Source: Halanaerobium hydrogeniformans (GTDB taxonomy: Bacteria; Bacillota; Halanaerobiia; Halanaerobiales; Halanaerobiaceae). From it: a DNA stretch of 64,000 bases. Both the position numbers and the translations under genes were made by a program. Below the pieces are notes generated by a model. It ran no database searches. It was not told the DNA's origin and saw only the letters and a program-made list of their open reading frames with translations. The stretch covers positions 1,674,001 through 1,738,000 of the forward strand of contig NC_014654.1 in the NCBI RefSeq assembly GCF_000166415.1, in the 5' to 3' direction. The first letter of the stretch is position 1. Each line of letters starts with the position of its first letter. This document shows, in pieces, positions 1 through 64,000 of the stretch.

Positions 1-1446
1 AAATTTAAAATAATCTCTTTTACTTGTAGCTAATTCTTTAATTTCTTGCTCTTTTTCATTATAAATCAAAGGCATTGTAGCAGTTAGAAATATAAAATAA
101 CAATTTAATTTTTTAGCCATATCTGATAAAAACTCTTTAATAAGTTTCCAGTATTTATGAGGAATATTCTGTACCTCATCTAAAATAATAATAGAATTGC
201 AAATATTATTAAATTTAATCAAACTACGATTGCGGTTGGAAAAAATTGAATGCAGGAGCTGAACAAAGGTGGTAACAACTATTTCGGACTGCCAGCTTTC
301 TATTAAATGCTTTGAAATATCGTAATCTAATTTCTGACTTTCCTTGTCTTCCTCATTTAAATAATAATTTTTAGCATTTAAATAATGATGTTTAATTATT
401 TTTGTACTATCAACTTTCATATCGGAATGATTTAAAACATCTAAAAAGACATCATAATTTTGATCAATTATTGAAGTGAAAGGCAGTGCATAAATTATTC
501 TAAAATCTTGAGAAATTTTATTTCTTAATTTTAAAGCAGCAGAAAAAACAGAAAGAGTTTTTCCAGCTCCTGTTGGAACATTTATAGATAAAATACGTTC
601 ATTTTCAATATTTATGTTTTCAATTTGATTGACAACTTCATCATAAATTTGATTTCTCTTTATATTGATTTTACTATCTGGTTGATTCCACCCTTTTAAA
701 TTTCTATAATTATTTACTAAATCATCAGGTAAATCACTTCTGTTTAAAGCAACTTCTTTTAAATCTTTAAAGCTGTAACCTTTGCTATAAAATATAGCCT
801 CTGCTTTATCGGCAAAAATTAAAATGGAAAATAATAAATTGGAAATCAAATAGTAGTTAAAATCTTTATTAGGTTTGTTTTTAAAAGTTCTCAAATTTTT
901 TCTGAATCTCCAATTTGTAAACTTATTTTTCAGATCATCAAAATCAATCGATGATGGTTTAAAATCAAAATCACTAATTTCAACACTTATACTATCTAAC
1001 TCATTAAAATCTAAAGCTTCAAATTGTTTTCTTAACTTTGGCCAATCACTCTCATCAAATTTAAGCATATTATCTAAGTCTTTGAAATTACTGTGATGAC
1101 GATAAACAGTTATAAAAACAATCCAGACCAAAATGTCATCTTCTAAAATCTGATCTGCAAATTGGTAGGCTAATAAAGAAGAAATATGGCTATGTTTACT
1201 CAGTTCTTGATTAAATTCACCTTCTTTATTCGACAATTTATTCCCAAATGAACTCTTCTCTAATTTAATCTGAAAATAATCTGTAGCTTTTCCAAAGTCA
1301 TGTGTCAATAAAATAATTGACAAAGCTTTTTCAATTTCAGCCAAGTTAGCGAAATTTAATTTTTTTCTTGCAAAAATTTCTTTACCAAGCATATATACAT
1401 TATTCAAATGATCAATTAAAAATTTTTCTGGATGAGAATATAACAT
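1..1446 (-). CDS. cas3: CRISPR-associated helicase/nuclease Cas3 (partial, N-terminal part)
   Basis: Open frame from an ATG at 1446 through the left edge, 482 codons, so the gene is cut by the window. The N-terminus is an HD nuclease domain: His5, the H49-D50 pair in THDFGK, and later histidines in HSH and RHH. A superfamily 2 helicase follows, with Walker A PTGAGKT near residue 295, a DEVQ box near 422 and TATMP near 450. A ribosome site GAAAGGATG lies just upstream of the ATG. In type I systems Cas3 is recruited by Cascade to unwind and degrade target DNA. It follows cas5 with an 18-base gap. The remaining helicase domain, and probably adaptation genes and an array, lie beyond the edge. Confidence 0.93.
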   Translation of the reverse strand, partial: MLYSHPEKFLIDHLNNVYMLGKEIFARKKLNFANLAEIEKALSIILLTHDFGKATDYFQIKLEKSSFGNKLSNKEGEFNQELSKHSHISSLLAYQFADQILEDDILVWIVFITVYRHHSNFKDLDNMLKFDESDWPKLRKQFEALDFNELDSISVEISDFDFKPSSIDFDDLKNKFTNWRFRKNLRTFKNKPNKDFNYYLISNLLFSILIFADKAEAIFYSKGYSFKDLKEVALNRSDLPDDLVNNYRNLKGWNQPDSKINIKRNQIYDEVVNQIENINIENERILSINVPTGAGKTLSVFSAALKLRNKISQDFRIIYALPFTSIIDQNYDVFLDVLNHSDMKVDSTKIIKHHYLNAKNYYLNEEDKESQKLDYDISKHLIESWQSEIVVTTFVQLLHSIFSNRNRSLIKFNNICNSIIILDEVQNIPHKYWKLIKEFLSDMAKKLNCYFIFLTATMPLIYNEKEQEIKELATSKRDYFKF

Positions 1447-1464
1447 ATAATCATCCTTTCTAAG

Positions 1465-2184
1465 TTATAAAAACAAAAGCCTGTTATTATTAGAATCCTT
1501 ATAATATTTATTAACATTTACTTTAATACTTTTACCATTTTTTTCAAATAAAACCTGTGCATAATCAGTTACAGTCCTATCACTTTTCATTTCCACAGCA
1601 ATTTTATCACTAAAATATTCTCGACCATTCTGACTAAAATCAATATCACCTTTGCTGATATTTTCTGTATCAATTCTCATTACAGTATTAATTTCTTGCC
1701 AGCTGTTTTCGTTAATTTTTTCTACTTCTATTTCCTCAATATACTTAAAGTTAGCAAGATTTTCGCTTAATCCCAGGGATATTGAATATACAGTTTTATG
1801 ATTTTTCAATTTTTCTTTAAGATTATTATATAAATCTTCATCCTGATGCATAAAATATATTCTATATTTAGCATCTTTTAAAAATTCAGTTTTAATCTGG
1901 GTTCTGGTTTCAATTTGAGACATTAAAGCAGCTTTTTTAGTATCAATTAAATTTAAATTTATCCTTGTTTTATTAACAGGATTTTTAATTTGTATCGCTA
2001 TTTTACACAGACCTTCATTAAATTTTTTTAAATACTCCTCTTTTGAAAACCCTAAGATTGCAGAAATAATGCCGTATAAGGTAGTTTTAGGAGGAATAGA
2101 AAAAGTTAAAGGTGAAGTTGTAGTATAATATTTTTTAAAATGTGCATAATCAGCCCAGATATCAAAAACTAATGCTTTATTCAT
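1465..2184 (-). CDS. cas5: Type I-B CRISPR-associated protein Cas5
   Basis: 239 residues, the usual size for a Cas5 of the I-B (Cas5h) group. The N-terminus carries the Cas5 signature: a first RAMP strand (ALVFDIWADYAHFKK) followed by a Pro/Thr-rich loop and a Gly-rich helix (PPKTTLYGIISAILG). In Cascade one Cas5 copy caps the 5' handle of the crRNA and contacts Cas8b. No catalytic residues are expected in this subtype; processing is done by Cas6, which is not in the window. It sits between cas7 (66-base gap containing a hairpin) and cas3 (18-base gap). The start ATG has the ribosome site AAAGGAGAAGG. Confidence 0.93.
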   Translation of the reverse strand: MNKALVFDIWADYAHFKKYYTTTSPLTFSIPPKTTLYGIISAILGFSKEEYLKKFNEGLCKIAIQIKNPVNKTRINLNLIDTKKAALMSQIETRTQIKTEFLKDAKYRIYFMHQDEDLYNNLKEKLKNHKTVYSISLGLSENLANFKYIEEIEVEKINENSWQEINTVMRIDTENISKGDIDFSQNGREYFSDKIAVEMKSDRTVTDYAQVLFEKNGKSIKVNVNKYYKDSNNNRLLFL

Positions 2185-2211
2185 TATCCTTCTCCTTTCT
2201 ATATATCTTCA

Positions 2212-2232
2212 GGTGAACTATTATAGTCCACC
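2212..2232 (-). other. Intercistronic palindrome/hairpin between cas7 and cas5
   Basis: Arms GGTGGACTAT and ATAGTTCACC pair over 10 positions (one G-U) around a central base. It lies in the 66-base gap between the cas7 stop and cas5 start, the only long gap inside the cas operon. It is not followed by a T-run, so it is not a classical terminator. A processing or 3'-end protecting hairpin, or a protein-binding site, would fit. Confidence 0.55.
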
Positions 2233-2250
2233 CAAAGATTAATATTTAGT

Positions 2251-3165
2251 TTAAATATTTAGCTCTTTAAATAATTCTAAATCATTTAAATTAATTCTTT
2301 TAGAATCACTAATAAATTCAACTCTAGGATTAACTTTATACTCAACACTATCAATTTTTTCTGAATTAGTTTCAATTACTGCTAATAAATCACTAATATC
2401 TAAACTATAATCAGAAACATCTCTTATTTCTTCTTCTCTTAGATCAGTATTTAAATTTATATAACTTTTTAATTCACCTATAAAATAATTTTCTTCACTA
2501 TAATTCACTTTTAATAATAATCTGGGTGTCTGTCCGACTTTAGAGCGGGTAATTAAATTTTTAGTTCCTTTCCAGATACCTTCCAATAATAATTCAACAT
2601 CATCCTGGGTCAATTTAGTACTTTGAGCTGCGTTTTCATTGATAATTCCATAAAAACCAACTAAAGAATAAGGAACTACATATTCTTCTCTAAAAGTTTT
2701 TTTAGTTTTTCCCGACCCTGAAGCAAAAGCTCCTGTACCTTTTATATAGTTTAACTCTACTTTATGTAGAGAGCGACCCATTTGAAACTGTACAGAACCG
2801 GTATAGGTAATAGAGTCACCGGTCAGAGGAATTACTCCGCCAAACATTCTGACATCTATACATTGATCTAAAACTTTTTTTGGATTTTCTTTAAAATCTT
2901 TAGCTCTTTCCTTCCCATCTTGTATACTTTGGTCATCATTTTTGATTTCTCTAACAAATATATCTTTTCCATCTTCACCATTAAAGCCTTTATAATCAAA
3001 TAAATAATCTCTAATAGTACGCTTTAATCTTACATCAGTTACCAGGTTAATTCCAGTTTCTTCATCAATTCGCGGCTTGTTGGCATCAAGTGGATCACCA
3101 TTTGGGTTTGCATCCTTAATATCGTATAAAAAAACTATCTCACTTCTTTGATCTATAATAGCCAT
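2251..3165 (-). CDS. cas7: Type I-B Cas7/Csh2 backbone protein
   Basis: 304 residues, typical for Csh2-type Cas7. The N-terminus has the family motif of a short strand, then DANPNGDP and later TDVRLKRTIRDYL, which form the RNA-binding palm. A mid-protein segment with MFGG and GSVQFQMGRS is also typical. Several copies polymerise along the crRNA spacer in Cascade. The stop of cas8b lies 2 bases upstream of the cas7 start, so the two are translationally coupled, and a hairpin follows the gene before cas5. Function is assigned from family resemblance and operon context, with little doubt. Confidence 0.94.
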   Translation of the reverse strand: MAIIDQRSEIVFLYDIKDANPNGDPLDANKPRIDEETGINLVTDVRLKRTIRDYLFDYKGFNGEDGKDIFVREIKNDDQSIQDGKERAKDFKENPKKVLDQCIDVRMFGGVIPLTGDSITYTGSVQFQMGRSLHKVELNYIKGTGAFASGSGKTKKTFREEYVVPYSLVGFYGIINENAAQSTKLTQDDVELLLEGIWKGTKNLITRSKVGQTPRLLLKVNYSEENYFIGELKSYINLNTDLREEEIRDVSDYSLDISDLLAVIETNSEKIDSVEYKVNPRVEFISDSKRINLNDLELFKELNI

Positions 3166-3167
3166 TT

Positions 3168-4997
3168 TTACTCCTCCTCAGATTTTTGAAAGTTAAATTT
3201 ATTAGCCTGATTCATTCCAGTTACAAAATAAAATGAAATTTCATTATTGCTAATCTCAGATAAGTTACTTTCTAAAATATAATCTGCAATTAGTTCTTCT
3301 AATTGTTTATAATAATTTTTATCATATTCTTCCAATTTATTGATAATTTCTGTATATAGTCTTTTAATTATTTTTTCGTTGAGTTTAAGTCCATTAAGTC
3401 TGGCTCTAAATGGATTAGAGCCATCTCTTTCACTACTCTGGATATTCAAAAGTTTCTGTGCTAAAACGCCTTCAAGAAAAACTAATTTTTTGCTGTTACT
3501 GTTAAGTACATCATTATGCTCATCCAGAAAATCAACAATATTCTTTTTATATTCACTATCAACTGTAGGCATAGATTTTTCCTCCTTTCCATTCTGATTT
3601 AATAAATCCAATTTATTTAAAAACTTTAAAATCTGAAGTGCTTTTAAATTATCAAGCCAGTATGACTGACTATTAATAAACTTTTCTCTAATATGATATA
3701 TAAACCTATTTATCAACAAATCATAGGAAACTTTTTTCTCAGAAAAAATATTATTGGTAATCTCTAAAAAAAACTTTGTGAAATCTTGTTTGCCTCTTTG
3801 GTTAACATAAAAGAAATTACTAATAGTATTAAAAGTAAAAGAAAGTTTGAAAGGTCCATCTTTCCCCTGCAAATTAACAAATAATTCATCTTTATCTATT
3901 TTATCCTTAGCAGCAAATATTTTCTGAATATAAGAAGGCAATACATCTTCCACATATAATAAAATTCTAAAAGCACTATTAATTTCTTCATAAAACATTA
4001 TATTAAAGTTAACATAATTCTTAAATTCACTCATCATCTGAAAAAGATCATTTTGAGAACCAGATAGAGATTTTTTATTTTCTTTTTCTAATGATAGTTT
4101 TTTCTTATCTTCTAAATCTCCTAGTATTTCAAACATTTCTTCAGTTTCCGTTTCTGATGCAAAAATTGTTTTAGGGATAATAAAGTAATTAATTCCGCTA
4201 AATCGTGAACTTAGATTTTCCTCTAGATATTTTTTTCCTAAATCTAAAGTCCTTGCACAATCAGAACATACCGGATAATTCTTCCAGGACTCCCCTCTAT
4301 TAAAGCCACCAGTTGTAAACCCTGGTTTATCTAAAGTGTAAAACGCAAATGTTCCTACATAACCATAAGTTTTATCTTTTTCTTTAGAACAGATATAACA
4401 TTTATTATTTTTCCCAACTGAATTTTTTTCTGCCTTATTATATGATTTTTTGAAATAAAATCCTTTTTCATAGTTATCTAAAAGTGACTCAGTAAACTTA
4501 TTAAAATCTCCTACATATTTAATCTGATCATTTTCCTGTAGAGCAATAGTTAACACAGCATTGTCATCATAGGAAATTACTTCTAATTCCTGATAAATTT
4601 TATCTTTTAATTCTTCGTCCTGAAATAAATTAAATATCTCAATTATAGTTTCTTCTTCTTGATTAAGCTCATCCTGTTTTTTTATTTTATTAACTAATTT
4701 TTTTAAAGGCCTCTGTATTCTGGAATAAGTAGACTCCAATTTAGTAATCTTAGACGTTGGAGTTAAATCTCCTCCACGTGGATTTCCATAAACATATGCA
4801 TATTTATCCAACTTTTTCTTTGTGAATTCTTCCATTTGTATTTCCTGGTATTTTAGTTCCGCATCATTGTTAAATAAAACTACTAAAACAGTATTATATT
4901 TTCCGTTAGAATTTGGGTTTTCCACAACCTGACTTAAAAAACTTGATTCCGTTTTATCTTGAACATAATCTCCCATCACTTTTAAAGCATGAATCAC
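3168..4997 (-). CDS. cas8b: Type I-B Cascade large subunit Cas8b (Csh1 family)
   Basis: 609 residues, within the normal range for Cas8b/Csh1. Two CxxC pairs (C200/C203 and C244/C247) form the zinc-ribbon typical of this subunit, separated by a GGFNRGESW segment. Cas8b recognises the PAM and recruits Cas3. It is the first gene of the operon, with ribosome site GGAGGTG before the ATG at 4997 and a consensus promoter 60-90 bases upstream. In many I-B operons cas6 precedes cas8b; here it is absent and a WYL regulator plus a repeat-like element occupy that place. Confidence 0.92.
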   Translation of the reverse strand: MIHALKVMGDYVQDKTESSFLSQVVENPNSNGKYNTVLVVLFNNDAELKYQEIQMEEFTKKKLDKYAYVYGNPRGGDLTPTSKITKLESTYSRIQRPLKKLVNKIKKQDELNQEEETIIEIFNLFQDEELKDKIYQELEVISYDDNAVLTIALQENDQIKYVGDFNKFTESLLDNYEKGFYFKKSYNKAEKNSVGKNNKCYICSKEKDKTYGYVGTFAFYTLDKPGFTTGGFNRGESWKNYPVCSDCARTLDLGKKYLEENLSSRFSGINYFIIPKTIFASETETEEMFEILGDLEDKKKLSLEKENKKSLSGSQNDLFQMMSEFKNYVNFNIMFYEEINSAFRILLYVEDVLPSYIQKIFAAKDKIDKDELFVNLQGKDGPFKLSFTFNTISNFFYVNQRGKQDFTKFFLEITNNIFSEKKVSYDLLINRFIYHIREKFINSQSYWLDNLKALQILKFLNKLDLLNQNGKEEKSMPTVDSEYKKNIVDFLDEHNDVLNSNSKKLVFLEGVLAQKLLNIQSSERDGSNPFRARLNGLKLNEKIIKRLYTEIINKLEEYDKNYYKQLEELIADYILESNLSEISNNEISFYFVTGMNQANKFNFQKSEEE

Positions 4998-5058
4998 ATT
5001 AACACCTCCGTTTTTATATTAATTTTAATGTTATTAATAAGTATTTATATCTATTTTT

Positions 5059-5087
5059 ATTATACCAAATCAAATCAAAATTTTCAA
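5059..5087 (-). promoter_or_regulatory. Promoter of the cas operon
   Basis: On the minus strand, -35 TTGAAA (5087-5082), a 17-base spacer and a perfect -10 TATAAT (5064-5059). The predicted transcript start is near 5052, giving a leader of about 55 bases before cas8b. Confidence 0.8.
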
Positions 5088-5111
5088 ATAATTTATTTTT
5101 TTAGTTTTTTT

Positions 5112-5258
5112 TGATATAATTATATTGCTAGTAAAATAAAGTTTGAAATATGTTCTTAATTAGTGAAATTAATCCACTATAATAAGGATTGAAGAATTTC
5201 ACGCTTTTATCTTACCATCACCCACTGACACCGTAGTGTCGCGTACACCTGTTTTTTT
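5112..5258 (+). ncRNA. Candidate CRISPR-repeat-derived small RNA (CreR/CreA-like)
   Basis: A plus-strand unit opposite in direction to the cas operon. An extended -10 (TGATATAAT, 5112-5120) predicts a start near 5127. A repeat-like element follows at 5163-5194, ending GGATTGAAG, which resembles the 3' part of I-B repeats (AATC stem, TATAA, GGATTGAAA). A unique spacer-like stretch of about 35 bases is next. The unit ends in small hairpins (GACAC/GTGTC 5227-5240, GTGT/ACAC 5236-5248) and a T7 run (5252-5258) that meets the end of the WYL gene. No start codon with a ribosome site was seen. The alternative is a protein-binding palindrome or a dead array remnant. Confidence 0.45.
5163..5202 (+). 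repeat. CRISPR-repeat-like palindromic element
   Basis: Outer arms GTGAAATT (5163-5170) and AATTTCAC (5195-5202) enclose inner arms AATCC (5171-5175) and GGATT (5186-5190) with an AT-rich loop and a GAAG bulge. The inner hairpin with trailing ATTGAAG is the layout of I-B/III repeats of Clostridia. It occurs only once here, so it is not an array. Confidence 0.5.
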
Positions 5259-6222
5259 AATAATTTTCTAGCATTTTTTCTATTTCCTGCTGTATTTCTG
5301 CTCTGAGATCCTGGGGTGAAAGCACTTCTGCCTCAGAACCATAGCCTAAAACCCATTTTTTAATCTCCTCTCTGCTGGTGGTTTTAACATTAAAAATAAT
5401 CTCGTTTTCACTTATTTCTTCAATTTCCTGTTGATCATTCCAGCGGTATTCAGGTACAAAGCGAGCTGTTTTACCACTAAATTTTATTTTTACTTCCATT
5501 TCTTTTTTACCCTGTTCAACTCCCCAGGAATTCTGCAACTCATCTGAAAGAGAAAAATTATCAGGCAGCTCGAATTTTTCTTCAGTTAATTGCAACTTTT
5601 TAATTCTATCAATCCTGAACATTCTCTTCTCATCTCTTAAGTGACAGAAAGCATAAAGATAGGGTGCTCCATTATTAAAAAACAGGTTATAGGGATCAAG
5701 CTTTCTCTGTGTTGTCCGGTCACTGCTCATTGAATAATAATCAATTATTATTTTCTTTTCCTCATTCATTGCTTTTTTGAGCAGCTCAAATTTCTGCTGA
5801 TATTCTTCTAACTCTACAAAGGGTTCAGAAATAATCTCATAATTTTTTATATAACCACTCATACTGTTTTTTAAAAATTCTGGTAGTGAATTATATACTT
5901 TGGCCAGCCCAGATTCCAATTCTTTTTTCATGGGAAAACTTCTATTCTGATATTCTTTGGCCGCCAGCAAAACAGCCTCTGTCTCTTTTTGATCTAAATT
6001 GGGAGCCTTAAAACGAAAATTATCGAGTATTTTATATTCTTTGAGATGGTTATCATAATAAATCGGAACTCCCAGCTCTTCCATCACTCTTTTATCCCAG
6101 TGAAAAGTTCGCTCTGATATATTAAAATAATCAGCAAAATCCTTAGCTTCCCAGTGTTTGTAAGGTTCATTTAAAAGCATAATCATTTTTATAATCCTGA
6201 AGATTCTATTTGTATCGGCCAT
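5257..6222 (-). CDS. WYL-domain transcriptional regulator (HTH + WYL), CRISPR-adjacent
   Basis: 321 residues from the ATG at 6222 (a TTG one codon upstream is less well placed; ribosome site AGAGGTGG). Residues 1-60 form a winged helix-turn-helix (KHWEAKDFADYFNISERTFH). The middle and C-terminal parts match the WYL domain, a Sm-like ligand- or nucleic-acid-binding fold, with YYSMSSDRTTQRKLDPYNLF and a C-terminal extension. WYL proteins next to cas genes are known to regulate CRISPR loci in some bacteria. It is transcribed in the same direction as cas8b, ends 260 bases before it, and has its own promoter. Ligand and operator are unknown. Confidence 0.85.
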   Translation of the reverse strand: MADTNRIFRIIKMIMLLNEPYKHWEAKDFADYFNISERTFHWDKRVMEELGVPIYYDNHLKEYKILDNFRFKAPNLDQKETEAVLLAAKEYQNRSFPMKKELESGLAKVYNSLPEFLKNSMSGYIKNYEIISEPFVELEEYQQKFELLKKAMNEEKKIIIDYYSMSSDRTTQRKLDPYNLFFNNGAPYLYAFCHLRDEKRMFRIDRIKKLQLTEEKFELPDNFSLSDELQNSWGVEQGKKEMEVKIKFSGKTARFVPEYRWNDQQEIEEISENEIIFNVKTTSREEIKKWVLGYGSEAEVLSPQDLRAEIQQEIEKMLENY

Positions 6223-6252
6223 CAAACCACCTCTTTCAAAATATTTTGCAAA

Positions 6253-6261
6253 ATTATATCA
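6253..6261 (-). promoter_or_regulatory. Extended -10 promoter of the WYL regulator
   Basis: Minus-strand TGATATAAT, an extended -10 (TGnTATAAT), about 30 bases before the ATG. The -35 region is poor. The same TGATATAAT occurs before the candidate small RNA at 5112 and before the flavoprotein gene at 15946. Confidence 0.6.
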
Positions 6262-6399
6262 TTAAAATAGCAAATTTAGGAATTTGTTTAATATTTATAT
6301 TCGTGATTAAATAGAACAATCCTTTAAATAATTAATCAATTAATAGTTTATTGATTAAAATAATATACATTCTTTCATTTTAGCGGTTTTCAATTCTAA

Positions 6400-6429
6400 A
6401 ATGGCCCTTCTTAAAAAAGAAGGGCCATT
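6400..6429. terminator. Strong symmetrical hairpin in the 6.2-6.7 kb gap
   Basis: Arms of 13 bp (AATGGCCCTTCTT / AAGAAGGGCCATT) with an AAAA loop. Followed by TTAATTTTAT on the plus strand and TTTTAG on the minus strand. It probably ends the pfkB-ATPase transcript coming from the right, though over 300 bases past the stop. No gene was found in 6262-6570. Confidence 0.5.
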
Positions 6430-6570
6430 AATTTTATAGCTATTTAATTTTAATCAATATCATTTAAATGATTTTTATCTCTCTTTGAAATCATACAATT
6501 AGCACCTGATCTCTAAATACTTCTTTTTTAAACCTCTGTAAGTAATAATATCTACAGATAAACCCAGAAC

Positions 6571-6690
6571 TTACTTAATATCTAATTTAACTGCAGTACC
6601 TCTTGCAAAAAAGCCAAATATACCAGCTTTATTAATCTTATGATCGATAAAACTAAATTTGGATAGTATGAGATTCCTTATACAGCCCAT
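6571..6690 (-). pseudogene. Short reading frame, possible remnant of a gene 3' end
   Basis: A 39-codon frame (ATG at 6690, TAA at 6571) whose second half, from about residue 20 (NKAGIFGFFARGTAVKLDIK), reads like a genuine folded protein end. The first half does not, and there is no ribosome site before the ATG. It could be the tail of a decayed gene left between the ATPase and the WYL gene. The family was not recognised, and chance cannot be excluded. Confidence 0.2.
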
Positions 6691-6717
6691 TTAAATTTAA
6701 TATATTTACTATCCAAA
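6658..6717. repeat. Inverted repeat downstream of the P-type ATPase gene
   Basis: Perfect 11-bp arms TTTGGATAGTA (6658-6668) and TACTATCCAAA (6707-6717) separated by 38 bases, 20 bases past the ATPase stop. It may be a long-loop transcript hairpin or a small mobile-element remnant. Confidence 0.4.
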
Positions 6718-6736
6718 AATAATTATTATCGCAAAT

Positions 6737-9433
6737 CTAATAAAAATTTCTGCTTATATATTTTTCTAATTCCACAACTAAGAATAGTAAACAGTTAACC
6801 CCAATTATAATTAACCAGTGTGATAAATTTAAAGGGGCAACATCGAAGATGGTCTGGATCGGAGTAAAATATACAAACATAAACTGAAGTACAACAACTG
6901 CTCCTACGGCTTTCCAGACCCAGGGTGTTGCTTTAAAACCTTTTAAGTTTAAAGAGCTTTTAGTCATATAACGACTATTAAACAAATAAAAAATTTCTCC
7001 ATAAACCAGCATGTTTACAGCAAGACTTCTAGCCAATGGAAGTGCTAAATCGTTGGAAATTGCCCAGGTATATATACCTAAAGTTGTAGCAGTTAAAATT
7101 ACCGAAACAAAACCTATTCTCAACAGAAGTGAAAAAGGTGTTAATGATTCACCCGTATCTCTCGGTGGCCTTTTCATAGCATCTTCTTCCATCGGTTCAA
7201 AAGCAAGTGTTAAAGCCAGGGTAACAGCAGTTATCATATTTATCCACAATATCTGGACTGGAGTAATTGGTAGACTAAAGCCAAATAATACAGCTGCCAT
7301 GATAACTAGAGCTTCTCCCCCATTTGTTGGCAGCATAAATAATAGCGCCTTTTTTAAATTATCGTAAACCGTTCTACCTTCTTCTACCGCATTTATAATA
7401 GAGGCAAAGTTATCATCAGCCAATACCATTTCTGCAGCTTCTTTAGTGGCTTCTGTACCATTAATACCCATTGCAACACCAATATCTGATTTCTTGAGGG
7501 CTGGAGCATCATTAACTCCATCACCTGTCATAGCGGTTATATAACCCAACTCCTGCATAGCTGTAACTAATCTTAACTTATGTTCTGGACTTACTCTTGC
7601 AAAAACATAAGTTTTTTCTATGACTTCTTTTAATTCAATATCATCTAAGTTATTAATTTCATTTCCGGTTATTACCTCAGAAGGATTTTCAATCCCAAGT
7701 TGAGCAGCTATTGCAGAAGCTGTTGTAGCGTGATCACCGGTTATCATTTTAACTTTTATATTAGCTTCCTGGCATTCCTTTACTGCCTCGATAGCTTCCT
7801 TGCGAGGTGGATCCATAACTCCTATAATACCCAGGAATATCATCTCTGATTGGATATGATCTAAGGATAGCTCCTTTGTATTTTTATCAATTTTTTTATA
7901 AGCTAAAGCAAGAAGACGATAGCCATTACTTGCCAACTCATCCTGTCTTTTTCCCCAGTAATCTTTATCAAGTTTTTTAGAGCCTGCTTCAGTTAATTGC
8001 TCACCACACATATCTAATACTACTTCTGGAGCACCTTTTAGATAAATTATATTATTGTTATCTCCCTGATTTAAAGTTGCCATATATTTTTTGTCTGAGT
8101 TGAAAGGAATTGAATCCAATCTGGGATTGTTTTTGGCAAGAGTCTTATTATCATAGCTGCTTTTAGCAACTAAAGTCTTTAGAGCTCCTTCTGTGGGACT
8201 ACCTTCTATTATCCAGTTGTTTTCTTTTTGAACCAACCTTGCATCATTATTTAAAGAAGCATTTTTCAATAATTCTTTGAGTACTGATTCTTTTGAAAGA
8301 TCTACTTCTTTTTCCTTATTTATTAATTTACCAGATGGATCATATCCATTACCGCTTATAGTATAATCTTTATCGGCTGTTACAACAGTTTTTACGGTCA
8401 TTTCGCCTTCTGTTAAGGTCCCTGTTTTATCTGAAGAAATAATAGAAACAGAACCCAGGGTTTCAACTGCCGGCAGCTTCCTTATGATTGCATTTCTAGC
8501 AGCCATTCTCTGTACCCCAATAGCCAGGGTTATTGTGATAACAGCAGGTAAACCTTCCGGTATTGCGGCAACAGCTATTCCTACCACTGATAGGAAAAGT
8601 TCATCAAAGGGAGTACCCCTTAAAAACCTACCGATCAATAATACTAAAAAGCCTAAAGACAATATGAATAATGTTAGTTGTTTACCGAATCTATCTACCT
8701 GTTGAATTAAAGGTGTTTTTAATTTTTCTACACTTGAGATCATTTGATTTATCCGGCCAATTTCTGTATCTTTTCCTGTGGCAACAACAACACCTATTCC
8801 TTCACCTGAAGTTACTATAGTGCTGGAATAAGCCATGTTTTTTCTATCCCCAAGTGCCAGTTCTTGTTTAAAAATTTCAGTCTTTTTTGAAGCCGGTACT
8901 GACTCACCGGTTAAAGATGCCTCATTTATTGATAGATTCTTGCTTTCAATCAACCTTAAATCTGCAGGTACCTTATCACCGGGTTTTAAATAAATTATAT
9001 CTCCGATAACAACTTCCTCAGCAGTTATCTCTCTGATCTCCCCTTCTCTTTTTATCCTTGCTGTAGTTGACAGCATGTTTTTAACAGCATCAAGGGCCTT
9101 CTCTGCTTTACCTTCCTGAATATAACTAATTAAACCATTTATAACAACTACAGCTAAAATAATTATAGTATCAATCCAGTGCCCCAGCAATGCAGTTACA
9201 ATCGCAGCAGCAAACAATACATAAATTAATACATTATTATAATGACTTAAAAACTTCAGCACTGGATGCTTTTGAGCTGGAGAAGGTAGTTTATTCTTCC
9301 CAAAATTATCCAGCCTTTCAACCGTTTCTTTTTTCGATAAGCCATTTTTTGAAGTTTCAAACTTTTTTAAGGTGTTTTCAATACTTGTTTTGTACCAGTC
9401 ATAATTATCTAATTTATTTTTATCTATTTTCAA
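6737..9433 (-). CDS. Cation-transporting P2-type ATPase
   Basis: 898 residues with the full P-type layout. An N-terminal cation ATPase domain is followed by membrane helices, the TGES actuator loop, PEGLP in helix 4 near residue 292, the phosphorylated Asp in DKTGTLT near 338, KGAPE, MITGDH and the GDGVNDAPALKKSDIG hinge. Six C-terminal helices follow. Helix 5 has TNGGE near 702, keeping the Asn and Glu used by SERCA. Helix 6 reads NMITAVT, with Ala where SERCA has the Ca-binding Asp. The ion may therefore be Na+, K+ or another cation rather than Ca2+. Translation starts at TTG with GAGGGG upstream. It lies 49 bases after pfkB, probably in one transcript. Confidence 0.88.
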   Translation of the reverse strand: MKIDKNKLDNYDWYKTSIENTLKKFETSKNGLSKKETVERLDNFGKNKLPSPAQKHPVLKFLSHYNNVLIYVLFAAAIVTALLGHWIDTIIILAVVVINGLISYIQEGKAEKALDAVKNMLSTTARIKREGEIREITAEEVVIGDIIYLKPGDKVPADLRLIESKNLSINEASLTGESVPASKKTEIFKQELALGDRKNMAYSSTIVTSGEGIGVVVATGKDTEIGRINQMISSVEKLKTPLIQQVDRFGKQLTLFILSLGFLVLLIGRFLRGTPFDELFLSVVGIAVAAIPEGLPAVITITLAIGVQRMAARNAIIRKLPAVETLGSVSIISSDKTGTLTEGEMTVKTVVTADKDYTISGNGYDPSGKLINKEKEVDLSKESVLKELLKNASLNNDARLVQKENNWIIEGSPTEGALKTLVAKSSYDNKTLAKNNPRLDSIPFNSDKKYMATLNQGDNNNIIYLKGAPEVVLDMCGEQLTEAGSKKLDKDYWGKRQDELASNGYRLLALAYKKIDKNTKELSLDHIQSEMIFLGIIGVMDPPRKEAIEAVKECQEANIKVKMITGDHATTASAIAAQLGIENPSEVITGNEINNLDDIELKEVIEKTYVFARVSPEHKLRLVTAMQELGYITAMTGDGVNDAPALKKSDIGVAMGINGTEATKEAAEMVLADDNFASIINAVEEGRTVYDNLKKALLFMLPTNGGEALVIMAAVLFGFSLPITPVQILWINMITAVTLALTLAFEPMEEDAMKRPPRDTGESLTPFSLLLRIGFVSVILTATTLGIYTWAISNDLALPLARSLAVNMLVYGEIFYLFNSRYMTKSSLNLKGFKATPWVWKAVGAVVVLQFMFVYFTPIQTIFDVAPLNLSHWLIIIGVNCLLFLVVELEKYISRNFY

Positions 9434-9482
9434 CTATATCCCCTCACTAATTTCATTATCTAACTTTTTTGAATTAAATCTC

Positions 9483-10409
9483 TTAAATCATGCTCTTATA
9501 CAATCTATCTGTATCTTCTTTCCGACACAGCTCTGTACCAGGTGTCATCACAGCAGCAGAGCCTGCAGCTATACCATAAGCAAAAGCATTTTCAATTGAA
9601 TTACCCTGTGAAAGACTTAAGACCATTCCGGCAACCATACTGTCACCAGCTCCAACCTTGCTTTTAATAGGTACAGTAGGTGGCCGCATAAACTTAGCCT
9701 TATCTTGATAAACAAGCAGAGCACCACCGGCGCCAATGGAAATAACAATCATCTCACAGCAGGAATCATTAACAAACTTAAGAGCATATTTCTTTATTTC
9801 TTCTTCATCCTGAAGTTCCTTCCCAACCAACTGCTGAAACTCACCGATATTTGGTTTAATTAAAAAAACTCCCTCTTCCATGACCGCTTTTAAAGGAGGA
9901 CCGGAAACATCAACTATAACCTTTGCTCCTCTTTTTTTGGCAAGTCCAGCAAGTTCTGCATATATTTTATCATCAGTACCCACCGGGATACTTCCACTTA
10001 TAACAAAATACTCAGGAAAATTTTCTATATTACTAAAAATATCAAATATCATCTGGTATTCACTATCACTTATTTTTGGGCCTGGCATACCAAATCTATA
10101 TTGCTGTTGAGAGGCCCGCTCAAATATTATGAAATTCTCACGGATAGAATCTTCAATCTCTATGGACTTTAAATTAAGTTCTTCTTGCTCCAGAAGTTTA
10201 TCCAGCTTTCTACCTGTAAAACCACCTGAGGTATAGACAAGCCTGGAACTTCCACCAAGTTTTTTTACTGCCCGAGAAACATTTATTCCTCCTCCACCTG
10301 GTTCATATCTAACTGTGTCACAATGAAGCTTAGCTTCAACCCTTACATTATCAACTTTTGCGCTTTTGTCAACAGTTGGATTAAGTGTAAAAGTAAGAAT
10401 TTTTTCCAT
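9483..10409 (-). CDS. pfkB: 6-phosphofructokinase, PfkB (ribokinase) family
   Basis: 308 residues. The substrate loop EPGGGGIN near residue 38, the YRFGMPGP segment, a KPN anchor near 185 and the C-terminal ATP/anion-hole motif VGAGDSM with the catalytic Asp near 250 define the PfkB family. These segments and the C-terminal GTELCRKEDTDRLY run resemble E. coli Pfk-2 more than FruK or LacC, so fructose 6-phosphate is the likeliest substrate. Fructose 1-phosphate (FruK) is the alternative; no PTS genes are adjacent. It is the first gene of a pair with the P-type ATPase and divergent from the Fe-S membrane protein. Confidence 0.8.
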   Translation of the reverse strand: MEKILTFTLNPTVDKSAKVDNVRVEAKLHCDTVRYEPGGGGINVSRAVKKLGGSSRLVYTSGGFTGRKLDKLLEQEELNLKSIEIEDSIRENFIIFERASQQQYRFGMPGPKISDSEYQMIFDIFSNIENFPEYFVISGSIPVGTDDKIYAELAGLAKKRGAKVIVDVSGPPLKAVMEEGVFLIKPNIGEFQQLVGKELQDEEEIKKYALKFVNDSCCEMIVISIGAGGALLVYQDKAKFMRPPTVPIKSKVGAGDSMVAGMVLSLSQGNSIENAFAYGIAAGSAAVMTPGTELCRKEDTDRLYKSMI

Positions 10410-10520
10410 GATCAGCCCTCCATTAATTTGTGAATAGCTCCAAAAATGAATTTAAATATAACTTTCTTATTTAATAATTCTTTAATATCTTTAATTGTCC
10501 TGTATTTTTCTAAAATCAGC

Positions 10521-10556
10521 TTGACAATTATCAAGATATGTTATATCGTAATATCG
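10521..10556 (+). promoter_or_regulatory. Promoter with ATATCG repeats before the Fe-S membrane protein
   Basis: -35 TTGACA (10521-10526), 17-base spacer, -10 TATCGT (10544-10549). Two ATATCG copies (10543-10548 and 10551-10556) overlap the -10 at 8-base spacing, with a related GATATG at 10535. This layout suggests a repressor site over the -10. Confidence 0.55.
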
Positions 10557-10583
10557 AGATTTAATAATATAAGGAGGAATAAA

Positions 10584-11348
10584 ATGCCTGCCGATTCAAA
10601 GTATTATATTGAAACAAACAGAGCATTTACTTTATTAAGAAAATATTCTTGGATTTTTACTCTAACCATTGCAATTGGAGGGCTCTGGTTTCCAAAGTTA
10701 GGACTTTTTGTACTGCCAATAATGGCAGGTTTAACCATAACTGCTTTTTTTAAAGGAAGATACTGGTGTGGTAATATTTGTCCCCATGGCAGTTTATTTG
10801 ACTCTTTATTAATGCCATTAAGCAAAAATAAAAAAATTCCTGATTTTTTAAAGTCTAAGTATGTACAATACGGGTTTTTTATCTTTTTTTCTTTTCAGGT
10901 GGGAAGAAAGTTTATCGATGCCTGGAGTAATTTTGGGCAACAAAGCTTTTTTGATCAGCTCGGAATGATTTTTGTTGCAAGTTATTTAATGGTAACCATT
11001 TTAGGAGGGCTAGCTACAATCTTTATTTCTCCCAGAACCTGGTGTCAGTTTTGTCCAATGGGTACTTTACAGCGATTTAGCTATAAGGTAGGAAAAATAT
11101 TAAATGTTGCATCTAAAACAGATAAAAAAGTTACCATTGAGTCAGAAGAATTGTGTAAAGAATGTGGACTGTGTTCTAAAGCCTGTCCAATGCAATTAGA
11201 GCCATACAAAAATTTTAATGAAGATGGTCAGTTTGAAAGTGAAGAATGTATTCGCTGTGATGTCTGTGTACAGAACTGTCCGATAAATATTCTTGAGATT
11301 AAAAGTTTAGATGATGAAAATAATGAAGATCTAAAAAATGCTCAATAA
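10584..11348 (+). CDS. 4Fe-4S ferredoxin-type membrane protein (NapH/NosR C-terminal-like)
   Basis: 254 residues from the ATG at 10584, chosen because ATAAGGAGGAATAAA precedes it; the open frame extends back to 10446 without a ribosome site. About four membrane helices carry two Cys motifs, WCGNICPHGSL near residue 62 and WCQFCPMGTL near 155, typical of NapH/NosR/RdxA-type electron-transfer proteins. Two C-terminal ferredoxin motifs follow (CKECGLCSKACP, CIRCDVCVQNCP), giving two [4Fe-4S] clusters. It likely moves electrons between the quinone or flavin pool and a cytoplasmic partner. No partner oxidoreductase is adjacent, and a terminator follows, so it is monocistronic. Confidence 0.8.
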   Translation: MPADSKYYIETNRAFTLLRKYSWIFTLTIAIGGLWFPKLGLFVLPIMAGLTITAFFKGRYWCGNICPHGSLFDSLLMPLSKNKKIPDFLKSKYVQYGFFIFFSFQVGRKFIDAWSNFGQQSFFDQLGMIFVASYLMVTILGGLATIFISPRTWCQFCPMGTLQRFSYKVGKILNVASKTDKKVTIESEELCKECGLCSKACPMQLEPYKNFNEDGQFESEECIRCDVCVQNCPINILEIKSLDDENNEDLKNAQ

Positions 11349-11377
11349 TTTGAGCTTTAAAAAAGAACTGGATTATG

Positions 11378-11410
11378 ACATCCTTATCCTTTTTGATAGG
11401 GATGTTTTTT
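11378..11410 (+). terminator. Rho-independent terminator of the Fe-S membrane protein gene
   Basis: Stem ACATCCTTATC / GATAGGGATGT (11 bp, one G-U), loop of six, then six T. It begins 30 bases after the stop codon. Confidence 0.85.
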
Positions 11411-11464
11411 AATTGTTTATCTAAAGCATCTTTATTATAAATTTCGCTGCTCAAACTAACCTAA

Positions 11465-11524
11465 AAGAGGAATCCTTTTTAATAGTTGACATATTATAGT
11501 CTCAATCTATTAAGGATTCCTCTT
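11465..11524 (-). terminator. Long hairpin after mntR, probable operon end
   Basis: Arms AAGAGGAATCCTT+TAATAG (11465-11485, with two extra T) and CTATTAAGGATTCCTCTT (11507-11524) pair over 18-19 bp. It starts 20 bases past the mntR stop and is followed on the minus strand by TTTTAGG. The 21-base loop contains TTGACATATTAT, promoter-like but poorly spaced. Confidence 0.6.
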
Positions 11525-11543
11525 AAATAATAGCTTAATTTTT

Positions 11544-11960
11544 CTAATTTTGATCTTTAAATTGCTTGAACTCTTTTAATCTTTCAGGATTTTCTTTAAA
11601 AAAACTAACCAGAGCTATCACACTTTCAATAGTTTTATCACTTAAATAATGCTCTATACCCTCAATATCCTGCTCAATAATTTCTTCATCTTCTATACCT
11701 AATATATTAAAAAATTCTTCTAACAGCTTGTGATTTGAGCTAATTCTTTCCCCAATAATCTCACCTGTCTTAGTTAATGTCATCCCCCGATAAGGCTCAT
11801 AATTAATATAACCCTCTTCATCCAATTTTTTTATCATCCTGCTTACTGTCGAAGGAGAAATATCTAGCTTTTCAGCTATATCATTGGTTCCTGCGTAACC
11901 CTTAATTTCTATGATATCATAGATGCATTCAAGATAATCTTCCATTACAGTTGTTAACAT
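11544..11960 (-). CDS. mntR: DtxR/MntR-family metal-dependent regulator
   Basis: 138 residues: an N-terminal winged helix (residues 5-60, with NDIAEKLDISPSTVSRMIKKL as the recognition helix) and a metal-binding dimerisation domain (residues 65-138) rich in Glu and His, including EGIEHYLSD. It has no SH3 domain, so it is MntR-like in length. It is the last gene of the ABC importer operon, 24 bases after the permease gene. It is therefore expected to sense Mn2+ (or Fe/Zn) and repress the promoter at 14671-14699. The metal is inferred, not shown. The start ATG has GGAGAG upstream. Confidence 0.85.
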   Translation of the reverse strand: MLTTVMEDYLECIYDIIEIKGYAGTNDIAEKLDISPSTVSRMIKKLDEEGYINYEPYRGMTLTKTGEIIGERISSNHKLLEEFFNILGIEDEEIIEQDIEGIEHYLSDKTIESVIALVSFFKENPERLKEFKQFKDQN

Positions 11961-11984
11961 TTTTATCTCTCCATTTAAATCATT

Positions 11985-12902
11985 TTAGCTAATCTGAAGT
12001 TTTTTGCCTAAGTTAAGGATGCCATATTTAGGAGAAATAATCAAGGTAACTAAGAAAATTATCGACATAATTATAACTATTGAAGCACCTGAAGCAATAT
12101 TATATATAAAAGATAGATAAAGACCTACAATAGATGATATAAAGCCAATTGAAGCTGAGATTAATATCATAACTGACAATCTATCTGATAATAAATATGC
12201 AGTGGCTCCAGGTGTAATAAGCATTGCAACCACTAATATTATACCCACTGTTTCTAAACTAGCTACAATTGTCATAGTTATCAAAAACATTAAACCATAA
12301 TGAAAAAATAATCTATTAAAGCCTAAAGCCGATGATTGTATCGGATCAAATGTGTAAATCAATAATTCATGAAAATAGATTTTAACAAAAAATAATGTTA
12401 TAAAACTGATAATTACTGTCAAAATCAAAGTATCCATCTGCACTCCAAGTACATTACCAAATAGTATATGCATTAAGTGGGTTGAAGTTGCTATTCTACT
12501 GATTATTATAACACCAGCAGCAAAAAAACTGGTTAATATAATCCCCATTGCTGTATCTTCTTTAATGCGGCTATTAATCTCAATAAATGACATACTCCCT
12601 GCTGCAATAATACCAGCAACAAAAGCACCAACTGCAAAGGGAAGATTTAGCAAATAGGCAAAAGCTACTCCAGGTAAAACCGCATGGCTAATTGAATCGC
12701 CAAGTAGAGCCCATTTTTTTAAAATAATAAAATTGGACAAAATACCACAAACAACCCCCACCAAAATAGCAGTTAATAAGGCTCTCTGCATAAATTGATA
12801 TTCAAAAGGAGCTCCTAAACCACCTGGAAGCAGGCTAAATAGATAAGCAATAGCTCCCATTATTCTATTTATATTTCTTTCTAAAATTGTATATATAATC
12901 AT
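11985..12902 (-). CDS. Metal ABC transporter permease (Mn/Zn/Fe, ABC-3 family)
   Basis: 305 residues with eight to nine hydrophobic segments, as expected for the ABC-3 permease family (MntB, ZnuB, TroC). ILKKWALLGDSISHAVLPG is the family signature, near residues 62-80. GGAGGT lies 8 bases before the ATG. It follows the ATPase gene by 23 bases and precedes mntR. It forms the channel through which manganese, zinc or iron passes after delivery by the binding protein encoded at 13706-14617. Confidence 0.9.
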   Translation of the reverse strand: MIIYTILERNINRIMGAIAYLFSLLPGGLGAPFEYQFMQRALLTAILVGVVCGILSNFIILKKWALLGDSISHAVLPGVAFAYLLNLPFAVGAFVAGIIAAGSMSFIEINSRIKEDTAMGIILTSFFAAGVIIISRIATSTHLMHILFGNVLGVQMDTLILTVIISFITLFFVKIYFHELLIYTFDPIQSSALGFNRLFFHYGLMFLITMTIVASLETVGIILVVAMLITPGATAYLLSDRLSVMILISASIGFISSIVGLYLSFIYNIASGASIVIIMSIIFLVTLIISPKYGILNLGKKLQIS

Positions 12903-12925
12903 TAACTATACCTCCATCTCTAAAC

Positions 12926-13693
12926 TTATAAATAATGCAAACTCTTACCGAAAACTTCTTTTATCCACTCTTTAGTAATCAATTCATCTGGATCTCCAAC
13001 CTTGATAATCGTCTTATTTATCAATATTGCTAAATCTGCATATTCTCTAGTAGCAGCAATATCATGTGATGCCATTAAAATAGTTTTACCATCAGCTGCT
13101 CCTTTTTTTAATAAGTCCATTATTATCTCTTCAGACTGTTGATCAACTCCAGTTAATGGTTCATCTAAAAGAAGTATCTCTGCATTCTGGATTAGAGCTC
13201 GAGCTAAAAATACTCTTTTCTTTTGACCTCCTGAAAGTGATTTTATTGGTGAATTCTTTTTATTCTTAAGGTCTACTAATTCTAAAACTTCATCAATCTT
13301 TTGAAGCTCTTCTTTTTTGTATAAATTAAATCTTAAAAGTTTATCAAAGAGAGAATAATTACGTTTGCCAAAAAGACCAGTTTTAATAACATCTTTGACC
13401 AGGATTGGGAAATCCCAGTCTAACTCACCTTCTTGAGGTATATAGGAAATTTTTTGCTTTTTTCTATGAGCTTTAACGGTATCACCGTTTAGTCTAATAG
13501 AGCCTTGCTCAGGTTTTTTTAAACCGACAAGCAGCTTAAACAAGGTGGACTTACCGGCCCCATTGGGGCCGATAAGTGCTATAAAATTACCTTGGGGAAG
13601 TTCTAAATTAACATCATATAATATTGGCTCTTTAGCTCCGGAATAACTTGCAGATACAGCTTTAGCTTCAACTGCCAATTGATTAATTGTCAT
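12926..13693 (-). CDS. Metal ABC transporter ATP-binding protein
   Basis: 255 residues. Walker A GPNGAGKST near residue 43, Q-loop in YIPQEGE, signature LSGGQ near 148, Walker B LLLDEP near 171 and the switch His in ASHD are all intact. Belongs to the Mn/Zn/Fe importer group (MntA/ZnuC/TroB). It energises the permease encoded directly downstream. The gap to the upstream binding-protein gene is 12 bases, so the three transport genes form one operon. Confidence 0.92.
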   Translation of the reverse strand: MTINQLAVEAKAVSASYSGAKEPILYDVNLELPQGNFIALIGPNGAGKSTLFKLLVGLKKPEQGSIRLNGDTVKAHRKKQKISYIPQEGELDWDFPILVKDVIKTGLFGKRNYSLFDKLLRFNLYKKEELQKIDEVLELVDLKNKKNSPIKSLSGGQKKRVFLARALIQNAEILLLDEPLTGVDQQSEEIIMDLLKKGAADGKTILMASHDIAATREYADLAILINKTIIKVGDPDELITKEWIKEVFGKSLHYL

Positions 13694-13705
13694 AAATAAT
13701 CACCT

Positions 13706-14617
13706 CTAATAATTTAAAGCCTCTAAAATAAGTTCAACATTTACTCTCATCATATCAATGTAATTTCCAGCCTCTCCACCAGACTCGCCCAGTGAATCCA
13801 CATATAATGGTCCAAATACTTCACTACCAGTATCATCAGATACTGCTCTGACATGTCTATCTGAAATTGTACTCTCGTAAAATATTGCACCAGGCTGGGT
13901 TTCATTGATTATTTCTGTAACCCTTAGTATTTGGGCCGGAGTTCCTTCTTCTTCTGAATTACTACCCCAGACAGCATCATGACTAAAATTATATCTATCT
14001 GCAAAATACAGGAATGCTGCTTCAGATGTAATTAAAACCCTTCTTTCTTCAGGTAACTCTCTTAAACTATTAGTTAATTCTGCATGAAGATTCCAAATCT
14101 CTGCAATATAATTTGCAGCATTCATCTCATATTCAACTTTATTTTTAGGATCTATTTCTATTAATTCATCTCTTATTACTTCAATATATTTAGCATATTT
14201 CAAGGGATCCATCCAAACATGAGGATCATCACTACCTTCATAATCACCTAATAAAATAGCTAATAAATCTACATCAATGTTTTCAGCAACAGCTACAGCT
14301 TTCGAACCAGACTGCAGTGCAGATTCTGCCTGGGGAAGCCACTCTTCAATTTCTAGACCATTATAGAAGAAAAGATCTGCTTCTTCTAAAGCCACAAAAT
14401 TTTCAGGCACTAATTCCCATTCGTGGACTTCAGCCCCAACCGGAGCTATTACTCGATGATCAATATTATCTCCAGCAACCTGATCTACTGCATCTGCAAG
14501 TACAGTAAAACTTGAAACAACTACAGGTTTTTCTTTTGCCTGAACGCCAGAAACGATTAAAAGACTAAGCAATGAAACAAGAAATATTATTGTTATATGT
14601 TTTTTATTTTTTAACAT
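13706..14617 (-). CDS. Metal ABC transporter substrate-binding protein (cluster A-I)
   Basis: 303 residues with a Sec signal peptide (K-rich start, hydrophobic core, probable cleavage after VQA near residue 27). There is no lipobox Cys, so the mature protein should be soluble in a periplasm, which fits a diderm cell. Metal ligands of the TroA/PsaA family are visible: His in EVHEW near 66, His in DPHVWMDP, Glu in TSEAAF and Asp in YVDSLGES. There is no His-rich loop, so Mn2+ or Fe2+ is more likely than Zn2+. First gene of the operon, preceded by a consensus promoter and palindromes. Confidence 0.9.
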   Translation of the reverse strand: MLKNKKHITIIFLVSLLSLLIVSGVQAKEKPVVVSSFTVLADAVDQVAGDNIDHRVIAPVGAEVHEWELVPENFVALEEADLFFYNGLEIEEWLPQAESALQSGSKAVAVAENIDVDLLAILLGDYEGSDDPHVWMDPLKYAKYIEVIRDELIEIDPKNKVEYEMNAANYIAEIWNLHAELTNSLRELPEERRVLITSEAAFLYFADRYNFSHDAVWGSNSEEEGTPAQILRVTEIINETQPGAIFYESTISDRHVRAVSDDTGSEVFGPLYVDSLGESGGEAGNYIDMMRVNVELILEALNY

Positions 14618-14647
14618 TTTAAATCTCTCCTTATATTTTTGTAGTGG

Positions 14648-14662
14648 TACAAACTATTTGTA
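14648..14662 (-). promoter_or_regulatory. Candidate MntR operator
   Basis: Perfect palindrome TACAAA-CTA-TTTGTA located at about +2 to +16 of the metal importer transcript. It overlaps a second palindrome, TTGTA-N4-TACAA (14659-14672), that touches the -10. Confidence 0.55.
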
Positions 14663-14670
14663 TATTTACA

Positions 14671-14699
14671 ATATTATCAGTAATAATTCTTATTGTCAA
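14671..14699 (-). promoter_or_regulatory. Promoter of the metal importer operon
   Basis: -35 TTGACA (14699-14694), 17-base spacer, -10 TAATAT (14676-14671) on the minus strand. It drives the binding protein, ATPase, permease and mntR. Confidence 0.8.
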
Positions 14700-14724
14700 G
14701 TTAATTTAGAAAAAATTTAGACAT

Positions 14725-14767
14725 AAAAAAACACCACCCTAATTGCAATAATTGCCTAAGAGTGGTG
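14725..14767 (-). terminator. Terminator of the small secreted protein gene
   Basis: Minus-strand stem CACCACTCT / AGGGTGGTG (one internal mismatch) with a 17-base loop that may pair further, then TTTTTTT. It starts about 40 bases past the stop at 14809. Confidence 0.8.
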
Positions 14768-14808
14768 CTAACAAAAATACTATTTGCATAATTTTTTGCT
14801 ATATAATT

Positions 14809-15270
14809 TTAAATATTAATATCTATTAGAGCTGTCACACCTACCTCTGGAATTCTTTCTACATTTTGCAGATTGCCGGGGTTTTTAGTATTAATAGGTA
14901 CAAGAGCCCTTATTCTAAAATCTCCTCCCCTAAAATCACCTTCAAGTTGAGCCACTGCTTCAACCCTATTAACTGCTTCTTCTGGACCTGCAACCTGTAC
15001 TGCTCCAACATAAGTTCCTGATCCTACAGTAACTATAGGAACAACCTTTGTTTTCTGCTGTACTTCAACACCTCTATTTAAAGTTAGTGTGTTGATAAAG
15101 TCATTTATAGGTTCTGCAAATCTATCGACAACTACTCCAATCCCAAGTGTTTTAAGCAGCCTATCCACAATACTTGATGCTTGAACAGTCTGGATGAAAA
15201 TAGGTGCTACTATCAGCAAAAAAACTAAAAGAATTAAAATTGTTTTATTAAAAATAATGTTTCTAAACAA
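14809..15270 (-). CDS. Small secreted protein of unknown function
   Basis: 153 residues, TTG start with AGAGGAA upstream. Residues 1-31 are a clear signal peptide ending TVQAS. The mature part has an alternating hydrophobic, beta-rich pattern (VVPIVTVGSGTYVGAVQVAG, then FRGGDFRIRALVPI), no Cys and no known motif. The repeated Val/Gly strands suggest a small beta-sandwich in the cell envelope. I do not recognise the family. It has its own terminator and lies downstream of the DUF4870 gene with a hairpin in between, so the two may share a transcript. Confidence 0.7.
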   Translation of the reverse strand: MFRNIIFNKTILILLVFLLIVAPIFIQTVQASSIVDRLLKTLGIGVVVDRFAEPINDFINTLTLNRGVEVQQKTKVVPIVTVGSGTYVGAVQVAGPEEAVNRVEAVAQLEGDFRGGDFRIRALVPINTKNPGNLQNVERIPEVGVTALIDINI

Positions 15271-15327
15271 GGTGTTCCTCTCCTTTTTACCAAATTTTTC
15301 TAAGATTAAGTATTTTAAATATTTAAT

Positions 15328-15363
15328 CCCTCCGAGATTATATTTAAATTTTATCCCGAAGGG
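15328..15363 (-). other. Hairpin between the DUF4870 gene and the secreted-protein gene
   Basis: Minus-strand arms CCCTTCGGGAT and ATCTCGGAGGG pair over 11 bp with two G-U pairs around a 14-base AT loop. It lies 18 bases past the DUF4870 stop. No T-run follows, so it may be a weak terminator or a stabilising element. Confidence 0.5.
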
Positions 15364-15380
15364 TGTAAAAAAATATTCGC

Positions 15381-15755
15381 TTATTGATCATCAGAACTTT
15401 CTTCTTTTTTAGATTTTTTCATCTTTGAAAGCTGCTCCTCAGCAAAATCACCAGCATATGGTAGTTTATAAAGTTGGCCCTGATAGGCCTTAACCATTAA
15501 TATTAGCCAGAGCACCAGACCTAAAATAGAAATTAGAAATGAAACAAGCCAGCCTAAAATAGGAATCCAACCGATTACTATAGTAATTACAAATAGAGCT
15601 AGAAAGGTTACCAATGACTGCATAGCATGAAATCTTACATATTCGTTTTCTTTTTCTAAAAACAAAAACACAATTCCGGTAATCCACCCCAGTACATAGC
15701 ACAGCAGAGCCTCAAGATTTTCATCAATACCTAAAACAGTATTCTTTTCAGCCAT
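15381..15755 (-). CDS. DUF4870-family membrane protein
   Basis: 124 residues with three hydrophobic helices (about 15-33, 50-75 and 78-100) and the family pattern EYVRFHAMQSL after the first helix. It ends in a charged K/E/D-rich cytoplasmic tail. Function of the family is unknown. No catalytic residues are seen. A ribosome site AAGGGAGAA precedes the ATG. It is upstream of and in the same direction as the small secreted protein. Confidence 0.8.
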   Translation of the reverse strand: MAEKNTVLGIDENLEALLCYVLGWITGIVFLFLEKENEYVRFHAMQSLVTFLALFVITIVIGWIPILGWLVSFLISILGLVLWLILMVKAYQGQLYKLPYAGDFAEEQLSKMKKSKKEESSDDQ

Positions 15756-15864
15756 AGTATTCTCCCTTCTTTATAAATATTAATAATCCCCTCTTTATTA
15801 ATAAATTAAACATTAAAATCATTATTCCTTCCTGTAAAAAATAATTTAAATAACTATTTGAATC

Positions 15865-15873
15865 TGATATAAT
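15865..15873 (+). promoter_or_regulatory. Extended -10 promoter of the flavoprotein gene
   Basis: TGATATAAT with no good -35, 73 bases before the ATG at 15946. A second TATAAT at 15899-15904 also lacks a -35. Confidence 0.45.
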
Positions 15874-15945
15874 TTAAAAATGGGTGAAAGTAAATTAGTA
15901 TAATTTTAATTGTACTAAAAATATATTTCAAATAAGGATGATTTT

Positions 15946-17172
15946 ATGAAAGTTGATCTTATAATTATAGGAGCTGGACCTGCAGGTCTTTTTACTGCTA
16001 TACAGGCAGCTTCTAAAAACAAAAATATTTTAATACTTGAAAAAAAACCTACTCCCGCTAAAAAATTATTGATTACCGGTTCTGGTCAGTGTAATTTAAC
16101 TCAGGCTGGCGATATTAGTGATTTTTTTGCCCACTATGGAGAAAATAGTGATTTTCTAAAAGGTTCACTATATAGTTTTGATAATCTAGCCCTACTTAGA
16201 TTTTTTAGAAAAAGAGGAATAGAATTTGAAACACGGGAAGGTTCAAAAATCTTTCCTAAATCCGGTAAGGCAAAAGATATTCTTGAGGTCTTAGTAAAAG
16301 AAATTAAAAATTTAGGGATAAAAATAAAATATAATCAGCAGGTTAAGGAATTAAGTTGTGATCAAAAAACTAATGTTTTTAAAGTTAGTACTTCAACCCA
16401 AAATTATTTTGCTGATTTTGTAGTTGTTGCTGCCGGTGGAAAATCTTATCCTACTACAGGCTCAACCGGAGATGCTTATAAATTTGCCAGTTCTCTGGGC
16501 CACAGCATTAAAAAAGTCAAACCAGCTTTAACTCCGGTTAAGATCAAAAACTATAAATTTTCTGAACTGGCAGGAATCTCACTTAGTAATATAGAACTTT
16601 CACTCTGGAGAGATAATAATCTAATAAAAAGATGGACTGGAGATTTACTCTTTACCCATCAGGGTTTATCTGGGCCTGCTATTTTAAATTATTCACGCTA
16701 TATTAAAAAAGGAGACCTTATAAAGGTTCACCTGGTTGATAAAAAAAATGAAGCTCTTTTAGATAAATTATTAATTGAAAAGATCAATAACTATGGTAAT
16801 CGACTCTTTAAAAATGTGCTCAAAGACTTCGAAATTCCTAATAGACTTGCTGATATTCTTATTAAAATCTCAAAAATAGATCAAGCTAAAAAAGCGGCTC
16901 AAATAACTAAAAATGAGCGAAAAAGAATTCTTAAACTGCTTTATGGCCTTTCTTTAGAAGTAGAAGATCTAGGGTCTTTTAAAGAAGCAATGGTAACAAA
17001 AGGTGGAGTTAATTTAAAAGAAATTGATCCTTCAACAATGGAATCAAAACTCAAAAATGGCCTTTTTGTAGTTGGAGAAGCACTTGATATTGATGGAGAC
17101 ACAGGCGGTTATAATTTACAGGCAGCTTTTTCTACAGCTTATCTTGCTGGAAGGAAAATAGCAAAAAGCTGA
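15946..17172 (+). CDS. FAD-dependent oxidoreductase, HI0933/BaiN family
   Basis: 408 residues. N-terminal dinucleotide fold GAGPAGL at residues 9-15, the family motif LLITGSGQCNLTQ near 46-58, AAGG near 163 and the C-terminal FAD contact VGEALDIDGDTGGYNLQAAF near 374-393. These are diagnostic for the HI0933 (YhiN/BaiN) flavoproteins. The physiological substrate is unknown for most members, although one was reported to act on bile-acid intermediates. AAGGATG precedes the ATG. It converges on the cyclophilin gene, with a shared terminator between. Confidence 0.88.
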   Translation: MKVDLIIIGAGPAGLFTAIQAASKNKNILILEKKPTPAKKLLITGSGQCNLTQAGDISDFFAHYGENSDFLKGSLYSFDNLALLRFFRKRGIEFETREGSKIFPKSGKAKDILEVLVKEIKNLGIKIKYNQQVKELSCDQKTNVFKVSTSTQNYFADFVVVAAGGKSYPTTGSTGDAYKFASSLGHSIKKVKPALTPVKIKNYKFSELAGISLSNIELSLWRDNNLIKRWTGDLLFTHQGLSGPAILNYSRYIKKGDLIKVHLVDKKNEALLDKLLIEKINNYGNRLFKNVLKDFEIPNRLADILIKISKIDQAKKAAQITKNERKRILKLLYGLSLEVEDLGSFKEAMVTKGGVNLKEIDPSTMESKLKNGLFVVGEALDIDGDTGGYNLQAAFSTAYLAGRKIAKS

Positions 17173-17254
17173 TGATCAAAAAAACTGGTGTCTTTGTAGT
17201 CAATCTAGTTTCAACTGATAATAAGAGAGAATTCTGGTATCTTGATAAATTTAA

Positions 17255-17279
17255 AACCGGCATTACTAAAATGCCGGTT
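17255..17279. terminator. Bidirectional terminator between convergent genes
   Basis: Perfect 10-bp stem AACCGGCATT / AATGCCGGTT with a five-base loop, followed by CTATTATTT on the plus strand and TTTAAATTT on the minus strand. Confidence 0.75.
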
Positions 17280-17316
17280 CTATTATTTCTGCTATTAATT
17301 TATTTTTAAGAATTAA

Positions 17317-17838
17317 TTATACTTTTTCTGGAGCATCATATTCCTGGCCAAATAATTCTACTTCAACCTTTTCAATAATCTGATCTTCTAAAGGCATATC
17401 ACGAGCATCTGTTTTGACATCAGCTATTTTATCAACTGCATCCATACCTTCAATTACTTCACCAAAAGCTGCATACTGACCATCTAAGTGGGGAGCATTC
17501 TGATGAACTATAAAAAACTGAGACCCTGCAGAATTAGGATTTTGGCTGCGGGCCATCGAAATAACTCCTCTTGTATGACTTAAATCATTATCATAACCAT
17601 TACTGGCAAATTCACCTTTAATTGCATAACCTGGATTGCCTGTGCCAGTTCCTTCTGGACAACCTCCCTGAATCATAAAACCTTTGATAACCCGATGAAA
17701 TTTAAGACCATTATAATAATCTTTTTCTGCCAGGTCGATAAAATTATTGACGGTATTTTCTGCCTGTTCAGGATATAATTCTAATTTAATTTCTTCACCA
17801 TTATTTAATATAATTTTTACTTCTGGATTTTTATCCAC
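17317..17838 (-). CDS. ppiB: Peptidyl-prolyl cis-trans isomerase, cyclophilin type
   Basis: 173 residues, GTG start with AAAGGTGG upstream. The cyclophilin core is present: FHRVIKGFMIQGG with the catalytic Arg near 53, MARSQNPNSAGSQFFI near 95-110 and LDGQYAAFGEV near 118. No signal peptide, so it is cytoplasmic. Catalyses Xaa-Pro isomerisation during protein folding. It has its own promoter (17882-17910) and is transcribed divergently from the MscS channel gene. Confidence 0.92.
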   Translation of the reverse strand: MDKNPEVKIILNNGEEIKLELYPEQAENTVNNFIDLAEKDYYNGLKFHRVIKGFMIQGGCPEGTGTGNPGYAIKGEFASNGYDNDLSHTRGVISMARSQNPNSAGSQFFIVHQNAPHLDGQYAAFGEVIEGMDAVDKIADVKTDARDMPLEDQIIEKVEVELFGQEYDAPEKV

Positions 17839-17881
17839 AATATTCCACCTTTCTAGTTAATAAATTTCTTTTATTTATCTA

Positions 17882-17910
17882 ATTATAATAGATAATCTGT
17901 CTAAAAACAA
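17882..17910 (-). promoter_or_regulatory. Promoter of the cyclophilin gene
   Basis: -35 TTGTTT (17910-17905), 17-base spacer, -10 TATAAT (17887-17882). Confidence 0.65.
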
Positions 17911-17915
17911 ATAAT

Positions 17916-17945
17916 TTGCATTAATGCCTAAAAACTCTTTATAAT
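17916..17945 (+). promoter_or_regulatory. Promoter of the mscS-type gene
   Basis: -35 TTGCAT (17916-17921), 18-base spacer, -10 TATAAT (17940-17945). The predicted start near 17952 coincides with the ribosome site AGAGGTG, so the leader is very short. Confidence 0.6.
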
Positions 17946-17964
17946 AAATTAGAGGTGAGTAAAT

Positions 17965-19005
17965 ATTTTATATAATTTTGCTTTAAGTTTAGGACTATTT
18001 CTTTTAATTTATTTAATTTTGCTTCAATCCACCAGATTAATTCTAAAAAAAGTATCTCAAGAAAAATATAAAAAGATCAAGGAAAATCTTAAACTACCTA
18101 TCTTTCTGCTGCTTTTAAATATCGCTCTTTTAATCCCCTTTGCCTTTGAAACAGAACTTAATCTCTTCTGGGGGAATTTAAAACATCTTTTAGATATAAC
18201 ATTGATTTTTGCAATCTCCTGGATACTTATTAAACTGTTAAATGTTTTTAAGATTTTTATGGCAGAAAAACATAGGGTAGATGTTAATGACAATTTAAAA
18301 GCCCGAAAAATCCATACTCAGTATAATATATTAGAAAAAGTTATTACAGTAATAATAATCTTTTTTGCAATATCTGCTGCCTTAATGACCTTTGAATCGA
18401 TCCAGAAATTCGGAATAAGTCTTTTTGCATCCGCTGGTGTGGCCAGTATTATCATAGGTTTTTCTGCTCAAAAAATAATTGCTTCCATCATTGCCGGTAT
18501 TCAACTTGCAGTAGCTCAACCAATCAGGGTAGATGATGTTGTGATAGTTGAAGGTGAATGGGGTTGGATTGAAGAAATTAATTTAACCTATGTTGTGGTT
18601 AAAATCTGGGATCAGAGAAGACTCGTTGTTCCAACAACTTATTTTATAGAAAATACTTTTCAAAACTGGACCCGCAAAACTTCCTCTATTCTGGGAACTG
18701 TTTTCCTTTATACTGATTATACAGTTCCGATTGATGAGATCAGAAAAGAACTTGATAGGTTATTAGAAGATAATGAGCTCTGGAATAATCAGGTTAAGGT
18801 GATTCAGGTAACTGATGCAACTGAAAAATCGATGCAGCTTAGAATTTTAGTTAGTGCTGATGATTCTCCAACAGCCTGGGAGTTAAGGGTCTTTTTAAGA
18901 GAACATTTAATTAAATTTATCAAAGAAAATTATCCAGAAAGCCTCCCCAAAACAAGGGTAGAATTCCCAAACAAAAGCAAATCACCTACAGCTGAACAGC
19001 AATAG
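17965..19005 (+). CDS. MscS-family mechanosensitive channel (probable AUU start)
   Basis: 328 residues if begun at the TTG at 18019, 346 from the ATT at 17965. The region before the TTG is in frame and encodes a hydrophobic helix (FALSLGLFLLIYLILL), and the only ribosome site, AGAGGTG (17951-17957), is spaced 7 bases from the ATT. I therefore prefer 17965. Four to five membrane segments are followed by the pore helix rich in Gly/Ala/Ser (FASAGVASIIIGFSAQK near residues 131-147 of the TTG form), then the MscS beta domain with VDDVVIVEGEWGWIEEI. It releases solutes on hypo-osmotic shock. It ends in a terminator that overlaps the stop. Confidence 0.85.
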   Translation: MLYNFALSLGLFLLIYLILLQSTRLILKKVSQEKYKKIKENLKLPIFLLLLNIALLIPFAFETELNLFWGNLKHLLDITLIFAISWILIKLLNVFKIFMAEKHRVDVNDNLKARKIHTQYNILEKVITVIIIFFAISAALMTFESIQKFGISLFASAGVASIIIGFSAQKIIASIIAGIQLAVAQPIRVDDVVIVEGEWGWIEEINLTYVVVKIWDQRRLVVPTTYFIENTFQNWTRKTSSILGTVFLYTDYTVPIDEIRKELDRLLEDNELWNNQVKVIQVTDATEKSMQLRILVSADDSPTAWELRVFLREHLIKFIKENYPESLPKTRVEFPNKSKSPTAEQQ

Positions 19006-19011
19006 GTGATT
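18980..19011. terminator. Hairpin overlapping the end of the mscS-type gene
   Basis: Arms AATCACCT and AGGTGATT enclose 16 bases and span the stop codon, followed by AAATTTATTATTTT on the plus strand. It also faces the convergent dehydrogenase gene. Confidence 0.55.
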
Positions 19012-19018
19012 AAATTTA

Positions 19019-20425
19019 TTATTTTCTGATGATGCTTTTACCTGAATTTAAGATATCATTCGGGTCAAAGGCATCTTTTATTTTTTCCATGATTTCTAGC
19101 TCTCTCTCTGAGTACATCATTTTTAAATATTCTAAACGCATTTCTCCAACTCCGTGTTCACCGGTAATCGTTCCTCCAATATCCACAGCATTCTGATAGA
19201 TATCCTTTTTTAAGCTTTCATAATAATCTGGTTTAGAACCATCTTCTTTTAAAATAATCACATGTAAATTACCATCTCCGGCATGGGCCACAACAGGACA
19301 TCGAGTATTATATTTTTCTTCAAGTTCATTTAAAATATTTAAATATTCACAGAGCTTACTCCTCGGTACTGTTACATCCGGACTATCGATAATTTTATCA
19401 GAGATTGCAGGTAAAATATGGCTTCTAATATCCAGAATAGCTTTACGTTCAGCTGAAGTCTGAGCAATTAACATATCAACCGCATTATGTTCAGCAGTAA
19501 TTTGATCAATCTGAGCTCCTATCTCAAAAAGATCATCTTCTTCTGCTTCAGCCAGCATTATCATTAAAAAATATTTGCCATTTTGGGCAGGCCATTTTTT
19601 GCCGATATCAGCTGCTGCCAATTCTATTTCATCTTTTTCTACATATTCCAGAGCCATCGGAATAATTCCCTTTTTTAAAATGGCTGGTACTGAAGCAAAG
19701 GCATCTTCTCGGCTGTCAAAGGCAACAATTAAAGTTCCATTTGCTTTTGGCTCCGGATAAAGCTTTAAGCATACCTGAGTAATAATCCCCAGAGTACCCT
19801 CACTACCTATCATCAACTGCATCAAATCATAACCGGCATTGTTTTTTAACAATTTTCCCTCACTACCACCATAATTAACTATTTCGCCTGTTGGTAGAAC
19901 AACTTCCATTCCCAATACCTGATTGCGCATAATACCATGTTTAACAGCTCTTACTCCACCGGCATTCATAGCAGCCATTCCACCTACCTGAGCTCCTTCA
20001 TCACCAGGATGGAGGGGAAAATAAAGGTGATCATTACTTTTTAATCTTTCATTTAAATCACCCAAACTAACAGCAGCTTCACATTTTAAAAGCATATTTT
20101 CTTCATCTAATTCTAAAATTTTATTTAATCTTTCTAAAGATAAAATAATGCTTTCTTGAGCAGGAATTGTATTTGCAGAAAGTGCAGTACCTGCACCTCT
20201 TGCTATTACATTGATCTTTTTTTGATTGGCATATTTTAAAATTTGAGAAATATCTTCTGCATCAGCAGCTTTCACAACAACCGAACCTGCAATTGGTTCA
20301 GGAGCTACCAGCGAGTAATTGTCATTTGTACTTTCTCTGCTGTATGATAAAACCCTTTCCGGGTTTTGATCTACCCATTTATCACCAACAATCTTAATTA
20401 AATCATTAATAACTTCTTTCTTCAT
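19019..20425 (-). CDS. FAD-linked 2-hydroxyacid dehydrogenase (GlcD/LctD-like)
   Basis: 468 residues from the ATG at 20425, which has GGAGG at 20433-20437; an open frame runs on into the insertion sequence but has no ribosome site of its own. The N-terminal FAD_binding_4 domain has ARGAGTALSANT near 75 and HPGDEGAQVGGMAAMNAGG near 140. The C-terminal FAD-oxidase domain has AHAGDGNLHV near 380 and GEHGVGEMR near 425. Next to etfAB this type oxidises lactate or a related 2-hydroxyacid and passes electrons to ETF, as in the electron-confurcating lactate dehydrogenase of acetogens. The substrate is not determined here. An IS now separates it from etfBA. Confidence 0.85.
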   Translation of the reverse strand: MKKEVINDLIKIVGDKWVDQNPERVLSYSRESTNDNYSLVAPEPIAGSVVVKAADAEDISQILKYANQKKINVIARGAGTALSANTIPAQESIILSLERLNKILELDEENMLLKCEAAVSLGDLNERLKSNDHLYFPLHPGDEGAQVGGMAAMNAGGVRAVKHGIMRNQVLGMEVVLPTGEIVNYGGSEGKLLKNNAGYDLMQLMIGSEGTLGIITQVCLKLYPEPKANGTLIVAFDSREDAFASVPAILKKGIIPMALEYVEKDEIELAAADIGKKWPAQNGKYFLMIMLAEAEEDDLFEIGAQIDQITAEHNAVDMLIAQTSAERKAILDIRSHILPAISDKIIDSPDVTVPRSKLCEYLNILNELEEKYNTRCPVVAHAGDGNLHVIILKEDGSKPDYYESLKKDIYQNAVDIGGTITGEHGVGEMRLEYLKMMYSERELEIMEKIKDAFDPNDILNSGKSIIRK

Positions 20426-20441
20426 TATTTTTCCTCCAATA

Positions 20442-20450
20442 TAATTAGAT
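20442..20450 (+). repeat. Left target-site duplication of the IS
   Basis: TAATTAGAT, repeated exactly at 22163-22171 on the other side of the element. Confidence 0.7.
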
Positions 20451-20478
20451 GTTACGTCAAATCTAATAGTTTTTTCAA
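20449..20478 (-). promoter_or_regulatory. Possible hybrid outward promoter at the IS left junction
   Basis: -35 TTGAAA (20478-20473) lies in the IS; after 18 bases the -10 TAACAT (20454-20449) spans the IS/target junction. It would start transcription just before the ribosome site of the dehydrogenase gene. Confidence 0.35.
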
Positions 20479-20609
20479 AAATATTAATAGTTATCATAGT
20501 TGTCAGGCTAGGAATCTCCATAAAAAGAAGGAATCCCTCCCCCTGAGCTAGTAAATAGTAATTGAGAAAGTCACAACCTACTAGACCCAGAAAGGAAGGG
20601 ATGTAAGTT

Positions 20610-21971
20610 ATGTTTTCTCGAAAAATACCTAATTTCCTGCTTAAACCTATCATGAATTTTGTTCTTTTGACCTATCTTTTTTTCGCCAGACTTTTCCAGG
20701 TTGATTTTGAACCCAATAATAAACTCGATGATAGTTATACTAAATTTAACAGTTTTGATGACCCACAACCTATTATAGAATATAATCAGGTTGACTATCG
20801 CGATATTCTAGCTGAAGCTGAAAAAAATGGTGAAACTATTCAGCCTGTTAATCGCAATAAACCTCTAACTGTAAAGGTTGAGGAGTGCTCTCAATGTGGA
20901 GCTCCCAAAAAATATCTCTACAGTTTCGGTCATGATCCAGATGGATACCAAAAGTTCCAGTGTAAACTCTGTAAACATCAGTGGGCTCCTAAGAAACCTA
21001 AAAAACCTAAGAACCACCCTACATATCGCTGTCCTTTCTGCAACTATGCTCTTGCTAAAGAGAAAAAGCGCAAGCATTTTACCAAGTATAAATGCCGCAA
21101 TGATGACTGTTCTAAATGGAAAAATGAACATAAGCGTTATCGCTACAGAGCCTATAATTTTGATATCAATAAGCTTGAACTTTCCAGACCTGATAAAGAA
21201 CCTGTTAACCTTGATCATTCTCACTATGGAAACTTTACCATCTCTAAGGCTATTGACTTTTATGTCAGTCTTGGTCTTTCTTTAAGACAGGCTGAAAGAG
21301 CTCTTAAACTTGCCTATGGTGTTTCACCTTCAGCTCAAACCATCCAAAATTGGACTGTCTCTTTAGCTTACAGACTTGCTCCTAAAATCAATGAGCTTGA
21401 TCTGCCTTTATCTGGTATTGTTGCTGTTGATGAAACATATATTAAAATAAAAGGCAGCTGGCATTATCTTTTTACTGCCATAGATGGTGAAAATGGCTGT
21501 GTTATCGCTCAGCATCTTTCTAAAAATCGCGACGCTAAAGGTGCAATAACCATTTTAAAAAGAATAATCGACCAATATCAAGACCAAAAATTTGTTCTAG
21601 TTACTGATATGGCTCCAATTTACAGAGCTGCTGTCCATGCTGCTAAAGTGTTTTTGAAAACCAATATTGACCACAAACAACTTAAGGGGCTATTTGCTAA
21701 CGATGATAACTCAGATGAAATTTACAGACCTTATAAAAACATCATTGAAAGGTTTTTCGGTACTTATAAAGCCCATTACAAACGCCATAAAAGCTTTAGC
21801 TCTTTTGATGGTGCACTTACTCATATAACTCTTTATCAGCTCTATTTTAATTATTTAAAACCTCATAGTTCCTTTAATGATAAACCACCACTGATAGTGG
21901 AAGGAGCAAGAGGTCAGCCTATCGAATCCTGGGCCCAACTTATCAGATGGATCACCAAAACTGATAGGTAA
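20610..21971 (+). CDS. IS transposase, DDE (IS6/IS240-like core) with two N-terminal zinc ribbons
   Basis: 453 residues, intact. Residues 90-170 hold two zinc ribbons (CSQCG..CKLC and CPFC..CRNDDC). An HTH-like segment (LSLRQAERALKLAYGVSPSAQTI) follows. The DDE domain has Asp in VAVDETY near 272, Asp in LVTDMAP near 332 and Glu in NIIERFFGT near 380. The core looks like the IS6/IS240 or IS1595-type DDE, but the protein is nearly twice the length of IS6 transposases. Ribosome site AAGGAAGGGATG. It runs opposite to all the surrounding genes. Confidence 0.88.
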   Translation: MFSRKIPNFLLKPIMNFVLLTYLFFARLFQVDFEPNNKLDDSYTKFNSFDDPQPIIEYNQVDYRDILAEAEKNGETIQPVNRNKPLTVKVEECSQCGAPKKYLYSFGHDPDGYQKFQCKLCKHQWAPKKPKKPKNHPTYRCPFCNYALAKEKKRKHFTKYKCRNDDCSKWKNEHKRYRYRAYNFDINKLELSRPDKEPVNLDHSHYGNFTISKAIDFYVSLGLSLRQAERALKLAYGVSPSAQTIQNWTVSLAYRLAPKINELDLPLSGIVAVDETYIKIKGSWHYLFTAIDGENGCVIAQHLSKNRDAKGAITILKRIIDQYQDQKFVLVTDMAPIYRAAVHAAKVFLKTNIDHKQLKGLFANDDNSDEIYRPYKNIIERFFGTYKAHYKRHKSFSSFDGALTHITLYQLYFNYLKPHSSFNDKPPLIVEGARGQPIESWAQLIRWITKTDR

Positions 21972-22063
21972 TTAAATATCTTTTAGAAAAATCATGTTTT
22001 ATCTCTTTAGATATTTATAATCACTAAATACCATTTTCTTACTTTATTTACAACTTTAAACTT

Positions 22064-22091
22064 TTGACATTCTGATCATTTTCATTATAAT
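22064..22091 (+). promoter_or_regulatory. Outward-facing promoter at the IS right end
   Basis: -35 TTGACA (22064-22069), 16-base spacer, -10 TATAAT (22086-22091), inside the non-coding right arm of the IS (21972-22162). It reads out into etfA antisense. Confidence 0.6.
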
Positions 22092-22162
22092 CGTAATTAG
22101 TGGTGCTCTATTACTATTTGCTTACATTTTATGGTAACTATCATATTTTATTTGACGTTATC

Positions 22163-22171
22163 TAATTAGAT
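22163..22171 (+). repeat. Right target-site duplication of the IS
   Basis: TAATTAGAT, identical to 20442-20450. Confidence 0.7.
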
Positions 22172-22181
22172 AAGCATATTT

Positions 22182-23153
22182 TTATTTTTTAAGCATCTCT
22201 ATAAACTCTGGTATTATTTGATACAGATCAGCTACTATTCCATAATCAGCAAGATTAAAAATTGGTGCAGAAGGATCAGTATTAACTGCAATAATAGTAT
22301 CTGCTTCTTTCATCCCTGCTAAATGTTGAGGGGCGCCAGAAATACCGAAGGCAAAATAAAGTTTTGGTTTTACCCGCTGTCCACTATATCCAACCTGATA
22401 TTCTTTTGCTATAAGCCCCGCATCTACAACATCACGGGAAGCAGCAAGTTGACCACCCAGCAGGTCTGCCAGTTTTTTAAGTAGTTTAAAATCTTCTGTA
22501 TTTTTTACCCCGCTTCCACCAGCTACAATAATATCTGCTTCTGCAATATTAATTTCTTTATTACTCAATTTTTTTATCTGCTTTAAATTAGGATTTTCAT
22601 TTCTTTTTAGCTGACAGGCTATTATTTCTCCCTGTCTTGTTTTATCTGTACTACCTTTTTTAAATTCTTGATAGCGAATTGTTGCCATCTGTGGTCTGGT
22701 ATCAGATTTAATATGGGCCAGAATTTTTTCACTAAAAGCAGGTCTGATTTGTACCAAATTACCTTCTTCATCAATATCTAAGGCGGTACAATCAGCGGTC
22801 AATCCTGTTTTAAGTCCAGCAGCAATTCTTGGAGCCAGTGAACGGCCAAAATTACTAGCTCCTGTTAAAATGATATCAACCTGATGCTCCTTTAAAAAAC
22901 TTAAAATATTTTCTTTATACAAAAATTCGTCTGGATAGGCAAAAGCGGAGTCTTCAATATAGTAAACCTTTTCTGCTCCATGAAAAATCAATTCAGATAA
23001 ATCTACTTTTTCCGGAAGCAAAATTAGTACTGAAAGTGTTAAATCAGCCTTATCTGCCAGTTCTTTCCCCTTATTTAAAAGTTCAAATACTACCGGGTGT
23101 ATTTTATCCTGACTGTATTCTGCCAGAATTAATAATTCGTTTTTAGCTGCCAT
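22182..23153 (-). CDS. etfA: Electron transfer flavoprotein alpha subunit
   Basis: 323 residues. The N-terminal nucleotide-fold domain covers about 1-190. The C-terminal FAD domain shows the ETF-alpha signature: VAGGSGVK near 210, SRDVVDAGL near 240, VGYSGQRVKPKLYFAFGISG near 254-273 and NTDPSAPIFNLADYGIVADL. It binds FAD and accepts electrons from the dehydrogenase. It has no extra ferredoxin domain at its N-terminus. It follows etfB by 2 bases, and the IS lies 20 bases after its stop. Confidence 0.93.
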   Translation of the reverse strand: MAAKNELLILAEYSQDKIHPVVFELLNKGKELADKADLTLSVLILLPEKVDLSELIFHGAEKVYYIEDSAFAYPDEFLYKENILSFLKEHQVDIILTGASNFGRSLAPRIAAGLKTGLTADCTALDIDEEGNLVQIRPAFSEKILAHIKSDTRPQMATIRYQEFKKGSTDKTRQGEIIACQLKRNENPNLKQIKKLSNKEINIAEADIIVAGGSGVKNTEDFKLLKKLADLLGGQLAASRDVVDAGLIAKEYQVGYSGQRVKPKLYFAFGISGAPQHLAGMKEADTIIAVNTDPSAPIFNLADYGIVADLYQIIPEFIEMLKK

Positions 23154-23155
23154 GG

Positions 23156-23959
23156 TTAATCCTCCATCAAATTTTTTTCAATTAATAATTCTTTTATTTT
23201 TTTATAGGCACTTTCTTTTTCTTCTTCTGTAAAAACTTTAGTTTTTCTACTTATTTCTTCAGGCACTACTATATTATCCACCCAGGTCGGTGAACCTTTA
23301 AATCCAACCTCATCTATTTTAACTTTGTTTTTAATATCTTCAAAAGTTAAGAGCTTGACCTCAGCCTTTCTAGCCTTCATTTTATCTTTAAAAGAAGGTA
23401 AACGAGGTGTATTGATATCTTTGGTTACTGTAATTAATAAGGGATAAGTAAAAGTTTTGCTGTAATTAGCCTGCCAGAGTGAGGTTTTAATCTCTATCTC
23501 GTCTTCTTCTACAGAGATTAATTCGCTCACATAGGCTGCATGGTTTATATTTAAAAACTCGGCAGTCTGGGGACCTACTTGAGCAGTATCACCATCTACA
23601 CTCATCTCTCCAGCAATTATAAGATCATAATCACCGATAGTTTCTACTGCTGCTGCCAGGCTGGCTGAGGTAGCAATAGTATCAGCCCCTGCAAATTGTT
23701 GATCATTTAAAAGATAAGCATTATCTGCACCTCTGGCTACTGCCTCTTTAAGTGCTTCTTCTGCTCTAGATGGTCCCATACTCAAAACACTAATTTCTGC
23801 CCCTGTTTTTTCTTTAATTCCTACTGCAGTTTCCAGGGCATTTAAATCAAAGGGATTTACCTCTACCCCGGCTGATTTTCTATCAACTCTCCCCTTTTCA
23901 GAATCAAATAATACTTTATCCATTTCGGGAACCTGTTTTATAAGGACAATAATATGCAA
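23156..23959 (-). CDS. etfB: Electron transfer flavoprotein beta subunit
   Basis: 267 residues, with the ETF-beta pattern IVLIKQVPEM at the start, EVNPFDLNALETAV near 33, SMGPSRAEEALKEAVARGAD near 61 and the AGEMSVDGDTAQVGPQTAEFL signature near 116. In bifurcating ETFs this subunit binds a second FAD; whether this one bifurcates cannot be judged from sequence by eye. It lies between a transporter gene (4-base gap) and etfA. Confidence 0.93.
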   Translation of the reverse strand: MHIIVLIKQVPEMDKVLFDSEKGRVDRKSAGVEVNPFDLNALETAVGIKEKTGAEISVLSMGPSRAEEALKEAVARGADNAYLLNDQQFAGADTIATSASLAAAVETIGDYDLIIAGEMSVDGDTAQVGPQTAEFLNINHAAYVSELISVEEDEIEIKTSLWQANYSKTFTYPLLITVTKDINTPRLPSFKDKMKARKAEVKLLTFEDIKNKVKIDEVGFKGSPTWVDNIVVPEEISRKTKVFTEEEKESAYKKIKELLIEKNLMED

Positions 23960-23963
23960 ACTA

Positions 23964-25064
23964 TCAACTCCTAAATTTTCTTTTGATCAATCTATAAAAT
24001 ACCGGTATTATAAGGATCGGAATACCTAAATAACCTAAAAAACCATAACCCTTAGACACAAGTGGGATTAAACCAAAGCGGGCTATAGACCAGGTTAAAA
24101 TAACAAATAATAAAGAAGCAAATATTGAATGACTGTGACCGGTATCATCATTAGGCCACCAGGCAATAATTCTTTTTACTCCCCCGAAAACAAAATTTAC
24201 ACCTGTTGAAATAACACCTAAAATAATCAAAGTAGAAATAATATTTTCCGCTAGAGCTCCCCCTACCCCATTATTAACTACAAAAATAGTAGGCACAGGA
24301 ATTTCCAAGATATCAGGATAATAGGCGAGAACCGTTAATGAAGCAAGAGTTAATAATACACCATTAATTACAAAACCAGCCCATGCTGCTTTAAGAGCAT
24401 CTTCTCGAGTTTCTAATACATCTGCTACTGCAACATATGCCCCAACTGCTATCGCTTGAAAACTGGCATAAAGCAGCATGCTCCAAAGAGCTGACCAGAC
24501 ATTGGTTTTTGCAGTTTGATCAGAAATAACAGAAATTATCTGAGGAAAACTGACTACTGCGTTTACACCATAAACTACAATCACCCCAGCAATAATTGCT
24601 ATACCTATGTAAGTTGCTGCCTTTCTAACAACCTTTGCACCAAAAATAGTTAGAAAAAATATTATTACCGCAATAAAAATTGTGTTTGGTAAATATGGTG
24701 TTCCTAAAGTAGATTGAATTGTACTTCCACCTGTTGCAAAGGCTACTGCTGTTGCCACACCCATTGTCATTACGAAAATTATTTCATATAAATTAGAAAA
24801 AAGCTTGTGATATGGGTAGTAAAATTCATCTGTCCAACTTCTGTAATCATATGTCTTGTTAACAACACTAAAATCCCAGGCATAATAAAAAATTATTGCA
24901 TCTATTCCCATTGCTAAAAAAGGAGTAAATACAGAATACCAACCATGTCTAACAAAAAATTCTGCAGCCTGCCTACCTGAAGCAAAACCACCACCAAAAT
25001 GAGTTGTAAACCAAACGAATGCTACACTTAAAAATACTGGTACTGCAAATGTTCTTTTCTCCAC
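23964..25064 (-). CDS. YkvI-like membrane transporter (LeuT-fold type), likely substrate importer
   Basis: 366 residues, about ten membrane helices. The N-terminal segment TTHFGGGFASGRQAAEFF resembles the unwound first helix of LeuT-fold Na+-coupled transporters of the YkvI type. No substrate is known for the family. Being the first gene in an operon with etfBA and a 2-hydroxyacid dehydrogenase, it probably imports that hydroxyacid or a related compound. Promoter at 25143-25171; a 26-bp palindrome in the leader. GGAGGAG lies close to the ATG. Confidence 0.78.
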   Translation of the reverse strand: MEKRTFAVPVFLSVAFVWFTTHFGGGFASGRQAAEFFVRHGWYSVFTPFLAMGIDAIIFYYAWDFSVVNKTYDYRSWTDEFYYPYHKLFSNLYEIIFVMTMGVATAVAFATGGSTIQSTLGTPYLPNTIFIAVIIFFLTIFGAKVVRKAATYIGIAIIAGVIVVYGVNAVVSFPQIISVISDQTAKTNVWSALWSMLLYASFQAIAVGAYVAVADVLETREDALKAAWAGFVINGVLLTLASLTVLAYYPDILEIPVPTIFVVNNGVGGALAENIISTLIILGVISTGVNFVFGGVKRIIAWWPNDDTGHSHSIFASLLFVILTWSIARFGLIPLVSKGYGFLGYLGIPILIIPVFYRLIKRKFRS

Positions 25065-25107
25065 TACTCTGTCTCCTCCACTAAATTATTTAAAATTTGA
25101 TTTTTTG

Positions 25108-25133
25108 CTTTACTTTAGCACAGCAAAGTAAAG
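25108..25133 (-). promoter_or_regulatory. Palindromic operator candidate in the transporter-etf leader
   Basis: Perfect 9-bp arms CTTTACTTT and AAAGTAAAG around 8 bases, at about +3 to +28 of the predicted transcript. Size and position fit a repressor site; no regulator gene is adjacent. Confidence 0.6.
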
Positions 25134-25142
25134 ACTTATTTA

Positions 25143-25171
25143 ATTATAAATTAATATTTTTTAAGTGTCAA
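25143..25171 (-). promoter_or_regulatory. Consensus promoter of the transporter-etfBA operon
   Basis: Perfect -35 TTGACA (25171-25166), 17-base spacer and perfect -10 TATAAT (25148-25143). Confidence 0.85.
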
Positions 25172-25220
25172 GGAGTTGAACTGAGATTTAAGATTGTGGA
25201 ATTTTTTTCTACTTTAAAGC

Positions 25221-25248
25221 AAAAAAAAGACAAGCTGCTGCCTGCCTT
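25221..25248 (-). terminator. Terminator of the tRNA cluster
   Basis: Minus-strand stem AAGGCAGG / CTTGTCTT with two G-U pairs and loop CAGCAG, then a T-run, directly after tRNA-Phe. Confidence 0.7.
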
Positions 25249-25258
25249 AATTTATAAA

Positions 25259-25334
25259 TGGTGGTGAGAGACAGAATCGAACTGTCGACACGTGGATTTT
25301 CAATCCACTGCTCTACCAACTGAGCTATCTCACC
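25259..25334 (-). tRNA. tRNA-Phe (GAA)
   Basis: 76 bases including encoded CCA. Acceptor GGTGAG/CTCACC with A73, D-loop AGCTCAGTTGGTAGAGC, anticodon GAA in loop TTGAAAA, T-arm GTTCGATTC. Last gene of the three-tRNA transcript. Confidence 0.95.
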
Positions 25335-25365
25335 CTATTAAATTTTACAAAAAAAATTAAAAAAA

Positions 25366-25442
25366 TGGTTGCGGGGGCCGGATTCGAACCGACGACCTCC
25401 AGATTATGAGCCTGACGAGCTACCAGACTGCTCTACCCCGCG
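25366..25442 (-). tRNA. Initiator tRNA-fMet (CAT)
   Basis: 77 bases including encoded CCA. The acceptor has the initiator C1-A72 mismatch (CGCGGGG against CCCCGCA), anticodon CAT in loop CTCATAA, and the bacterial initiator D-arm AGCAGTCTGGTAGCTCGTC. The anticodon stem reads TCAGG/TCTGG, so the three consecutive G-C pairs usual in bacterial initiators are replaced by A-U, G-C, G-U. Middle gene of the cluster. Confidence 0.93.
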
Positions 25443-25450
25443 TCAATAAA

Positions 25451-25526
25451 TGGTGAGCCATGGAGGAATCGAACCTCCGACAACCTGATTAAAAGTCAGG
25501 TGCTCTACCAACTGAGCTAATGGCCC
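25451..25526 (-). tRNA. tRNA-Lys (TTT)
   Basis: 76 bases including encoded CCA. Acceptor GGGCCAT/ATGGCTC (one G-U), anticodon TTT in loop CTTTTAA, T-arm GGTTCGATTCC. First gene of the cluster. Confidence 0.95.
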
Positions 25527-25547
25527 ATTTAACCAGCGACATTTTAT

Positions 25548-25576
25548 ATAATATCACCCATTTTGCTACTTGTCAA
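25548..25576 (-). promoter_or_regulatory. Promoter of the tRNA cluster
   Basis: -35 TTGACA (25576-25571), 17-base spacer, -10 TATTAT (25553-25548), 22 bases before tRNA-Lys. Confidence 0.8.
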
Positions 25577-25620
25577 GAAAAAAATCAATATAAGCAGACT
25601 TTTTTGCCTGCCTATATTTT
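25577..25620 (-). terminator. Terminator of the LysM/M23 peptidase gene
   Basis: Minus-strand stem AATATAGGCAGGC / GTCTGCTTATATT with a short A-rich loop, then a T7 run. It starts right at the stop codon and ends against the tRNA promoter. Confidence 0.85.
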
Positions 25621-26853
25621 TTACGGTAAAAAATCTCTTGGGTTTAAAGGTTCATCATTTCTTAATACTCCAAAATGAAGATGGGGGCCTGTACTCATTC
25701 CAGTATTACCAGAAAGAGCAATTTTCTGTCCCTGTTGAACATTTTCACCTCTAGAAACCAATAGTCTAGAATTATGTCCATAAAGTGTTTCTACATTATT
25801 ACCATGATCAATTACCACAGTATAACCAAAACCATTCATCCAGCCACTATTAACTACTCTACCGGATGCGGCAGCCTTAACTTCAGTTCCTGTCGGAACT
25901 GCAATATCAAGACCATTATGGAATAATCTTTCATTCCTAACCGGATGATCTCTCCAGCCAAATTCTGAAGTCACTCTTCCTCTAACAGGCCAGATCAAGG
26001 AATCGCTTTGCAAACGAAGTGGACCAGATTTACTGGCTCCTTTGATTACTAATTCCTGCCCAGCATATATTCTATCTCCCTCAAGATCATTATTCTCCCT
26101 GATTTCAGATGCTTTGGTACCATAGATCTGAGCAATAACACTTATAGCCTCACCTGGCTGAACTTCATGGGTGATAGTACTATCAGAACTTTCACCACTA
26201 TCATCTCTATTTGAAGAGCTTTGCTGATTGGTACTTGAGTTGGGCAAGGTGAGTTCCTGACCTTCTCTAATAAATTCCGAACTAATGTCATTAGCAGCAA
26301 TAATCTCTTCTGCTTTAAGATTATTCCTTGCAGCTATTTGAGAAAGTGTATCTCCTCTTCTGACTGTATAAGTACTACTTTCTTGATTTTGATTATGCTC
26401 ATTACCACCAACACCGTTAACTGGAATTTTTAAGGTTTGTCCATAATCAATTCTTTCAGAATTCAAGTTGTTAAATTCTTTTATTTCTGAAACAGTTAAA
26501 TTGCGACTACTTGCAATTCTTGAAAGAGAATCTCCACGACCAACTATGTATAACTCATATGATACTTTTTCAACAAAAGAATTTTTAAGTTTTTGATAAG
26601 TTTCTCTGCCAACTATACCATCAACTGACAAACCATTGCTACTCTGAAAATCCTTAACTGCTTCTTCGGTTGCCCTACCAAAAATTCCATCACTTGAAAT
26701 ATCATATCCTAATTCTGTTAAATACTTCTGAACCTCAACTACTTCACTACCCCGATTATTTAATCTTAAGTTATAAGCATAACTGCTAAATGTTAAGGTC
26801 AAAAGAAAAATAATTAATATTATTAAAGTTCTTTGAAATCGAATTTTTTCCAT
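25621..26853 (-). CDS. Secreted LysM/peptidoglycan-binding M23 metallopeptidase
   Basis: 410 residues. Signal anchor at 8-26; a PG_binding_1 domain at about 28-90 (VQKYLTELGYDISSDGIFG); three LysM domains near 100-145, 161-205 and 229-271; then an M23 (LytM) domain from about 295 with HNGLDIAVPTGTEVKAAASG and the zinc His in GPHLHFG. A Ser/Asn-rich linker joins LysM 2 and 3. It cleaves or remodels peptide cross-links in the cell wall. It follows trmL by 25 bases and ends in a strong terminator. Confidence 0.9.
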   Translation of the reverse strand: MEKIRFQRTLIILIIFLLTLTFSSYAYNLRLNNRGSEVVEVQKYLTELGYDISSDGIFGRATEEAVKDFQSSNGLSVDGIVGRETYQKLKNSFVEKVSYELYIVGRGDSLSRIASSRNLTVSEIKEFNNLNSERIDYGQTLKIPVNGVGGNEHNQNQESSTYTVRRGDTLSQIAARNNLKAEEIIAANDISSEFIREGQELTLPNSSTNQQSSSNRDDSGESSDSTITHEVQPGEAISVIAQIYGTKASEIRENNDLEGDRIYAGQELVIKGASKSGPLRLQSDSLIWPVRGRVTSEFGWRDHPVRNERLFHNGLDIAVPTGTEVKAAASGRVVNSGWMNGFGYTVVIDHGNNVETLYGHNSRLLVSRGENVQQGQKIALSGNTGMSTGPHLHFGVLRNDEPLNPRDFLP

Positions 26854-26878
26854 TTCTCCCCTCCTTTCACAACTCTAA

Positions 26879-27385
26879 CTATATATTTCTAGATAAAGAC
26901 TTATTTTCCTTTTTGAATCTGCCTTTTTTATTTAAATTGTTAAAATTATTTTGTCTTAATGCCTCATAAATTATTATTGAGACAGAATTAGCAAGATTTA
27001 GCGAACGCAAACTATCTTTCATGGGAATTCTAATACAATATTCAAGATTATCTTTCAGCAAAGTTTCTGGAAGACCAGCAGTTTCTTTCCCAAAAAGAAA
27101 ATAATCATCAGCCTGATAATCCAACTCATGATATGAGTTTGCTGCTTTAGTTGTTGCATAAAAAAATCGACCATCTTTATTTTTTTTAAAAAATTCATCT
27201 AAAGAATCATAATAATTAATATCTAATTTATGCCAGTAATCAAGACCAGCTCTTTTCAAATGCTTATCTGAAGTTGAAAAGCCAAGTGGTCTAATTAAAT
27301 GCAAAGCTGAATCGGTAACCGCACAGGTTCTAGCAATATTACCGGTGTTTTGTGGTATTTCTGGTTCTACAAGTACAATATTCAT
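26879..27385 (-). CDS. trmL: tRNA (cytidine/uridine-34-2'-O)-methyltransferase TrmL
   Basis: 168 residues from the ATG at 27385; AAGGTG lies 6 bases upstream, whereas the earlier GTG/ATG codons overlap it. The SPOUT knot motifs are clear: EIPQNTGNIAR at 8-18, FLFGKETAGLP near 97, IRIPM near 117 and RSLNLANSVSIIIYEALRQ near 125. The enzyme methylates the wobble base of tRNA-Leu isoacceptors using SAM. It sits between the MBL-fold hydrolase gene and the LysM peptidase gene. Confidence 0.92.
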   Translation of the reverse strand: MNIVLVEPEIPQNTGNIARTCAVTDSALHLIRPLGFSTSDKHLKRAGLDYWHKLDINYYDSLDEFFKKNKDGRFFYATTKAANSYHELDYQADDYFLFGKETAGLPETLLKDNLEYCIRIPMKDSLRSLNLANSVSIIIYEALRQNNFNNLNKKGRFKKENKSLSRNI

Positions 27386-27414
27386 CTTCATCACCTTTAA
27401 AACTTAATTTTCAT

Positions 27415-28170
27415 TTAAACTTCAATCGTTAAGCCGTCATAAGCGGGACTAACATTTTTAGGTAAATAATTAGCTAAATCTTCATGTTCAAGCCTGTGTG
27501 AGATATGGGTTAAGTAACCATGTTTTAAGCCCAATTTGTTGACCAGCTCTACAGCCTGATCTACAGACATATGTGTTGGGTGCTCAGTATATCTTAAAGC
27601 ATCAATCGCAGCATAATCTATTCCTTCTAATAGTTTAAAGGATTTTTCAGGAATTTTGCTGCAATCTGTTAAATAAGCAAAGTTATTAATTCTATATGCT
27701 AAAATTTTGTTTTTTCCATGATAAATTGGAACTGCTTTTATCTTTAAATCTCCTAAAGTAAAGCTCTGCTCTACCTCTCTTAAAATTACCTGTGGAACTC
27801 CACCTGCATTATTTTCTGCAAATATATAAGGGAAAATCCTTTTAATATGGGCAAGTGTTTCCGGATTTGAATAAATGGGCATAGCTTTATTTTGATACCA
27901 GTTTAAAGCTCTAATATCATCAAAGCCCATTATATGATCAGCATGAGCATGAGTCATTAAAACAGAATCTACATCTTTAATCTTATTTTCCAATAACTGT
28001 AATCTCATTTCTGGAGGAGTATCTATTAATAGATTGTATTCATTACTTTTTATATATATTGAAGTTCTTTTTCTTTTATTTTTTGGATTATTTGACTGAC
28101 ATGTCTTACAATCACAGGCTATAACAGGAACTCCATGTGAGGTTCCTGTTCCTAAAAATGTTATCTGCAA
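27415..28170 (-). CDS. MBL-fold metallo-hydrolase (PhnP-like phosphodiesterase family)
   Basis: 251 residues. Starts with the LGTGTSHGVPVIACDCKTC pattern shared with PhnP-type cyclic phosphodiesterases, with extra Cys that may bind a structural zinc. Metal ligands THAHADH near 75-81, then Asp in LTDCS near 168 and His in HPTHMS and THISH near 197-222. The family hydrolyses cyclic phosphodiesters. No phn genes are nearby, so the substrate is open. Confidence 0.82.
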   Translation of the reverse strand: MQITFLGTGTSHGVPVIACDCKTCQSNNPKNKRKRTSIYIKSNEYNLLIDTPPEMRLQLLENKIKDVDSVLMTHAHADHIMGFDDIRALNWYQNKAMPIYSNPETLAHIKRIFPYIFAENNAGGVPQVILREVEQSFTLGDLKIKAVPIYHGKNKILAYRINNFAYLTDCSKIPEKSFKLLEGIDYAAIDALRYTEHPTHMSVDQAVELVNKLGLKHGYLTHISHRLEHEDLANYLPKNVSPAYDGLTIEV

Positions 28171-28228
28171 AATAACAACTCCCTTCCTTATAAATTTTAT
28201 CTCAGAAGAGCATCTTTGTCAAACTTGC

Positions 28229-28780
28229 TTAACTTTTTTCTACAGCTCTAATTAAACCTTTTTCACGCAAAAAATTAGCCAATTTTTTATAAACTAAAAC
28301 AGTTATAAATGAATTTAAAACAGCTTTGCTTATATTAAAAGGAATGATTCCCGGCAGCATCATCTGCCTAACCTGCTCTCTTGGAATCCCATAAAAAATA
28401 GGATTTAAGTAAAGATTTGCGAAAGCCATTACAATCACCATGGCAATTGAACCTAAAATCAGGCCTTTAATAGCACCACTACGACTGTGATGTTTTTGAT
28501 AAAAATATCCGGCAATTCCAGCAAAAAAACCAGTAGATAAAAAGTGCATAAAAGCACCAAAAGGTCCACCTAAACCTGTAAAAACTGCCATTAATATTGC
28601 AAGTACAAAGGTTGAAGCAACAGCCGGACCAGCTCCATATAAAAAAGCTATTATTAAAATCGGAACATCACCTGGTTCATATATCAAAAAAGGTAAAAAT
28701 AGAGGAAAACGAAGCAATAACATTAAAACAAGTGAAAAAGCTGATAAAACAGCAATATTAGTTATTTTCTTAACTTCCAT
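28229..28780 (-). CDS. ECF transporter S component (RibU-like)
   Basis: 183 residues from the ATG at 28780 with GAGG 6 bases upstream; an ATG four codons earlier contains that ribosome site and is rejected. About six membrane helices; the N-terminal helix has ITNIAVLSAFSLVLML, near the Ala-containing surface that docks the ECF-T subunit. The EPGDVPILI segment near 38 resembles RibU-type S components, so riboflavin is the first guess, although no FMN riboswitch is visible upstream. ECF-T and the ATPases are not in the window. Confidence 0.8.
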   Translation of the reverse strand: MEVKKITNIAVLSAFSLVLMLLLRFPLFLPFLIYEPGDVPILIIAFLYGAGPAVASTFVLAILMAVFTGLGGPFGAFMHFLSTGFFAGIAGYFYQKHHSRSGAIKGLILGSIAMVIVMAFANLYLNPIFYGIPREQVRQMMLPGIIPFNISKAVLNSFITVLVYKKLANFLREKGLIRAVEKS

Positions 28781-28898
28781 TATAAACCTCATTTCAAAAA
28801 AATATTTTAAAAATATTGATCACGTATTTATTTGCCAAGTTAAATTCAATCATATTTATTTTTCACAATATTAATTATATACAAATTACCCATTAAAC

Positions 28899-28930
28899 GC
28901 AAGTTCTTGCTGAAGCAAAACTCCAGCAAG
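28899..28930 (-). terminator. Hairpin after the SpoIID-like gene
   Basis: Minus-strand 9-bp perfect arms TTCTTGCTG / CAGCAAGAA with an 11-base loop, about 20 bases past the stop. T-run is weak. Confidence 0.5.
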
Positions 28931-28945
28931 AAGAGATAAATCTAT

Positions 28946-31048
28946 TTAATTAGCACCATTATATTCTTTAATTTCAACTCCTGGGTAAAAATGACTTATT
29001 ATCTGTAAATAGTCCCAGCCATCAGCTGCCATTCCTGCTGCTGCAGATTGATCCATCCCAAGATTATGGCCCCAGCCAGAACCATAAATATATAATTCTT
29101 TAAGATAGCCACTGCTGTCCATTATACTGTCAAATTTAAATCTACTGCTCCGTAAGCCTCCTAAAACCCTTCTTATTTGAGAACTGTTGTAGTCCATACT
29201 GCCCTCTTCTCCGACTATTCTAAGTGAAGTTATTGTCCCACCTTTGGCGCGCTTTAGAACTTCAATATTTTTTATTTTTCCCAGTTCAGTTCTGTCTTCG
29301 ATAACAGAGACAGGTATTTTTGTCTGCCAGCGGTAACTGCTGCTATTATAATCTCTAGAATAAGAAGGTGGATTAGATTTAATCCAGGCTTTAAGCATTG
29401 CTGGTTCTAAGGGGAAATCAAAACCTTCATCTTTCATCTGATTGGCTCCCCTCAAATAAGGAAGATCTGCAACCCAGATTTCGTCACTGCGTTCAGTAAA
29501 ACCTCCACTGTTACTGCTAAATACAGCCTGTATAATCTGATCTCCATAAAATACACTTTCTTTTCTGGTCGCTAAAACAGCCTGAGAAGTTCGTGGAGTT
29601 TCATTAGCAACACCATTATAAGCTGCACAATGAACTGTAGAACAGAGATCATAACCATCACTACTATGACGACCAAGATTACTTAAAGTATAGCTTCGGG
29701 CTGCAACTGCCTGAGCTTTGAGAGATTCTTCAGGCCAGGTAGAATAAATTTCAGATGGTACAACTGATAAAAGGTAAGCTGTAAGATCAACCTTATTTAT
29801 CAAAGTAAAATTATTTTCGCTACCTTTAATTATCATATTACCTCTGTACTGTCTGTTTGCCCTATCCTGCCAGAAATAACCCTGGCCATATTCCACATTA
29901 TAAACAAAAAAGGAAGAGTTGTCTGCTTCACTGTAAATTTGATATTCATTTTCCAGTCTACCTAATTCAACTGTTTGATTTCCATCACTGATAGTTAAGC
30001 TGCCGTTATCAATCTCCAAAAGATAATTTTTTCTGCCACTACCACTAAATAAAACCTTACCTTGATAAACAATTGAAAAGGGATCAGAATACTGAAATAA
30101 TAAGGTTCGATTTTCGCTACTCAATCCGATTCTCAGCCGCTCAACCTCAGCATCAGTTTCTAATTTTTCTATCTCCTGCCAATTAGCTTCTAATGCAAAT
30201 GGGTCTATCTTATCTCGTTCATCTTCATCTTCTTCAGGACGTAAATAGGGATAACGACCTTGATAATAATTTATCCTCTGTTCTGCCTCATCTCTATACC
30301 AATCAAAAGACAGGCTTCGCTGCCAGTGTTGATAAGCTTTGACATTTTCACCGGCCTTTTCCAGCATTAAAGCCATCTCTCTAAAAAGATAACTCTGAGT
30401 TCTGTCTGCTTGATAAGAATTATTCAAATCAATATAGGCCTGATAATAATTACCCAGGTTTTGATTCAGCTCTGCCCGAAGTAGATAAACCTGGGCCAGA
30501 TTAATATTAAGTTCTTCTAAGTTATTTAAGTTTTCTTCAGCCTCAGAAAATTTATCAAGCTCCAATTGTATTTTAGTTAAATAATAATATCTCTGATAAG
30601 CAACTCTTTGAGATTCTATTTGCTCTGTTTCTATCATATTTTGCAGTAGATAATGTGCTGCCTGCTTGTTGTTTAACTTATAAAAGCTAATTGCCAGTTC
30701 TATTATATCTGTTGTTTGGTTAGATAAGATAGCAGTTTTTAATAATTCTCTATTTTCACTAACTAAATCATTTTTTTCATTATAAATTACAGCTAAACTA
30801 CGTCTACTAGCTAAATTAAAAGGATCAAGACTCAGTATTTCCTCATAATAATTTATTGCTGATCGGTAATTAGCATCATAATAAGCATCAACTGCCTCGG
30901 CAGAATATTGAGAAACCCTTCTTTCCTTATCCTCTTGAGAAAAAGTAATATTAGCTCCAGGCTGCTGATTAATATAGTAGCTGAAACCTGGAATTAATAT
31001 ACCGGTAAGGAAAGCTGATATAATTATTATTCTAAAAATCTTTTTCAT
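28946..31048 (-). CDS. SpoIID/LytB-domain protein with N-terminal TPR repeats
   Basis: 700 residues from the ATG at 31048 (GGAG upstream). A signal anchor at the N-terminus, then tetratricopeptide-like helices (about 45-270; YYEEILSLDPFNLASRRSLAVIY is typical), a beta-rich middle and a SpoIID/LytB domain from about 430. That domain has YLLSVVPSEIYSTWPEESLKAQ, AVAARSYTL and the Cys pair CSTVHC. SpoIID-type domains cleave denuded glycan strands or stimulate amidases. The TPR fusion suggests a role in cell-wall remodelling within an assembly rather than sporulation. It lies 18 bases after the PhoH-like gene. Confidence 0.85.
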   Translation of the reverse strand: MKKIFRIIIISAFLTGILIPGFSYYINQQPGANITFSQEDKERRVSQYSAEAVDAYYDANYRSAINYYEEILSLDPFNLASRRSLAVIYNEKNDLVSENRELLKTAILSNQTTDIIELAISFYKLNNKQAAHYLLQNMIETEQIESQRVAYQRYYYLTKIQLELDKFSEAEENLNNLEELNINLAQVYLLRAELNQNLGNYYQAYIDLNNSYQADRTQSYLFREMALMLEKAGENVKAYQHWQRSLSFDWYRDEAEQRINYYQGRYPYLRPEEDEDERDKIDPFALEANWQEIEKLETDAEVERLRIGLSSENRTLLFQYSDPFSIVYQGKVLFSGSGRKNYLLEIDNGSLTISDGNQTVELGRLENEYQIYSEADNSSFFVYNVEYGQGYFWQDRANRQYRGNMIIKGSENNFTLINKVDLTAYLLSVVPSEIYSTWPEESLKAQAVAARSYTLSNLGRHSSDGYDLCSTVHCAAYNGVANETPRTSQAVLATRKESVFYGDQIIQAVFSSNSGGFTERSDEIWVADLPYLRGANQMKDEGFDFPLEPAMLKAWIKSNPPSYSRDYNSSSYRWQTKIPVSVIEDRTELGKIKNIEVLKRAKGGTITSLRIVGEEGSMDYNSSQIRRVLGGLRSSRFKFDSIMDSSGYLKELYIYGSGWGHNLGMDQSAAAGMAADGWDYLQIISHFYPGVEIKEYNGAN

Positions 31049-31066
31049 TAAATACATCTCCATTAA

Positions 31067-32380
31067 TTAAAGAAGTTTGCTAGCTATTTCCGCTAGTTCT
31101 GATCTTTCGCCCTGTTTTAGCATTATATGGCCTGATATTTTTTGGTCATGAAATTTATGAGCTAAATAATTTAAGCCATTTTTATGAAAATTCAAATAGG
31201 GATTATCAATTTGATAGGGATCTCCTGTAAAAACCAGTTTAGTATTTTCTCCTGCTCTGGTTACAATTGTTTTAACTTCATGTAAGGAGAGATTCTGAGC
31301 TTCGTCTATAATAATATATTGTTCTGGAACAGAGCGACCCCTGATATATGTTAAAGCTTCAATTTGAATAAGCTTAGAATTTAAAAGTTTTTCATAGGCA
31401 TATTTATTATCTTTGTTACGATGGACAATAAACTCGAGATTATCAAATATAGGCTGCATCCAGGGAGCCATTTTTTCTTCTTTATCACCGGGTAGATAGC
31501 CAATATCTTTACCCATCGGCATTACCGGCCTAACTACAAGTAGCTTTTTATAGATGCTTTCATCCACAACTTTTGATAATCCAGCTGCAATAGCAAGCAG
31601 GGTTTTACCTGTTCCAGCTTTACCAGAAATTGTAGCCAGCTTAATTTGGTCATCAAGCAGCAGTTCCATTGCCAGCTGCTGTTCTCTATTGCGGGCCCTG
31701 ATTTTAGCAGGCTGTTTATCATTATATTTGAGGGGAACTAGATTTTCACCGTCAAAACGGGTTAAAGCAGTGTTTTTATGCTTATCCCCAGATCTCAACT
31801 GCAAAAATTCATTTGGATAAAATGATTCTTTTTCTTCTGCATTTAATTCTTCAATTGATAATTTATCTTCTGAAAATAATTTATCGATCAATTTTGAGTT
31901 AAGGGATAATTCTCTAAAACCTGTATAGATCTGTTCTTCATTTAAACGGGAAGAACTGTGTTCTTCTGCCCTTAAACCATATGCATCACATATCAGCCTC
32001 AGATTAATATCATCTGAAACCATTATAACCTTGCGGTCTGAATTTTTTTCCATGATATCAATAGCTGTAGAAATTATTCGATTATCCATCTTACTGGAGC
32101 TAAGACCTTTAGGGAGTCGTAATTCTCCATTAATAACTATCTTTAAGACCCCTCCGTTTTCTAATTTAACTCCTTTATCTAAATTACCCTGATTTCTGAG
32201 TTCTTCTAATAGGCGTGAAGTTTCCCTGGCATTATAGCCAAGATCAGAACCCTGAGTTTTAAGATTATCAATTTCTTCTAAAACAGCCAGAGGAATTATT
32301 ACTTCATTTTCTTCAAAACTAAAGATAGCACGAGGATTATTTAATAATACATTGGTATCTAAAACAAATATTTTTTTCAC
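31067..32380 (-). CDS. PIN-domain PhoH-family ATPase (PhoH2/YlaK type)
   Basis: 437 residues. N-terminal PIN domain (1-150) with acidic residues in LDTNVLL, LEEID, MDNRIISTA and VSDDINLR. C-terminal PhoH helicase-like ATPase from about 225, with Walker A SGKAGTGKT near 253 and Walker B YIIIDEAQNL near 360. PIN-PhoH proteins are RNA-unwinding ribonucleases in the families studied. No adjacent antitoxin-like gene was found. First of the pair with the SpoIID-like gene. Confidence 0.88.
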   Translation of the reverse strand: MKKIFVLDTNVLLNNPRAIFSFEENEVIIPLAVLEEIDNLKTQGSDLGYNARETSRLLEELRNQGNLDKGVKLENGGVLKIVINGELRLPKGLSSSKMDNRIISTAIDIMEKNSDRKVIMVSDDINLRLICDAYGLRAEEHSSSRLNEEQIYTGFRELSLNSKLIDKLFSEDKLSIEELNAEEKESFYPNEFLQLRSGDKHKNTALTRFDGENLVPLKYNDKQPAKIRARNREQQLAMELLLDDQIKLATISGKAGTGKTLLAIAAGLSKVVDESIYKKLLVVRPVMPMGKDIGYLPGDKEEKMAPWMQPIFDNLEFIVHRNKDNKYAYEKLLNSKLIQIEALTYIRGRSVPEQYIIIDEAQNLSLHEVKTIVTRAGENTKLVFTGDPYQIDNPYLNFHKNGLNYLAHKFHDQKISGHIMLKQGERSELAEIASKLL

Positions 32381-32428
32381 AGTTTTTCCCTCCAGATTAA
32401 AATGATTTTATTATATATTTAAATGGAA

Positions 32429-32857
32429 TTACCAGAGAGTTAGACCAGTATCTTCATCATACTTTCTTATCTTATCAGGATTCGTTAGTTCCTGGATCTG
32501 AATCTCGGAAGCAAATACTTTTGTTCCTGCTTCTAAATGACCACCAAATGCATTACCACTATCACCTGCTAAAATAATATGAGCATGAACCATTGGCTCT
32601 CCGTCTTTAATTGAAACATTACCATTTAAATTTAAGATCTCAAAATTTCCTTTTTTTTCTATAGAAAAATATTCTCTTTGCTGCTGATCATAATAGGAAA
32701 AAACAACCTTAGAAACCGCCCCTAATGCAGTTATATTTGCCAGCTTAATATCATTTTCTTTAACAATTTCTGTTAAGCTTTTAAGGAGATCATCTCCTTT
32801 TTGAAGTCTTAAAAAATAGGTGTTTTTAATCTGATGACCTTTAAGTTTTTTCTTCAT
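32429..32857 (-). CDS. PPC/DUF296 domain protein
   Basis: 142 residues, a single PPC domain: FLRLQKGDDLLKSL at the start, LANITALGAVSKV near 38 and MVHAHIILAGDSGNAFGGHL near 89-108. The conserved His residues may bind a metal. In plants such domains trimerise in AT-hook proteins; the bacterial role is unknown. It lies 4 bases after nth and probably shares its transcript. Confidence 0.82.
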   Translation of the reverse strand: MKKKLKGHQIKNTYFLRLQKGDDLLKSLTEIVKENDIKLANITALGAVSKVVFSYYDQQQREYFSIEKKGNFEILNLNGNVSIKDGEPMVHAHIILAGDSGNAFGGHLEAGTKVFASEIQIQELTNPDKIRKYDEDTGLTLW

Positions 32858-32861
32858 ACTT

Positions 32862-33515
32862 TCACCCTTTCACAATATTTTTATAATATGGACAGAGATG
32901 GCTGCAGAAACAATTATCACAATCAGGATTTTGAGCTTTGCAGATGGCTCTTCCATGGTCAATAAGCCAGTGATGTAAATCAATCCAGTATTTTTTGGGT
33001 ATTAATTCTGTTAACTCTTTTTCTGTAACTTCGGGATTTTTAGCAGAACTTAAAGCTAGTCTTGAAGATACTCTAAAAACATGGGTATCAACAGGAAAAG
33101 CAGCTTTATCAAAAGCATTGGCTAAAACCACATTGGCAGTTTTCCTGCCAACCCCAGCTAATTTAAGCAATTCTTTACGCTTGTGGGGAACCTCACCATC
33201 ATATTCTTCCAGCAATATCTGACTGGTTTTAATAATATATTTTGCTTTATTTCTATATAATCCGATACTGTTGATTTTCTTTTCTAATTCTTTTTTTGAT
33301 AATGCTGCAAAATCTTCAGGTGTATTATATTCTTTAAACAACTCTGCAGTGACTTTATTTACCTGAACATCAGTAGTTTGAGCAGAAAGAATAGTTGCAA
33401 TCAAAAGCTCAAAATTAGTAGTGGAATCTAAAGTTGTACCAGGTTCTGGATAGTGTTCTGCAAAAAGTTCCAGCAGACTTTCTACCTTTTCCTCTTTATT
33501 TATTGTTTTCACCAA
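32862..33515 (-). CDS. nth: Endonuclease III
   Basis: 217 residues, normal length. Helix-hairpin-helix LLKLAGVGRKTANVV near 120-134 with the catalytic Lys, catalytic Asp in PVDTHVFR near 147 and the four-Cys [4Fe-4S] motif C-x6-C-x2-C-x5-C at the C-terminus. It removes oxidised pyrimidines and cuts abasic sites in base-excision repair. Translation starts at TTG with GGAGG 7 bases upstream. Confidence 0.93.
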   Translation of the reverse strand: MVKTINKEEKVESLLELFAEHYPEPGTTLDSTTNFELLIATILSAQTTDVQVNKVTAELFKEYNTPEDFAALSKKELEKKINSIGLYRNKAKYIIKTSQILLEEYDGEVPHKRKELLKLAGVGRKTANVVLANAFDKAAFPVDTHVFRVSSRLALSSAKNPEVTEKELTELIPKKYWIDLHHWLIDHGRAICKAQNPDCDNCFCSHLCPYYKNIVKG

Positions 33516-33650
33516 AATAAATCCTCCTTGATCATTTTCATAAACTCAATTTTAATTTAAAAGTTAAGTAGAAACTAGACTTAGAAAACAAAAGATGTTA
33601 AAATAATTAAAGAATATTAGAGCAATAAATATATTATTGGGGTGTTGAAA

Positions 33651-34250
33651 ATGAATTATAATTTAGGTATTGATATAGACGGTGTTATTACAGATGAAGG
33701 AACTGCTGAAAATAATATATGGCAAAGAAAAATGAACGAATATTTTTCTAGAGATATTAAATTAGGAAAATACACCTATAATCTTGCTGAAGCTTATGGA
33801 TTAAGTGAACAGGAACTTAATTCTTTTCTGACCGATAAACTATTTGAGGTTTATCAGGAAGTGAATTCAGCTCCAGGAGCTAGAGAAACCTTAACCCAAT
33901 TAGCTGAACAGGGTCATAGCTTAATTTTAATTACCGCTAGAAATGAAAAATTTAGAGATTTAACTGAAAACTGGTTAGAAAAACATCAGATTCCTTATCA
34001 TGAGCTTCATCATCAATATGATAAAGCACCACTTGTCGTGGAAAAAAATATCTCACTGTTCATTGATGATAAAAAAGAAAATGCTTTAAATATTGCAGCA
34101 GAAAATATTCCGGTTATTCTGGTTAAAAAATATCATAATAGTGATTTTAATGGTAACCAGATAATCACAAAAGTAGATGATTGGAAGCAGATTAAAGAAA
34201 ATATAGATTTATTTCTCTCTAAAAACACTCTCACCGGTAAACTCTCTTAA
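33651..34250 (+). CDS. HAD-superfamily 5'(3')-deoxyribonucleotidase-like protein
   Basis: 199 residues from the ATG at 33651 (GGGGTG 8 bases upstream; a TTG three codons earlier is less well placed). HAD motif I DIDGVITDEG at 8-17, motif II ITARNE near 93 and motif IV IDDKKENAL near 142. The small helical cap fits the NT5C nucleotidase family, which dephosphorylates nucleotides. Substrate not determined. It is one of the few plus-strand genes and overlaps the end of the convergent kinase gene by 42 bases. Confidence 0.8.
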   Translation: MNYNLGIDIDGVITDEGTAENNIWQRKMNEYFSRDIKLGKYTYNLAEAYGLSEQELNSFLTDKLFEVYQEVNSAPGARETLTQLAEQGHSLILITARNEKFRDLTENWLEKHQIPYHELHHQYDKAPLVVEKNISLFIDDKKENALNIAAENIPVILVKKYHNSDFNGNQIITKVDDWKQIKENIDLFLSKNTLTGKLS

Positions 34251-35858
34251 AATTGAAGTAAAAGGAACTTCCTTATCAGGCATAGCCTTGAAGTTGCTAA
34301 GTATCTCAAGCAGTCTTTGTGCCTGATAATAGTTTTTATCAGTCCTATCTATTTGTTTTAAAAGTGGCTCCACATAAGCTTTGAGTACAGAGAGCTCATA
34401 GATTAGAGCAGAATTAAACATCATATCTGCATTTTCTTGATAAGGGAAAATATTTTTCTCTTCTCCCTTCCGCACAGATTTCCAGAGTTCTAAAGTATTA
34501 GAAGCAGTTAAAGCCCTATATTGATTATCCCTAACTATCCTCCTGATTAATCTGGTATCAGTTGTCGGAATCCTGTTATGACAATCTATATTTAACTGGG
34601 TTAATGCACTAACATAGATTTTAAATTTTAAATCCTGAGGTATCACTTCAGTCATCTTATCATTTAAACCATGAATACCTTCAATTAAGATGATCTGGTC
34701 TTCATCTAAACTCAAGTATTCTCCGCTATTTTCTCTAATCCCTGTTTCAAAATTGAACTTTGGCAGTTCGATTTCTTCTCCCTGAATTAATCTTAAAAGA
34801 TGGTTGTTTAAAAGCTCTAAATTAATTGCTTTAATTGATTCAAAATCCGGGTCTCCATTTTCATCAAGAGGTGTTTGTTCTCTATTGACAAAATAATTAT
34901 CAACCGACATTTGAACAGGTCTTAAAGCGTTTATTTTCAACTGATTGGCCAGACGATGGGTAAAGGTTGTTTTCCCGGATGAAGTTGGTCCGGCAATTAA
35001 AATAATTTTATTACGCGGCATTCCTTCTTTTATTTGATCAGCTATTTTGGCAATTTTCTTCTCATGAAAAGCCTCAGCGATTCTGATCAATTCATTGTGT
35101 TTATTATTTTTTATATTTGTATTTAAATCATGCACATTACTTACTGCCAAAATTTCCCCAAGTTCTGCATATTCTAAAAATATTTTGGCCAGTTTAGGCT
35201 GTTCTTTAAAAACTGGAACCTTCTTTTTACCGAAAAACTTTGGAAAAAGTAGTACAAAGCCTGGTATTCTCAGGTGAAGATCAAACTCTGACAGATAGGA
35301 GGTAGAGGGAACCATATTATAATAAAAATAATCATAATAACCATCAAGTTCATAAATTGTATAAAAATCCTTATCCTGTTCTAATATTAACTCTCTTCTA
35401 AATGAACAGTTTTCTTCTTCAATTATCTTCAATACCTCTTTTTGACTTAACTTGTGTCTTTTTATCTTTAGATCAGCAGAGATTATTTCCAGCATTTTTG
35501 AGTTAATTTTGTTGATATCAGCTTTACTTAAACAACTCTTATTTTTTAATTCACAGTAAATTCCATTGCTGATTGAGATGCCGATTTTCAAAACTATTTC
35601 CGGGAAGATTTCATAAACTGCTTTGGCGAGAACAAAATAAAGACTTCTTCTATAAATTCGGTTCCCAATTTCTGTATTAATAGTAACCGTTTTTATTTCT
35701 ACCTCTTTTTCAATTTTATGATTCAAATCATATATTTCATTTTCAATAATAACCGCCATTATATCTTTAGGGTTTTCAATATTACTGGCTGCAATAATAT
35801 CTTCAATTTTTGTTGTATCAAATATTTTTAACTCTTCACCATCTACTTTTACATCCAT
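34209..35858 (-). CDS. Nucleoside (uridine) kinase with TGS/ThrRS-like N-terminal domain
   Basis: 549 residues. The N-terminal 60 residues look like a TGS domain and residues 60-220 resemble the second additional domain of threonyl-tRNA synthetase (LYFVLAKAVYEIFPE). A P-loop kinase follows: Walker A GPTSSGKTTF near 287-296, SVDNYFV near 317 and a lid region with RRIVRDNQYR near 460. Such fusions are annotated as nucleoside or uridine kinases in Clostridia; substrate specificity is poorly known. It converges on the nucleotidase gene at 33651. Confidence 0.83.
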   Translation of the reverse strand: MDVKVDGEELKIFDTTKIEDIIAASNIENPKDIMAVIIENEIYDLNHKIEKEVEIKTVTINTEIGNRIYRRSLYFVLAKAVYEIFPEIVLKIGISISNGIYCELKNKSCLSKADINKINSKMLEIISADLKIKRHKLSQKEVLKIIEEENCSFRRELILEQDKDFYTIYELDGYYDYFYYNMVPSTSYLSEFDLHLRIPGFVLLFPKFFGKKKVPVFKEQPKLAKIFLEYAELGEILAVSNVHDLNTNIKNNKHNELIRIAEAFHEKKIAKIADQIKEGMPRNKIILIAGPTSSGKTTFTHRLANQLKINALRPVQMSVDNYFVNREQTPLDENGDPDFESIKAINLELLNNHLLRLIQGEEIELPKFNFETGIRENSGEYLSLDEDQIILIEGIHGLNDKMTEVIPQDLKFKIYVSALTQLNIDCHNRIPTTDTRLIRRIVRDNQYRALTASNTLELWKSVRKGEEKNIFPYQENADMMFNSALIYELSVLKAYVEPLLKQIDRTDKNYYQAQRLLEILSNFKAMPDKEVPFTSILREFTGESVFREK

Positions 35859-35913
35859 GGGAACCCTCCTTTAATCACATTCGAATTATTTCAAAAAATT
35901 TTCAGCTCTCTTT

Positions 35914-36990
35914 TTACAGAATATTTTTTATCACTTGTTTAACTTCTTTATTTTTTTCTTTTAGTAAATGCTTTTTTAAAATACTTAAAGATTTTTGATA
36001 GTCTATTTCACTTAAACTCCAGACAGCATAATAACGAATAAGAGAAGAATTATCGTTAAGTTTTGTTTTAATTAAATCAAAATACTCTTCTTTTTGTAAA
36101 TTTGCTGCTGTGATTAAAGCATTTCTAATTAGAATTCTGCTACCTCTCCAGAAAATTGCAGTATTTTTTAGTTCTTCAGGAGGATTGTTCCTATCTATCT
36201 TTAAAAAATATTCTATTCCTCTCTCGAAATACTGAAGTTCTTTTTTAGAACTTTTACTGGTGTTTTTATTATAGGGGCAAATAATTTGACAAATATCACA
36301 TCCCCAGATATGACCACCCATTTTTTTCCGCTCAGCAAGTGGAATAATGCCCTTTTTTTGGGTTAAATAAGCTATACACTTATCTGCCTCAAGTTGATAG
36401 GGAGCAGTTAAGGCATTACCGGCACAATTTTCTAAGCATATAGTACATTCTCCACAATCTAAATCAAGAGCTTTATCTTTTTCTATTTCAAGATCTGTAA
36501 AAATCTCGCCTAAAAATATATAAGAACCAAAATCAGGATTAATCAAAAGTGAATTTTTGGCTATAAAACCCGCTCCTGCTCTTTCTGCAAGAGCTTTTTC
36601 TAAAAAAGGTGCATTATCAACAAATATTTTATAATTAAAATCTTTTTTTATTTTAGCCTTTATCTTTTTAACCATTATTTCCATAACTTCTTTTAAATAA
36701 ATGTGGTAATCTTTTTGGGTAACATAATTTGATAAGCATTTATTTATTTGCTTTGAATTATTGTGATAATTAATAGCGATAACGATAATAGATTTTAAGC
36801 CTTCGAAATGGAGTGATGGATTACATAATTTATCAATATCTTCTTCTGTAAAAGCCTGTGGCCAGAGACCTGTCTTTTTTCGCTGCTCAAGAATTTTCCG
36901 ATACTTTTTCAGTCCACCACCATCTGTTATCCGACAAATATCAATCTCAAGTTCGGAGGCAATATTTTTTATTAGTTCTTTTTTAATCAT
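35914..36990 (-). CDS. queG: Epoxyqueuosine reductase
   Basis: 358 residues. Cobalamin-binding N-terminal region; two [4Fe-4S] motifs CGECTICLENC near 184 and CDICQIICPYN near 229; catalytic Asp in FVDNAPFLEKALAERAGAGFIAKN near 122; HEAT-like repeats at the C-terminus. It performs the last step of queuosine synthesis in tRNA. The start overlaps the end of the upstream MFS gene by 8 bases, so the two are coupled. Confidence 0.92.
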   Translation of the reverse strand: MIKKELIKNIASELEIDICRITDGGGLKKYRKILEQRKKTGLWPQAFTEEDIDKLCNPSLHFEGLKSIIVIAINYHNNSKQINKCLSNYVTQKDYHIYLKEVMEIMVKKIKAKIKKDFNYKIFVDNAPFLEKALAERAGAGFIAKNSLLINPDFGSYIFLGEIFTDLEIEKDKALDLDCGECTICLENCAGNALTAPYQLEADKCIAYLTQKKGIIPLAERKKMGGHIWGCDICQIICPYNKNTSKSSKKELQYFERGIEYFLKIDRNNPPEELKNTAIFWRGSRILIRNALITAANLQKEEYFDLIKTKLNDNSSLIRYYAVWSLSEIDYQKSLSILKKHLLKEKNKEVKQVIKNIL

Positions 36991-38122
36991 TAGCTAAAAC
37001 TTTCCTTTCAGCTTTAAGCAAATATATGGTGTAAACTATTCCTGTAATTACAACCACGACCCCCCAGAATAAATACATTATTTCTCCACCAAAAAGCTGA
37101 TATATTTTACCACCGATTAAACTGCCAGAAATAGCACTGAGTCCCATATATACACCTGAGTAAATATTTTGACCGGTTGCCCTAAATTTTTCACCACTAA
37201 TTTTATTTACGTAATCAACCCCAACGGTAAAAAAGAGGCCAAAAGTGATACTATGAAAAAGTTGGGCCGCTAAAATAACAGCATTGATAGGGAAAAAAGC
37301 AAGTAATAACCAGCGAAAAACAAAAGAAAGACTGATCAAAAATATTACCTTACTAAATCTATTGCTTTTTATTATTTTATCGGAAAAGAAAAAAGCAAGT
37401 ATTTCGCTGGCAGAAGAAATGGTCATCGCAATCCCCAGCAAAAATTCTCCTCCCCCATGGTCAACAATATAGAGGGGGAAGTATGTATAATTTGCATTCA
37501 TAGTAGTTTGTAGAACAAAAACAAAGATTAAAAAATATAAAAGTCTTCTTTTCTTAAAAATTTTTGTGAAATCTGCTAAATTTAATACCTCAATTTCTCT
37601 GCTGCTCTGAGGTAAAAACCTTAACATAATTATAGAAAGCACTAATATAAAAGCATAAACATAAAATAAATTAACAGAAGCTGTCTGCTCTAAAAAATAG
37701 CCGAGCAAAGAAACCGTCAACATGTAGCCTATAGATCCCCAGAGCCTAAACCGTCCATAAAGACTACTCTGATCACCTAAATAATCCAGCAAAAGACAGT
37801 CTGAGAGAGGAAGTACAGGGTTTTGAAAAAGGGTATGGAAAAACATTATAATCAATAAAGCTTTAAAAGAAACTGCCATCGGAAAAATTAAAACTGTAAT
37901 CAGGGTTCCGATTAAGGTTATAAACAAAACCTTTTTGTTTTCCTGAAAATAATCGGTCATAATTCCCCAGATAGGCATCAATAAGAGAGCAAATATTCTT
38001 GGAACTGCATTTACAAGACCAATTTGAAAAGAATCAAGACCAACATCTCGAAAATAAATGTTAAAATAGGCAAATGCAGCCATTGTTATATAAAATATAA
38101 AATTATAAAACTTAAATACCAA
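36983..38122 (-). CDS. MFS transporter
   Basis: 379 residues, twelve hydrophobic segments. MPIWGIMTDYFQENKK near 53 matches the loop 2-3 signature of the major facilitator superfamily, and the N-terminal FYNFIFYITMAAFAYFNIYFRDVGLDSFQIGL resembles the MFS_1-like/LacY-type group. TTG start with AAGGA upstream. The substrate is unknown; co-transcription with queG could be incidental. It follows the M16 peptidase gene by 5 bases. Confidence 0.83.
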   Translation of the reverse strand: MVFKFYNFIFYITMAAFAYFNIYFRDVGLDSFQIGLVNAVPRIFALLLMPIWGIMTDYFQENKKVLFITLIGTLITVLIFPMAVSFKALLIIMFFHTLFQNPVLPLSDCLLLDYLGDQSSLYGRFRLWGSIGYMLTVSLLGYFLEQTASVNLFYVYAFILVLSIIMLRFLPQSSREIEVLNLADFTKIFKKRRLLYFLIFVFVLQTTMNANYTYFPLYIVDHGGGEFLLGIAMTISSASEILAFFFSDKIIKSNRFSKVIFLISLSFVFRWLLLAFFPINAVILAAQLFHSITFGLFFTVGVDYVNKISGEKFRATGQNIYSGVYMGLSAISGSLIGGKIYQLFGGEIMYLFWGVVVVITGIVYTIYLLKAERKVLAND

Positions 38123-38127
38123 GAATA

Positions 38128-39420
38128 TCAGTCCTTATTTGAAATAATAGATTCTACCATCAATTGATGGTTAAAAATATTTTTAGAATAGCTCAGCAAA
38201 TCTTTAAATTCAATATTATCAATTATCTCGGCAATCTCAAAAATATCTACTCCGAGCCTGCGATAAGTGATAAATTCTGAAGCAAGATGGCGGAAATTAT
38301 TGAAAAGTCTAATATAACTACCCTGGTATTTTCTTTTTATTCTTTGAAAATTACCTTTGATCTCACTTTTATCGATATTTAATAGTTTTTCTTTAATTTT
38401 TTCTCTCATTAAATCCGGCTGATCACTCTCTCCATAAAGGTGAATATAGGCATAATCAGGTTTTTTGTTATACGTGCTGGAAAAACTATCATCAATATAA
38501 CCTTTTTCATATAAATCATTGTAATTTTTGCTGCTGCGACCAAATAATATATCCAATAATATATTCATAATATATTCTTTTTTAATAGTCTCAAGTGGCT
38601 CTTCATAATTAATGGGATCCTTAAATGCCAGTTGTACCATCGGTCTGGAGACCTTCATCTTCTCTTCAACCAGTTTTTTGGCTATTGCAGCTGGTTCTTC
38701 TTTAATGATAGTTGTTGGATTTTTAAAATTAGGAAAACTTTTTTGGGCCTGATTCTCTTTGATCAGATTAATAACTTTCTGCTCATCGATATCACCAATT
38801 AAAATCAAATCCATATTAGAGGGCTGGTAAAAATTATAATAGCAAATATACAGATCTTCTGGAGTTATAGAGCTTACACTCTCTACTGTACCTGCTATAT
38901 CATTTTTAACGGGGTGATTAATATATAAAGCAGAAAGTAAATTAAAATAAGAACGCCAGTAAGGATTATCCTGATACATCTTTATTTCCTGAATTATAAT
39001 ACCCTTTTCTTTTTCAACATTTTTTTTGCTAAAATATGGTGTCTGCACAAAATCTATTAGATTAATTAAAGATTTATTAAAGTTACCACTACTTGAAAAT
39101 AAATAATTTGTACTGTCAAAATTAGTATAGGCATTTGCCGAGGCTCCTAAGTCGGCAAATTTATCAAAAATACTCTTTTCTTTATCCTCAAACAATTGAT
39201 GTTCTAAAAAGTGGGCAATACCTTCCGGCATTAGCCTTTTTTTAGCATTTTTTACATCAATAAACTCTATATCATTAGAACCAAAATCTACTGAGAGCAT
39301 GGCATACTGTTTAACATAGTCTTTTTTCGGGAATATATATATATTTAAGCCATTTTCTAAAGTTGTTTTTATTAGTTTTTCATCTATTCTTTGATTATAT
39401 ATCGTCTGCAAATTTATCAA
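38128..39420 (-). CDS. M16-family zinc metallopeptidase (YmfH-like, active partner)
   Basis: 430 residues. The inverted zinc motif HxxEH is present as HFLEH near residue 70 and is followed by the downstream Glu in EKGIIIQEIKMYQDNP near 147. Two M16 domains. No signal peptide. Works with the adjacent inactive-looking M16 protein, the usual arrangement in Firmicutes (YmfF/YmfH). The start overlaps the upstream partner's stop by 4 bases. Confidence 0.88.
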   Translation of the reverse strand: MINLQTIYNQRIDEKLIKTTLENGLNIYIFPKKDYVKQYAMLSVDFGSNDIEFIDVKNAKKRLMPEGIAHFLEHQLFEDKEKSIFDKFADLGASANAYTNFDSTNYLFSSSGNFNKSLINLIDFVQTPYFSKKNVEKEKGIIIQEIKMYQDNPYWRSYFNLLSALYINHPVKNDIAGTVESVSSITPEDLYICYYNFYQPSNMDLILIGDIDEQKVINLIKENQAQKSFPNFKNPTTIIKEEPAAIAKKLVEEKMKVSRPMVQLAFKDPINYEEPLETIKKEYIMNILLDILFGRSSKNYNDLYEKGYIDDSFSSTYNKKPDYAYIHLYGESDQPDLMREKIKEKLLNIDKSEIKGNFQRIKRKYQGSYIRLFNNFRHLASEFITYRRLGVDIFEIAEIIDNIEFKDLLSYSKNIFNHQLMVESIISNKD

Positions 39421-40688
39421 ACCTCACTTTTCAAAAGGTAAACACTGTCCATTTTAATTCTACCGGCAACCTCTATAATTTCTTCTCTTTTAACATTTTT
39501 CACAGCACTGATAGTTTCTGTTATAGACTCAGGCTTTTGATTGAGTAATGATAATAAATAATGAGCTGCTAAACCATAATTGCTGTCCAGATTTTGCCGC
39601 AAGCTATTAACGATGCTCTTTTTAGAGCGGAGCAGTTCTGCATTACTAAATTCTCCCTCTGCCAGGACTTTAATCTGTTCTTTTACAAGCTTAATTACCT
39701 GCTGCTGGTTTTCTGCATTAATCCCACTATTGATAAATAGGAGCCCTTTAGTTGATTCTACAGAAGAATTAACATAATAGGCCAAACTCCTTTTTTCTCT
39801 TATCTCCTGAAAAAGCTTAGAATGGGTTGAACCACCCAAGAGACTATTAAATATGAGCAGGGGATAATATTCTTCCATTGCTCTATTAATTCCAGTTCTA
39901 CAGGCAATAGTTAATTTAGCCTGGTTGATATCTAATTCTTCTTGATAAAAATCGATATCTTTTTGTGGATAAAGCAGCTCTGTAGTCTGATCATGAATAT
40001 CTTCTCCAGCCAATAAAGAATTATTAGCAAATATATTTTCAATAAATGATTCTTTGAAATCTCCAACCAGAAAGATCGATTTTTGAGCAGCAGCCTTTAA
40101 ACTCTGATAATGTTCAAAGAGTTCCCGGTTTTCTATTTCAGTTATGGAATCTAGATCACCAAGTTTGTAAATCCCATACTTTTCATTTTTGCACATTTTT
40201 TTGATACACTGCTCAAGAGCATAACTTCTTTTATCATTGATTAAAGCTTCAATATTATTTTTCAAGTTCTCTTTTTCCTGAGCAAAATATCTTGCTTTAA
40301 ATCTATTACCTTCAATTAAAGGGTTAAATAATATCTCTTTTAAAAGCTTTAATGCCTGCTGACTAAAACTGCTTTTTTGGGTTAAAAATTTCTCATTTAC
40401 CATTTCCAGAGAAAACCTGATGATTTGATTTTCACCTCTTTTTAAAATATTGAAACTTAATTTAGAACCAAATAAATCTTCTAATTCGGTCCTCAGTTCT
40501 CTCTGGCTTGGATAATTATTGGTCCCTCTCCTTAATATTGCAGGGAAAAGAGCATTCATTGCTGCCTCTTTACTATTTTCAAGAGGCAGCAGATAATTTA
40601 TCTGAATTAAATTAGTCTTAAATTTATCGGTATTTAAATAATGTAGATTTGGAATTTCTTTTTTACTGTTAAACTTTAAATCAGTCAT
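39417..40688 (-). CDS. M16-family peptidase-like protein without zinc motif (YmfF-like)
   Basis: 423 residues with the M16 fold: the RRGTNNYPSQRELRTELEDLFGS segment near 51-73 and NSLLGGSTHSKLFQEIREKRSLAYYV near 277-302. No HxxEH is found in the N-terminal domain, so it is presumably the substrate-binding, non-catalytic half of a dimer with the downstream active peptidase (ATGA overlap). Follows the UPF0182 gene by 6 bases. Confidence 0.87.
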   Translation of the reverse strand: MTDLKFNSKKEIPNLHYLNTDKFKTNLIQINYLLPLENSKEAAMNALFPAILRRGTNNYPSQRELRTELEDLFGSKLSFNILKRGENQIIRFSLEMVNEKFLTQKSSFSQQALKLLKEILFNPLIEGNRFKARYFAQEKENLKNNIEALINDKRSYALEQCIKKMCKNEKYGIYKLGDLDSITEIENRELFEHYQSLKAAAQKSIFLVGDFKESFIENIFANNSLLAGEDIHDQTTELLYPQKDIDFYQEELDINQAKLTIACRTGINRAMEEYYPLLIFNSLLGGSTHSKLFQEIREKRSLAYYVNSSVESTKGLLFINSGINAENQQQVIKLVKEQIKVLAEGEFSNAELLRSKKSIVNSLRQNLDSNYGLAAHYLLSLLNQKPESITETISAVKNVKREEIIEVAGRIKMDSVYLLKSEV

Positions 40689-40694
40689 TTATTA

Positions 40695-43508
40695 TTACTC
40701 TCCTGTCTCTAATAACTCTTCTAATTTAATACCCAGTTCTTCTATTAGTTCACCATAGCGGGCAAAATCTCCCTCACGCAGAGCTTCTTGAGCCTGCTGA
40801 TATAATTGGTTTGCTTCTTCAACTAATTGAGATGGCGCCCCATCAGGTATTAAAATATCTGGGTCAATTTCCACTTCTTCGTCAACATCTCTTTGTTCTA
40901 ATATTTCTTGACCTGTTTCTTCCTCAATTTCTTCAACATCTTCTTCTGGTATTGCAAGTACTTCACGCTCATCTAAAATATCTTCTAGTGCATTTGTTAA
41001 ATTATCTCTCATCACTATTCGATCTTTGTATGCTACTATAACCCTTCTCAACTCAGGTAAAGCATCTGAATCTGATTGAAGAAAAACTGGTTCAACATAA
41101 AGTATATTATTATTAATTGGGATTACAAGTAAATTACCTCTGATTACCTGAGAACCTCTTTGATCCCAGAGTGAAAGCAGTTGTGAAATTTCTGATTCCT
41201 GATCGATTCTAGACTCGATCTGACTGGGACCATATACTAACTGATCTTTAGGGAATTGATAGGCAAATAGTTCACCATAATTATCTCCATCCATCCTGGC
41301 AGCCATCCAGGCAACCATATTGTTTCTATTGGCCGGAGTAAAGGGAGTCATTAAGATAAACTCTGCTGAATCTTCGCCCGGCAAGTTGTTCATAATATAG
41401 TAAGGCTCCATATCAATATTAGAACCAGCATAATGTTCTCTGGGGATATCCCATAAATCTTCTCTATTATAGAAAACTACCGGATCTCTCATATGATAGG
41501 TAGAGTAAATACTTGACTGGATCTCAAATATATCATGTGGATAGCGAAGATGAGCCTTCAATGATTCAGGCATCTCTTCAAATGGTGTAAAGAGATCACT
41601 AAATATTTTATCATAGGTCATAACTATCGGATCATCTTCATCAACAATATAATAATCCATAGTACCATTATAAGCATCTATTACAACCTTAACTGAGTTT
41701 CTTATATAATTTTCTTGGCCATTAAACGGTTGAGAATAGGGATATAATTCTGAGGTAGTATAGGCATCATAGATCCAGAATAACCTGCCCTGATCTAGAA
41801 CTAAATAAGGATCCCTATCATACTTTAAAAATGGAGCTGCTTTTCTCACCCGCTGATGAATATTACGGTCGAACATAATCTGACTATCATTGCGGATATC
41901 ATCTGAAAGGAAAAGTCTCATTGAATTAAACCTTAAGGCAAATAATCCTTTGCGTAAAATATTATTAACTTCTACTCCACCAGTTCCATCATAATGGATA
42001 AATACATTCTCATCTCCTCTTGGATAATGAAATTCTGTTTCATCAGTATTAACAACAACATAATCATTTGTAAGTTCTCCATAATAGATTGCGGTGTTTT
42101 CAATATCTATATCAACATTTGTTCTGGGTGGTATATCCTGGATAAATAATTCGGGAAGTCCACCTGATCTAATTTCTGAAACCGGACTCATAGCCAGTCC
42201 ATAACCATGAGTATATTTCAAGGTTCGGTTAAGCCATGTTTGAGCTTGAGGTGGTAATGCATTTTGATCCATCTCCCGAGCAGCAAGCATAACCTGGCGA
42301 TATTCATCTCCAATTTGATATCTATCTATATCGATATCAACAAACCTATAATACTGTCTTAACTCCTGCAGCTGAGAATAAGTATCCAAAAGTGGTCTAC
42401 TATCCCATAATCTAACATTATCAATTACAGTGTCATATTCCATCAATTCTTCATAGCTTATTTCTTCTTCAGATAATTCAAAGTCGGCTGTAGTTATATT
42501 ATCTAGCCCATAAGCCTCTAAAGTCATATTAATATTATTTTCAATATAAGGTCTTTCCCTGCTTATTTCATTAGGTTCAACACTAAACTGCTGAACTGCA
42601 GTTGGATAAACACCTGTAAAAATAATAGAAGTTATAATCCAGATACCTACACCCCAGAGTATTAATTTGTAGTTCTTTTTGAAAAGACTAAATAAAACAG
42701 CTGCTGCCAATAGCAGAACTACGACAAGCAAAATTCTATAACCTAAAAGAGTTGCATTAATATCACTATATCCAGCTCCAAATACTACTCCTCGAGCTGA
42801 AAATAAAAGTTCATACATTTTTAACCGATAATCCCAGGCTTTAAAGAGTAGAAAAAGAAAAGTAAGAATAGATAAATGTTTTTTAGCCCTTACTGTTAAT
42901 TTTCTTGATATATCATTAAATGAACGAGAACCGGTAAAAATAATATAGATTAATCCAACTAAAATCAGAGTAATAATTACTAACACCATTCCCATTTCCC
43001 TGAGAAAAGACAAAAATGGAAGTGAGAAAACATAAAAACCTATATCATTATTAAAAATAGGATCAAAAGAGTTAAAATCTGTTCTATTTAAATACTTAAG
43101 CACTATCTTCCAACTCTCACTGGATACAGCACTAAACATATATCCAAATAAAACACTTGTCACTATATAAATAATATTAATTCTTTTTCTGTTTATCCAA
43201 TCTGCAAGTTGATTTCTTTCTTCGCCAAATAATGACTCCACATTACTTTGTTCTTTAATATTGATATAATTCATGATTGGTTTCTTTGTAAAATGAAGAT
43301 TTATATAAATAAAAGCTGCAAAAAATACGGCAATAATAGAGCGCAAAACAAAGTTTGAAAAAAACATTATTAAAAAAGTTCTTTCAAAAGCGAGCTCCTG
43401 AAACCAGAGCCAGTCAGTATAAATATTAGCTCCACTTGTAATAAATATCAATACTGCTGCAGCTGCTGCTATAATAATCGAAATAAAAAACTTATTTGAT
43501 TTTGGCAT
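40695..43508 (-). CDS. UPF0182 family large membrane protein
   Basis: 937 residues. Seven or so membrane helices in the first 310 residues, then a large outer domain with the family's conserved segments PYIENNINMTLEAYGL near 329, YTHGYGLAMSP near 435 and YDAYTTSELYPYSQP near 585. An acidic Glu-rich tail (about 870-937) follows. Function is unknown despite wide distribution. It leads the run of two M16 peptidase genes, the MFS gene and queG. Confidence 0.88.
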   Translation of the reverse strand: MPKSNKFFISIIIAAAAAVLIFITSGANIYTDWLWFQELAFERTFLIMFFSNFVLRSIIAVFFAAFIYINLHFTKKPIMNYINIKEQSNVESLFGEERNQLADWINRKRINIIYIVTSVLFGYMFSAVSSESWKIVLKYLNRTDFNSFDPIFNNDIGFYVFSLPFLSFLREMGMVLVIITLILVGLIYIIFTGSRSFNDISRKLTVRAKKHLSILTFLFLLFKAWDYRLKMYELLFSARGVVFGAGYSDINATLLGYRILLVVVLLLAAAVLFSLFKKNYKLILWGVGIWIITSIIFTGVYPTAVQQFSVEPNEISRERPYIENNINMTLEAYGLDNITTADFELSEEEISYEELMEYDTVIDNVRLWDSRPLLDTYSQLQELRQYYRFVDIDIDRYQIGDEYRQVMLAAREMDQNALPPQAQTWLNRTLKYTHGYGLAMSPVSEIRSGGLPELFIQDIPPRTNVDIDIENTAIYYGELTNDYVVVNTDETEFHYPRGDENVFIHYDGTGGVEVNNILRKGLFALRFNSMRLFLSDDIRNDSQIMFDRNIHQRVRKAAPFLKYDRDPYLVLDQGRLFWIYDAYTTSELYPYSQPFNGQENYIRNSVKVVIDAYNGTMDYYIVDEDDPIVMTYDKIFSDLFTPFEEMPESLKAHLRYPHDIFEIQSSIYSTYHMRDPVVFYNREDLWDIPREHYAGSNIDMEPYYIMNNLPGEDSAEFILMTPFTPANRNNMVAWMAARMDGDNYGELFAYQFPKDQLVYGPSQIESRIDQESEISQLLSLWDQRGSQVIRGNLLVIPINNNILYVEPVFLQSDSDALPELRRVIVAYKDRIVMRDNLTNALEDILDEREVLAIPEEDVEEIEEETGQEILEQRDVDEEVEIDPDILIPDGAPSQLVEEANQLYQQAQEALREGDFARYGELIEELGIKLEELLETGE

Positions 43509-43532
43509 ACTTTTCTCCTTTCAAAAATATAA

Positions 43533-44843
43533 TTACTTTAAATTGTCAGCAATTCTTTTTGCACTTTTTTCTGCCTGATAATAAATTTTCTCCTGATCTA
43601 ATGTTTTTATTTCTCCACCATAAACTATAATTTTCCCATTAATAATTACCGTATCTATAATTCTGCTGTCTGCAGCATAAAATAAATTAGAAAGATTGTT
43701 GTGATGTGGATAAGAAAAAGTATTGTTTTGCGTATCCACTAAAATCAAATCAGCTTTTTTCCCTTCTTTTATCATTCCTATCTGAGCAAGATTGAGTGTT
43801 TTAGCACCATTTATGGTCAGCATTTCCAAAAGCTGCTGAGTGTCAATTAAACTGGGATCATAATTATTTACCTTTTGTAAATAAGCTGCCATTCTAGCCT
43901 CTGTTATCAGATCAAGATTGTTATTGCTTGATACTCCATCAGTACCGATACTTACATTAATATCAGCTGCCAGATAATCTGCGATCGGAGCAATTCCACT
44001 CCCGAGTTTTGCATTGCTTATCGGGTTGTGAGCAATATTGACCCTATTTTTTTTGAGAATTTCTAGGTCTCCTGGCTCAGGATGAACCACATGAGCAGCT
44101 AAAATATGATTTTTAAAAAAATCAAATTCAGCTAGAAATTTGATTGGAGAAAGTGAATGGTCACTCATAAAATCATTTACTTCTTTTTTAGTTTCAGATA
44201 AATGAATATGAACCGCTAAATTATTATCTGCTGCCAGCTTGGTTATTTTTTCTAAATAACTCCTAGAACAGGTATAAGGAGCATGAGGTGCAAGCATGGT
44301 AGTGATTCTTCCTTCTGCAGAATTGTTATATTCTAGAGCAAAGTCAAGCGAATTCTTTAAACCTGTATCTCCGTCATTTGCTTCTATCAAACCTTCGGCA
44401 AGTACTGCCCTGATCCCGCTCTTATCTACTACTTCTGCTGCTCTATCCATAGCAAAATACATATCTGCAAAAGCAGTTGTACCACCTTTTAACATTTCAA
44501 GCACACCTAAAGCTGTACCCCAGTAAATATCATCACCCTTTAATTTAGCTTCAAAAGGCCAGATTTTGGTTTGCAACCATTTTTGGAGTGGCATATCATC
44601 TGCATACCCTCTCATTAAAGTCATCGCGGTATGAGTGTGGGTATTGATCAGCCCGGGTAACAAAATTTTGCCTTCAGCATCTATAACTTCCGAAAAATCT
44701 TTTTTAGTTGGGCAGGAATCCATAGCAGAAATTTCTTTTATTTTATCATCTTCAATTATCAGATATTGATTTTTTAACGGTTCAGGCTCAACCCCAGAAT
44801 AAATTTCTAAAATATTTTTTATTAATATACCCACCTTAAACAC
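43533..44843 (-). CDS. mtaD: S-adenosylhomocysteine/5-methylthioadenosine deaminase-type amidohydrolase
   Basis: 436 residues. Metal ligands HTHTAM near 67-72, His in HIHLSE near 215, His in AAHVVH near 245 and Asp in IGTDGVSSNNN near 301. GYADDMPLQKWLQTKIWPFE near 78-97 marks the MtaD/SAH deaminase group (related to TrzN/AtzA). Converts the adenosine moiety to inosine in SAH or MTA salvage. Exact substrate is inferred. Confidence 0.85.
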   Translation of the reverse strand: MFKVGILIKNILEIYSGVEPEPLKNQYLIIEDDKIKEISAMDSCPTKKDFSEVIDAEGKILLPGLINTHTHTAMTLMRGYADDMPLQKWLQTKIWPFEAKLKGDDIYWGTALGVLEMLKGGTTAFADMYFAMDRAAEVVDKSGIRAVLAEGLIEANDGDTGLKNSLDFALEYNNSAEGRITTMLAPHAPYTCSRSYLEKITKLAADNNLAVHIHLSETKKEVNDFMSDHSLSPIKFLAEFDFFKNHILAAHVVHPEPGDLEILKKNRVNIAHNPISNAKLGSGIAPIADYLAADINVSIGTDGVSSNNNLDLITEARMAAYLQKVNNYDPSLIDTQQLLEMLTINGAKTLNLAQIGMIKEGKKADLILVDTQNNTFSYPHHNNLSNLFYAADSRIIDTVIINGKIIVYGGEIKTLDQEKIYYQAEKSAKRIADNLK

Positions 44844-44883
44844 TCCTCAGCGAATTTTTCATTTGTTCAAAATATAAATCAGT

Positions 44884-45429
44884 TTAGGCAAATACTTTTC
44901 GATAAGCTTTAATAAAATAATCTACCGCAGAAATAATATTGATCGGGATTACAAGATAGAATAGCCAATTTCCAAAAAAATTGATACCGATTAATCTAAC
45001 TGCAATAGCAGTATATAATAAAAAGACCGATGCTTTACCAAGTAAAGTTGGATCTATAAAATTTAAACCAAAGAAATAGGTTATAATTCCAGAAAAGAAT
45101 ATAAAAAGTTCTCTCCCCAATATAATTAAGGAAACAACCCGTGGTATTAAATTTAATCTGATTAATAATAATAAAACACTTATAATAGTTAGTTTATCTG
45201 CTAGAGGATCTAAAAGTTTACCAAACTTTGAATGCATATTAAACTTCTTTGCAATATAGCCATCTACAAAATCACTCAAAGCCGAAAGCGAAAAAAGCCC
45301 TGCAGCTAAATAATAGTTCCCCTGCACAAATAAATATAAATAAATCGGGAGTAATACTATTCTCATCATTGTTATGATATTAGGAATTGTAAACAAATTC
45401 ATCACTCCAGGGCTATTCATTAGACTCAT
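44884..45429 (-). CDS. pgsA: CDP-diacylglycerol-glycerol-3-phosphate 3-phosphatidyltransferase
   Basis: 181 residues, six membrane helices. The CDP-alcohol phosphotransferase motif appears as SDFVDGYIAKKFNMHSKFGKLLDPLADK near 51-78 (DG-x2-AR-type with D-x3-D). First step of phosphatidylglycerol synthesis. The start is uncertain: the ATG at 45429 overlaps the upstream gene by 17 bases, and a later ATG at 45402 begins the usual N-terminus (NLFTIPNIITMMRI). Confidence 0.9.
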   Translation of the reverse strand: MSLMNSPGVMNLFTIPNIITMMRIVLLPIYLYLFVQGNYYLAAGLFSLSALSDFVDGYIAKKFNMHSKFGKLLDPLADKLTIISVLLLLIRLNLIPRVVSLIILGRELFIFFSGIITYFFGLNFIDPTLLGKASVFLLYTAIAVRLIGINFFGNWLFYLVIPINIISAVDYFIKAYRKVFA

Positions 45430-45721
45430 ACTCTTCTTTAGTAATTATTTTACCATTTACAACACTTTCTTTGATTTTTTTATAATGCTTATCAAATTCA
45501 ATCTCTAGATCAATTTTATTATAGCATTGATCACACACCGCGACTTTTTTAATCTCATAAGCAGCCTGACGCTGGTCTTCATAAACTTTTTGTATATCAT
45601 AACTTTTTCTAAATATTAGTTTCATTTGCTTTCCACACTTTTTATCTTCTAAATAAATTTCTATTAAAGGACTACTTTTTCCTTTACTAAAAAAATTTTT
45701 AATAGAATCAAATATACCCAT
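45413..45721 (-). CDS. Small cytoplasmic protein with CxxC motif, unknown function
   Basis: 102 residues, charged, no signal. It has a lone Cys near 29 (CGKQMKLIFRKSYDIQ) and CDQC near 63, which could form a zinc ribbon. The C-terminal third is Lys/Glu-rich. I do not recognise a named family. It has a GGGGGCCC-flanked leader and overlaps the start of pgsA, so the two are probably translated together. Confidence 0.7.
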   Translation of the reverse strand: MGIFDSIKNFFSKGKSSPLIEIYLEDKKCGKQMKLIFRKSYDIQKVYEDQRQAAYEIKKVAVCDQCYNKIDLEIEFDKHYKKIKESVVNGKIITKEEYESNE

Positions 45722-45811
45722 TTTACACAGGGCCCCCTCTATTAAAGTTATTAGTCTTTATTATATAAAATATTCAACAATCCTCAATGATATCCTTCTT
45801 TTTAACCACAG

Positions 45812-47188
45812 CTATAGCTCTAAATGTTCCAGTTTATTAATTTTAGCTAGATATTTTTGCATATCAAATTTTCTTTCTAGACCATTTGAATTCATATATC
45901 TGATCTTACCAAAAATATTTCTTTCCTTCCAGGCGCGATCATGTTTACCAAAACACCAGGCAACACCTGCATAGCTATTTGGGTCTCTTCCATCAAGAGA
46001 ATATTTGTTATTAAGTTTTAAAGCATATTGATAGGCTTTTTCTGGTTCAGAAACCCACTCCAATATTTTCTTGCCCCAGTACATTCTCATATAATTATGC
46101 ATTTTCCCTGTTATTTTCATTTCTGTTTGAGCAGCATTCCAGTATTGATCATGTGTTTCAGCATTTTTCAACTGTTCATAACTGTAATTATAATCTCTTT
46201 TGTCAGCAGCGTGCTTTTTTAGACTCTTAGCTGCCCAATCAGGTAAAACATCTTTAAGACTACCATCATAATTTTGATTATAGTACACAAAATTGAAACT
46301 TAGTTCTCGTCTCACTATCAACTCTTCTAAAAATTCTTCAGCCTCTTTTGAATTTTCAAGAGCTCTTAATGCAATTTCTTGAGCTGAAATCTGTCCAAAA
46401 TGAAGATAAGGACTGAGATCAGACTGATAATCAAAATAAGGGATATTTCTTTTTTCTCCATAATCTGCAATTTTATTGGTTAAAAATTCATTTAGTTTCT
46501 GTTCTGCAGCCTGATATCCACCTTTGAAGAAATTTTTATAGGAAATTTTATCTTCAAAAGTCATTTCAGCTAGGTATTGATCTAGATCTTCAATTAGATA
46601 TTTATTTATTTCTTCAGGTAATTTTAGCACTGTCTTATTTTCAGGTTGGATTTCATTATAATCACTTAAATATTGCTCTCTAATTTTGTTTATCTTTTTT
46701 CTTATTGTATAGGCAGCATATTCTTCCTTTTCAGAAACTTCTTCAACCGGACAGATTACATTAGTCTCAACAGTATAAAAAGGTATTTTAATCAAATTAG
46801 CAGTTTTGGCTTTCCATTTTTTTAAATTCTTTAAATATGATTTTTCACTGACAAATAAACTTGCTTTAGCAGCAATTTGTTCAAAAATAGCATCATCTTC
46901 ATAATTAAAAATAAAAAAATTAATATCTTTTTCTTCAAATCTGTTTTTTAACTCTTTTAAACCAGCAAACATAAATTCATAGTGTCCATATTCAGCTTCA
47001 GGAAAATCTTTATCGATTAAAAAGAAAATAAATAGAGGCTGATTTAGTTTGTTTGCCCTTTCAGCAGCATAGCTCAAAGCATGATTATAACTTATCCTTT
47101 GAGCTGACTGCATCCAGTACACTACATAGTTTGCTTTATTTAAATCAGCCTCATTAATTTTCTTTATTCTGCTTTCATTTAACTTCAC
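45812..47188 (-). CDS. phr: Class II cyclobutane pyrimidine dimer photolyase
   Basis: 458 residues. VVYWMQSAQR near 22-31 is the class II N-terminal signature. The C-terminal FAD domain has YMRMYWGKKILEW near 365 and LNNKYSLDGRDPNSYAGVAWCFGKHDR near 391-417. It repairs UV dimers with FADH- and light, an unexpected trait for a strict anaerobe but common where cells meet sunlight, as in salt ponds. It overlaps the end of the upstream MscS gene by 4 bases. Confidence 0.92.
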   Translation of the reverse strand: MKLNESRIKKINEADLNKANYVVYWMQSAQRISYNHALSYAAERANKLNQPLFIFFLIDKDFPEAEYGHYEFMFAGLKELKNRFEEKDINFFIFNYEDDAIFEQIAAKASLFVSEKSYLKNLKKWKAKTANLIKIPFYTVETNVICPVEEVSEKEEYAAYTIRKKINKIREQYLSDYNEIQPENKTVLKLPEEINKYLIEDLDQYLAEMTFEDKISYKNFFKGGYQAAEQKLNEFLTNKIADYGEKRNIPYFDYQSDLSPYLHFGQISAQEIALRALENSKEAEEFLEELIVRRELSFNFVYYNQNYDGSLKDVLPDWAAKSLKKHAADKRDYNYSYEQLKNAETHDQYWNAAQTEMKITGKMHNYMRMYWGKKILEWVSEPEKAYQYALKLNNKYSLDGRDPNSYAGVAWCFGKHDRAWKERNIFGKIRYMNSNGLERKFDMQKYLAKINKLEHLEL

Positions 47189-47997
47189 ATCTTAACTCCT
47201 TCATCAAAATGAACATCGATTTGTGGATAAGGAATATTAAATCCAGCTTCATCAAATGCATATTTAAGTTCTTCATGAAGATCATAATATACATTCCAAT
47301 AATCAGTAGGTGAAACCCATACTTTAACATCAAAGTTTAATGAACTCCCAGCATGTTCTCCCAGTCTAATTATAGGAGCGGGTTCTTTAAGAATCAGTTC
47401 ATGCTCTGATACTACTTTTTTGATTACTTCTTTAACTTCATTTATATCGTCATCATAACCAACACCAAAACTCAAGTCAACTCTTCTTTTATCTAAAGCA
47501 CTAAAATTAGTGATACTGTTAGTGGATATATTTGAATTTGGAACATATATTTTCTTGTTATCTGGAGAAGTAATTATTGTATAAAGCAGCTCAATCTCCT
47601 GAACCTTACCTTTATAACCTGCAACTTCTATCATATCACCTGCAGTAAAGGGTCTGAAAATCAAGAGAAGTACTCCACCAGCGAAATTTGAAAGGCTGCC
47701 CTGTAAAGCAAAACCAACTGCAAAACCTGCAGCACCAAGTATTGCTATAAAGGAAGTAACTTCAAATCCAAGAGTAGAAGCTATTGAAAGAAATAATAGA
47801 ATTAGTAAAATAGCCCTGCTCATGGAAAGCAAAAAGCTAGTTAAAGTTCTATCAAATTTGCCCTGAATATTCTTTTCCATAATTTTTAGTGCAAACTTGA
47901 TAACCCATAAACCTATTAGCAAAAATACAACTGCTAACAACAACTGCATACCATAAGCTGCGACGACCGATTCTAAACCACCAGCAACATCATTCAT
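47185..47997 (-). CDS. mscS: Small-conductance mechanosensitive channel MscS
   Basis: 270 residues, close to the E. coli MscS length. Three membrane helices; pore-lining TM3 ILGAAGFAVGFALQGSLSNFAGGVLLLIF near 84-112 with the Gly/Ala pattern; then the beta domain FTAGDMIEVAGYKGKVQEI and a C-terminal alpha/beta domain ending NIPYPQIDVHF. Gated by membrane tension. It is the second MscS-type channel in the window after the one near 18 kb, which fits an osmotically stressed habitat. Confidence 0.93.
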   Translation of the reverse strand: MNDVAGGLESVVAAYGMQLLLAVVFLLIGLWVIKFALKIMEKNIQGKFDRTLTSFLLSMSRAILLILLFLSIASTLGFEVTSFIAILGAAGFAVGFALQGSLSNFAGGVLLLIFRPFTAGDMIEVAGYKGKVQEIELLYTIITSPDNKKIYVPNSNISTNSITNFSALDKRRVDLSFGVGYDDDINEVKEVIKKVVSEHELILKEPAPIIRLGEHAGSSLNFDVKVWVSPTDYWNVYYDLHEELKYAFDEAGFNIPYPQIDVHFDEGVKM

Positions 47998-48130
47998 CTT
48001 TATATCCCCCTTCTAATTAAAATTAGAGATGTTCCTCAACACCTCATTTTCTAATTAATAATTATTCTCTTTTATATAATTCTAGTTAAATCCTTACTAT
48101 CCTGCTTATAATTATTAATAATTTGAATTA

Positions 48131-48157
48131 AAGAAGAACCGGGATTACCGGTTCCTC
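48131..48157 (-). terminator. Hairpin after the HU gene
   Basis: Stem GAACCGG / CCGGTTC with a five-base loop, extended by weak pairs, 20 bases past the stop; only a short T-run follows. Confidence 0.6.
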
Positions 48158-48173
48158 AATTTAATAATAAGTA

Positions 48174-48473
48174 TTAGATATCTACGGTTTCTTTAAAAGA
48201 TTTACCGCTTCTAAACACAGGTACCTTACGAGCTGGTATCTGTATTTCCTCATTAGTTTGAGGATTCCGGCCTTTTCTAGCACTTCTATCTCTTACTTCA
48301 AAAGTACCAAAGCCAATTAATTGTACATTATCACGATCATCTTCAGGTTTTTTAGCTTCTGCTCTGAGGTGGTTCATAATGGTATCAATCATGTTATTAA
48401 TTACTTCTCCAGTATCTTTTTTAGTGATACCTGTATTTTCTGCAACGGCATCAATAAGTTCATTTTTAGTCAC
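48174..48473 (-). CDS. hup: HU-family DNA-binding protein
   Basis: 99 residues, GTG start with AAAGGAGGTG upstream. MTKNELIDAVAENTGITKKDT at the N-terminus, GFGTFEVRDRSARKGRNP near 54-71 and the DNA-arm RKVPVFRSGKSFKE at the end. It carries a short insert, EAKKPEDDRDN near 39, that makes it longer than the 90-residue norm. A nucleoid protein that bends DNA. It lies between gpsA and mscS with its own terminator. Confidence 0.94.
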   Translation of the reverse strand: MTKNELIDAVAENTGITKKDTGEVINNMIDTIMNHLRAEAKKPEDDRDNVQLIGFGTFEVRDRSARKGRNPQTNEEIQIPARKVPVFRSGKSFKETVDI

Positions 48474-48577
48474 TGAAATTCACCTCCTTTGAAAAAATAG
48501 CTTTTTTATACATATACTTACTATTCTGGCTATAACAGCGATATCCTGCATTCTGAAAGAAAAAAAATATTAAAAAA

Positions 48578-49609
48578 CTATATATTCCAAAGAGATTTAT
48601 CTACTACTGCTTCCATTTCATGTTTTTTAGACCTTAACATCAATTGATCTACTGCCTGATATGGATCTTTATCATTAAATAAAACATTATATACCTGATA
48701 TGTAATGGGCATTTCAAGCTCTAAATTCTCTTTTTCAAGCCATTTATAAATAGCTCGGGTTGTTTTTACACCTTCTACAACCTGTTTAACCCTGTCTTTT
48801 GCTTCTGCTATACTCTTGCCTTTACCGATCTCTATCCCAAACCGGCGATTACGACTGTGCATACTTGTACAGGTGACAACCAGGTCTCCCATTCCGGATA
48901 ATCCAGCTAAAGTCATTTTTTTACCACCATGATAGTCTACAAAACGCCCCATTTCCATTAAAGCTCTTGTTATTAAGGCTGCCCTGGTATTATCACCAAA
49001 GTCTAAACCATCACATATTCCACTTGCTAAAGCAATAACATTTTTTACAGCTCCACCAAGTTCTACCCCAATTAAATCGGGATTAGTATATACTCTAAAG
49101 TAAGGAGACATAAAAAGGTCTTGAACCTTTTCAGCATTTTCTTTATTCCTTGAAGCAGATACTATTGCAGTTGGTAGTTTTTTGATAACTTCTTCAGCAT
49201 GGGTTGGTCCTGATAAAACAACTACATTTTTAAATCCAGCATCTTTAATAATTTCTGAATTAACTTTAAAATTCTCTTCTTCTATTCCTTTGGCTGTAGA
49301 AACTATTAAAGTTTTCTCAGCAGTATATTTTTTCAATTCACTGCAGACCTTTTCGGCTGCATGAGTTGGAACAGAAATAACTATTACTTCAGCCTCTGAA
49401 ACAGCTTTTTTGAAATCATTGACTGCTTTTAAGTCTTCATGTAGCTTGATCTCTGGAAAATATTTGTGGTTAATATTTTTCTCGTTAATTGAATCTACTA
49501 CACTTTTATCTCTTGCATAAATCCTGGTTAAGTGACCATTTTCGGCCAGAATATTTGCTAGAGATGTACCCCAACTTCCTCCACCAATTACCGTAATTTT
49601 GCTTTTCAT
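48578..49609 (-). CDS. gpsA: Glycerol-3-phosphate dehydrogenase [NAD(P)+]
   Basis: 343 residues from the ATG at 49609; a GTG one codon upstream overlaps the plsY stop. GGGSWGTSLANILAENG at 7-23 is the NAD(P) fold, VLSGPTHAEEV near 134 and the catalytic Lys in ELGGAVKNVIALASGICDGL near 183-203, with GLSGMGDLVVTC near 237. Supplies sn-glycerol 3-phosphate for phospholipids; the plsY gene that uses this product is directly upstream. Confidence 0.95.
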   Translation of the reverse strand: MKSKITVIGGGSWGTSLANILAENGHLTRIYARDKSVVDSINEKNINHKYFPEIKLHEDLKAVNDFKKAVSEAEVIVISVPTHAAEKVCSELKKYTAEKTLIVSTAKGIEEENFKVNSEIIKDAGFKNVVVLSGPTHAEEVIKKLPTAIVSASRNKENAEKVQDLFMSPYFRVYTNPDLIGVELGGAVKNVIALASGICDGLDFGDNTRAALITRALMEMGRFVDYHGGKKMTLAGLSGMGDLVVTCTSMHSRNRRFGIEIGKGKSIAEAKDRVKQVVEGVKTTRAIYKWLEKENLELEMPITYQVYNVLFNDKDPYQAVDQLMLRSKKHEMEAVVDKSLWNI

Positions 49610-49611
49610 CA

Positions 49612-50223
49612 CTAGCCGCTTTGCCCCAATTTATCGGGATCCATTCTATTTTCTTCCCCATTCATTAATCTATTTATATTTGCCCGATGGGTAAAGATTA
49701 CAAATAACGATAAAAGAGCTCCAAATATGATATGAGGACCCTCAAATCCACTAAAATAGATCACAAAAGGAAGTGATAATGAACCAATTATAGAACCAAG
49801 AGAAACATATCTAGTTTTAATAACTAAAAATAACCAGATTAAAGCATAAACAAGAAAGGCGAGTGGATAAAGTCTTAAAATAACTCCAAAGGTTGTAGCT
49901 ACACCTTTTCCACCGGTAAAACCTAAAAATATTGACCAGTCATGACCTGCAATAGCTGCCATCGCAACAAGTAAAACAAAAATAGAGGCTACATCACCAA
50001 TAATTGCCTGCCCAACTAAAACTCCTAAAAAACCTTTTAGAATATCAAACACTGCTACTAATACCCCTGCTTTTAAGCCCATAACTCTAGCTACATTTGT
50101 TGCCCCAATATTACCACTACCGTAATTACGAACATCTTTTTTTAAAACTGATTTAGTTAAAAGTAATCCGCTCGGTATCGAACCAATTAAATAACTTATT
50201 AAGATAGCGAGTACAATTCTCAT
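49612..50223 (-). CDS. plsY: Acyl-phosphate:glycerol-3-phosphate acyltransferase
   Basis: 203 residues, five to six membrane helices. The three PlsY motifs are seen: SIPSGLLLTK near 15, GSGNIGATNVARVMG near 36-50 and GFTGGKGVATTFG near 101-113. It transfers acyl from acyl-phosphate (made by PlsX, also in this window) to glycerol 3-phosphate. Between der (14-base gap) and gpsA (overlap). Confidence 0.95.
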   Translation of the reverse strand: MRIVLAILISYLIGSIPSGLLLTKSVLKKDVRNYGSGNIGATNVARVMGLKAGVLVAVFDILKGFLGVLVGQAIIGDVASIFVLLVAMAAIAGHDWSIFLGFTGGKGVATTFGVILRLYPLAFLVYALIWLFLVIKTRYVSLGSIIGSLSLPFVIYFSGFEGPHIIFGALLSLFVIFTHRANINRLMNGEENRMDPDKLGQSG

Positions 50224-50237
50224 AATAGACCTCCTTT

Positions 50238-51554
50238 TTATTTGCGCTGTTTTAATTTAAAGTTCAATGGATTACCAACATATCCGAAAGCTTCTCTGAG
50301 AACATTTTCTAAATATCTTTGATAAGCAAAATGCATTAAGTTAGGATCATTAACAAAAAAGACAAAGGTAGGTGGTTTGACCCCAACCTGACTACCATAA
50401 TATAATTTAAGCCTTTTTCCTTTTCTGCTCGGTGGTTCACGAAGTTGAACTGCTTCAGAAATTACCTCATTTAAGACTCCTGTTTTGATCCTTAAATTAC
50501 TCTGATCTACAACATATTCGAGTAAGGAAAGCATCTCATCAATTCTTTCACCTGTTAAAGCAGATATATAGGTTATTGGAACATAATTTAAAAACTTAAG
50601 TTCATAATAAACTTCATCAGTATATCTTTTCATCGTTTTTGAATCTTTTTTCATCAAATCCCATTTATTAATTGCAATAACCATTGCCTTACCTTCATCA
50701 TGCGCATAACCAGCAATTTTTTTATCCTGATCTGATACACCTTTTGTTGCGTCAATCATCATTAATACTGCATCAGATCTATCTACAGATTTTAAAGCTC
50801 TTAAATTACTGTAATACTCTATAGATTCTTTAACCCTTGATTTGCGTCTCAAACCAGCTGTATCAATAAAATTAAACTTGATATCTTTCCATTCTATTAA
50901 TGTATCCACTGCATCTCTAGTAGTTCCAGGCATATCACTAACTATTACCCTGTTTTCACCTACAAGATGGTTTATCAAGCTTGATTTACCAACATTTGGT
51001 TTGCCTATTACAGCGATATTTATTGCTTCTCTTTTATCTTCATCTTCTTCATATTCCGGAAGTTCAGCTGATATTTTTTCTAAAAGTTCCCCGGTGTTTT
51101 TCCCATGCTCTGCAGAAATCAATATAGGATCACCAAAACCCAGAGAATAAAATTCCCAACTGATTTCCTGCTGATTAGAAAAATCTTCAACTTTATTTAC
51201 AACTAATAATACTTCTTTATTGGTCCTGTATAAAAGCTGGGCAATCTCCTGATCTATTCCTGTCATACCGGTTCGCGAATCTACCACAAATAAAATTACA
51301 TCTGCTTCCTCCATGGCCAATTCAGCCTGATATTTTATTTTGTTTTTTATCTCATCAGAATCACGTGGTACGATACCACCAGTATCTATAACATTAAAAG
51401 TTCTATCAAGCCATTCTGCTTCTCCATAGATTCTATCGCGGGTAACATTTGGCTCACCTTCTACTATGGCACGTCTGCCACCGACCAATCTATTAAAAAG
51501 GGTTGATTTACCAACATTTGGTCTACCAACTATTGCTACTGTTGCTTTAGCCAT
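50238..51554 (-). CDS. der: Ribosome-associated GTPase Der (EngA)
   Basis: 438 residues. Two tandem GTPase domains: GRPNVGKST near 9 and GKPNVGKSS near 186, each with DTGG/DTAG and NKVE/NKWD motifs, followed by the KH-like C-terminal domain. Required for 50S ribosome assembly. The start overlaps the end of the upstream DUF512 gene by 8 bases, a pairing common in Clostridia. Confidence 0.96.
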   Translation of the reverse strand: MAKATVAIVGRPNVGKSTLFNRLVGGRRAIVEGEPNVTRDRIYGEAEWLDRTFNVIDTGGIVPRDSDEIKNKIKYQAELAMEEADVILFVVDSRTGMTGIDQEIAQLLYRTNKEVLLVVNKVEDFSNQQEISWEFYSLGFGDPILISAEHGKNTGELLEKISAELPEYEEDEDKREAINIAVIGKPNVGKSSLINHLVGENRVIVSDMPGTTRDAVDTLIEWKDIKFNFIDTAGLRRKSRVKESIEYYSNLRALKSVDRSDAVLMMIDATKGVSDQDKKIAGYAHDEGKAMVIAINKWDLMKKDSKTMKRYTDEVYYELKFLNYVPITYISALTGERIDEMLSLLEYVVDQSNLRIKTGVLNEVISEAVQLREPPSRKGKRLKLYYGSQVGVKPPTFVFFVNDPNLMHFAYQRYLENVLREAFGYVGNPLNFKLKQRK

Positions 51555-52845
51555 TTTCTATCACCTCCACTAATTCTGTTAGATTTCCAACAAACTCTAT
51601 CGTATAATCTTTTAATTTCTCTTTAAATTCCTCACAGTGAGAACCATCTAAAAATTTATTCTCGTCATTTAATACTACATCTGGAATAATTATTTTTTGA
51701 TATTGATCTTTATCAATTTTTTTGATTCTTTTTTCGATATCTACTGCAGTTAATAAGCCTGTAACTGTAACACTTTCCCCAAAAAAATCATTTTTTATTT
51801 TTAGAAGATCTATCTCTAAATTTTTAATATTATTTAATTCTTCAATTATAGGTTTAACTGCTTTAACACCCAATTCTGCAGTTATTACAGCTATTTTGAG
51901 CTTTTTAGAGAGCACATCTGGATAACTAAGCTTTTTAAAACTATTTCTAAATAAAGCTGTTAAGCCTATTCCATTTTCTAATTGGGGGAAATCTGCGTAT
52001 TCTTGATAATCAGGTAATTTATTATTTGTTTTTAAATAAAACTCATCTGCTGCATAGATAATATTTTTACCAAATCTAGCAAGAGATTTTTTCTGCCATT
52101 TTTTTATCTGTAAAAGAGCTTCATTCATTTCTTTTTCAGTTAAAGATCTAAGTTCAGCTAATCCTTCCCTGAATTTTGTTATCCCAACCGGAACAACTCC
52201 AATTGAAAGCAGAGCTGGATATAAGTCTAAAAGATCTTTTAATGTTCTATTTAATTCCTGACCATCATTATAATCAGGACATAAAACAATCTGAGTATGA
52301 AACTCTATTCCCTTCTCTTTTAACAGATAAAGGAGCTCATTAATCTCTGCTGCCCGTTTGTTTTTCATCATTTTAACTCTTAGCTCTGGATTAGTAGTAT
52401 GAACAGAGATATTTAATGGACTCAGCCTTTTATCGATAATTCTTTGCAGCTCAGATTTTTTTAAATTACTTAAAGTAATAAAGCTGCCCTGAAGAAATGA
52501 AAAACGATAATCATCGTCTTTCTGCATCAAACTGTCTCTCATATTTGGTGGCTGTTGTTTTACAAAACAAAAAACACAATTATTTTTACACTGTTTTAAA
52601 CCGTCAAAAATAATCTCCTTAAACTCAATGCCCAATTCTTCATCAATTTTTCTCTGCAGCTGAAATTCCTGAATAGTATTATCAGCTCTTTTTACCTTCA
52701 AATCAATTACTGCTTCAGAAATTTGATATAAATAATCTATATAATCATTTATTTTTTGACCATTAATAGTAATAATTTTATCACTTGCTTTTAAACCAGC
52801 TTTAGAAGCTGTTGAGTCTTCAATTATCTTTTCAATTTTAACCAT
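51547..52845 (-). CDS. DUF512/PDZ radical-SAM-like protein
   Basis: 432 residues. An N-terminal PDZ-like domain (about 1-65, STASKAGLKASDKIITINGQKI) and a Cys motif CKNNCVFCF near 87-95 (C-x3-C-x2-C) followed by a TIM-barrel-like region with NISVHTTNPELRVKMM near 145, then the DUF512 domain from about 210. The Cys spacing is that of radical SAM enzymes, so a [4Fe-4S] cluster is likely. The substrate is unknown. It is always near der in related genomes as far as I know. Confidence 0.83.
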   Translation of the reverse strand: MVKIEKIIEDSTASKAGLKASDKIITINGQKINDYIDYLYQISEAVIDLKVKRADNTIQEFQLQRKIDEELGIEFKEIIFDGLKQCKNNCVFCFVKQQPPNMRDSLMQKDDDYRFSFLQGSFITLSNLKKSELQRIIDKRLSPLNISVHTTNPELRVKMMKNKRAAEINELLYLLKEKGIEFHTQIVLCPDYNDGQELNRTLKDLLDLYPALLSIGVVPVGITKFREGLAELRSLTEKEMNEALLQIKKWQKKSLARFGKNIIYAADEFYLKTNNKLPDYQEYADFPQLENGIGLTALFRNSFKKLSYPDVLSKKLKIAVITAELGVKAVKPIIEELNNIKNLEIDLLKIKNDFFGESVTVTGLLTAVDIEKRIKKIDKDQYQKIIIPDVVLNDENKFLDGSHCEEFKEKLKDYTIEFVGNLTELVEVIENG

Positions 52846-52921
52846 CTTCTGCCTCCTGTTTCCTTGATAATATCATATTTTAGCAGACTAAGCAAAAGCA
52901 GACAGCAAGCTGGTTTAACGC

Positions 52922-52959
52922 AAAAAAACCCGCCGCCCAAATAATATTGGACAGCGGGT
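52922..52959 (-). terminator. Terminator of the ispH-S1 gene
   Basis: Minus-strand stem ACCCGC+TGTCCAA / TTGGGCG+GCGGGT, 13 bp with G-U pairs, then TTTTTTT. Separates the lipid/cmk operon from the DUF512-der operon. Confidence 0.88.
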
Positions 52960-52969
52960 GCTTTTTTAA

Positions 52970-55267
52970 TTATTCACCCTGCTCAAAAATATCTCCTACG
53001 ATTTCTCTAATTGTTGCACCACCAGTAGAAGCTGATTCATCATCTTTTTCACTTTTGCCTTTTGAGCTCTGTGAGCTGCTAGAACTACTTGAGCTAGGGG
53101 ATGTAGATTTTTTAGTTTCTGGTTTTTCTTCTAGTTCTTTTAAACTTAAACCTACTCTTTCCTGCTCAGCATCTATATTAATAATTTTTGCTTCTTTAAC
53201 ATCTCCTACACTCACAACTTCATCTGCAGTTTTAACATGACGATGTGAAAGTTGAGAAATGTGAATTAAGCCTTCAATACCTTTTTCTACTTCCATAAAA
53301 GCACCAAAATCAACTATTTTAGTAATTTTACCTTCAACAACTTCACCTTCATAATGCTTTTCAGCAAATTCTTCCCATGGATCTGGAAGGAGCTGTTTTA
53401 AACCAAGTGAAATTCTCTCATCTTCTTTGTTAACTCCAAGTACCTTAACTTCAACCTCTTCTCCTTCAGATAGAACTTCAGATGGACTTTCAATTCTGCC
53501 CCATGACATTTCAGAAATATGGAGTAGACCTTCGATTCCACCCAGATCTATAAAGGCACCAAAATCAACCAGCTTTGTAACTTTACCGCTTACAGTTTGT
53601 CCTTCTTCTAAAGCTTCTAAGGTTTCTTCTTTTTGAGCTGCTCTTTCTTTTTCAAGAACTTTTTTGGCTGAGAGAACTACATTATTGTTATCTCTCTCAA
53701 CTTCTATTACCTTTAAGCGAAGAGTTTCACCAACATAATCACTTAAGTCATCTACATAGCCAATAGCTACATGAGAAGCAGGTATAAATCCTCTTACACC
53801 AACATTTACAACTAAACCACCTTTAACTTCTTTTGTAACTTCAGCTTCAATTATTTCATCATTTTCATGGGCTTCTACAATTTTTTCCCAGGCTTGTTCA
53901 TAGTCTGCCTGTTTTTTAGAAAGAATCATATTACCTTCATCATCTTCTAAGGTAAGAATAACTACTTCGATTTTTTGATCCATTTCTACAACTTCTCTTG
54001 GATCTTCAACAGGGCTATGACTTAAATGACGTAATGGTATAAATCCATCAGTTTTATAATTTACATCAACATAAACACCATTATCATTTATTTCAACTAC
54101 AGTTCCTTCTACTTTCTGGCCTTTACTCAAATCAGCAATATCATTATCGCTATATTTAAATTCCGCTGCTTCTTCAGCTTCTTCTGTTTCTTCCGCTTCT
54201 TCTGCAGTTTCTGCTGTTTCTTCGTTTTCCTCTGCAGTTTCAAGCTCCTCGCTGTCATCAGCTTCTTTATCATCTGTAGTATCTTCTACTGTTTCTTCTG
54301 TTGTTTCTTCTATTACTTCCTCTGTAGTTTCTTCAGTAGTTTCTTCGCTAACCTCTTTAACCTCCTCTACAACTTCTTCAGCCTGCTCTTCAACATTTTC
54401 ATTTTCTGTTTTTTCAATTTTCATTTCTTTGTTTTCTTCGTTCATTAACTGAATAACCTCCCTTATTAACCAGTCTGGAGTCGATGCTCCAGCTGTAATT
54501 CCAACTTTGTTTTTTCCATTTAGCCAAGTTCTATTTATTTCATTGGCTGTTTCTATATGATAAGTAGGGGTGCCTGTCGCTGTACATATTTCTGCCAGTC
54601 TAGTGGTGTTAGCACTATTACGGCCCCCTATTACAAACATGATATCTACCTCTTCTGCTAATTTTTTAGCTGAAGATTGTCTGACATCAGTGGTGTTACA
54701 AATAGTATTATAAACTTTTAGTTCTTTTACCTCAGTAATAATATAAGATATTATATCTCTAAAGGATTCAGGAGATTTTGTTGTTTGAGCAACAAAACCA
54801 ACCTTTTTACTCAAATCTTTTCTATCTAGATCTTCTTTATCTTTTATGATTATAGATTTTTTCTCTGTTGAACCATAAATGCCCTTTACTTCTGGATGAT
54901 CCTTATCTCCATAAATAAAAGTTTGATAACCTTCATCTACAAGCTTTCTTGCATATTTCTGAGCATTTTTAACAAATGGGCAAGTTGCATCAATAATCTT
55001 TAAGCCTTTTGCTTTAGCTTTATCCAAAACCTCTGGTGCAACTCCATGAGAGCGGATTATAATTATTCCAGATTCTATTTCAGATAATGATGAGGCAACT
55101 TTAACATTCTTCTTTTCTAAATTTTCTACTACCTGTGGATTATGAATTAAAGGACCCAGTGTATAAACAGGAGTATTTTCGTTCTGGCCGGCAGCTTCTA
55201 AAACCATATCAATTGCCCTTTCTACCCCAAAACAAAATCCTGCTTCTTCTGAAGTAATAACCTCCAG
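52970..55267 (-). CDS. ispH: IspH (HMB-PP reductase) fused to ribosomal protein S1
   Basis: About 765 residues. Residues 1-275 are IspH with the three cluster Cys in AGFCFGV, DATCPFV and NTICNTT; it makes IPP/DMAPP in the MEP pathway. A Glu/Thr-rich linker of about 95 residues follows, then four S1 RNA-binding domains (VEGTVVEINDNGVYVDV, VTKEVKGGLVVNVG, VTKLVDFGAFIDLG, ITKIVDFGAFMEVE) and a Ser-rich tail. This fusion is known in Clostridia. GGAGG at 55276-55280 overlaps the GTG at 55276, so translation should begin 8 bases further at CTG (55267) or at ATT (55270); the CTG form aligns with the usual M-E-V start. Confidence 0.93.
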   Translation of the reverse strand: MEVITSEEAGFCFGVERAIDMVLEAAGQNENTPVYTLGPLIHNPQVVENLEKKNVKVASSLSEIESGIIIIRSHGVAPEVLDKAKAKGLKIIDATCPFVKNAQKYARKLVDEGYQTFIYGDKDHPEVKGIYGSTEKKSIIIKDKEDLDRKDLSKKVGFVAQTTKSPESFRDIISYIITEVKELKVYNTICNTTDVRQSSAKKLAEEVDIMFVIGGRNSANTTRLAEICTATGTPTYHIETANEINRTWLNGKNKVGITAGASTPDWLIREVIQLMNEENKEMKIEKTENENVEEQAEEVVEEVKEVSEETTEETTEEVIEETTEETVEDTTDDKEADDSEELETAEENEETAETAEEAEETEEAEEAAEFKYSDNDIADLSKGQKVEGTVVEINDNGVYVDVNYKTDGFIPLRHLSHSPVEDPREVVEMDQKIEVVILTLEDDEGNMILSKKQADYEQAWEKIVEAHENDEIIEAEVTKEVKGGLVVNVGVRGFIPASHVAIGYVDDLSDYVGETLRLKVIEVERDNNNVVLSAKKVLEKERAAQKEETLEALEEGQTVSGKVTKLVDFGAFIDLGGIEGLLHISEMSWGRIESPSEVLSEGEEVEVKVLGVNKEDERISLGLKQLLPDPWEEFAEKHYEGEVVEGKITKIVDFGAFMEVEKGIEGLIHISQLSHRHVKTADEVVSVGDVKEAKIINIDAEQERVGLSLKELEEKPETKKSTSPSSSSSSSSQSSKGKSEKDDESASTGGATIREIVGDIFEQGE

Positions 55268-55424
55268 AATACTCACCTCCTTCCAACAATACCAGCAAAT
55301 AGAAAAACGAAGTTAATCTTTTATTGCCTCTTAACCTTTTTCTCTATTTGTCGTCAAATTCCTTCATTAAACATAAAAAAATATGAAAAATATCTGGAGA
55401 TTTCAATTTCTGTTTGATTTAAGC

Positions 55425-56012
55425 TTAAGAATTTACTAATTTAACAATTTTTTCTTTAATATATTGTGCTGCTTCTTTTTGCTGCTGATCAGATAAGTGC
55501 TTTTTGGGGAAGTCTTCCATGGTAAAAGCCTCACCAATATTGATTGTAATTCTACCTTTACTTTTTATGTTTTTGATCCCAACTGGCACAATCGGAACCC
55601 TGCTTCTGACTGCTAGCATTACTGAACCGTCTTTTAAATCTGCTACTTCACTTTCGTCTCCCCTTGTACCTTCTGGGAAAAGACCAAGCACTTCATCATT
55701 TTTTAAAATATTTAAAGCTTTTTTAACTGCTTTAATATCTGTGCTATCTCTATCTACAGGAAAAGCATCTGCAATATATAGTATAACTTTTAAAATCGGA
55801 TTTTCAAATAGTTCTTTTTTTGCCATAAAATGTACGGGCCTGTTTAATACAGAAGCAATTAAAGGTGGGTCTAATAAACTTATGTGATTAGACATAATTA
55901 TAACCCCTCCCTCTTGAGGAAGGTTTTCCTGACCACTCACTTTTGCTCTAAAAAATACCCTAAAAATAAAGTATATTATTTTAGAAATTAATTTGTAAAG
56001 AAATTTCCTCAT
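55425..56012 (-). CDS. plsC: 1-acyl-sn-glycerol-3-phosphate acyltransferase
   Basis: 195 residues. Acyltransferase motif I NHISLLDPP near 42-50 (NHxxxxD), motif III FPEGTRG near 114-120 and VPIVPVGI near 139. One N-terminal membrane segment. Makes phosphatidic acid after PlsY. It lies 3 bases after cmk, which is a common pairing. Confidence 0.93.
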   Translation of the reverse strand: MRKFLYKLISKIIYFIFRVFFRAKVSGQENLPQEGGVIIMSNHISLLDPPLIASVLNRPVHFMAKKELFENPILKVILYIADAFPVDRDSTDIKAVKKALNILKNDEVLGLFPEGTRGDESEVADLKDGSVMLAVRSRVPIVPVGIKNIKSKGRITINIGEAFTMEDFPKKHLSDQQQKEAAQYIKEKIVKLVNS

Positions 56013-56015
56013 TGA

Positions 56016-56669
56016 TCATGCACCTTCAATTATGGCTTTTATTTTAGAAACTACTTCTTCTATAGAAAGCTCAGTACTATCTATAACAACAGCATCATCT
56101 GCAATCTTTAAAGGAGAATGCTCTCTCTGACTATCAAGCTTATCCCTTCTTGCTATATTTTCTTTTATCTCTTCATAATTAGCTTCTTTATTTTTCTCTT
56201 TCATTTCTTCAAATCGTCTTCTTGCTCGTTCTTCTATGGAAGCTGTTAAATAAAATTTATGTTCAGCCTCTTTTAAAACAACAGTAGTTATATCTCTACC
56301 ATCCATAACCACTTTGTTTTTAGCAGCTAATTCTTGATGCTTTTTTACTAAAATCTCACGAACTCCTTTAACAGCAGCAGTTTTTGAAACATTTTTGTTA
56401 ACCTGGCTGCTTCTGATTTCTTTACTTACATTTTTAGAATTCAAAAATATTTCTCCATCTTTATTAAAATTTATCTCGATTGATTTAGTTAGTTTAACTA
56501 GTGCTTCTTTATTGTTTAAATCAATCCCTTCTTGTAAAGCAGCATAAGTTACTGCTCTATACATAGCTCCAGTATCAAGATGTATATAACCGAGCTCTTC
56601 AGCCAGTCTGCGGGCAATGGTGCTTTTGCCAGCACCTCCCGGGCCATCAATCGCAATTACATTATCCAT
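56016..56669 (-). CDS. cmk: Cytidylate kinase
   Basis: 217 residues from the ATG at 56669 (a GTG three codons earlier is possible). P-loop DGPGGAGKSTIARRLA near 6-21, DTGAMYRAVTY near 33, MDGRDITTVV near 122 and the lid with RRFEEMKEK. Phosphorylates CMP and dCMP. Between the chorismate mutase and plsC genes. Confidence 0.94.
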   Translation of the reverse strand: MDNVIAIDGPGGAGKSTIARRLAEELGYIHLDTGAMYRAVTYAALQEGIDLNNKEALVKLTKSIEINFNKDGEIFLNSKNVSKEIRSSQVNKNVSKTAAVKGVREILVKKHQELAAKNKVVMDGRDITTVVLKEAEHKFYLTASIEERARRRFEEMKEKNKEANYEEIKENIARRDKLDSQREHSPLKIADDAVVIDSTELSIEEVVSKIKAIIEGA

Positions 56670-56700
56670 TATAAACACATCTCTTTCAGAAAGTTCATAT

Positions 56701-57057
56701 TTAATCCAATAAATCAGGCCTTAATTTTTCTGCTTTTTTAAGATATTGATGTTTTACATCTTGCTTATCTTTGTGACCATCAACATGTATTAATAATCTT
56801 ATCATTTTAGCACTACTATTTTCAACCTTCATTTCCTGAAGGCATAAAATTGGAGTTAACTCTAAACCCAGTTCGCGAATTGCTTTACCTGGATAAACTT
56901 TATCTAAATCATCAGTAGCAGATGTAATAATACTAACTAAGTCATCTTCTTTTAAATCATTCTCTTCTAATGTTTTTCTCATTAATTCTTTAGTTGCTTG
57001 TATAATTGCTGTTTCTGTATTTTCTTCAACACTTATTGCTCCTCGCAGTGCGTACAT
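56701..57057 (-). CDS. aroH: Chorismate mutase, AroH type
   Basis: 118 residues from the ATG at 57057 (GGGAGGA upstream). Arg in LRGAISVEENT near 5 and Glu in CLQEMKVENS near 76 match active-site positions of the B. subtilis AroH trimer. It converts chorismate to prephenate. Its place between rnc and cmk is unlinked to other aromatic genes. Confidence 0.93.
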   Translation of the reverse strand: MYALRGAISVEENTETAIIQATKELMRKTLEENDLKEDDLVSIITSATDDLDKVYPGKAIRELGLELTPILCLQEMKVENSSAKMIRLLIHVDGHKDKQDVKHQYLKKAEKLRPDLLD

Positions 57058-57072
57058 CAAAATTCCTCCCGA

Positions 57073-57789
57073 TTAATTATCAATTTTATCCAGTTTATGC
57101 AAAGCAAATTTTGCTGCTTCCTGTTCAGCTTCTTTTTTACTTGAACCCTGCCCAGAGCCAAGACTATTTTCTTTAAGTTTCACAGCAACAATAAAAGTTT
57201 TATTGTGATCAGGACCTTTTTCATCGATAACTTCATATTCCGGTCTAATATTACCATCCTGCTGAATTATCTCCTGCAGCATAGTTTTATAGTCCTGAAT
57301 ATGGTTGCCCATTGCAACTTCTTTAATATCTTCTTTTAATATTTTTAATACAAAATCACTGGCTGCTGTAAAACCCTGATCAAGGTATAAAGCACCAAAA
57401 ATTGCTTCCATAGAATCTGCAAGAATAGAATCTCTTTCTCTTCCACCCGTCATCTCTTCACCTTTACCTAAAAAAAGATATCTCCCTAATTCTAATTTTT
57501 TAGCAGCTTCTGCCAAAATAGGAGCACTAACAACAACAGCCCTCATTTTTGCTAATTCTCCTTCAGGAAAATCAGAAAACTTATTAAAAATATAAGTACT
57601 GACTGCAAGGCTTAAAACAGAATCTCCTAAAAACTCAAGTCTTTCATTATCTTTAATTGAAAGATTTTTGTTTTCATTGGGAAAAGATTTATGGGTTAGA
57701 GCTCTCTGCAATAATTTCTTATTTGAAAATTCAATTTCAATTTCTTTTTCAAACTCTAAAATATTTTTTTTATTATTTAACTCATCCAT
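57073..57789 (-). CDS. rnc: Ribonuclease III
   Basis: 238 residues. Signature NERLEFLGDSVLSL near 43-56 with catalytic Glu/Asp, DSMEAIFGALYLDQG near 121, and a C-terminal double-stranded RNA-binding domain (DYKTMLQEIIQQDG to EAEQEAAKFALHKL). Processes rRNA and double-stranded transcripts. A terminator lies between acpP and this gene, so it may depend on read-through. Confidence 0.95.
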   Translation of the reverse strand: MDELNNKKNILEFEKEIEIEFSNKKLLQRALTHKSFPNENKNLSIKDNERLEFLGDSVLSLAVSTYIFNKFSDFPEGELAKMRAVVVSAPILAEAAKKLELGRYLFLGKGEEMTGGRERDSILADSMEAIFGALYLDQGFTAASDFVLKILKEDIKEVAMGNHIQDYKTMLQEIIQQDGNIRPEYEVIDEKGPDHNKTFIVAVKLKENSLGSGQGSSKKEAEQEAAKFALHKLDKIDN

Positions 57790-57806
57790 CTAAATTTCAC
57801 CACCTA

Positions 57807-57852
57807 AAAAAAAATAAAAAGGGATGAAAACTCCACAATGGGAGCTTCATCC
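57807..57852 (-). terminator. Terminator between acpP and rnc
   Basis: Minus-strand stem GGATGAA-CTCC / GGAG-TTCATCC with a small internal loop and a six-base loop, then CTTTTTATTTTTTTTT. It starts 12 bases past the acpP stop. Confidence 0.85.
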
Positions 57853-57863
57853 TGGATTATTCA

Positions 57864-58106
57864 TTAAAGTACTTCTTCTAAATAATTTACTGCATCCCCA
57901 ACAGTACGAATATTTTCTGCATCCTCATCAGGAATTTCTACATCAAATTCTTCTTCAAATGCCATAACTAATTCTACAACATCTAAAGAATCTGCTCCAA
58001 GGTCTTCTATAAATGAAGAGTCTTCAGTTATTTCATCTTTATCAACTGCTAATTCCTCTGCAACAATTTCAATAATTTTATCAATGGTATCTGCCACTCC
58101 ATTCAC
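57864..58106 (-). CDS. acpP: Acyl carrier protein
   Basis: 80 residues, acidic. [21 protein letters not shown] near 34-54 contains the phosphopantetheine Ser in DSL. Carries acyl intermediates in fatty acid synthesis. Followed by a strong terminator, which fits its need for higher expression than rnc. Confidence 0.96.
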
Positions 58107-58163
58107 CTCCTTTCACTAAGTTTTCTTTAATAGACGCATGGATAACTTAGTATTAGCACATGG

Positions 58164-58922
58164 TTAACCTAAACTCATGCCACCATCTATGCTAATAACC
58201 TGCCCATTTATGTAGTTTGCTTTATCAGAAGCTAAAAAGGCAACTAAATCTGCCACTTCTTCTGCTCTACCAAAACGAGCTAATGGCACTCTATTTATTA
58301 TATCATCTTTTATACTATCTTTTAACTCATCAGTCATTTCAGTTTCTATAAAACCAGGGGCTATTGCATTACTACAAACTCCTTTTGAAGCCAATTCCTT
58401 AGCTAAGGTTTTAGTAAAACCAATCATCCCTGCTTTAGCAGCAGAATAATTTGCCTGACCGGGATTCCCAATTAAGCCAATCACTGAGGAAATATTAATT
58501 ATTTTCCCATTATCTGCTTTTAAAAGATAACGAACTGCATTTTTCGTGCAGTTAAAGGTACCTTTTAAATTAATATCCATTACCTTGTCCCAGTCTTCTT
58601 CTTTCATCCTTAAAAGAAGTTTGTCTCTTGTTATCCCAGCATTATTAACTAAAACATCCAAGCCACCAAGAGTTTTATAAGCCTTTTTGACAAGTTCAGC
58701 TGCTTGATCAAAGTCACTAATATCTGCCTGAATTACATAAGCATTACCTCCAGATTCTTTTATAGAATCTCTAAGTTCATTAGCTTTATCTTCAGAACTA
58801 GCATAATTTATTATAACATCTGCACCTAAATCTGCCAACTTTATTGCGATTTCTGCTCCAATACCGCGTGAGCTCCCGCTAATTAAAACTTTTTTATTCT
58901 TTAGATCAATCAAATCTGTCAC
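58164..58922 (-). CDS. fabG: 3-oxoacyl-ACP reductase
   Basis: 252 residues. NADPH fold GSSRGIG near 16-22, NNAG near 92, catalytic Ser in NISSVIG near 145 and Y-x3-K in YSAAKAG near 158. The C-terminal YINGQVISIDGGMSL is typical of FabG. Reduces 3-oxoacyl-ACP. Lies 20 bases after fabK. Confidence 0.95.
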   Translation of the reverse strand: MTDLIDLKNKKVLISGSSRGIGAEIAIKLADLGADVIINYASSEDKANELRDSIKESGGNAYVIQADISDFDQAAELVKKAYKTLGGLDVLVNNAGITRDKLLLRMKEEDWDKVMDINLKGTFNCTKNAVRYLLKADNGKIINISSVIGLIGNPGQANYSAAKAGMIGFTKTLAKELASKGVCSNAIAPGFIETEMTDELKDSIKDDIINRVPLARFGRAEEVADLVAFLASDKANYINGQVISIDGGMSLG

Positions 58923-58942
58923 CTCTTTATGATAAATATTAG

Positions 58943-59890
58943 TTATTTAATTAAACTAAAATTTTTCTTTATAACTGATTCTGCATCTCTTATTATATCA
59001 TCCATAATTTCTTTTACATCTTTTATTTCAGAAATCATTCCTGCAATTTGACCGGCCATTACACTACCTTCTTTTATATCTCCATCAACAACCGCATCTC
59101 TCAACTTGCCGGTACCTAATTCTTCAATCTTTTTGGGATCTACTCCCTCTTGCTCTAGTTTATCCAGTCTTCTTGTTAAGGAATTTTTTAGATTACGGAC
59201 GGGATGGCCTGTACTTCTGCCAGTTACTACTGCATCTCTGTCTCTGGCATTGATAATTGCTTCTTTGTATTCTTTTGCTGCTGTACATTCAGTGGAACAA
59301 ACAAATCTTGTTCCTATCTGGGCACCCGCAGCTCCAAGTGCAAGTACAGCGGCTAAAGTTCTTCCATCTCCAATTCCTCCTGCTGCAATAACAGGTATGT
59401 CAACTGCATCTGCAACCTGAGGAACTAAAGCCATAGTTGTTAATTCACCAATATGGCCACCAGCCTCAGTACCTTCTACTATAACAGCATCTACATCTAA
59501 GCGCTGCATTCTTTTGGCCAGGGCAACTGAAGGAACTACCGGAATAACTTTGGAACCCATCTCCTGAAATCTTTTTACATGTTTACCCGGATTTCCAGCT
59601 CCGGTTGTTATTACAGGAACTTTCTTTTCTATAGCTAATTCAATTATATCATCAGCAAATGGTGATAATAACATAATGTTTAAACCAAAATTTTTATCAG
59701 TTAGAGACTTTACTTTCTCAATTTCTTTTTCTATTACATCTGCCGGAGCATTTCCTGCTCCAATTACACCTAATCCACCAGCCTGTGATACAGCTGCAGC
59801 TAATTCTCCAGTTGCTACCCAGGCCATGCCTCCCTGTATAATTGGACTCTCTATTTCTAATATATCACATAATTTAGTTTTTAATGACAT
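58943..59890 (-). CDS. fabK: Enoyl-ACP reductase II / nitronate monooxygenase-like FMN protein
   Basis: 315 residues from the ATG at 59890; GAGGAG inside the end of plsX is 9 bases upstream, and earlier in-frame codons lack a site. IQGGMAWVATGELAAAVSQAGGLG near 17-40, EGTEAGGHIGELTT near 140 and AAGGIGDGRTLAAVLALGA near 170 are the FMN/phosphate-binding loops of the FabK/2-nitropropane dioxygenase family. Within plsX-fabG-acpP it is most likely the enoyl reductase of fatty acid elongation. Confidence 0.9.
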   Translation of the reverse strand: MSLKTKLCDILEIESPIIQGGMAWVATGELAAAVSQAGGLGVIGAGNAPADVIEKEIEKVKSLTDKNFGLNIMLLSPFADDIIELAIEKKVPVITTGAGNPGKHVKRFQEMGSKVIPVVPSVALAKRMQRLDVDAVIVEGTEAGGHIGELTTMALVPQVADAVDIPVIAAGGIGDGRTLAAVLALGAAGAQIGTRFVCSTECTAAKEYKEAIINARDRDAVVTGRSTGHPVRNLKNSLTRRLDKLEQEGVDPKKIEELGTGKLRDAVVDGDIKEGSVMAGQIAGMISEIKDVKEIMDDIIRDAESVIKKNFSLIK

Positions 59891-59891
59891 T

Positions 59892-60905
59892 TTAATCCAA
59901 CTCCTCATTCTTTTCAACTTCAGATTTAATCAAAGAAACAATATTCTCTTTTACCGAATTTTTAGCTGCTTTAACTGCATTACAAATTGCAGTTGCATCA
60001 GAACTTCCATGAGCAATTATTACAACACCTTTAATACCTAAAAGAGGTGCTCCCCCATATTGGCGGTAATCGATCTTATTTAAAACTTTTTTTAAATAAG
60101 GCTTTATTAATAGTCCAGCTAATTTAGATCTTAAATCACTTTCAAAACTCTCTTTAATTAATTCAACAAAAAAAGAAGCTGCTCCCTCTGTAGTCTTTAA
60201 AACAACATTTCCAACAAAACCATCAGTAACTAAAACATCACATTTATCTTCAAAAATATCTCTACCTTCACAATTGCCAATAAAATTTTTAATTCTGGGG
60301 TCTTTTTCTAAAAGCTCATAACTTTCTTTGCTTAAATTATTACCTTTAGATTTTTCTTCACCAATATTTAAAAGAGCAACCCTTGGCTCATCAATTTTCA
60401 TTATATGTTTAGCATAAAGCTGGCCCATTAGAGCAAATTGTAGTATATTTTCTGGACTACAGTCAGTATTAGCTCCATTGTCAAGAACAAGTGTGCTGCC
60501 TTTTTTGGCCGGGAAGTTCACTGCAATAGGGGGTCTTGATATTCCTTTGATTCGACCAACCCTCAGTAAACTACCTGCCATAACTGAACCTGTATTACCC
60601 GGAGAGATAAAAGCATCTATCTCACCAGATCTAAGTAATTTTGCACCAACATTAACTGTTGCATTTTTTTTCTTTTTCAAAGCTTTAATTGGTGCTTCAT
60701 CCATATTTATTATTTGATCTGCTTTTTCTATTTTTACTCTATTTTTATCAATATCTAATTTTGCTAACTCCTGATTTATAATATCATATCTGCCAATGAG
60801 GGTCAATTCTATATCTGCTTCTTCTTTAGCAGCATTTACTGCCCCTTTTATTAACTCTTCTGGAGCTTTTTCACCACTCATAACATCAACTGCTATTTTA
60901 TACAT
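59892..60905 (-). CDS. plsX: Phosphate acyltransferase
   Basis: 337 residues. IAVDVMSGEKAPEELIKGAV at the start, NTGSVMAGSLLRVGRIKGISRPPI near 103 and GVVIIAHGSSDATAICNAVKAA near 292. Converts acyl-ACP to acyl-phosphate for PlsY. First gene of the fab cluster with its own promoter (60960-60988). Confidence 0.95.
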   Translation of the reverse strand: MYKIAVDVMSGEKAPEELIKGAVNAAKEEADIELTLIGRYDIINQELAKLDIDKNRVKIEKADQIINMDEAPIKALKKKKNATVNVGAKLLRSGEIDAFISPGNTGSVMAGSLLRVGRIKGISRPPIAVNFPAKKGSTLVLDNGANTDCSPENILQFALMGQLYAKHIMKIDEPRVALLNIGEEKSKGNNLSKESYELLEKDPRIKNFIGNCEGRDIFEDKCDVLVTDGFVGNVVLKTTEGAASFFVELIKESFESDLRSKLAGLLIKPYLKKVLNKIDYRQYGGAPLLGIKGVVIIAHGSSDATAICNAVKAAKNSVKENIVSLIKSEVEKNEELD

Positions 60906-60959
60906 ATTGCTGCCTCCTTATGAAAAAAGAAGAAATAATATCTTAATCATTTGCAAAAC

Positions 60960-60988
60960 ATTATATCTCAACCGTCGGTCAAATGCAA
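60960..60988 (-). promoter_or_regulatory. Promoter of the plsX-fab cluster with an internal palindrome
   Basis: -35 TTGCAT (60988-60983), 17-base spacer, -10 TATAAT (60965-60960). The spacer contains ACCG-A-CGGT (60971-60979) within TTGACCGACGGTTGA, a GC-rich palindrome unlike its surroundings and well placed for a repressor. Confidence 0.6.
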
Positions 60989-61000
60989 GTTTTTGAAAAT

Positions 61001-61038
61001 AAAAAACAGAGAACCCCACAAATAAGGATATCTCTGCT
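61001..61038 (-). terminator. Terminator of rpmF
   Basis: Minus-strand arms CAGAGA / TCTCTG with partial inner pairing, then TTTTTTATTTT. It lies 16 bases past the rpmF stop and separates it from the plsX promoter. Confidence 0.65.
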
Positions 61039-61053
61039 TTCTAATACAATTAT

Positions 61054-61227
61054 TTAATTTCCACTCACCTTTTTTCCTTTATAATGTCCACATTCTGGAC
61101 AAACATGATGAGGTAAAATCTTTTCATGGCAATTTGAACATTCTACAAGAGTTGGAGCACTCAATTTTTTATGGGTACGTCTTTTACGCTTGCGTGTTTT
61201 AGAAGTCCGTTTCTTGGGTACAGCCAT
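61054..61227 (-). CDS. rpmF: 50S ribosomal protein L32
   Basis: 57 residues. Begins [20 protein letters not shown] and ends in a zinc ribbon with C30-x2-C33 and C43-x2-C46. All four Cys are present, so this is the zinc-binding (C+) form. GGAGGTGGGAGA precedes the ATG. Placed after the DUF177 gene as in most bacteria. Confidence 0.96.
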
Positions 61228-61249
61228 ATTCTCCCACCTCCTTTAATAA

Positions 61250-61720
61250 TCAGTCATCATAAAACTCTTTAAGTTTTTGTAGACGAGGATCAATATTCTC
61301 TATCTCACAATCACATTCACCTTCATTTAAGTTCTGACCACATTGAGGGCAAAGCCCATTACATTCTTCAGAACATAGGGTTTTGATTGGTAGAGATAAA
61401 ATAATATTGTCGACTATTATTTCGTCTATAAAAAGTTTTTCTAAGTCTTCCATATCTTTTTTAAGTATTTCTTCAGATAGTTCTATTACAGATGAAGTTT
61501 GATAGTTTTTTAAACAGCGACTACAACTTAAAACTAAATTTACTTCCATCTCACCTTCTATTATAAAAGAATCTCTGGTATGAAAGATTTCAATTTCAAG
61601 CTCAATATTATCTTTAACTTCCACTTCTTGATCTCTAAAATTAAGATCAGCTATCTCAATCTCCATCGAAACAGTTTTTTTGCCGCCTATATCACCTAAA
61701 TCATTGAGGTTAATATACAA
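61250..61720 (-). CDS. DUF177 (YceD) family protein
   Basis: 156 residues, TTG start with GGGGTG upstream. Conserved CSRCL near 68-72 and CSEECNGLCPQCGQNLNEGECDC near 117-139, matching the YceD family. The protein is thought to act in 23S rRNA maturation in E. coli and plants. Always upstream of rpmF in related genomes. It has a perfect consensus promoter at 61756-61784. Confidence 0.9.
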   Translation of the reverse strand: MYINLNDLGDIGGKKTVSMEIEIADLNFRDQEVEVKDNIELEIEIFHTRDSFIIEGEMEVNLVLSCSRCLKNYQTSSVIELSEEILKKDMEDLEKLFIDEIIVDNIILSLPIKTLCSEECNGLCPQCGQNLNEGECDCEIENIDPRLQKLKEFYDD

Positions 61721-61755
61721 TTTAATTAATCACCCCTGTAAAATAGCCACATTTT

Positions 61756-61784
61756 ATTATATAAAAAGGAGGAGTAACTGTCAA
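61756..61784 (-). promoter_or_regulatory. Consensus promoter of the DUF177-rpmF operon
   Basis: Perfect -35 TTGACA (61784-61779), 17-base spacer and perfect -10 TATAAT (61761-61756). Confidence 0.85.
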
Positions 61785-61802
61785 GGAAAATATATCTATC
61801 CT

Positions 61803-62999
61803 TTAACTACTGACAATCTCCATTGTATCTCTTGCTATAACTAACTCTTCATTAGTGGGAACAACCAGTGCTTTAACTCTAGAATCTTCTGTAGTAATAA
61901 TCTGTTCTTTAGATCTACAGTTATTTGCCTCTTTGTCCACTTTTAAACCAAGATATTCTAAACCCTCTAAGATATTTTCTCTACTGTCAATGGAATTTTC
62001 ACCAATTCCAGCAGTAAAGACGATGGCATCTACTCCACCCATTGCCGCTGTATAAGCTCCAATATATTTTTTAACTCTATAATCAAAAAGTTCAAGTGCT
62101 ACTTCTGCTTGATGATTACCTTCTGCTGCAGCATCTTCGACATCACGTGAATCATTACTTACACCTGAAACTCCGTAAAGACCACTTTCTTTGTTCATAA
62201 TAGTGTCCATCTCTTCAGCAGAAATATCTAATTTATTCATCATAAAGGGAACTATAGCTGGATCAATATCTCCACAACGGGTACCCATAACAAGCCCCTC
62301 TAGAGGAGTGAGTCCCATACTTGTATCAACTGATTTACCATTTTTAACAGCTGCAACACTGGCACCATTACCAAGGTGACAGGTAATTATTTTTAATTCT
62401 GAGTATGGTTTATCCAATAACTCAGCAGCTCTTTTACTTACATAGCCGTGAGATGTTCCGTGAAAACCATATCTTCTCACACCATATTTTTTATAAAATT
62501 CGTAAGGTAAAGCATAAATATAAGCTTTTTCGGGCATTGTTTGGTGGAAAGCAGTATCAAAAACTCCTACCTGTGGTTTATCAGGCATTAATTCCTGACA
62601 GACCTTAATTCCCATGATATTTGGAGGATTATGTAAGGGAGCTAAATCAGCTACATCTTCCATAGTTTTAACCAATTTATCATCTATTAACACAGAACCA
62701 GAAAATTCTTCTGCTCCATGAACAACCCTATGGCCAACCGCTTCAACATCGTCCATATCATTTAAAACTCCATAGTCTTCATTTAACAAGGTATCAATCA
62801 GCAACCTTATACCTTCTTTATGATCACTTATATCCTTTTCAATTGTAATTTCCTGGCCATTACCATTTTCATAACTAATAAAAGAATCATCTATACCGAT
62901 TCTTTCAACTACACCTTTTGCTAATACACTCTCATCTTCCATGTTAAATAGCTGATATTTTATGGAAGAGCTACCACTATTGATTACTAAAATTTTCAT
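61803..62999 (-). CDS. ackA: Acetate kinase
   Basis: 398 residues, usual length. VINSGSSSIKYQLF near 4-17, GHRVVHGAE near 88, catalytic Asp in FDTAFHQTMP near 147, GFHGTSHGYVS near 178 and CHLGNGASVAAV near 207. With Pta it makes ATP from acetyl-CoA during fermentation, giving acetate. Directly after pta (23-base gap). Confidence 0.96.
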   Translation of the reverse strand: MKILVINSGSSSIKYQLFNMEDESVLAKGVVERIGIDDSFISYENGNGQEITIEKDISDHKEGIRLLIDTLLNEDYGVLNDMDDVEAVGHRVVHGAEEFSGSVLIDDKLVKTMEDVADLAPLHNPPNIMGIKVCQELMPDKPQVGVFDTAFHQTMPEKAYIYALPYEFYKKYGVRRYGFHGTSHGYVSKRAAELLDKPYSELKIITCHLGNGASVAAVKNGKSVDTSMGLTPLEGLVMGTRCGDIDPAIVPFMMNKLDISAEEMDTIMNKESGLYGVSGVSNDSRDVEDAAAEGNHQAEVALELFDYRVKKYIGAYTAAMGGVDAIVFTAGIGENSIDSRENILEGLEYLGLKVDKEANNCRSKEQIITTEDSRVKALVVPTNEELVIARDTMEIVSS

Positions 63000-63022
63000 T
63001 ACTTTCCCTCCTAAAAATATTG

Positions 63023-64000
63023 TTATCCATTTTGTGCTTGTAAAGCTGTAATAGCAGTTAAATTAACTATATCTTCAACTGAACAGCCTCTTGACAAATC
63101 ATTTATTGGAGCTGCAAGTCCCTGTAATATTGGTCCAACAGCATCTGCACCGGCTAATCTTTCAACTAATTTATATCCTATATTACCTGATTGTAAATCA
63201 GGGAATATTAATACATTTGCATCACCCTGCAATTTACCGTCAGGTGCTTTTCTGGCACTAACACTTTCAACAATTGCTGCATCTAATTGTAGTTCTCCAT
63301 CTAATTTTAAATCTGGAGCATTTTGATGAGCTATTTCTACAGCTTTTTGTACTTTTTCTACATATTCATGTCTGGCACTACCTTTTGTTGAGAACGAAAG
63401 CAGCGCTACTTTAGGCTCAATATCAAGCAGTCTTTTTGTAGTATCTGCTGTAGCAAGAGCTATTTCTGCTAATTGTTCAGAATTGGGAGCTGGGTTAACA
63501 GCACAATCTGAAAAAACCATTACTCCATCATGACCAAATGATTTATCTTTTAAAATCATTATTATGGCACTAGAAACAGTTGAAATTCCCTCTTCAGTCT
63601 TAACGATCTGAAAAGCAGGCCTTAATACATTCCCTGTTGAATTTACTGCACCAGCGACCATTCCATCAGCTTTATTACAGTAAATCATCATTGTTCCAAA
63701 ATAAAGAGGATCTAATATTATTTCTTCAGCCTCTTCTTTACTCAGTCCCTTGTGTTTTCTGAGTTCATAAAATTCATCTCTAAATTCTGTTAAGTATTCG
63801 GAATTTTTGGGTTCGATTATATTTACTGCATTTAAAGAAACATCATGATAAATTGCAGTAGACATGATTTTGGATCTGTCACCTATAATAGTCACTTCTG
63901 CGATATTTTCTTTTACTATCGTTCTTGCTGCCTTGATTATTCTTTCATCTTCTCCTTCAGCAAGCACAATCTTTTTTGGTTCTGCTGCAGCCCTTGCTTT
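63023..64000 (-). CDS. pta: Phosphate acetyltransferase (partial at right edge)
   Basis: 325 codons are visible and the frame continues past 64000. The visible N-terminal part (KARAAAEPKKIVLAEGEDERI) shows that only a few residues are missing; the GTG at 63967 is internal (Val). Conserved GMVAGAVNSTGNVLRPA near 105-121, FSDCAVNPAPNSEQLAEIA and FPDLQSGNIGYKLVERLAGADAVGPILQG are typical of the short Pta form. Converts acetyl-CoA and phosphate to acetyl phosphate, used by AckA downstream. Confidence 0.95.
   Translation of the reverse strand, partial: KARAAAEPKKIVLAEGEDERIIKAARTIVKENIAEVTIIGDRSKIMSTAIYHDVSLNAVNIIEPKNSEYLTEFRDEFYELRKHKGLSKEEAEEIILDPLYFGTMMIYCNKADGMVAGAVNSTGNVLRPAFQIVKTEEGISTVSSAIIMILKDKSFGHDGVMVFSDCAVNPAPNSEQLAEIALATADTTKRLLDIEPKVALLSFSTKGSARHEYVEKVQKAVEIAHQNAPDLKLDGELQLDAAIVESVSARKAPDGKLQGDANVLIFPDLQSGNIGYKLVERLAGADAVGPILQGLAAPINDLSRGCSVEDIVNLTAITALQAQNG

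Follow-up and report, generated by a model that had tools for sequence, protein, structure and literature searches.

The closest described counterparts of the segment studied here are WYL-fold regulators and CRISPR repeats that lie outside arrays. DriD of Caulobacter crescentus, a WYL-fold regulator like the protein encoded here, and PafBC of mycobacteria are both activated by single-stranded DNA (ssDNA). DriD sites have the form CGAC-N7-GTCG, with half-sites that flank the -35 and keep a constant spacing to a -10 with a conserved G-14; in its promoters the half-site dyad straddles a poor -35, the -10 carries T-15 G-14, and the targets are DNA-repair or cell-division genes. PafBC is a heterodimer that acts on a non-palindromic site in the RecA-NDp promoters, for which the consensus tTGTCRgtg-8nt-TannnT was published. 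The WYL proteins BrxR and CapW stand beside defence operons, and these regulators of defence islands repress. CreA (CreTA) and CreR involve a degenerate repeat beside a type I-B cas8b gene; for CreA, pairing with a promoter beside a PAM is required at positions 1-5 and 7-11, and its first repeat keeps the 8-base handle while the anchors are lost. According to a review, ectopic repeats beside cas operons can yield cas-repressing guide RNAs (PMC12737573). Solitary repeat units, the Racr RNAs of phages, consist of one repeat behind a promoter; they act through binding of Cas6f and Cas7f, and their inhibition resides in the portion before the Cas6 cleavage site (PMC10651486). In type II-A systems tracr-L, a repeat-complementary RNA from the cas locus, guides Cas9 to a promoter in Cas9 self-repression.

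The window analysed here is a stretch of 64,000 nucleotides of Halanaerobium hydrogeniformans, bases 1674001-1738000 of a genome (G000) of 2,613,117 bp in a single contig. The segment of interest lies between two genes, the first of which has an ordinary promoter of its own:

3168-4997, minus strand: cas8b (TM1802/Csh1), first gene of a type I-B operon, assigned from domain and profile matches
5059-5087, minus strand: P1, ordinary cas8b promoter TTGAAA-17-TATAAT, 11 of 12 consensus positions
5257-6225, minus strand: WYL regulator (wHTH + WYL + WCX) with Pfam WYL and WCX matches; nearest solved relatives PafBC by profile and DriD/PafBC by fold

The CRISPR array lies at G000:C1:1666593-1670117 on the minus strand, about 9 kb left of the repeat-like element of the segment. 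It holds 49 copies of a 37-base repeat, all identical (GCTCCAATGACTAATCCATTAAAATAAGGATTGAAAC), and 48 spacers of 34-37 bases. Since the interval between array and window contains cas6b, cas4, cas2 (called by inspection), cas1 and the remainder of cas3, the type I-B operon is complete and cas6 is not missing. The Cas6b gene was found at the opposite operon end, adjoining the array, and not where an earlier note on this DNA had the repeat element standing in its place. A PAM was sought by comparing the array spacers with phages, plasmids, genomes of the genus and one viral-contig scan, which gave only weak matches or matches to arrays, and no PAM emerged. Spacer 41 pairs at 10/10 seed positions with the cas8b promoter region (window 5057-5022, minus strand); as one match among 48 spacers in A+T-rich DNA, with about 0.1 expected, we grade it close to chance.

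The plus strand of the segment carries three features:

5112-5120, plus strand: putative extended -10 TGATATAAT; 5111-5122 identical at 12/12 positions in three species
5133-5150, no strand assigned: conserved block between this -10 and the repeat, 18/18 identical in three species, containing a weak seed match (T1)
5159-5195, plus strand: degenerate CRISPR repeat (psiR), from array comparison, genome pattern scan, Rfam, and orthologs in two genomes

The earlier note had called a repeat-like element at 5163-5194 by resemblance, and comparison with the array left of the window bore this out. Bases 5170-5194, which form the core (in context TTAATCCACTATAATAAGGATTGAAG), agree with the array repeat at 22 of 25 positions, while the best other core match in the window reached 19 bases and block-shuffled windows gave 18-19. 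A degenerate pattern of the core with up to two mismatches matched only the array and the psiR site in a scan of the 2.6 Mb genome, where its reversed control gave no match. Rfam CRISPR-DR7 aligned to psiR over its full length with a score under the gathering threshold; no other Rfam match at the locus was relevant. The element points away from cas8b, as had been described, and the plus-strand extended -10 is likewise present and identical in two orthologs. By its sequence psiR is a relic of a repeat of the host's type I-B array. Orthologs occupy the equivalent position in G002 (H. kushneri) and G006 (H. saccharolyticum MSL 17.2), and G010 retains the first bases (GATAAAACTGTGAAAT) up to the point where its contig stops. 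The contig end itself (G010:C479) reads CTGTCTCTTATACACATCT, presumably a leftover Nextera/Tn5 adapter. A similar cas8b in G009 and G020 lacks both wyl and a repeat upstream. In G006 psiR is intact, yet cas8b and cas7 were not found in the genome; foreign-looking, IS-like sequence (by inspection) starts inside the P1 region at the end of contig C12 and interrupts the cas8b promoter.

The following features are read on the opposite strand or have no strand assigned:

5209-5256, minus strand: P3, WYL-type promoter toward cas8b, kept in 11 genomes at invariant spacing and fitting tTGTCRgtg-8nt-TannnT
5230-5223, minus strand: -26 element of P3, TGTCAGTG, followed by an 8-nt gap and the -10 TAAGAT (5214-5209), which is preceded by TGG
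5227-5240, no strand assigned: dyad GACACCGTAGTGTC, predicted WYL dimer site around the -35, previously taken for a hairpin; GACA-N6-TGTC in 10/11 genomes
5252-5258, no strand assigned: A-run directly 3' of the wyl stop, previously taken for a T7 end; also in genomes without the repeat
5202, minus strand: predicted P3 transcription start (G); a purine at that offset in 11/11 genomes
5163-5202, minus strand: stem-loop GTGAAATT..AATCC / GGATT..AATTTCAC, +1 to +40 of the predicted P3 transcript; stem 25/26 identical in three species

The stretch described earlier as a unique 35-base spacer turned out to be shared. The motif at 5209-5256 follows the wyl stop in 11 genomes, where it reads AAAAAAC.TG.TGTt.GcGACAta..ggTGTC..TGGG.GATGGTAAGAT, and in 7 of the 11 the repeat is missing beside it. 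The motif was not found after WYL paralogs, and its core occurs once in the G000 genome, so that it goes with wyl and not with the repeat. A site of the type GACA-N6-TGTC occurs only here within the window, and the single exception in the alignment (G013) has TGGC instead of TGTC. The proposed hairpin/T7 terminator was not recovered either: no intrinsic terminator was recognised, and the T-run lies about 10 nt from the hairpin and is equally present without the repeat. Read toward cas8b, P3 is GTGTCAGTG-GGTGATGG-TAAGAT and matches the PafBC consensus except for a weak first t; shuffling the intergenic region 20,000 times produced a PafBC-type core in 3 cases. We consider it very probable that the motif is a minus-strand promoter, and this is the firm part of our reading. 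Further TGTCRSTG-N8-TAWGAT matches in relatives (G006, G011, G013) lie inside reading frames and were rejected. Another candidate promoter, P2 (5119-5147, minus strand, 10/12), was dropped because its -10 is not kept in G006.

The architecture of the WYL protein is that of activators of the PafBC/DriD kind, and in the fold comparison DriD (top) and PafBC ranked ahead of BrxR and CapW. Model quality was modest and global TM-scores were low, so this ranking supports but does not prove the kinship. From these comparisons the protein is probably an activator of the DriD/PafBC type, triggered by ssDNA. The layout of P3 resembles that of DriD promoters, with the TG at -15/-14 invariant across the aligned genomes. 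Its dyad consensus is CGACA-N6-TGTCG (gap 8, with GTCA as second half-site in the window), whereas the DriD half-sites are one base closer (gap 7), and the presumed target of P3 is a cas operon. The PafBC parallel rests on the promoter consensus, the WYL and WCX domains and the profile ranking; in contrast to the heterodimer and its non-palindromic site, the locus has a single WYL gene and a dyad. As with BrxR and CapW, the WYL protein stands beside a defence operon, but the P3 site has an activator-promoter layout and lies downstream of the regulator gene.

The cassette of wyl and P3 keeps varied company. In G007 and G003 it is followed by a Cas8b of another kind; in G003 (H. polyolivorans, G003:C33:70060-70835) wyl is broken by stop codons and the P3 motif is retained. 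In G008 and G001 it is followed by Cas3 in an operon with Cas8c/Csd1, G005 starts likewise, and in G012 and G013 a Cas3 of a further type follows. The cassette thus precedes at least four kinds of cas operon (two Cas8b/I-B, one containing Cas8c/Csd1 and one further Cas3-first), as if it were exchanged between operons as a unit. In G001, G005, G008 and G013 the predicted +1 coincides with a Shine-Dalgarno-like GGAGGTG; in the first three the cas3 start follows directly, so the cas mRNA would be almost leaderless there.

In the alignment all 11 genomes have G or A seven bases past the -10, at the predicted +1, and 10 of them have a pyrimidine just before it. In G000, G002 and G006, and in the remaining part of G010, the predicted +1 base opens the arm GTGAAAT. 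The earlier note had overlooked an 8-bp inverted repeat here (5163-5170 / 5195-5202). Because the +1 purine is the first base of the GTGAAATT/AATTTCAC hairpin, the cas8b mRNA should begin with an antisense-repeat stem-loop, GUGAAAUUCUUCAAUCC-loop-GGAUUAAUUUCAC, with a predicted 13-pair stem of -9.2 kcal/mol. The z-scores in the three species are -2.9 (G000), -3.6 and -2.4. Besides the nearly invariant stem, 8 of 10 loop positions are identical in three species, whereas the discriminator retains 2 of 6 and the dyad spacer none of its 6. Compensatory changes are absent and the repeat-bearing genomes share ancestry, and the stem pairing is to that extent a prediction; a role of the hairpin as mRNA leader element is probable.

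Taken together, in our somewhat favoured interpretation the segment supplies the cas8b operon with a promoter and 5' leader and does not encode a guide RNA. The sequence itself shows the repeat, the promoter motif with its conservation, the consensus match and the hairpin. The WYL protein, switched on by ssDNA, would bind the dyad around the -35 of P3, and RNA polymerase would start near G5202 toward cas8b. PsiR, a remnant at the junction of wyl and cas that lies antisense at +1, would form the 5'-terminal stem-loop of the cas8b mRNA, which most simply may shield the mRNA 5' end, and P1 would supply basal cas8b expression. Several findings speak against this leader interpretation. P1 alone could drive cas8b, the conserved plus-strand -10 and the block at 5133-5150 are unaccounted for, and G006 keeps psiR although cas8b and cas7 are gone. 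The single WYL gene, the half-site spacing relative to DriD and the modest fold model weigh on the same side. The plus-strand -10, the block and the intact G006 element leave some lower probability for a plus-strand RNA, a Cas6 decoy or an anti-repeat that pairs with pre-crRNA.

A plus-strand RNA was the subject of the earlier note's proposal of a CreA/CreR-type guide. Such an RNA, starting at about 5127, would be cut by Cas6 in the repeat, load Cascade and repress a cas promoter to which it is partly complementary. There are precedents for this among ectopic repeats beside cas operons (PMC12737573), Cas6b and the full Cascade are encoded, and the conserved -10 makes a plus-strand RNA conceivable. 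In addition, three species share pairing of T1 (5149-5139) with spacer positions 1-6 and with several further along. Pairing at T1 fails, however, at position 7 in all three species, and a second match, T2, fails at position 8 in every species. Within the cas promoter region the seed finds no better match than 8/10, a value reached by 38% of shuffled spacers and by 11 of the 48 array spacers. Close species differ at spacer positions 8-11 but agree in the supposed targets. Searching the rest of the genome for full-seed matches gave 3 places, one that looks intergenic and two coding, against 5 for the reversed control. The end of the handle is degenerate (AUUGAAGA, UA or UU against AUUGAAAC; the last two bases are GA, TA and TT in the three species and AC in the arrays) and the stem is kept, the reverse of the first CreA repeat. 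No clear second repeat was found: the only candidate on the 3' side, CCACTGAC, resembles a repeat start and is accounted for by P3. Over its 3' two thirds the spacer overlaps P3, a conserved minus-strand promoter, and is constrained by it. In lacking a seed-complementary target and a second clear repeat, and in having a degenerate handle, a kept stem and a promoter as spacer, the element differs from CreA and CreR. With the seed failing and the match at chance level, we consider a guide improbable, although one with unusual rules or a remote target may exist.

Equally improbable in our estimation is that the leader acts as an anti-repeat sensor. The P3 leader would pair with repeats of unprocessed pre-crRNA, opening the 5' hairpin and exposing the mRNA (e.g. 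to RNase III), so that cas expression would track the ratio of free repeats to Cas6. A duplex of about 29 bp between the leader and the array repeat is indeed possible, with -29 to -35 kcal/mol where the hairpin has -9 kcal/mol. The loop, which is dispensable for the stem, is still repeat-like at 8 to 10 of 10 positions, and both of its variable positions also vary among the arrays of the genus. This pairing is, however, expected automatically from repeat ancestry. The G000 leader has one mismatch with its own repeat, co-variation with the own array is absent, and the literature searched gave no precedent. Like tracr-L, such an RNA would be complementary to the repeat, arise from the cas locus and possibly tune cas expression; the anti-repeat would lie within the cas mRNA instead of guiding Cas9 to a promoter.

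Slightly less probable still is that the repeat is a functionless scar of a former array at a recombination junction, with an incidental hairpin. The occurrence of wyl-P3 before at least four cas operon kinds indicates that wyl-cas junctions were rebuilt repeatedly, and the cas8b relatives without wyl are also without the repeat. Against this, three species agree at 36 of the 40 positions of the hairpin next to the poorly conserved discriminator and dyad spacer, and one hairpin arm is now the exact complement of the other. A host-encoded, Racr-like solitary-repeat RNA acting as Cas6 decoy is very unlikely: a single repeat does stand behind a conserved promoter, and a degenerate handle would not matter since the part of a Racr that inhibits precedes the Cas6 cleavage site, but psiR is chromosomal and beside cas genes, has mostly lost the first 12 repeat bases that form the Cas6-binding part in haloarchaeal type I-B systems, no terminator was found, and a stem extended to 13 bp would mask the site of cleavage.

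The locus advises caution with ectopic repeats near cas genes, for which the opposite strand should be examined before they are called guide RNAs. If the leader interpretation is true, the hairpin at +1 would put a CRISPR repeat to a use other than guiding. There is a slim chance that cas expression is set jointly, by ssDNA from the invader or made by Cas3 through the WYL activator, and by free pre-crRNA through the anti-repeat in the mRNA. If the reading of P3 as a WYL-type promoter is true, CRISPR-Cas in Halanaerobium would be wired to a sensor of the ssDNA/DNA-damage type, which would provide a testable answer to the question of how cells time CRISPR expression to infection.
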